Assembly (NCBI GenBank): GCA_040757115.1
Contig: JBFLYA010000037.1
Coordinates: 1 to 24,783, forward strand
Source: a bacterium
Lineage (GTDB): Bacteria > UBA9089 > CG2-30-40-21 > SBAY01
DNA: 24,783 nucleotides
Direction of reading: 5' to 3'
The translations under genes and the position numbers were made by a program. Shown piece by piece: positions 1 to 24,783 of the stretch; the stretch's first letter is position 1, and each line of letters opens with the position of its first letter. The notes under the pieces are model-generated. The model did no database searches, was not told the origin of the DNA, and worked only from the letters and a program-made list of their open reading frames with translations.

Positions 1-189
1 TGTTAATTTACAAGTATTTTTGCATTTTGCATTGTAATTTTGATATTTGCATTTTGATATTTACATTAAAGTTCTTCTTGCTATCGCTCTCCCCAAAAGA
101 GGAACCTATTTATGAAAAAGCAATAAGATTCGCACTACATTTATGGGATGTCAGAGGTTAATTCGTGTGCCTCTGTGCCTGACGGTTAC
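1..189. mobile_element. Right-hand part of a GTAAC-ended (IS66-type) non-autonomous element, cut by the window edge
   Basis: Bases 1-139 repeat 24165-24303 at a constant offset, with mismatches near 128-129. Bases 131-164 are the inverted complement of 23977-24010, apart from about two mismatches. The segment ends in TGACGGTTAC (180-189), matching the right terminus TGAACGGTTAC of the complete element at 23919-24388. It is therefore the right part of a sister copy whose left end lies outside the window. The 8 bases after the terminus (AAATTTTG, 190-197) would be its target duplication. It ends 9 bases before the aroC -35 box. No coding capacity is seen. Confidence 0.75.
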
Positions 190-198
190 AAATTTTGA

Positions 199-227
199 TT
201 GACATATTGGTTAAAATTTGATAAAAT
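199..227 (+). promoter_or_regulatory. Sigma-70-type promoter of aroC
   Basis: TTGACA (199-204), a 17-base spacer and TAAAAT (222-227). The -35 box is perfect and the -10 box has one mismatch. Transcription should start near 234, giving a leader of about 60 bases with a hairpin at 253-275 and a GAGGA ribosome-binding site at 286-290. Confidence 0.8.
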
Positions 228-252
228 GTAGCTAGAGAAAGATAGTGGGTCA

Positions 253-275
253 GACCTCGAAAGGCCCTCCAGGTC
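253..275 (+). promoter_or_regulatory. Short hairpin in the aroC leader
   Basis: GACCT (253-257) pairs with AGGTC (271-275), with possible inner AGG/CCT pairing. It lies between the predicted start site and the Shine-Dalgarno sequence. There is no U-run, so it is not a classical terminator, and no known riboswitch class is recognised. Function unknown. Confidence 0.3.
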
Positions 276-294
276 GAAATATTTTGAGGATAAA

Positions 295-1458
295 ATGCTA
301 CAATATTTAACTGCTGGTGAATCACACGGGAAAAGTTTACTCGTAATTATTGAAGGGATACCGGCTAATCTAAAGATAAATATCGATGAAATTAATGACC
401 AACTAAGAGAAAGACAGGTGGGATTTGGCCGCGGGGAGAGAATGCTGATAGAAAAAGACTATGTGGAAGTTCTGTCCGGAATAAGGCATAATCTTACACT
501 GGGTAGCCCAATTACTCTGATTATTCCAAATAAAGATTGGGAAAATTGGGAAAAGGTAATGAGTCCTACGATGGAATCTGAGTTTGAGTTTGAAGAAACG
601 GCTATTTCACCGCGACCAGGACATGCAGATTTAGCCGGAGCGATAAAATATGGACACAAAGACCTGCGGAATGTCTTAGAAAGAGCCAGTGCCCGCGAAA
701 CTGCGGCCAGGGTTGCCGTAGCCGCTATTGCCAAAACACTTCTGCGTGAATTTAATATCCAGTTACTCAGCTATGTCCTTCAAATAGGAGATATCCAGGC
801 AAAACTTGAGGAAAAAAATTTTGAGGTGCTCAAAGAAAGAGTTTTAATCTCACTTTTACGATGTGCGGATAAAGAGGCAGAAACAGAGATGATTAAATTG
901 ATTGAGGAGGCAAAAAAAGAAGGTGATACTGTCGGCGGAGTATTTGAAGTTATGGCGATTGGTGTTCCAATTGGTTTAGGGAGTTATTCACAATGGGATA
1001 AACGGCTTGATGCCCGATTAGCCTGTGCCGTGATGAGTATTCCTGCAATTAAAGGCATAGAAATAGGATTAGGGTTTGAATGTGCGAAAACACCTGGCTC
1101 AAAGGTTCATGATGAAATATTTTACAGCAAAACCAGAGGTTTTTTCAGAAAGACAAATCATGCGGGTGGATTAGAAGGTGGTGTAACCAATGGCCAACCG
1201 ATTGTTTTACGGGCAGTGATGAAGCCTATTCCAACTTTAAGAAAACCACTTGCCTCAGTTAATTTCCAAACCAAAGAACCAACTATAGCAAGTTATGAAC
1301 GCTCAGATGTCTGTGCTGTGCCTTCTGCGTCTGTAGTTGGAGAATCTGTTGTGGCTATTGAATTATGTAAAGCCATGCAAGAAAAATTCGGCGGCGATAG
1401 CTTGGATGAAATGAAAAAAAATTACCATAATTACATAGAATATGTTAAAAAAGTATAA
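295..1458 (+). CDS. aroC: Chorismate synthase
   Basis: Catalyses the last step of the shikimate pathway, the FMN-dependent loss of phosphate from EPSP to give chorismate, precursor of aromatic amino acids and folate. At 387 residues it is full length for the family. Diagnostic motifs are present: GESHG near residues 8-12 (His11), RPGHADLAG at 107-115 (His110), the RASARETAAR block at 130-139, and ERSDVCAVP at 335-343, whose Arg336 and Asp338 match conserved active-site residues. GRGERM (residues 45-50) fits the substrate phosphate-binding region. The start is fixed by GAGGA 4 bases upstream and by the N-terminal motif beginning almost at once. It has its own promoter at 199-227 and is apparently monocistronic, because a new promoter begins at 1472. 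No other aro gene is nearby. Confidence 0.97.
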   Translation: MLQYLTAGESHGKSLLVIIEGIPANLKINIDEINDQLRERQVGFGRGERMLIEKDYVEVLSGIRHNLTLGSPITLIIPNKDWENWEKVMSPTMESEFEFEETAISPRPGHADLAGAIKYGHKDLRNVLERASARETAARVAVAAIAKTLLREFNIQLLSYVLQIGDIQAKLEEKNFEVLKERVLISLLRCADKEAETEMIKLIEEAKKEGDTVGGVFEVMAIGVPIGLGSYSQWDKRLDARLACAVMSIPAIKGIEIGLGFECAKTPGSKVHDEIFYSKTRGFFRKTNHAGGLEGGVTNGQPIVLRAVMKPIPTLRKPLASVNFQTKEPTIASYERSDVCAVPSASVVGESVVAIELCKAMQEKFGGDSLDEMKKNYHNYIEYVKKV

Positions 1459-1471
1459 ATAAAACTTTTTC

Positions 1472-1500
1472 TTGACAGAAAAGGAGATTTACGATAAAAT
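1472..1500 (+). promoter_or_regulatory. Promoter of the rpmH-rnpA-yidD-yidC-jag cluster
   Basis: TTGACA (1472-1477), a 17-base spacer and TAAAAT (1495-1500), built like the aroC promoter. Transcription should start near 1507. The first gene starts only at 1801 because a 245-bp element plus its 8-bp target duplication lies in the leader. Without the insertion the leader would be about 41 bases, ending in GAGAGGAG and then ATG. Confidence 0.75.
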
Positions 1501-1535
1501 ATTATGTAGGTGTTTAATACGAATTTTGCAAAGAG

Positions 1536-1780
1536 GTAACTGTTCACCGCAGAGACACAGAGACGCAGAGAAAAAAATTAAAATCTATGGACGAGACGCT
1601 TAACATCCCTGATTTTCATCAGGGATGGATTAACAAATCTGGCTTGCCTGCTAAACATTCGGCAAGCAGGTCAGAAGTATTTCCATGTCTGCATCAATAA
1701 TCTTTTATGTGAGCTAATTTATTTCTATATCTTCTCTGTTCCTCTGCGTCTCTGCGGTAAAGGACTACCTGAACGGTTAC
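1536..1780. mobile_element. Complete 245-bp non-autonomous element with GTAAC termini and 8-bp target duplication
   Basis: The left terminus is GTAACTGTTCA (1536-1546) and the right terminus TGAACGGTTAC (1770-1780), an inverted repeat with one mismatch. Both are continued by inverted arms of CAGAGACR-type words (1549-1571 and 1736-1759). A perfect direct repeat GCAAAGAG flanks it (1528-1535 and 1781-1788). The interior contains a perfect 10-bp hairpin (1604-1613 with 1618-1627, loop TTTC) and a second imperfect one near 1640-1672. There is no ORF. IS66-family elements are known for GTAA-starting ends and 8-bp duplications, so an IS66-type transposase supplied in trans is the likely mover. It lies in the rpmH leader. 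Confidence 0.85.
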
Positions 1781-1800
1781 GCAAAGAGAGGAGATTTTTG

Positions 1801-1935
1801 ATGAAAAGAACTTTTCAGCCTTCTAATCGAAAAAAGGCAAGAACACATGGATTTAGGGAAAGAATGAGCACTGTGGGTGGAAGAAAGGTTTTAAAAAGAA
1901 GACGAGCTAAAGACCGCACCAGATTAACTCCATAA
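1801..1935 (+). CDS. rpmH: 50S ribosomal protein L34
   Basis: A 44-residue, Arg/Lys-rich protein of the large ribosomal subunit. It begins [18 protein letters not shown] and carries the family signature [20 protein letters not shown], ending RTRLTP. Length is typical for L34. The strong ribosome-binding site AGGAG (1789-1793) ends 7 bases before ATG. Part of the purine-rich stretch upstream (GCAAAGAG, 1781-1788) is the right-hand target duplication of the element at 1536-1780. The rnpA start follows 4 bases after the stop, as in the conserved rpmH-rnpA pair of most bacteria. dnaA is not upstream; aroC takes that place. Confidence 0.97.
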
Positions 1936-1939
1936 GGCT

Positions 1940-2317
1940 ATGGATTATAAATTTACTAAAAAAGAACGACTACTGCAAACTAAGGATTTTCAAAATGTCT
2001 ATACCAGCGGAAAAAGGTATCATAGTAAAAACTTGATTCTATTTGTCATGCCCACTTCTAACTCTCTAACAAGAATAGGTTTTTCTATTAGTCGCAAGAA
2101 AATTGGTAAGGCAGTTAAAAGAAATCGTATTAAAAGATTATTACGAGAGGCATATCGATTAAACAAAAATAGCTTGATTGGTGGAGTTGACCTGGTTGTT
2201 GTGCTAAAAAACGAATCTGTTGAATTACTTAATTTTAAAGATGTAGAAAGGGAACTGTTAAGTTTATTCAAAAGGGCAGGATTGGATGATAAGAAAAAGC
2301 ATACTTTTATTAATTAA
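1940..2317 (+). CDS. rnpA: Ribonuclease P protein component
   Basis: A basic 125-residue protein that helps the RNase P RNA cleave 5' leaders from pre-tRNAs. The family hallmark is visible near residues 45-70: [20 protein letters not shown], with the RNR motif around residues 61-63, followed by KRLLREAYR. Length is usual for the family. The gene starts 4 bases after rpmH and its last 32 bases overlap yidD in another frame, so translation is probably coupled. The spacing to rpmH leaves only a short AAGG over the rpmH stop as Shine-Dalgarno. The RNase P RNA gene itself is not in the window. Confidence 0.95.
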
Positions 2318-2495
2318 GATATATCAACAATATATATCTATCCTCTTTCTTCCTACCTGTAGATTTTTCCCAAGTTGCTCTCATTATACTTATGAGGCAA
2401 TTACCAGGTATGGAGTGATGAAAGGGTTATGGCGGGCTGGTTTGAGACTTTTGAAATGTCACCCTTTTCATCCTGGGGGCTACGACCCTGCCTGA
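2286..2495 (+). CDS. yidD: Membrane protein insertion efficiency factor
   Basis: A small (69-residue) inner-membrane-associated protein of the YidD family, which assists YidC-dependent membrane insertion. The sequence shows an N-terminal amphipathic or hydrophobic helix ([13 protein letters not shown]), the signature [15 protein letters not shown] near residues 25-39, and a C-terminal [15 protein letters not shown]. All three conserved cysteines are present. The start overlaps the end of rnpA by 32 bases, the common arrangement. The gene is separated from yidC by a 376-base palindromic repeat region. Confidence 0.95.
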
Positions 2496-2497
2496 AG

Positions 2498-2829
2498 AAT
2501 TGGTAACTGGTAACCATTTAAGTATACTCTGCAAGGTAACAATTTGTGATTCTTTGGTAAGCAATTTTCGTAAAAATTAACTCAAAAGTTAAATGTCAAA
2601 ACTCAAAACTGAAACTCAAAACCTTAAAACTGATTCAATGCCATTCTGAATTGAAGTTAAAGAATCTAAGATTCCTGGAAAGCCTGCGAAAATCCACAAG
2701 AAAAATAGTTTTGAGATTTGAGTTGTAGCTTTGAGTTTTGCGTTTTGAGATTTGAGTTAATTAATCACAATTTATAGCGATATAAACTATAATTACCATT
2801 CACCAATTACCAGTTACCAGTTACCAATT
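2498..2829. repeat. Nested palindromic element with heptanucleotide-word arms between yidD and yidC
   Basis: The outer arms are a perfect 17-base inverted repeat (2498-2514 and 2813-2829). The right arm sits in an array of seven CCARTTA-type heptamers (2803-2851, last unit degenerate). The inner arms are TCAAAAC-type words (2582-2622) facing TTTTGAG/ATTTGAG words (2709-2760). The centre (about 2630-2700) has no ORF. No target duplication is seen. It fills the space between yidD and yidC and probably forms a large stem in the transcript. It may attenuate or process the mRNA, or be a mobile or selfish repeat. Confidence 0.7.
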
Positions 2830-2871
2830 ACCAGTTACCAATTACCAAATTAAAGGGAGATAATATCTTAA

Positions 2872-4470
2872 ATGGAAAAACGATTGTTATTAGCTATTGT
2901 CCTGTCTGTTTTAGTCCTTTTCTTGTATAATTTATTTTATTACAATGAGACGGTAAAAAGACAAAATTTAGTTAAAAAGCCAATAAAAAAGGAAGAAATC
3001 CTTAAATTATTACCGAAAAAAACTACGGTTCAAGAGATAGAAAAACCTGGAGTGAAAATCAAGGAAGAGGAATTATTAATCAGAACAAATTTAACCGCGA
3101 TAAAATTAAGTCCTGATGGAAAAATTAGCAGCTGGAAATTATTTCAATTCAAAGAGAAAAACACTGACCTGGTAGAATTGGTTAATCCACAGGGTAATCC
3201 TTCGTTAACTATTTTATTAGGGAATAATGAGCTTATCACGACTAACTTTTCAACATTAGACAATGGGATAAAGGAATTTGTTTATCAGGTTGTAAATATG
3301 CCGCAGGTAGAAGTAATTAAACAATTTTCTTTTTACCCTGATTCTTATGCCATAGATGTCCATATAAAGGTCGTAAATAATTCAGAGATTCCTCTCGAAA
3401 AGCAAGATTTGTTATTGCAATGGGAAGTTCCTGCCAATCCTCGTTATGCTACCGCCTCTCATTCAACTATTCTTGGTCAAGAGTGTTTCCTCGATGGTAA
3501 AATGGAAAAAATTCAACATAAATCTAAAGGATTTTTAGATGGGATGTTGTCTGCAATAGGATTAATTCCCCCTACCACACCAGAAGATTCTGTCAGGATA
3601 AAAGAGGGTAAAATCGGTTGGATAGCTTGCGAGAGTCAATATTTCTTAAATATCTTGCTACCAACTAAATTTGTTGAAAAGGCTATATTTACAAAAAAAC
3701 TCGATGGCCAATTAATAATGGGTTTAGTCATTCCTGAAGTCCATCTTTTGCCTGGCAAAACTTGCTCTTTTAATTTTAGGATTTATGGTGGACCCAAGGA
3801 TATAGATATTCTAAAATCATTAACCTTTGGGGCAGAAAGATTAACAGGAATAGATGTTTTAGCCGGAGTAATCCGTTTTATCTTAAAAAAACTTTATAAC
3901 CTGACTCATAATTATGGAATTGCTATTATTCTTTTAACCTTTATTATTAAAATTTTACTCCATCCATTGACCAGGAAAAATTTTATCATAATGAAAGATA
4001 TGCAAAAGAAAATGAAGGCACTTCATCCTGAATTAGAGAAATTAAAGGAAAAACATAAAGAAGACAAAGAAACCTTAAATCGTGAGATGATGGAGCTTTA
4101 TAAAAGATATAAGGTTAATCCCTTAGGTGGCTGTTTGCCAATGCTTTTGCAAATGCCGGTATTTTTTGCCTTATTTAATGCCTTGAAACAGTGTATAGAA
4201 TTAAGAGGGGCGAATTTTCTTATCTGGCAGGATTTATCTTCACAAGACCCATTTTTTATCCTGCCAATTTTAATGGGGGCAACAATGTTTATCCAACAAA
4301 AAATGACTCCAACAACAGACCCTAATCAGGCTAAAATAGGACAACTGATGACTATATTTTTTACATTTATCTTCTTGAGTTTCCCGGTTGGTTTAGTTTT
4401 ATACTGGCTGATTCAAAATATACTCACTATCGGTGAGCAATATTTAATTAATAAAGGAATAGAAAAGTAA
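2872..4470 (+). CDS. yidC: Membrane protein insertase YidC (Oxa1 family)
   Basis: Inserts and folds inner-membrane proteins, alone or with SecYEG. The 532 residues match the long Gram-negative form: an N-terminal membrane anchor (residues 5-24), a large periplasmic beta-sandwich domain (about 60-320), then the conserved five-helix insertase core (about 335-530). The core shows HPLTRKNFIIMKDMQKKMKAL, the cytoplasmic helical hairpin, VNPLGGCLPMLLQMPVFFAL, PFFILPILMGATMF and FPVGLVLYWLIQN. The groove residue that is Arg366 in Escherichia coli aligns with Lys360 here, so a positive charge is kept. The start is supported by AAAGGGAG (2853-2860). The basic tail is short. The gene stands before jag, as in many bacteria. 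Confidence 0.96.
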   Translation: MEKRLLLAIVLSVLVLFLYNLFYYNETVKRQNLVKKPIKKEEILKLLPKKTTVQEIEKPGVKIKEEELLIRTNLTAIKLSPDGKISSWKLFQFKEKNTDLVELVNPQGNPSLTILLGNNELITTNFSTLDNGIKEFVYQVVNMPQVEVIKQFSFYPDSYAIDVHIKVVNNSEIPLEKQDLLLQWEVPANPRYATASHSTILGQECFLDGKMEKIQHKSKGFLDGMLSAIGLIPPTTPEDSVRIKEGKIGWIACESQYFLNILLPTKFVEKAIFTKKLDGQLIMGLVIPEVHLLPGKTCSFNFRIYGGPKDIDILKSLTFGAERLTGIDVLAGVIRFILKKLYNLTHNYGIAIILLTFIIKILLHPLTRKNFIIMKDMQKKMKALHPELEKLKEKHKEDKETLNREMMELYKRYKVNPLGGCLPMLLQMPVFFALFNALKQCIELRGANFLIWQDLSSQDPFFILPILMGATMFIQQKMTPTTDPNQAKIGQLMTIFFTFIFLSFPVGLVLYWLIQNILTIGEQYLINKGIEK

Positions 4471-4514
4471 CTGGTAATTGGTAACTTATTACCATTTAAC
4501 CAGTTACCAGTTAC
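4467..4514. repeat. Inverted repeat over the yidC stop codon
   Basis: GTAACTGGTAA (4467-4477) is the exact inverted complement of TTACCAGTTAC (4504-4514). Further GGTAAC-type words lie between them. It uses the same vocabulary as the element at 2498-2829 and overlaps the yidC TAA. There is no U-run, so termination is unlikely. A stem here could separate expression of yidC from jag or stabilise mRNA ends. Confidence 0.6.
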
Positions 4515-4536
4515 CAAAAAATAGGAGGTAAAAATT

Positions 4537-5166
4537 ATGAGATTTGTAGAGGAAACAGGAAAAACGGCTGATGAGGCAATTGAGAAGGCATTGAAAACTT
4601 TAGGTGCGGCAAAAGAAGAGGTCAAGATTGAAGTAATGGAGGAAGAAAATAAAGGATTATTTGGTTTTGGAGCATCAAAATTGGTTAAGGTGAAGGTAAG
4701 TCTTTTTAAAAACAGTGGAATCGGCGAATTGAGTAAAGAAATATTAAGTCGGATTTTAGAATTAATGGAGATAAAAGCAGAGGTAATTATAAAAGAGACA
4801 CCGGAAATAGTCAATTTAGAAATTAAAACTGATGATGCGGCTATTCTTATTGGCAAACGAGGACAAACACTTAATGCCCTTCAAGAAATTGTTACTTTGA
4901 TATCTAATCAGAAAAGTGGCGGAGAACTCAAAAAAAGAATTGTTGTCGATACTGAAGACTACCGTATTAGACGAGCTGATGTCCTGATTGGTTTAGCCAG
5001 AAAAACGGCTCAAGATGTTATTAAAACAAGACAGAAGATTGAATTAGAACCAATGCCGTCCCAGGAACGATATGTTATTCACTCAACATTACAAAATCAT
5101 CCTCAGGTAAAAACAGAAAGCGTCGGTGAGGGAATAGAACGAAGAGTGGTAATTTTACCTAAATAA
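4537..5166 (+). CDS. jag: Jag/KhpB RNA-binding protein (Jag-N, KH and R3H domains)
   Basis: A 209-residue RNA-binding protein, also called KhpB, EloR or SpoIIIJ-associated protein. In Gram-positive bacteria it binds many transcripts and affects cell elongation. The domains are in the usual order. The Jag-N domain is residues 1-52, with the conserved LFGFG segment. A type II KH domain follows (about 75-150), with the GKRG loop at 106-109. The R3H domain is at about 150-209, with the Arg-x3-His pair at Arg178 and His182, ending EGIERRVVI. ATG 4537 follows AGGAGG (4523-4528). It is the last gene of the cluster. The mnmE and mnmG genes that often follow are absent, and the repeat at 5171 begins 4 bases after the stop. 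Confidence 0.93.
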   Translation: MRFVEETGKTADEAIEKALKTLGAAKEEVKIEVMEEENKGLFGFGASKLVKVKVSLFKNSGIGELSKEILSRILELMEIKAEVIIKETPEIVNLEIKTDDAAILIGKRGQTLNALQEIVTLISNQKSGGELKKRIVVDTEDYRIRRADVLIGLARKTAQDVIKTRQKIELEPMPSQERYVIHSTLQNHPQVKTESVGEGIERRVVILPK

Positions 5167-5170
5167 TGAG

Positions 5171-5302
5171 GTAACTATTCACCACGAAGAGCACGAAGGA
5201 CACGGAGGTGTTACAGAACAAATCTCTTTATGCCTTCTTTCAATCTTTCCACATTGAAATTTATCAATAGACCAACCTTGATATTTGCCAATTTCATATA
5301 TG
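5171..5302. mobile_element. Left end of a GTAAC-type element carrying a GxxExxY gene remnant (copy 1)
   Basis: Begins GTAACTATTCA (5171-5181), followed by 9-base words of the type CACGAAGAG/CACGAAGGA. It repeats 17908-18039 at a constant offset of 12737 bases, with the main differences at 5203-5210. After 5302 the two copies diverge completely. No matching right terminus is seen before the next gene, so the copy is truncated. It begins 4 bases after the jag stop codon. Confidence 0.7.
5211..5300 (-). pseudogene. 3' remnant of a GxxExxY-family gene (copy 1)
   Basis: Reading the minus strand gives 29 residues and a stop: [15 protein letters not shown], then [14 protein letters not shown]. The KVGLLINF core followed by IKR(F/V)VL is how GxxExxY proteins (PF13366, a PD-(D/E)XK nuclease-fold-related family) end. 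The rest of the gene, including the GxxExxY motif, is missing; upstream residues belong to unrelated repeat DNA. The same remnant with the same break point is found at 17948-18037. The family assignment rests on memory of the family C-terminus. Confidence 0.65.
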
Positions 5303-5336
5303 GTAATGGGTCAGTGAAATGGGGGATTCTCCTGAA

Positions 5337-5449
5337 AGTAGGAAGTAGGAGAGTAGGAAAGTAGGAAAGGGGGAGACATTGCCCCCAGAAGAGGAATACT
5401 GTGCACATCCTTTATCCCTTTCCTACTTACCTACTACCTACTTGCCTAC
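5337..5449. repeat. Inverted word repeat of GTAGGAA/CCTACTT units
   Basis: The left arm (5337-5371) consists of AGTAGGA-type words spaced 7-8 bases apart and ends AAAGGG. The right arm (5416-5449) starts CCCTTTCC and continues with CCTACTT-type words. The centre has its own short inverted repeat (GGGGGAGACATTGCCCCC, 5370-5387). Same architecture as the other word palindromes, with a different word. No gene. Confidence 0.6.
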
Positions 5450-5454
5450 TATTT

Positions 5455-5643
5455 TCATTGCTTTGTCCTCCGCAGGTTAATGTTCATTTCCCCAAATAAC
5501 TGACGTATTACATCGGTCTTTATCACATAACATTCGGCTAATCTTAAAACTTCCTCTTTGGCTCCCTTTAGCGAGATTTTTCCTTGACAATAATGGCTTA
5601 AAGGGTTATAATGTAAAAAATCGATAAAAAGTAAAAAATTTAA
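5455..5643 (-). other. Open 62-codon frame of uncertain status
   Basis: The minus strand is open for 62 codons and ends in TGA at 5457-5455. It contains a helical-looking stretch, AKEEVLRLAECYVIKTDVIR, followed by QLFGEMNINLRR. There is no good start codon or ribosome-binding site, since an upstream TAG precedes it directly. A perfect plus-strand promoter lies inside (5584-5612), which argues against a functional gene. It could be the 3' remnant of a transferred gene. I recognise no family. Confidence 0.25.
5584..5612 (+). promoter_or_regulatory. Consensus sigma-70 promoter for the 1011-residue surface protein
   Basis: TTGACA (5584-5589), a 17-base spacer and TATAAT (5607-5612): both hexamers match consensus exactly. 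Transcription should start near 5619, leaving a leader of about 125 bases before the ATG at 5744. The leader is AT-rich with a GGGGCGGGG tract at 5702-5710. No known riboswitch is recognised. Confidence 0.75.
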
Positions 5644-5743
5644 CTAATTACTTTCTCTATTTATAGTTATAAGCGATAGTAGAAATTAAGATAATATTTT
5701 TGGGGCGGGGAATACTTTAAATTATGAGAATCTGTAAGTAGTT

Positions 5744-8700
5744 ATGAAAAGGAAAGATAATATATTAATCTTATGGATAATATTACTCATACTTTTAATA
5801 CCTAAATGTATTAATGCAGAACAATTTCAAGATAGCTTCACTCAGCCAGATGGTCCTGCAAAGAATTGGGAACCTAACCATAGATGGGGAGTATGGCAGA
5901 TTGAGAGTAAAGAATATAGTGGTTGTTCCGCAGCAGATGAACCATGTTATACCTTTACGGGTGATAAAAGATGGACTGATTATACCTTTCAAGTAAGATG
6001 TAAATTAATAGAGGGTGTTTCTCCTGAAAGAATAGGAATTGTTTTTAGAGCTACTGATCCTAATAATCTATATCGGTTTCGTTTCTTAGGAGGGACATAT
6101 CAATGGTTAGATTTATATGTAAGAAAAGAAGGACAATGGACTCAACTTGGTGCCACAAAACCATATACTATTAATTTTAATACATGGTATACCTTTAAAG
6201 TAGAAATTCAAGATGAAGGTTCGGGTGTAAGGATAAAATGTTATGTTAATGATGTAGAACAAATAAATTATTTAGAGGCACCAAGAACTTTCTCTTCCGG
6301 TAGAATTGGTTTATATAATTGGCAAAGCCATACTCATTTTGATGATGTGATTGTTATCTCCCCCGGAGGTAGTCCTCTATTTGAAGATACCTTTACAGAG
6401 CCAGATGGTCCTGCAGGTAACTGGGAGCCCGTAGAACCTATAGTTAAATGGGAGATCGAAGAGCAAGAGTATAGTGGCTTTGCCTCTGCAAATCAAGAAG
6501 GTTATACCTTTGCAGGGAATACCTCTTGGACTAATTATTCTTATGAGGCAAGATGTAAATTAATAGAAGGAGTCTCCCCAGAGCGTATAGGAATTGTTTT
6601 TAGAGCTACTGATAGATATAATCTCTATCGGTTTCGTTTCTTAGGCGGAAGTTACCAACAATTAGATTTATATGTAAGAAGAAATGGTGCGTGGACATAT
6701 CTTGGCAGGAAACAACCCTATAATCTTAATTTTAATGAGTGGTATACATTTAGAGTTGAAGTCCAAGATGAAGGTGCTGGTGTAAGAATAAAATGTTATG
6801 TTAATAATGTAGAGCAAATAAATGTCCTCGAAAACCCAAAAACATTCTCATCCGGAAGAATTGGGCTATATACTTATCAGAGTCATAACCATTTTGATGA
6901 TGTAAAAGTAACCTCCATTCCTACGGGTACTATTTTATTTGAAGATACCTTTACAGAACCAAATGGTCCTGCAATTAACTGGGAATTTGAAGGTATACAA
7001 CCTATATGGTGGGTTGAAAGTCAGGAGTATAGCGCCTATACATCAAAATGGGAAAGTGCATTCTCCTTTGCAGGAAGAACTACCTGGTCAGATTATTCAT
7101 ATCAAGCAAGATGTAAATTAATAGAAGGGACATCCCCTGAACGTCTAGGAATTTGTTTTAGAGCTACAGACCAATACAATCTCTATCTTTTATACTATAT
7201 CGGAGGAAGTTATAAACGGTTATATTTATATAGAATAGAAGATGGTTCCTGGAGTAATCTTAGGAATGTATCGTATACCCTTACTCCTGATGTCTGGTAT
7301 ACCTTCAAAGTGGAAGTTCAAGATGAAGGTAGTGGCGTAAGGATAAAATGTTATGTTAATGATGTAGAAAGAATAAATTATTTAGAGTCACCAAGAACTT
7401 TCTCTTCCGGAAGAATTGGGTTATATAATTATCAGTGCCATTCACATTTTGATGATGTAATTGTAACCTTATTTAAACCTGTAATCAATAGTCTCACTGT
7501 AACCCCTGATCCTACTGGAGTGCAGCCAGTAGGTGGCTTAGAGTTTAAAATAGTATTTAGCGAGAGTATGGATACAGGTGTAGAGCCTACCGTAACCTAC
7601 GATCCTCAAGGACCTACTGGACCTCAACCATGTACTGGTGGAAGTTGGTCAACTACTACCAATACTAATGATACCTATATTGTCTACAACAATAATCCTA
7701 TTATTTCTACTACTGGCGATGGCGTAGCAACTATATTAGTTTCCGGGGCACAGAATTTAGCAGCCGTGGTAATGGATGATGATACAACTTATTTCTTCAA
7801 TATAGATGCGGCTAATAATCCTCCTAATCCACCTACTACTGGATTCTTTCCATCTCAAGGTACTACTTCTACTACACAGACTCCAACCATAAGATGGAAT
7901 TATGCCTCTGATCCTGATCCTGCTGATATACCCGATACATTACATTATGTTTTAAGACTTGATGATGATGGGGAGGTTATTACAAACTACGATTATGAAT
8001 ATACCACATTAGATGGAGTATGCATATCTACAATAACTAATACATTAGCTAATAAGACATATTGGTACTATGCGATAAAGACGGTTGATGATGAATTAGC
8101 AGAATCAAGTTGGTCAACTATTCAAAATTTTTATATTAACGCTCCACCTACAGTCAGTTCAATCATCCCAAATACTGGTGTAAATACAGGAACCCTATCT
8201 ACTACTATTACTGGAACTAACTTCCAATCAGGTGCTACTGCTACCTTAACTCGTGCTGGTCAACCTGATATTATTGGAACTACTACATTCATAAGCTCTG
8301 GAACACTGACTGCTATATTTGACCTAACAGGTGCACAACCTGGAGTCTGGAGTGTAGTGGTAATAAATCCTGATGGTCAATCAGGCACCCTGACTGATGG
8401 ATTTACTATTATCGACGCAAATATTATCGTGACTAAAGATATGATTATTAATCATACATGGGATAGCGGGACAAATACTGTCCCCGGAGCTACTATAATA
8501 TATATCATTACATATACTAACAATGGTAATGATACTGCAGGTTCGGTTACTATTACAGATAAACTAATGAATTATGCCAGCTATGCTACTAATAGCTTGA
8601 GGATAGGAACATCAGGCTCTACTTATGAAAGTGCTACCCCTAAGACAGATGCAAAAGATATAGAATCTGGTGGTAGTGCAGACTGGAATGTAAGTAGTTC

Positions 8701-8779
8701 CCAAGCAGTAACATTTGAACTTGGGAGTATTCCTGTTGGTGCATCAGGCAGGCTTTACTTTAAGATTAGAGTTGACTAA
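5744..8779 (+). CDS. Large secreted protein with three LamG-like repeats, Ig/Fn3/IPT modules and a C-terminal DUF11-like domain
   Basis: 1011 residues with a signal peptide (MKRKDNILILWIILLILLIP, cleavage near CINA-EQ, residue 26). Three tandem copies of a concanavalin A/LamG-like jelly-roll module of about 186 residues follow (about 27-210, 212-396, 398-577). Each starts (F)EDTFTEPDGPA-like and ends HFDDVIV. Next come a Big_5-like Ig domain with FSESMDTG (about 580-685), a fibronectin-type module (about 688-800), an IPT/TIG-like module (about 802-893) and a DUF11-like domain (about 895-1011). That last domain closely resembles the C-termini of the proteins at 10885, 12482 and 13924. It is probably displayed on the surface and may bind polysaccharide; no catalytic residues are recognised. 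The start has only a weak Shine-Dalgarno sequence (GTAAG/TAG). Confidence 0.85.
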   Translation: MKRKDNILILWIILLILLIPKCINAEQFQDSFTQPDGPAKNWEPNHRWGVWQIESKEYSGCSAADEPCYTFTGDKRWTDYTFQVRCKLIEGVSPERIGIVFRATDPNNLYRFRFLGGTYQWLDLYVRKEGQWTQLGATKPYTINFNTWYTFKVEIQDEGSGVRIKCYVNDVEQINYLEAPRTFSSGRIGLYNWQSHTHFDDVIVISPGGSPLFEDTFTEPDGPAGNWEPVEPIVKWEIEEQEYSGFASANQEGYTFAGNTSWTNYSYEARCKLIEGVSPERIGIVFRATDRYNLYRFRFLGGSYQQLDLYVRRNGAWTYLGRKQPYNLNFNEWYTFRVEVQDEGAGVRIKCYVNNVEQINVLENPKTFSSGRIGLYTYQSHNHFDDVKVTSIPTGTILFEDTFTEPNGPAINWEFEGIQPIWWVESQEYSAYTSKWESAFSFAGRTTWSDYSYQARCKLIEGTSPERLGICFRATDQYNLYLLYYIGGSYKRLYLYRIEDGSWSNLRNVSYTLTPDVWYTFKVEVQDEGSGVRIKCYVNDVERINYLESPRTFSSGRIGLYNYQCHSHFDDVIVTLFKPVINSLTVTPDPTGVQPVGGLEFKIVFSESMDTGVEPTVTYDPQGPTGPQPCTGGSWSTTTNTNDTYIVYNNNPIISTTGDGVATILVSGAQNLAAVVMDDDTTYFFNIDAANNPPNPPTTGFFPSQGTTSTTQTPTIRWNYASDPDPADIPDTLHYVLRLDDDGEVITNYDYEYTTLDGVCISTITNTLANKTYWYYAIKTVDDELAESSWSTIQNFYINAPPTVSSIIPNTGVNTGTLSTTITGTNFQSGATATLTRAGQPDIIGTTTFISSGTLTAIFDLTGAQPGVWSVVVINPDGQSGTLTDGFTIIDANIIVTKDMIINHTWDSGTNTVPGATIIYIITYTNNGNDTAGSVTITDKLMNYASYATNSLRIGTSGSTYESATPKTDAKDIESGGSADWNVSSSQAVTFELGSIPVGASGRLYFKIRVD

Positions 8780-8845
8780 AGTAATCGTTTGTAGTAATTA
8801 ATAATATAGCACTTATTAATCGAAATTTGAGCCAGATATGGCTAT

Positions 8846-8985
8846 GGAATTCCAAATCACAAATTCCAAATTCCAAACAAATTCGAATGACCAAAATTCA
8901 AAACATTACTCCCATAGTTTGGTATTTAGTACTTGAAATTTGGTGCTTATTTGAGATTTGATGCTTGAGATTTGGGATTTTTTAC
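8846..8985. repeat. Palindromic element with AATTCCA/ATTTGAG heptamer arms
   Basis: The left arm has AATTCCA words in a strict 7-base register (8848-8854, 8862-8868, 8869-8875, with a variant between). The right arm has ATTTGAG-type words in register (8949-8976, four units). The arms are roughly complementary (AATTTGG-type against CCAAATT-type). No ORF and no target duplication seen. Intergenic DNA from 8780 to 8845 holds nothing else recognisable. Confidence 0.6.
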
Positions 8986-9026
8986 TTATTCACCCTGAGT
9001 AAAATTTTGACTAATAACTGCTATAT

Positions 9027-9082
9027 GGAGTACGAAAACTTGCTTTCGCTTTGCTCAAAGCGGTGGCAAGCCACCGCACTCC
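9027..9082. repeat. Hairpin repeat GCGGTGGC-AA-GCCACCGC with outer GGAGT/ACTCC arms
   Basis: A perfect 8-bp stem (9060-9067 with 9070-9077) with a 2-base loop is bracketed by GGAGT (9027-9031) and ACTCC (9078-9082). A second stem (AAAGCGAAAGCAAG-type on the complement) lies between. Much more GC-rich than its surroundings. It resembles dispersed REP-like palindromes of other bacteria. It has no U-run. It lies about 65 bases upstream of the next gene. Confidence 0.5.
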
Positions 9083-9147
9083 CAAAAGGGAACACACTTT
9101 TGCAAAAGCCATAATGCGGTCACTACCAACGAAAGGAGAAAAAAATC

Positions 9148-10710
9148 ATGCCTGACCAAAAATTACTAATATTTTTAATCTTTACCACCTTCCTGAATAT
9201 AGATATTGCTTTTGGAAAAGACAATTCCATGAGTAGCAAGACTAATATTGCCTTGCATAAATCAGTAATCGGTAGTTTTGAACACAAAACAAATGCCACT
9301 GACGGCAATAATGAGTCTTTAGCTACTTCTCAAGATGTTACTGTATCTTCCCAATATTTAATCATTGACCTGGGCAAGCCTTATTACATCAATTTAGTAA
9401 GGATATTTTGGGATAAAGAAAGAGTTAGCAGTAACTATCAAATAAAGACAAGCATGGATTTCATCAATTGGACTAAAGTTGCAAGAGATATGGATGGAAC
9501 AACGGGTGAAGTAAAAGGGAATATGATTATAAAAGATACATCATGTGAAGGAATAGCTGCTCAATATATACAGCTATTTATTCCTAAAGGGTTAAGTGGT
9601 GTAATTAAAGAAAGCCAAGTAGCAGAATTACAGGTCTTCCCTGCCACTGAAATGAATGTTCAGATTGATGAAATAACCGCTACTGATATTACGGATAATA
9701 GTGTTAAAATTTTGTGGAAAACGAATATAGAAACTACGGGACAGGTACAGTATACTCCTACTTATGAGAATAAGAAGAATATCTCACTAAGCCTCGCTTC
9801 TGAAACTGACCATAACATACGCTTGAAAAACTTACTTCCAGGAACTACCTATTACTATCAAATAACAGCAAAGGATTATTATGGAAATTTAACTTTATCC
9901 GATTCCCATACCTTTACTACTACGGGTATTCCATTACCATTATTCTCAAGTATTGAAGTATCACAAGTATCTGAAACAACTACTGTTATAAACTGGATAA
10001 CTAATGTACCAACCACCTCAGAACTTAGGTATGGAACAGATACCAATTATAAAAAAGGTATCTTGATAAATAAAAATCTTCTACTTACTCATAATGCAGA
10101 GTTGAGTAGTCTTAGACCAAGTACAGTATATCATTTTGAAATAAGTGCAAAAGATGAATTTGGGCATAGAATAGTCTCAAAAGATATTACATTTACTACA
10201 TTAGAGAATAACATTGCCTTAAGAAAGTCAGTAACAGGTACATTTATTCATTGTCCTGATAAAAGATATATTTCACAAAAGACAGAATTTATCTCTCGTG
10301 TGACAGATGACTCAACAAGCTATTTTACAGGCATGGCTACCTCTGGTGATATTACTTTGGAAGACCAATATGTAATCATTGACATTGGTAAAAAGTATCC
10401 TATTGATAAGATAATTGCCTATTGGCGAAGTTTAGCATATAGTCAAGATTATACCATTAAAGTAAGTTTGGACGGTACTGACTGGACTATTATTGATACA
10501 GGAATTAGTGGTGATGATGGTGTAAATGGTAGGTCTGATACTGGAGATCCAATGAAGATTGTCAGTACACCATGTGATGGAGTGGAGGCACAGTATGTAC
10601 AGCTATTTATAGCTAAAGGTAGTGTTTATTACCATAAGCACAAGGAATGGAGATTTGTGCAGTTGATGGAATTAAAGGTCTATGGTATTTGGAAAGGAGG
10701 AGGTGAGTAA
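9148..10710 (+). CDS. Secreted discoidin / fibronectin III protein
   Basis: 520 residues with an N-terminal signal peptide (LLIFLIFTTFLNIDIAFG, cleavage near residue 23). The architecture is symmetric: an F5/8 type C (discoidin-like) module at about 33-168 (starts NIALHKSV, contains YLIIDLGKPYYINLVRIFW), two Fn3 modules at about 171-260 and 262-352 (each with a TTYYYQI/TVYHFEI core strand and ending TFTT), and a second discoidin module at about 355-515 (NIALRKSV, YVIIDIGKKYPIDKIIAYW). Discoidin modules usually bind carbohydrates or lipids, so adhesion to a glycan surface is plausible. No enzyme domain is seen. The start is set by AAAGGAG (9132-9138). Confidence 0.85.
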   Translation: MPDQKLLIFLIFTTFLNIDIAFGKDNSMSSKTNIALHKSVIGSFEHKTNATDGNNESLATSQDVTVSSQYLIIDLGKPYYINLVRIFWDKERVSSNYQIKTSMDFINWTKVARDMDGTTGEVKGNMIIKDTSCEGIAAQYIQLFIPKGLSGVIKESQVAELQVFPATEMNVQIDEITATDITDNSVKILWKTNIETTGQVQYTPTYENKKNISLSLASETDHNIRLKNLLPGTTYYYQITAKDYYGNLTLSDSHTFTTTGIPLPLFSSIEVSQVSETTTVINWITNVPTTSELRYGTDTNYKKGILINKNLLLTHNAELSSLRPSTVYHFEISAKDEFGHRIVSKDITFTTLENNIALRKSVTGTFIHCPDKRYISQKTEFISRVTDDSTSYFTGMATSGDITLEDQYVIIDIGKKYPIDKIIAYWRSLAYSQDYTIKVSLDGTDWTIIDTGISGDDGVNGRSDTGDPMKIVSTPCDGVEAQYVQLFIAKGSVYYHKHKEWRFVQLMELKVYGIWKGGGE

Positions 10711-10795
10711 ACTGTAAAATTAACCCCTTAACAGGGATAACATATTTTTGCCTTTTCAAGAAAATAGGCAAAGAGACAAAAAGAATCTTAAAAAG

Positions 10796-10884
10796 AAAGG
10801 AGGTAGATAAAAAATGGCAAGGTCGGAAATGGAAAGGAAAAATCTTAAAAAGAAAGGAGGTGATAAAGAAATGCAAAATGCAAA
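10796..10884 (+). promoter_or_regulatory. Leader with duplicated strong Shine-Dalgarno modules (DUF11 gene 1)
   Basis: Two near-identical modules occur in series: AAAGGAGGT (10796-10804) before ATG 10814, and AAAGGAGGTGAT (10853-10864) before ATG 10871. The second matches the complement of the 16S rRNA 3' end over 12 bases, far longer than usual. Both ATGs share a frame, but here that frame stops at 10904-10906 and encodes only a 30-residue (or 11-residue) peptide. The main protein frame starts at ATG 10885. The same two-module leader precedes the paralogs, where both ATGs are in frame. Upstream of it, a block AACCCCTTA...AGGGATAA (about 10724-10741) is also shared. Confidence 0.7.
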
Positions 10885-10891
10885 ATGCAAA
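10871..10891 (+). repeat. Tandem ATGCAAA heptamers on the start codon (three copies)
   Basis: Three perfect units of ATGCAAA begin at the ATG that follows the strong Shine-Dalgarno sequence. Each unit carries an ATG in a different frame. Only the last one (10885) opens the frame of the long protein. The paralogs at 12482 and 13924 have four units (one with a substitution in the latter), which puts the first ATG in frame. Confidence 0.8.
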
Positions 10892-11877
10892 AAGGTTTCT
10901 TATTAGCTGTGCTAAGCTTAGGGCTAATGATGATTTTAGCCCCAAAGACAGCAGATGCACAAGTAGGTACCAGTGGTACTACCGCAGGCTCAGAGATTAT
11001 CAATGGTACTGATACAGGTACTATTGGTATAGCAGACCAGGCGGGAGACATTGTAGTCACCTATATGGTTGGTAGTGTAGGAAGAACCTCAACTACTGCA
11101 TCAGTGTTAACTCGTGTTGTAGAACAGATATACGGTGGAGAATGGGGTACTCTTCCTGAAAATGGGACAGATACACCGGGTGCGGCAGTAGACTATCTCT
11201 ATACACTGGAGAATAAAGGTAACGCTGCTGATACCTTTTACCTGTCACTGAATACTACTGGATTGCTAGTCGGCTGGACAGCGGAGATTCTAAAAGATGG
11301 TGTGGCGACGACTACTATTACCTTAGCTGAAGATGCAGAGGGAACATTTACGGTTAGAGTAACCATATCAGGGACGGCAGCAAATCTTGAGACAGGCGCG
11401 GTGATTGTAACTGGCACAACTACGGATGATGGTGGGACATACACAGTTGGTAATTGGATTTACGGTGGGGCAGATACTCTTACTCATCGGGGAACAACTA
11501 CTGCTTTAGCCGCTGTTGTAACCTTAACCAAGAGTATGGAGTATGCTACACCAACAGGGTATCTGGGTAATAACCGCTATGTACCAGGTGGAACGATAAC
11601 CTATATTATCACCTGCTACAATGCTGGTTCTTATACAGCAGGCTCTGTGACAATTACTGACAAGTTACCACTACATACGAGTTATGCTACGGGAACATTA
11701 AGAATGGGTACTGCAGGTGATACTTACAATACTGCTGGCACGAAGACCGATGGATATGATAACCAAGGTACTTGGGATGCTGATTGGAACGATAGTAATC
11801 AGATAGTACGATTTGAAATTGACACTATTGAGCCAGCTGAAACAGTAAAACTATACTTTAGAGTGTACATTAAGTAA
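10885..11877 (+). CDS. Secreted DUF11-type protein, paralog 1
   Basis: 330 residues. The signal peptide is MQKGFLLAVLSLGLMMILAP..ADA, with cleavage near residue 25 before QVGTSGTT. An N-terminal beta segment (27-88) ends in QIYGGEWG. A NEW3/CARDB-like sandwich follows (about 90-208), containing YLYTLENKGNAADTF and GTYTVGNWIYGG. A DUF11-like domain forms the C-terminus (about 209-330), with PGGTITYIITCYNAG, VTITDKLP and a final LYFRVYIK. It is paralogous to the genes at 12482 and 13924 but clearly diverged. DUF11 domains are common in bacterial cell-surface and extracellular-matrix proteins; no enzyme residues are seen. The start is problematic: the ATG with proper Shine-Dalgarno spacing (10871) is out of frame, and ATG 10885 lies 24 bases after the GGAGG core. 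Confidence 0.8.
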   Translation: MQKGFLLAVLSLGLMMILAPKTADAQVGTSGTTAGSEIINGTDTGTIGIADQAGDIVVTYMVGSVGRTSTTASVLTRVVEQIYGGEWGTLPENGTDTPGAAVDYLYTLENKGNAADTFYLSLNTTGLLVGWTAEILKDGVATTTITLAEDAEGTFTVRVTISGTAANLETGAVIVTGTTTDDGGTYTVGNWIYGGADTLTHRGTTTALAAVVTLTKSMEYATPTGYLGNNRYVPGGTITYIITCYNAGSYTAGSVTITDKLPLHTSYATGTLRMGTAGDTYNTAGTKTDGYDNQGTWDADWNDSNQIVRFEIDTIEPAETVKLYFRVYIK

Positions 11878-12322
11878 TTGAGAGTTAAAAGTAGATAGTT
11901 AAAAAAAAACTCATAACTTATATAACTCTATACTTGTGTCTGCTGTATGAATGGTAGAATTGTCTTCCCAAAAGGATAAAAGTGTCTAAAACTATCTTTG
12001 TGCATCAAAGGACAAATATAAAGGTAGGACTATCTCTAAGTGTAACTTTTTAGAGGCATAATTGCGACCTGTGCAGTTAAGATAAACCACGAAGGACACA
12101 AAGCCCACGAAGAAAAAATATGGTAACTATTCAGTAATTATTCCACCACAGATTAACACGGATAAATAGCAGAGGACAGAGGGCAGAAGGCAGAGGGCAG
12201 AGGACAGAGGGCAGAAGGCAGAGGGCAGAAGGCAGAGGGCAGAAGGCAGAGGGCAGAGGACAACAGGAGAAAAAACCTTTAGCCTAATTACGGACACGGA
12301 TACCGGACACGCCTCACAGATT
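11878..12322. other. Intergenic region with word-repeat debris and an isolated element end
   Basis: No ORF is supported. CACGAAGGACACAAAG-type words occur at 12090-12112, and an isolated GTAACTATTCA terminus (12123-12133) with no partner. A CCACAGATTAACACGG word (12153-12168) leads into the tandem array at 12169-12259. Bases 12283-12320 contain ACGGACACGG-type words. The first 100 bases vaguely resemble the conserved region downstream of the two tandem paralogs. Confidence 0.5.
12169..12259. repeat. Heptanucleotide minisatellite, 13 units of GCAGAGG/GCAGAAG/ACAGAGG
   Basis: Thirteen consecutive 7-base units in perfect register with no indels. Three unit types alternate (GCAGAGG, GCAGAAG, ACAGAGG). 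The 28-base higher-order order is partly repeated, which points to unequal crossing-over or slippage. It is strongly purine-biased. It lies upstream of the tandemly duplicated DUF11 gene block. Confidence 0.9.
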
Positions 12323-12403
12323 ACACACAGAGAGTAGAATGTTTATCCATTTTAACCCCTTATAAATAAAAGGGATAATATATATTTTGCCATTGTCAAA
12401 AAG

Positions 12404-12481
12404 AAAGGAGGTAGATAAAAAATGGCAATTTCAAAAAGACAAAATGGGGAAAATCTTAAAAAGAAAGGAGGTGATAAAGGA
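12404..12481 (+). promoter_or_regulatory. Leader with duplicated Shine-Dalgarno modules (DUF11 gene 2)
   Basis: AAAGGAGGT (12404-12412) precedes ATG 12422, and AAAGGAGGTGAT (12464-12475) precedes ATG 12482. Both ATGs are in frame with the protein. Use of the upstream one would add 20 lysine-rich residues before the signal peptide, so ATG 12482 is chosen. The block AACCCCTTATAAATAAAAGGGATAA-like at about 12354-12379 is conserved with the sister leaders and is palindromic at its ends. Confidence 0.65.
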
Positions 12482-13447
12482 ATGCAAAATGCAAAATGCA
12501 AAATGCAAAAAGGTTTCTCATTAGCTGTGCTAAGCTTAGGGCTGATGATGGTTTTAGCACCAGAGACAGTTAATGCACAAGTAGGGACGAGTGGGACGAC
12601 TGCAAATACACAGATACTTAACATGGCAACTGCTACCTATGTAATAGGTGGTAACACCAGAACTACCACCACGAATATCTCTATCACAGTAGGACAGATA
12701 TACGGTGGTAGCTGGACTGTCCCGGCAGATAAGGATGGTATACCCAATGGAACGGTAGAGTATATCTATATTCTAGATAACGAGGGGAATGCCGCAGATA
12801 CCTTTAACTTAACCTTAGGTACTACCAGTTTGCCAAGCGGTTGGACTGCCGAAATTCGAGTAAATGGTGTTGCGACGACTACTCTTACCTTAGCTGAAGA
12901 TGCTGTTGGCACATTTGCAGTCAGAGTATCAATATCAGCTACGGCACAAAATGGTGATAAAGGGACGGTAAGTATAACAACAACTACTACTGACGATGGT
13001 GGGACATATACGGTTGGTAATTGGATATACGGCGGGTTAGACTTGCTCAGCGACACAAGAACAACTACAGCACAGTCAGCAGTGATAACTCTGACCAAAA
13101 CTATTTATTCATACGGAACACCAACAGGATATGAAGGTAGTAACTCATATATACCAGGTGGGACGATAACTTACATGATTACCTACCGCAATGAGGGTGC
13201 AGCCACAGCAACAGATGTGACAATTACTGATATAATCCCAGCTCATACAACTTATGCTCCGGAGACAATGAGAATAGGGACTTCAGGCGCTACCTATGAA
13301 AGTGCTAATGTCGAAGATGATGATGATGGAGAATCACCACCTTGTGCAAATTGGAACATTACCACTACTGGTGCAGTAACATTTAAACTGGGTGATGTTA
13401 GACCTAATGCAGAGGGAAGATTATTCTTTAGAGTATACATCAAGTAG
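12482..13447 (+). CDS. Secreted DUF11-type protein, paralog 2
   Basis: 321 residues from ATG 12482, whose Shine-Dalgarno sequence matches the anti-SD over 12 bases. The first seven codons come from three ATGCAAA heptamers, and a fourth supplies the next Met. The signal peptide core is FSLAVLSLGLMMVLAP, cleaved near VNA-Q. The modules are as in paralog 1: an N-terminal segment ending QIYGGSW, a NEW3-like sandwich (YIYILDNEGNAADTF, TYTVGNWIYGG) and a C-terminal DUF11-like domain ending FFRVYIK. An Asp/Glu-rich loop (NVEDDDDGE) precedes SPPCANW and looks like a divalent-cation site. It differs from paralog 3 by about eight substitutions plus the loop. Likely a surface structural protein; function not known. 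Confidence 0.85.
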   Translation: MQNAKCKMQKGFSLAVLSLGLMMVLAPETVNAQVGTSGTTANTQILNMATATYVIGGNTRTTTTNISITVGQIYGGSWTVPADKDGIPNGTVEYIYILDNEGNAADTFNLTLGTTSLPSGWTAEIRVNGVATTTLTLAEDAVGTFAVRVSISATAQNGDKGTVSITTTTTDDGGTYTVGNWIYGGLDLLSDTRTTTAQSAVITLTKTIYSYGTPTGYEGSNSYIPGGTITYMITYRNEGAATATDVTITDIIPAHTTYAPETMRIGTSGATYESANVEDDDDGESPPCANWNITTTGAVTFKLGDVRPNAEGRLFFRVYIK

Positions 13448-13763
13448 TTAAAAGATGAGGGTTAAAAAAGTCATAGCTGGTGTATGCAGTATCAAAACTA
13501 TAGTTGTGTCCAATTTGTAGAGAGATTAGTGTGCGTAAAATAGTATTGTAGGTCGAGATTTATATCTTGACAAAAAGAGAGATTGTCGATGTTAGAAAAA
13601 TCGACTTAGAGTGGAGGACTGCGTGCAATGAAGGGACAAAGGTGTCTTTGTATCCAGAAGAGGCTTGGAGTGTCTTTGAGAAGCTACCATTGTGCTTGTA
13701 AGAGGATGTAATGAAGGAAAAAGGGAAGAAGATGAAAAAAATCCCCTTTCCCCTAATTTCCCC
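13448..13763. other. Conserved 3' flank of DUF11 paralog 2
   Basis: This stretch is repeated almost exactly at 14902-15184. It contains TTGACA (13567-13572) and, 17 bases on, a weak TGTTAG. The inverted repeat GTCGAT/ATCGAC (13585-13590 and 13600-13605) overlaps that position, and a 27-codon micro-ORF follows (13628-13711). It may hold a small transcription unit or a 3' regulatory RNA. No Rho-independent terminator with a U-run is obvious. Confidence 0.35.
13628..13711 (+). CDS. Possible 27-residue CxC...CxC micropeptide (copy 1)
   Basis: ATG 13628 opens 27 codons (MKGQRCLCIQKRL, ending HCACKRM), with GGAGG (13613-13617) 10 bases upstream. Two CxC pairs are separated by 13 residues, which would suit metal binding. 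The copy at 15082-15165 differs by one Leu-to-Phe change. Since the duplication is recent, conservation is weak evidence for coding. May be chance. Confidence 0.25.
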   Translation: MKGQRCLCIQKRLGVSLRSYHCACKRM

Positions 13764-13905
13764 TTACACACAAAGAGTAGAATGTTTATCCATTTAACCC
13801 CTTATAAATAAAAGGGATAATATATATTTTGCCATTGTCAAGAAGAAAGGAGGTAGATAAAAAATGGCAATTTCAAAAAAACAAAATGTAGAAAATTTTA
13901 GAAAG

Positions 13906-13923
13906 AAAGGAGGTGATAAAGAA
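13906..13923 (+). promoter_or_regulatory. Extended Shine-Dalgarno of DUF11 gene 3
   Basis: AAAGGAGGTGAT (13906-13917), 12 bases complementary to the 16S rRNA 3' end, before ATG 13924. An upstream twin (AAAGGAGGT, about 13847-13855) precedes ATG 13864 in the same frame. Using it would add 20 basic residues in front of the signal peptide. Confidence 0.7.
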
Positions 13924-14901
13924 ATGCAAAATGCAAAAAGCAAAATGCAAAAAGGTTTCTTATTAGCTGTGCTAAGCTTAGGGCTGATGATGGTTTTAGC
14001 ACCAGAGACAGTTAATGCACAAGTAGGGACGAGTGGGACGACTGCAAATACACAGATACTTAACATGGCAACTGCTACCTATGTAATAGGTGGTAACACC
14101 AGAACTACCACCACGAATATCTCTATCACAGTAGGACAGATATACGGTGGTAGCTGGACTGTCCCGGCAGATAAGGATGGTATACCCAATGGAACGGTAG
14201 AGTATATCTATACTCTAGATAACAAGGGGAATGCCGCAGATACCTTTAACTTAACCTTAGGTACTACCAGTTTGCCAAGTGGTTGGACTGCCGAAATTCG
14301 AGTAAATGGTGTTGCGACGACTACTATTACCTTAGCTGAAGATGCTGTTGGCACATTTGCAGTCAGAGTATCAATATCAGCTACGGCACAAAATGGTGAT
14401 AAAGGGACGGTAAGTATAACAACAACTACTACTGCCGATGGTGGGACATATACGGTTGGTAATTGGATATACGGTGGATTAGACTTGCTCAGCGACACAA
14501 GAACAACTACAGCACAGTCAGCAGTGATAACTCTGACCAAAACTATTTATTCATACGGAACACCAACAGGATATGGAGGTAGTAACTCATATGTACCAGG
14601 TGGGACGATAACTTACATGATTACCTACCGCAATGAGGGTGCAGCCACAGCAACAGATGTGACAATTACTGATATAATTCCAGCTCATACAACTTATGCT
14701 CCGGAGACAATGAGAATAGGGACTTCAGGCGCTACCTATGAAAGTGCTGAATATGATAAGGCTGATGATGATGATGATGGTTCAGAATCACCACCTTGTG
14801 CAAATTGGAACATTACCACTACTGGCGCAGTAACATTTAAACTGGGTGATGTTAGACCTAATGCAGAGGGAAGATTATTCTTTAGAGTATACATCAAGTA
14901 G
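13924..14901 (+). CDS. Secreted DUF11-type protein, paralog 3
   Basis: 325 residues from ATG 13924. It is the near-identical tandem copy of the gene at 12482, with the same signal peptide, NEW3-like sandwich and C-terminal DUF11-like domain. The differences cluster in an acidic loop near residue 280, where this copy has EYDKADDDDDGSE in place of NVEDDDDGE. That is a length change in a GAT-triplet run that looks like slippage. The third of its four start-region heptamers is altered (AAGCAAA instead of ATGCAAA), which removes one alternative ATG. Probably secreted and surface-associated; the exact role is not known. Confidence 0.85.
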   Translation: MQNAKSKMQKGFLLAVLSLGLMMVLAPETVNAQVGTSGTTANTQILNMATATYVIGGNTRTTTTNISITVGQIYGGSWTVPADKDGIPNGTVEYIYTLDNKGNAADTFNLTLGTTSLPSGWTAEIRVNGVATTTITLAEDAVGTFAVRVSISATAQNGDKGTVSITTTTTADGGTYTVGNWIYGGLDLLSDTRTTTAQSAVITLTKTIYSYGTPTGYGGSNSYVPGGTITYMITYRNEGAATATDVTITDIIPAHTTYAPETMRIGTSGATYESAEYDKADDDDDGSESPPCANWNITTTGAVTFKLGDVRPNAEGRLFFRVYIK

Positions 14902-15081
14902 TTAAAAGATGAGGGTTAAAAAAGTCATAACTGGTGTATGCAGTATCAAAACTATAGTTGTGTCCAATTTGTAGAGAGCTTAGTGTGCCTAAAATAGTAT
15001 TGGAGGTCGAGATTTATATCTTGACAAAAAGAGAGATTGTCGATGTTAGAAAAATCGACTTAGAGTGGAGGACTGCGTGCA

Positions 15082-15165
15082 ATGAAGGGACAAAGGTGTC
15101 TTTGTATCCAGAAGAGGCTTGGAGTGTCTTTTAGAAGCTACCATTGTGCTTGTAAGAGGATGTAA
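15082..15165 (+). CDS. Possible 27-residue CxC...CxC micropeptide (copy 2)
   Basis: Duplicate of the frame at 13628-13711 with GGAGG upstream, the same four cysteines and one Leu-to-Phe substitution. The frame is intact in both copies. Coding status is unproven. Confidence 0.25.
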   Translation: MKGQRCLCIQKRLGVSFRSYHCACKRM

Positions 15166-15200
15166 TGAAGGAAAAAGGGAAAAAAGATTAACAAATATAT

Positions 15201-15253
15201 AAACACAGATTATTTATAGATTTATCAGTGTTAATCTGGGTGAATCTGTGGTT
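15201..15253. repeat. CACAGATT...AATCTGTG inverted word repeat
   Basis: AAACACAGATTA on the left faces GTGTTAATCTG and GAATCTGTGGTT on the right. The same CACAGATTAACACGG vocabulary occurs at 12155. It lies just before the next gene and creates an accidental upstream GTG in frame with that gene. Confidence 0.5.
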
Positions 15254-15292
15254 AAATTTACCACGGTCATAAAAAAGGATAGGTTAAAGAAA

Positions 15293-16498
15293 ATGAAAAA
15301 GACAAAATTCTATCAGGTAATGATAACTATTTGTACTATATTAGTATCTTTGCAAGCTCCTATTGTATCTGCTCAGCTTACTCCAGCAGGAACTATCGTT
15401 ACCAATGGTGGAGATAATGTTATCTTAAGTTATAATAATAAAGAACATAATGTCTGCAATGTTGTAAGTTTTCCAGTAGGACAGGTGTATGAACTCTCAC
15501 TTACTAATCTCACAGGTGTAGGGTTAAGTATTTCTCCTGGAGAGACAGTTTATTATAGCTATACCGTGAAGAATACAGGAAATGGAACTGATACTATACA
15601 CTTATCTTGTGAGATAACCCAAGGCTCTGGAGGAACCTGGACTGCACGATTAGTTTCATCTAATCCAGGAACTGGTTCTATTCCTCCTTCTATAAATATT
15701 CCACCAGATACTACTTATTCTTATTATATCAAAGTTACCTCTCCTATAACTTCAACTCCAGAAGACTACTGTGTTATCAGAGCAATAGCAAAGAATTCTT
15801 ATTATCATACCCATAACAGTAGCGATGGTTGGCCAATAGGAGCAAGTGCTGATATTCAAACTGATGCTATAACTACTACGATATTACCTATCGGAATTAT
15901 AAGTAAAATAGTGTTAAGTAGTAATATTACAACAATACAAGTGGATGCACCATCAACCTTATTTACTATTCAGACTCAAGATAAGTATAATAATCCTGTT
16001 AATGTTGGTACTGATACTTTAATTTGTTTAAATTCTACCTCTCCAACGGGTAAATTTGCTACTTCAAATATAGGGCCATGGGATGATACACTATTAGTTA
16101 TTATTCCTAATGGAAGTAATACTGTCAGTTTCTATTATAAAGATACCAATAATGGTATCTTCATCATTACTGCTACAGAATATCCAGATATGGGTTGGAT
16201 TGAGGGCAAAAGACAGATAGTCATTGTTGTAGGAGACATTAGCAAAGTAACTAATTATCCCAATCCGTTTGATATGACGACAATCAACAGTATCTCTATT
16301 GGACCATTACCACTTAATACACAGGTTAAAATATATACCTTAGATTTGAGATTAGTTCGGACATTATACGAGCAAAATGGAGAGGTGATTTGGGATGGTA
16401 GAAATGAAGGAGGAGAGAAGGTAGCAAGTGGAATTTATATCTATTTAGTTGAGTCTGATAAGGGACATAAGGTCGGTAAGATAACCTTAATAAAATAA
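15293..16498 (+). CDS. Secreted protein with NEW3-like, Ig-like and C-terminal FlgD/type IX-like tail domains
   Basis: 401 residues from ATG 15293. An in-frame GTG at 15248 would add 15 residues but lies inside a repeat word, and the signal peptide (KFYQVMITICTILVSLQAPI, cleavage near VSA-Q) fits ATG 15293. The N-terminal part (about 28-195) echoes the DUF11 paralogs (VYYSYTVKNTGNGTDTI matches their NEW3-like core). An invasin-like Ig domain follows (about 198-312). The C-terminal module (about 318-401) begins NYPNPF at 321-326, contains VKIYTLDLRLVRTL and WDGRNEGGEKVASGIYIYLV, and ends GKITLIK. This is the FlgD Ig-like / type A sorting-tail pattern of type IX-like cargo. Only 23 bases separate it from the next gene, so they probably form an operon. 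Confidence 0.8.
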   Translation: MKKTKFYQVMITICTILVSLQAPIVSAQLTPAGTIVTNGGDNVILSYNNKEHNVCNVVSFPVGQVYELSLTNLTGVGLSISPGETVYYSYTVKNTGNGTDTIHLSCEITQGSGGTWTARLVSSNPGTGSIPPSINIPPDTTYSYYIKVTSPITSTPEDYCVIRAIAKNSYYHTHNSSDGWPIGASADIQTDAITTTILPIGIISKIVLSSNITTIQVDAPSTLFTIQTQDKYNNPVNVGTDTLICLNSTSPTGKFATSNIGPWDDTLLVIIPNGSNTVSFYYKDTNNGIFIITATEYPDMGWIEGKRQIVIVVGDISKVTNYPNPFDMTTINSISIGPLPLNTQVKIYTLDLRLVRTLYEQNGEVIWDGRNEGGEKVASGIYIYLVESDKGHKVGKITLIK

Positions 16499-16521
16499 AT
16501 TATTAAAAGGGGGTTTTAAAA

Positions 16522-17823
16522 ATGAGAAGAATAGTAATTTGTTGTATGTTGGTAGTACTGCTTTTAGTATTAGTAGCAGAGACTTATGCTGGGAGTGCTG
16601 GTAGTACTGGTGGAGCTTTTTTAAGGATTGGGATGGGTGCAAGAGCAATTGGTATAGGTAGTGCATTTACCTCAATAGCAGATGATGTAAGTAGCATCTA
16701 TTGGAATCCTGCAGGGTTGAGCAAGTTAAAATATAAAGAGGCATTATTTATGCATACCCAATGGGTGACAGATATTAAAAGTGAGTATTTAGCTCAAGCT
16801 CAACCACTTAAATATGGTGGTTATGGAGTTAGTCTACTATATTTATACACCACTGATATAAGACGTAATAAGTTAGGAAAAGAAAGTGGTAGTTTTAATA
16901 ATTATGACTCCTGCGTTACATTAGCATACGGTTATAAGCTAAATTCTAATATTTCATTAGGCTTAAGTTTAAAAATTATCTCTGGCTGTCTTGATACTAC
17001 CAAAGCAAATTCCTACTGCATAGATATTGGTGGATTATATAAAAGAGATAATTTAAGATTAGGTGCAGTAATACAAAATTTAGGTTTAGGAATGAAATTT
17101 CGAGATGAAAGTGACCCTATGCCAATTAATTTTAAGTTAGGTGCGGGATATAAATTATTAGATAAAAACCTTACCTTAGCCGTAGATATTGATAAACCCA
17201 TAGATGATAACATTAGCATTAAGTTAGGTACAGAATATTCATATAAAGATACAATTATAGGCAGGATAGGGTATCAAATCGGTAGAGATGTAGGTGGTTT
17301 AAGTACAGGTATAGGATTTAAATTCAGGGATTATAAATTAGATTATGCCTTTGTACCCTATGATAAATTGGGTAATACTCATCGCATTTCACTTACTATG
17401 CAATTTGCTCCTAAAATAGAAGAAAAGCCACCTATCCCAAAAGTAATACCACCTATTCCCAAAGATCTAAAACCTACACCTGTTCCAGAAGTAATAGAAA
17501 TGCAGCCAACTGTAATTGTTTATAATTGGAGAGGTATAATAACACCAGATGGAGATGGGATTGAGGATATGGCTACTTTTAATATTAGAGTTGGAGGATT
17601 TAAATACCCAATAGAAACCTGGGAATTAAATATTACTACTACTGAAGATAAATCAGTCAAAATATTTGTCGGGTCAGGAAAACCGCCATTTACTATTGTA
17701 TGGGATGGCAGAAACAATGAAGGTCAAATAGTACCTATTGGAACATATTTCTATATTTTATATATAAAAGATAGTGCTGGTAATAAATTTTGCTCAGATA
17801 AACAGAGTGTTATAATAAGATAG
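16522..17823 (+). CDS. PorV/PorQ-like outer-membrane barrel fused to a FlgD-like domain
   Basis: 433 residues with a signal peptide (IVICCMLVVLLLVLVAETYA, residue 23). The barrel part (about 24-297) opens with the family signature GAFLRIGMGARAIGIGSAF, then DDVSSIYWNPAGL, and continues as amphipathic beta strands (UPF0164/PorV type). A proline-rich linker (about 298-327, repeated PPIPK) leads to a C-terminal Ig-like module (about 328-433) with TPDGDGIEDMATF at 341-353 and WDGRNNEGQIVPIGTYFYIL starting at Trp394. In Bacteroidota, PorV is the outer-membrane shuttle receiving type IX cargo. The fusion to a cargo-like tail is unusual. AAAAGGGGG (16505-16513) sets the start. Role as a secretion component is inference. 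Confidence 0.8.
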   Translation: MRRIVICCMLVVLLLVLVAETYAGSAGSTGGAFLRIGMGARAIGIGSAFTSIADDVSSIYWNPAGLSKLKYKEALFMHTQWVTDIKSEYLAQAQPLKYGGYGVSLLYLYTTDIRRNKLGKESGSFNNYDSCVTLAYGYKLNSNISLGLSLKIISGCLDTTKANSYCIDIGGLYKRDNLRLGAVIQNLGLGMKFRDESDPMPINFKLGAGYKLLDKNLTLAVDIDKPIDDNISIKLGTEYSYKDTIIGRIGYQIGRDVGGLSTGIGFKFRDYKLDYAFVPYDKLGNTHRISLTMQFAPKIEEKPPIPKVIPPIPKDLKPTPVPEVIEMQPTVIVYNWRGIITPDGDGIEDMATFNIRVGGFKYPIETWELNITTTEDKSVKIFVGSGKPPFTIVWDGRNNEGQIVPIGTYFYILYIKDSAGNKFCSDKQSVIIR

Positions 17824-17907
17824 AAACATTATCTACTTCAACTGATAGGAAATTGCTTTTTGAGTGTTTTGGGTATTATATCCATTTGTGCCTATTATAA
17901 AAATATT

Positions 17908-18039
17908 GTAACTATTCACCACGAAGAGCACGAAGGACACAAAGATTTTACAGAACAAATCTCTTTATGCCTTCTTTCAATCTTTCCACATTGAAATTTA
18001 TCAATAGACCAACCTTGATATTTGCCAATTTCATATATG
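17908..18039. mobile_element. Left end of a GTAAC-type element carrying a GxxExxY gene remnant (copy 2)
   Basis: Starts GTAACTATTCA (17908-17918), followed by CACGAAGAG-type words and the remnant at 17948. It matches 5171-5302 base for base except around 17940-17947. It stops where a different palindromic element begins (18042). No right GTTAC terminus follows. Confidence 0.7.
17948..18037 (-). pseudogene. 3' remnant of a GxxExxY-family gene (copy 2)
   Basis: The same 29 C-terminal codons plus TAA as at 5211-5300 ([15 protein letters not shown], then [14 protein letters not shown]). The shared break point shows that both copies derive from one truncated element. The sequence upstream of the gene remnant is foreign repeat DNA. 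Nonfunctional as it stands. Confidence 0.65.
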
Positions 18040-18041
18040 TC

Positions 18042-18213
18042 GGGACGGTTCATTTTATCGTTTTCCCTATGATTTGTTTCGGATATACATTTGTAAACAT
18101 TCACAGAAAGTTGAAATTGGAAATTAGAAATTGGGCTTTTATTTCTCCCCCTAATTTCTAATTTCAACTCCATTTTCTAACCGCAAGTTTTCAAACAAAA
18201 GTGAACCGTTCCC
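18042..18213. repeat. GGGACGGTTCA-ended nested palindrome
   Basis: GGGACGGTTCA (18042-18052) faces TGAACCGTTCCC (18202-18213) with one mismatch. The inner arms AGTTGAAAT...AAATTAGAAATT (18109-18132) and the complementary 18153-18169 form a strong stem. Such GGGACGGTTC ends recall dispersed REP-type palindromes of other bacteria. It adjoins the GxxExxY remnant on one side and the tamB promoter on the other. Confidence 0.6.
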
Positions 18214-18223
18214 CTTTTTTCTA

Positions 18224-18251
18224 TTGACAATTTATGATTTTAGGGTATAAT
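18224..18251 (+). promoter_or_regulatory. Consensus promoter of tamB, positioned for a leaderless mRNA
   Basis: TTGACA (18224-18229), a 16-base spacer and TATAAT (18246-18251). The expected transcription start, 6-8 bases beyond the -10 box, falls at about 18257-18259, on the ATG itself (18259). There is no room for a Shine-Dalgarno sequence in the transcript. Confidence 0.8.
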
Positions 18252-18258
18252 TTTAAGT

Positions 18259-21200
18259 ATGAGAATACCCATAATTATCTTTATTGCCATTATTTTATCA
18301 GGTATTGGTATTTACTATGTCTGGCAAAAGGGCATTCCACAAGGTTGGGTAAAAACTAAGATTATTAATGAGGTAGAAAAAAGGATTAATGGTAACCTCA
18401 CGATAAAAAGCCTGCATTTTAAATTCCCGGACCAGGCCATCCTTGAGGGTGTAAAACTAAACTCTATTGCAGAAATAGAGAAAATAGTCTGTAACTACAA
18501 TTTAATAACACCAATTATCCAGCGGGGTAAATTGGAAAGCGGCGTATCTAAAATAGTTATTATTAACCCTTCTCTGGAGCTTTATCGGGATAAGACAGGA
18601 AAGTGGAATGTTTCCTCTATCTTTAAAGATTCCTATGAACCAACAAAAAAATCTCCTTCAATGACTATCCTTATCAAAAAGGCAACATTGAAAGTTAAAG
18701 ATGAGATATTCGGAACTCAAACTACACTCACCGACCTCTACCTATCTTATTATCCCGAGGGGCCACCACCTTATTTTCACATTCGGCTGGGACATGAAAT
18801 GAAAATCAGTGGCAATATTTATCAAACCTCTCCTTTAACAGCGAGTTTTAACCTACGGATTATCAAAAAGGAATTATCGCCTTATGCCGAATTTTTAAAA
18901 ACACCCTGGGTTAATTTATTACAGGGGCAAATAAGTGGAAATATCTCAGGTGAAATCAAAGATAAAAATATAACTTTATTCAAGAGTAATTTATATCTAA
19001 ATAAAGGTGTAGTTAAATTAACACATCTTGAGCCGCCAATTACAAATATAACCGGTAATTTCTCACTGGAAGATAACCACAGTATAATCGCTGAGAAGAT
19101 AAAGTTTAAGTTCAAAGATATTGATTTTACTACTCAAAATTTCTACATCAAAAATATGGCCGGGGGAATAGAGTTTAGGACTTCTAAATTTTCTCCACAA
19201 AGTTTAGGAGATATTTTCCCATATTTGAAAAAATTAAACTTAAAAAGTATCTTAAAATTTAAAGGGAAATTTGATTTCGGACATAGTTTTAGTTTGATGG
19301 GAGAGGCAGAATTGCTTAATCAAACACAAACAGGATACAAATTCCCCATCCTGACTAAATTCAGATATAAAAATAAGCGATTTGAGGAGATTTCTCTGGT
19401 TATTGCCAAAAACACACAAATAACAGGTAAATTAACCCTTCAACAAGAATTAAACCTTAAGGCTAAATTTGACCAGAGCAATTTACTTCCTTTATTAACC
19501 CTCGCAGGTAAAGAAGAATTAGGAAAAGGCACGATTACCGGCGAAATAACCACCTTCGGAAAACTAAACGATATTCAATATAATGGTGACTTGAAATTAC
19601 AAATACAAGAAAATCCATCAGTTAATGAAATTGTGGCAAAACTTAAAGGGGATAAAAAATCTATTGTCTTTAGTGGACAGATTGTTCAACCTCAAGGGAA
19701 AATAGACATCGAAGGAAAAGGGACAAGAGCGGAGATGGATGAGCCTTTTTCGTTATTATTAAACGGTAAATTAAATGAATATAACTTTCTCAATCGGTTT
19801 GTTTGTGCCAATATTTCCTTTGACGGTAAATTAAGCACGAAAACAAGATTGATTGGTGGACAAATTAAGGCAGAAAATATTATTATTGATAAAAAATCTT
19901 ACCTTCCCTGTCAGGGAAGTTTAATCTATAACCACCCAGACCTGAACATTACCACTTCACCTGAAAACAAACAATTAGAACTTGTGGCTAAAATCACACT
20001 TTCCCAACCCCTTTCTTACGCAATGCAAATTAAAACAAAAGATGTCAACCTGGGGATATTGACTCAAAACTTTGAAGGAACATTTGATGGAGAATTTGAT
20101 ATAAAAAAGATATTCGGGCAGAAAACAACTATCATTGGCAAATCATTTAAGGTTAATTTAATCAATGGTAGAAGTGTGGATGGGGATTTTAAACTCGAAA
20201 GAATAAAAAATAAGGTTTCTATCCTATCTCTTACCTTTAATGAACCGGAAAAAATGAATCTTTGGACTAAAGGAGAGGTAGATTTAACCAGTTCACTTAT
20301 AAATTTAGATGGTAAAATCTGTTATTTAAAACATAAAGATTTAATCCTGACCGCTGATGCTAAATTCAAAGGATACCTTTCAAAATCCGAGTTAAGTGGC
20401 ATTTTAAACCTTACCGGGGGAAAAGTCAATGATTTTCTGATAGATTATGGGAAGATAGATTTTAAGTATGCCCATCAGAAGGTAACCATTAAAGAATCGG
20501 GTATTGTTTTAAGTCACGGTGGGATATTGACTACATTTGGGACATTTACTCTGAAAGGTAATCTTGACCTAAAATTTTCTTTGTTGGGTATGGATTATGA
20601 AGATATGCCGTATGACTACTTTAAAAACTTTAAAGGAGAATTTGATGTCATTGGAGATGTGAAAGGAGATATTGATAATCCTGTTGTTGTGGCATCTGTT
20701 GAGGCTAAAAAGATAATTATTGGACATGAAAAGATAGCTAAAATAGCCGGTAAAGTTAATTATCTTAATCATGAATTTCAGATTGAGCAGGTAAAACTTA
20801 ATGACAGGTCCTCCTTACAAGGCACATTTCGAGTTAAAGATAAATACATAAATGGTCTAATCCAGATTGACAATGAAAAATTAAGCACTATTGCCTGTTT
20901 ATTCTCATTACCAAACCTTCAGGGAATTATAAAAGGGAAACTGACTGCTGAAGGTAACCTGGATAATTTAGTCTTAAAATGTGCGGTCGATATTGAGGAT
21001 TTCCATATACCAGGTTTTGATGCCCGTTATGGTAAGGTTGAGTTCAGTCTCAAAGATAAGATTTTATTATTCCAAAAACTTTATTTTACACAGCACGATG
21101 GCGGAAAAGTGGATTTTAAAAAATACCAGTTAGAGATAAAACCCAATGGTCAAGTAATCCTCACCGCCACCCTGACTAATCTCATTATCACCAATACTAT

Positions 21201-22833
21201 CTTTAATGGTAGAGTTTATTTCACAGGCGAAATTACTCCCTGGGATACAGCAAAGGGAACATTAACAACTAAGAATTTATTAATAAATCAATCTGATGTT
21301 CTTAAAGTATTAGCGGCGCAAATTTCATACGAAAAAGGAATACTAAATTTCCTACCATTACCTGAACCCAATAGCCTTTCAGGTAGAATTAAATTCGGTC
21401 AGAAATTAGAATTTGAGGAAATTAAAATACTTAAAGCAAATGCCGAAAAGCTTAGTCTTAATGGTAGTATCGAATTAGTAGAAAAGAGGTATGATTTAAG
21501 GGTTGCAATGCAGAATTCTGATTTAAGGATTCTACCTTTATGGTTTAAAGAGATAAAACGGCCAGAAGGTAAAGTAGAAGGCTGGTTGCATATCTGTGGT
21601 AATTTTGACGAACCACAATTTGATGGGTCATTGATGATAACTAATGGTGCATTAAATAGGTATCCATTTGCTAAACGAGTAACCAATCTCAATGGACAGA
21701 TTCGAATTGTCAATAATTGGATAGTCAGTAATTCTTTACAGGCAAAGGTTGGAGAGAGTATTTTAGTTATGCAAAGCACCACACCATTTACATTAAAAAG
21801 TATAGATGTTAGTCTGAAAAACTCTCAGGAACCAGTGCCAATAAGTATACCTGGATTTTTTGAAGGCAATATAGATGTGAATATACAAATTAAAGGAGAT
21901 ATTACCGCACCTATCGGCAGTGGCGAAATAAAAATAGTAAATAGCAGATTTACTTTTCCTCCTAAAATAAAAACAGAAGAAGGCAGGATGCAATGGGATA
22001 GGATTATGATTACTGCGGATAAGAATGTTAAATATTATAACGAATATGTTGATGTAACGATAAAAAGAAAGGGTAGTTGGCTTACAGTATCCAACAAAGG
22101 AGATGAAATTTGGGCACAAGGTATCATCTATGCCCAATCAGGTGGACGGGTCAATTATCTGGGCAAATTTTTTACGATAAAAAAAGCTTCACTTGAATTT
22201 AGAGAAGGCAATATTTTCCCTTATCTCTCAGGTTATGCAACCACCAGGCTGGATAAACGCCGAATTGCATTAATTTATGAAGGTTATCTAACTGAGGCAA
22301 AACCTATACTCCAGGCAATTGGCGGTTATCCACCGTTGAATGAAGAACAAATAATCAACGCCTTAGTTATTGGAAATACTGAATATCTGGGAACAACTGA
22401 CCAGGAGACTATTCTAAGACTGGGATTTGAACAGGTCGTGGGCAAAGAGGTTGTTTTCACCTTGTTAGTCCCGCTTGAAAAACAACTCAGTCAACTTATA
22501 GGTATGGATGTCGAGATTAAAACACAGGCATTAAACCGCCTTTTCCAGGAATCTGTTCAGGAAGAGGTAGAAGAACGAAAAACATCATCTATATTTGAAG
22601 AGAGTGAATTTAAGATAGGAAAGTTTATCTCTGATGATGTTTATCTGACTTATCGCGGCATATTAGAACCATGGGAAGAAGAAGAATTCGCTCGACTTAA
22701 ACTTAAACAAGAATTAGGATTAGAATACTACCTATCCGGAAACACATCTCTAAAATATAAATTTACCCCAGAGGGTGTCTGGGAAAAAGGGAATGAATAC
22801 GAGGTGAGAATAGAACGAGAGGTAAGGTTTTAA
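18259..22833 (+). CDS. tamB: TamB-like translocation/assembly protein (AsmA-type, DUF490 C-terminus)
   Basis: 1524 residues, one N-terminal membrane anchor (about 3-22, IPIIIFIAIILSGIGIYYV) and a long beta-rich periplasmic body built from repeating hydrophobic strands. The C-terminal TamB/DUF490 domain (about 1180-1524) contains GGRVNYLGKFFTIKKASLEF, SGYATTRL, GGYPPLNEEQI and a final VRIEREVRF. TamB-type proteins bridge the inner and outer membranes and take part in outer-membrane protein assembly and phospholipid transport. The size is normal to slightly large. No tamA/bamA-like gene is in the window. The start is fixed by the anchor and the promoter at 18224-18251; no ribosome-binding site precedes it. 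The stop codon TAA is followed directly by the GTAAC terminus of the next element. Confidence 0.9.
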   Translation: MRIPIIIFIAIILSGIGIYYVWQKGIPQGWVKTKIINEVEKRINGNLTIKSLHFKFPDQAILEGVKLNSIAEIEKIVCNYNLITPIIQRGKLESGVSKIVIINPSLELYRDKTGKWNVSSIFKDSYEPTKKSPSMTILIKKATLKVKDEIFGTQTTLTDLYLSYYPEGPPPYFHIRLGHEMKISGNIYQTSPLTASFNLRIIKKELSPYAEFLKTPWVNLLQGQISGNISGEIKDKNITLFKSNLYLNKGVVKLTHLEPPITNITGNFSLEDNHSIIAEKIKFKFKDIDFTTQNFYIKNMAGGIEFRTSKFSPQSLGDIFPYLKKLNLKSILKFKGKFDFGHSFSLMGEAELLNQTQTGYKFPILTKFRYKNKRFEEISLVIAKNTQITGKLTLQQELNLKAKFDQSNLLPLLTLAGKEELGKGTITGEITTFGKLNDIQYNGDLKLQIQENPSVNEIVAKLKGDKKSIVFSGQIVQPQGKIDIEGKGTRAEMDEPFSLLLNGKLNEYNFLNRFVCANISFDGKLSTKTRLIGGQIKAENIIIDKKSYLPCQGSLIYNHPDLNITTSPENKQLELVAKITLSQPLSYAMQIKTKDVNLGILTQNFEGTFDGEFDIKKIFGQKTTIIGKSFKVNLINGRSVDGDFKLERIKNKVSILSLTFNEPEKMNLWTKGEVDLTSSLINLDGKICYLKHKDLILTADAKFKGYLSKSELSGILNLTGGKVNDFLIDYGKIDFKYAHQKVTIKESGIVLSHGGILTTFGTFTLKGNLDLKFSLLGMDYEDMPYDYFKNFKGEFDVIGDVKGDIDNPVVVASVEAKKIIIGHEKIAKIAGKVNYLNHEFQIEQVKLNDRSSLQGTFRVKDKYINGLIQIDNEKLSTIACLFSLPNLQGIIKGKLTAEGNLDNLVLKCAVDIEDFHIPGFDARYGKVEFSLKDKILLFQKLYFTQHDGGKVDFKKYQLEIKPNGQVILTATLTNLIITNTIFNGRVYFTGEITPWDTAKGTLTTKNLLINQSDVLKVLAAQISYEKGILNFLPLPEPNSLSGRIKFGQKLEFEEIKILKANAEKLSLNGSIELVEKRYDLRVAMQNSDLRILPLWFKEIKRPEGKVEGWLHICGNFDEPQFDGSLMITNGALNRYPFAKRVTNLNGQIRIVNNWIVSNSLQAKVGESILVMQSTTPFTLKSIDVSLKNSQEPVPISIPGFFEGNIDVNIQIKGDITAPIGSGEIKIVNSRFTFPPKIKTEEGRMQWDRIMITADKNVKYYNEYVDVTIKRKGSWLTVSNKGDEIWAQGIIYAQSGGRVNYLGKFFTIKKASLEFREGNIFPYLSGYATTRLDKRRIALIYEGYLTEAKPILQAIGGYPPLNEEQIINALVIGNTEYLGTTDQETILRLGFEQVVGKEVVFTLLVPLEKQLSQLIGMDVEIKTQALNRLFQESVQEEVEERKTSSIFEESEFKIGKFISDDVYLTYRGILEPWEEEEFARLKLKQELGLEYYLSGNTSLKYKFTPEGVWEKGNEYEVRIEREVRF

Positions 22834-23099
22834 GTAACTATTCACCGCACAGACACAGAGACACGGAGAATAATTTTAGAAAAAGCACGGACAGAGCAAA
22901 TAATTAGGGCTGAAATAGAAGTTCATCACATTTAATTTTGGGATACAACAACGAAAAATACGAAAAAAACATTCTTTATTTTTCGCATCTTTCGGGCCTT
23001 TCGTTGTTTATTACCCCTCTTTGAAAGATGAAATTATGAGACTTGTCCTTTAGATTCTTATCAGTGTCTCTGTATCTCCGTGGTGAGATGAATGGTTAC
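22834..23099. mobile_element. GTAAC-ended palindromic element between tamB and the glycosyltransferase
   Basis: The left end is GTAACTATTCA (22834-22844) and the right end TGAATGGTTAC (23089-23099), continued by ACAGAGACACGGAG words (22854-22870) facing CTCTGTATCTCCGTGG (23068-23083). The inner arms are AACGAAAAATACGAAAAA (about 22951-22969) against TTTTTCGCATCTTTCG and TTTCGTTGTT (22979-23008). The 8-base flanks (GGTTTTAA and GTAAAGAT) do not match, unlike the other complete copies, so it is older or recombined. It separates two convergent genes and may also act as a bidirectional terminator. Confidence 0.65.
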
Positions 23100-23119
23100 G
23101 TAAAGATAAGGTCTTCTGT

Positions 23120-23869
23120 TTATGGTATAAATAACCGACATTTAATCAGCCCTAAATGATGAAGAATGTATTTAATCAGCGTCATCAAGGTTTTTATCCC
23201 GTAAATGATACTTACTTTTAAATTGACCGAAGAGGCATCTTTAAAATATTTAGTTGTTACTGGAATTTCTGCAACCTTAAATTTAAAATGGACGGCTTGA
23301 GCAATTATCTCGGTATCAAAGACAAAATCATTTGAGTTGCGTAAAAAAGGAACGGTTTCAAGAAATTTTCGGCTATAGGCTCTATAACCAGTATGACATT
23401 CAGAGAATTTCATCTGAAATACAAAATTCTCAATAGCGGTAAGAAATTTATTTGAGATAAATTTATAGAGAGGCATTTTGCCTTCTAATGCCTTGCCTTT
23501 AATTAACATTCTGGAGCCTAAAACCATATCTGCCTTGTTTTCTTTGATTGGTTCTATAAGTTGAGGTAGAATACTGGGGTCATACTGACCATCTGGGTGG
23601 AGCATAATGACTATATCTGCTTTTTCTCTTAATGCCTCCATATAACAAGTCTTTTGATTTCCACCATAGCCAACATTATGTGGGTGAGTAATTACCTTTA
23701 AATTAAGCTTCTTAGCTACTTGAGTTGTTTCATCTTTACTGGCATCATCAACTAAGATAATTTCATCTGCTATTCCTTCGGGGATTTCCACATAAGTCAT
23801 ATTAAGGGTTTTAGCCGCATTATAAGCCGGCATAATTATGACAACCTTTGGTCTGGTATTATTTTCCAT
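23120..23869 (-). CDS. Family 2 glycosyltransferase (dolichol/polyprenyl-phosphate sugar transferase type)
   Basis: 249 residues with a GT-A fold. The nucleotide-binding start is VVIIMPAYNAAKTL (9-22) and IILVDDASKDET (37-48, Asp41/Asp42). NVGYGGNQKT follows at 65-74, the metal-site region HPDGQYDP at 91-98, and LGSRM at 117-121. The conserved FSECHTGYRAYSR block follows, as in DPM1-like enzymes that move a sugar from a nucleotide to a polyprenyl phosphate. There are no C-terminal membrane helices beyond a weakly hydrophobic end. The exact sugar cannot be told. It is transcribed toward tamB from the promoter at 23878-23906. The ATG lies only 8 bases from the -10 box, so translation should be leaderless; no Shine-Dalgarno is present. 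Confidence 0.9.
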   Translation of the reverse strand: MENNTRPKVVIIMPAYNAAKTLNMTYVEIPEGIADEIILVDDASKDETTQVAKKLNLKVITHPHNVGYGGNQKTCYMEALREKADIVIMLHPDGQYDPSILPQLIEPIKENKADMVLGSRMLIKGKALEGKMPLYKFISNKFLTAIENFVFQMKFSECHTGYRAYSRKFLETVPFLRNSNDFVFDTEIIAQAVHFKFKVAEIPVTTKYFKDASSVNLKVSIIYGIKTLMTLIKYILHHLGLIKCRLFIP

Positions 23870-23877
23870 CGTGATAG

Positions 23878-23906
23878 ATATTACTAAATTTTTTAGTAGA
23901 TGTCAA
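23878..23906 (-). promoter_or_regulatory. Promoter of the glycosyltransferase gene, leaderless position
   Basis: On the minus strand, TTGACA (23906-23901), a 17-base spacer and TAATAT (23883-23878), then 8 bases, then ATG (23869). The -35 box is perfect and the -10 box has two mismatches. The expected start site falls at or within 2 bases of the ATG. The target duplication of the adjacent element (23911-23918) begins 4 bases beyond the -35 box. Confidence 0.75.
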
Positions 23907-23918
23907 GGAAAATTTCGC

Positions 23919-24388
23919 GTAACCATTCAGCCACAGAGTTCACAGAGAATTAGAAAAATTAGCCACAAATGGACACGAATTAACCTCTGACATTCGATAA
24001 ATGTAGTGCGAACCTTTAGGTTCGCTTTCCTGCTTGCCAGAAGCGAGGCTAATGGTTTTTGCAAAATTAACTTCCACTTTTCTGGAATACCATAAAATAA
24101 ATTAAAAATCAAACATCAAAATGTAAAATTACAAATCAAAAATCAAAATATTCTCCAGCTACTTTGTTAATTTACAAGTATTTTTGCATTTTGCATTGTA
24201 ATTTTGATATTTGCATTTTGATATTTACATTAAAGTTCTTCTTGCTATCGCTCTCCCCAAAAGAGGAACCTATTTATGAAAAAGCAATAAGCCTCGCACT
24301 ACAAATCTTTTTATTATGCGTGTTTATTCGTGGTTATATATTCCCTCTGTGTTCTCTGTGACTCTGTGGCTATATCTTGAACGGTTAC
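23919..24388. mobile_element. Complete 470-bp non-autonomous element with GTAAC termini and 8-bp target duplication
   Basis: The left end is GTAACCATTCA (23919-23929) and the right end TGAACGGTTAC (24378-24388), continued by CCACAGAG/CACAGAGAA words against TTCTCTGTGACTCTGTGG. Perfect direct repeats AATTTCGC flank it (23911-23918 and 24389-24396). Inner layers are TGTAGTGCGA (24002-24011) against TCGCACTACA (24294-24303), a perfect 8-bp hairpin GCGAACCT/AGGTTCGC (24008-24025), and ATCAAAA-type against ATTTTGAT-type heptamer words (24107-24150 and 24180-24226). There is no credible gene inside. A sister copy ends at base 189 of this window. GTAA ends and 8-bp duplication fit IS66-family transposition. 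Confidence 0.85.
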
Positions 24389-24396
24389 AATTTCGC

Positions 24397-24508
24397 GTAA
24401 TTATTGGAAGATTGGTTAAAGTATTTCCTTTAACCTTCGTGTCTTATAGCGGTTATTAACTGGAAGTTTACATAGGATAATACCCATAAATAAGGCATAA
24501 AAATAATC
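24397..24508. other. Short intergenic stretch without recognised content
   Basis: AT-rich sequence between the element's target duplication and the hairpin units. No ORF, promoter or RNA gene is supported. Confidence 0.4.
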
Positions 24509-24628
24509 GTTCCGTTAGGAACATAATATCGGTAGGAATAGATAGACAAATCAATCAGTTCCGTAGGAACGATATATTGGTAGAAAATTTATGGAAAGCC
24601 ATTTACCGATATATTGTCCCTATGGGAC
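24509..24628. repeat. Three hairpin units: GTTCC-loop-GGAAC plus ATATYGGTAG
   Basis: Unit 1 is GTTCCGTTAGGAAC (24509-24522) followed by ATAATATCGGTAG. Unit 2 is GTTCCGTAGGAAC (24558-24570) followed by GATATATTGGTAG. Unit 3 is inverted: TTACCGATATATT and then GTCCCTATGGGAC (24616-24628). The stems change by compensatory substitutions (GTTCC/GGAAC to GTCCC/GGGAC) while the flanking word is kept. No genes or spacers indicate a CRISPR array. Confidence 0.7.
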
Positions 24629-24745
24629 ATTAAATGAAGGATGAGGTAGAATTTTCGGTGGTGTCTGAAAATAACTCTAATAGTGAAATCTATGCAGATT
24701 TGGTGTCCAAAAGGGATTTCCTCCAAAGAGCAAAATGCAAAACTC

Positions 24746-24783
24746 GTTTATAGTTTATGGTTTATAGTGTATAGTTTATAGTG
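24746..24783. repeat. GTTTATA heptamer array at the window end
   Basis: Five consecutive 7-base units (GTTTATA, GTTTATG, GTTTATA, GTGTATA, GTTTATA) and the start of a sixth run into the window end. By analogy with the other intergenic palindromes this is probably the left arm of a nested inverted repeat that continues outside. GCAAAATGCAAAAC words (24730-24743) precede it. Confidence 0.8.

Follow-up and report, generated by a model that had tools for sequence, protein, structure and literature searches.

The tandem ATGCAAA heptamers at the start of a gene for an exported protein (W1) raise the question whether gain or loss of a repeat unit serves there as a phase-variable switch of translation, as an earlier note on this DNA had proposed. 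The window, i.e. the whole stretch of DNA analysed (24,783 nucleotides), is contig 37 of a source assembly of 4.3 Mb in 462 contigs. A scan of GTDB genome contigs showed a Candidatus Desantisbacteria genome among the named relatives at the level of the order; a second strain of the source species was not found among the contigs scanned, only distant relatives. W1 and its paralogues W2 and W3 encode proteins with an N-terminus that reads like a signal peptide and a DUF11 domain near the C-terminus (slightly below the Pfam cut-off in W1). Their neighbours include genes for F5/8 type C, PorV/UPF0164 and TamB proteins, and an Rfam search of the window yielded no riboswitch or other RNA family. The ends of the contig (1-139 and 24165-24303) have a 139-bp sequence in common (99% identity) with ATGCAAAATGCAAA; about 15 copies of an element with this sequence occur in the genome, which is probably the reason for the contig break. 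A 141-bp repeat (94% identity) is located at 5162-5302 and 17899-18039 of the window.

All features of the three genes lie on the forward strand. The array of W1 (10871-10891) consists of three exact ATGCAAA units with ATG codons at 10871, 10878 and 10885; arrays like this one and the one of W2 (12482-12509) were absent from dinucleotide shuffles of the window. It is preceded by the Shine-Dalgarno (SD) sequence SD2, AAAGGAGGTGAT (10853-10864), which forms 13 bp with the 3' end of the 16S rRNA of the same genome, GGATCACCTCCTTTCT (-21.5 kcal/mol). The three ATG codons follow GGAGG at spacings of 10, 17 and 24 nt. The SD-proximal ATG opens an ORF of 11 aa (MQNAKCKKVSY, 10871-10906) that ends at a TAG stop (10904-10906) and overlaps the start of the W1 coding sequence (10885-11877; 330 aa, with a signal peptide and a DUF11-like C-terminus), which is in frame with the third ATG of the array alone. 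Because a TAA codon (10864-10866) closes this frame upstream, ATG 10885 is the sole start for full-length W1. The three units, the unusually strong SD before them, the out-of-frame first ATG with its 11-residue peptide and the poorly placed third ATG as the only one in frame had all been described in the earlier note, and each of these points was confirmed.

The same note had ascribed four units, with the first ATG in frame, to the two paralogues. This holds as stated for W2, whose units are exact (12482-12509; ATG 12482 and 12503 in frame); its coding sequence (12482-13447) gives 321 aa from 12482 and 341 aa from 12422. The first ATG is also in frame in W3 (13924-14901; 325 aa from 13924, 345 aa from 13864), where the array (13924-13951; ATG 13924 and 13945 in frame) reads ATGCAAA ATGCAAA AAGCAAA ATGCAAA, so that the count of four is approximate because of the degenerate third unit. 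A point missed at that time is a second strong SD followed by an ATG, 57-60 nt upstream of each array (SD1 and ATG 10814 at 10794-10816 for W1; ATG 12422 at 12402-12424 for W2 and ATG 13864 at 13844-13866 for W3). In each gene the upstream ATG shares the frame of the first ATG in the array, and in W1 it opens an ORF of 30 aa that also ends at the stop at 10904. The resulting pairs of near-perfect SD-plus-ATG modules, mutually in frame, span 10794-10873, 12402-12484 and 13844-13926. Two further repeats were observed near these genes, a GCAGAGG heptamer array of thirteen copies between W1 and W2 (12169-12262) and a short inverted repeat, AACCCCTTATAAATAAAAGGGATAA, at 12352-12378 and 13795-13820, which is kept upstream of most family members in both species compared below.

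The unit count in a related genome, which had been suggested as a check, was determined in a sister species of the same genus (G001). Its four family members near the corresponding locus carry one (the W1 orthologue), one, four and four units, compared with three, four and four in W1, W2 and W3, and both four-unit genes contain the AAGCAAA interruption seen in W3. The SD-proximal ATG is in frame in six of the seven family genes (one or four units), which are mutually related and hence not six independent observations; the exception is W1. As all six other genes have one or four units, the frame appears to matter. W1 and its orthologue show 97.6% nucleotide identity and a dN/dS of 0.23, and are unlike by two units and in the leader; the orthologue has a single SD-plus-ATG module and lacks the upstream SD1. 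The differences are found mainly within about 10780-10917, where W1 resembles W3, and W1 and W3 are exactly identical over 77 bp (10849-10925) apart from one absent unit. The 5' end of W1 thus looks like a recent product of gene conversion in which a W3-like paralogue was the presumed donor and one unit was lost; the putative tract lies at about 10780-10925. Beyond the tract, 13 of the 17 coding substitutions between W1 and its orthologue fall on third positions (p = 0.0003), which argues for selection on the W1 frame that lasted at least into the recent past. The difference of three units versus one lies inside the tract, whereas the interrupted arrays are constant at four units, the array being identical in W3 and two paralogues of the sister species at a dS of 0.17-0.26.

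Slow heptamer slippage together with gene conversion, under selection for unit numbers of 1 mod 3 and with weak translation of W1 at present, is the explanation favoured here and is considered reasonably probable. It starts from an ATG-bearing heptamer microsatellite directly downstream of a very strong SD, at the starts of tandemly arranged genes for related exported proteins. The ATG closest to the SD, 10 nt from GGAGG, would be the one that ribosomes use; initiation is known to be sensitive to SD spacing, and the optimum is narrow (PMC9841429). Of the three ATG codons only the first lies near it. The unit number modulo 3 would then set the frame of this ATG, one or four units being optimal, while two units would leave the in-frame ATG at 17 nt and three units at 24 nt. 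Genome-wide slippage would add or remove units, presumably slowly, gene conversion would exchange start regions among the paralogues, and selection would mostly hold one or four units. W1 would recently have acquired a W3-like start region with three units, most initiation there would yield the short leader peptide, and W1 itself would be weakly expressed. Its residual translation could stem from direct initiation at ATG 10885 or from backward reinitiation, as this ATG lies 19-21 nt upstream of the leader stop; post-termination ribosomes can move more than 40 nt in either direction and restart at a start codon with an SD-like sequence on its 5' side (PMC5972666). Given spacings of 10, 17 and 24 nt and the lack of a separate SD at the usual distance from ATG 10885, some translation of W1 is expected, at a low level, and the lost unit has probably lowered its output. 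Because the unit carries an ATG and at least three units always leave one in-frame ATG within the first three, the array can tune translation but cannot abolish it; the effect of a unit change is expected to be graded. As a counterpoint, the intact frame of 330 aa and the third-position bias of its divergence may reflect adequate translation from 10885, but the conversion looks too recent for the intact frame to be informative.

The slippage assumed here was compared with the repeats of both genomes, using samples of 400 kb for the repeat statistics. Period-7 arrays were the commonest tandem repeats in both (88 of 332 TRF rows in 400 kb), and about 75% of them were intergenic although ORFs cover 83%, which makes these genomes rich in mostly intergenic heptameric simple sequence repeats (SSRs). 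Most heptamer arrays compared between the two species had the same length or were 7, 14 or 49 nt apart, although some of these pairs may represent different copies of a repeated element and not orthologues. Since the lengths are mostly equal or multiples of 7 apart, whole-unit slippage is real, and since short arrays are mostly unchanged between the species, a hypermutable locus fits badly. A search for repeated k-mers in SD-plus-start regions, which covered both genomes with 400 kb each, revealed no further heptamer start arrays, and a sample of about 370 starts supported by an SD contained none, so that the start-codon array is rare within one genome. Other two-unit ATGCAAA pairs that were inspected in the genome are not gene starts and belong to one multicopy intergenic element.

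ATG heptamer arrays next to an SD were also sought by a pattern search over 19 genomes of the phylum, which is not an unbiased survey. Arrays with the first ATG in frame were found at the starts of flgH (ATGCAAA x4 in G014; ATGCGGA x4 plus ATGTAAA in G009), of genes for a PorV/UPF0164-like protein and a beta-propeller protein (G000), of an HlyD gene (G010) and of a gene for a MOSC protein (G002). A third flgH array among 16 flgH starts (G018) likewise has a well-spaced ATG in frame, and relatives differ in having a single ATG (G016 versus G014 and G009; G017 versus G018); in every one of these versions the in-frame ATG is well placed. The geometry of W1 recurs in a gene for a DUF11 protein of 470 aa (G003:C10), in which the first ATG leads to 8 residues and the third is in frame. 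Counting related genes once, the SD-proximal ATG is in frame in about seven of nine roughly independent cases, compared with one third expected (binomial chance about 0.01, or 0.02 for six of eight), the cases being few and partly related. Pattern matches in G005, G013, G018:C158 and L149-L153 were located inside genes or in non-genes and were rejected as true starts. A narrower pattern gave few matches in 367 genomes outside the phylum, none of them accepted as a clear gene start, and the SD-array motif was unmatched in viral contigs. In flgH of G009 and G014 (L131:337-480 and the start region in L129) the heptamers encode an N-terminal Met-rich stretch and, as CTGTTGT and CTGTCTA repeats, part of the signal-peptide core; microsatellites can thus build protein N-termini, here the n-region and part of the core in two genomes. 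A relative of the G000:C123 gene (G003:C381) has an AATTGGA heptamer array between the SD and the coding region (L197, near 300-360), each unit of which carries a TTG. A wider proposal, that ATG heptamer arrays behind strong SDs form a recurrent three-position setting of translation in (mostly exported-protein) genes of Desantisbacteria, with unit steps shifting expression among three levels and W1 and G003:C10 in the weakest position, is put forward only tentatively.

True translational phase variation would mean that the perfect arrays of W1 and W2 change often within a population and move a surface protein between strong and weak expression. The unit of 7 nt is not a multiple of 3, so that three and four units differ in frame and a unit change alters the start; the proteins of the family are exported, unit numbers vary between orthologues, and the lineage shows slippage by whole units. 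A second gene, G003:C10 from a related genus, resembles W1 in that its third ATG is in frame and the SD-proximal one is not. Against these points stand arrays of only three or four units, compared with 13-38 copies at the heptamer phase loci of Haemophilus influenzae (PMC2651432), an interrupted four-unit array that is stable between species, and a conversion tract that accounts for the unit number of W1. Start arrays are moreover not specific to antigens, as flgH and MOSC-domain genes bear them. Of the proposal that unit gain or loss toggles expression, the parts that stand are that the unit number picks the in-frame ATG, that whole-unit changes occur in the lineage and that the frame matters; the fast, reversible switch does not, given the short arrays, the unchanged interrupted array and a W1 state that coincides with a one-off conversion tract. 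On the evidence of sequence a phase-variable switch is possible but not the best reading, and frequent switching within the population is regarded as unlikely.

Alternatively, the arrays could be neutral by-products that drift into 5' ends and are tolerated by the n-region of the signal peptide, with W1 adequately translated from 10885 and no regulatory effect. Heptamer arrays are indeed abundant, the homologous start in other families stands directly before the signal peptide as ATG 10885 does, and the W1 frame is intact with a constrained divergence from its orthologue. This account is nevertheless judged improbable, as ATG 10885 lacks an SD at normal spacing (24 nt) and is rivalled by a perfectly served ATG, and as every other family member has its first ATG in frame. 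An assembly error between near-identical paralogues might be suspected behind the three units in a draft of this many contigs, with 77 bp common to W1 and W3; it is very unlikely, since the genome holds no other copy with exactly three units to borrow, the array is shorter than a read and the leader sequence of W1 is its own. A -1 ribosomal frameshift at CAAAAAG (10888-10894) would rescue W1 by leading ribosomes out of the leader frame, where AAA AAG (10889-10894) would allow entry into the coding frame at GGT. This is hardly credible, as the sequence departs from the classical X XXY YYZ heptamer (C instead of A), the SD is too far upstream for a stimulator and the paralogues have the same sequence without any need for it.

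Most known examples of repeat-based phase variation come from host-adapted pathogens. The W family resembles the loci of SSR phase variation in H. influenzae (lic1A, lic2A, lic3A, modA, oafA) in having a repeat near the 5' end that sets the frame, its unit length being no multiple of 3. The lic, mod and oafA loci carry tetranucleotides, about 9-13 units or more, inside or close to the ORF (PMC6479036), whereas the W family has three or four heptamers that bear the start codon. For lic2A, several functional initiation codons with potential differential expression are reported (Dixon et al. 2007, as cited in PMC3938747). The hmw1A and hmw2A loci of H. influenzae resemble the W family in the heptamer unit and the surface protein, but their 13-38 copies lie in the promoter (PMC2651432) and act on the transcript level (PMC8262952), and not at the start codon. 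The TAACTGA repeats of Beggiatoaceae and cyanobacteria are likewise genome-wide heptamers near start codons, with strains differing mostly by 7-nt steps (PMC4679880); they usually overlap the expected ribosome binding site and hold no ATG, whereas the W arrays follow a perfect SD and supply the start codon, and the sequence of the unit is not constant here, unlike in TAACTGA. In Thermus rnpA-rpmH (AUGGAUG) and in Escherichia coli (AUGUG) one SD likewise serves starts in two frames and spacing decides (PMC9841429), but these ambiguous starts are fixed sequences, in contrast to a repeat array of varying unit number. In the present case the repeat unit itself holds the start codon, the phylum is an uncultured environmental one, and similar arrays occur at unrelated gene starts; with an ATG in each heptamer, one of them is in frame whatever the unit number, so that expression would be graded and self-buffered.
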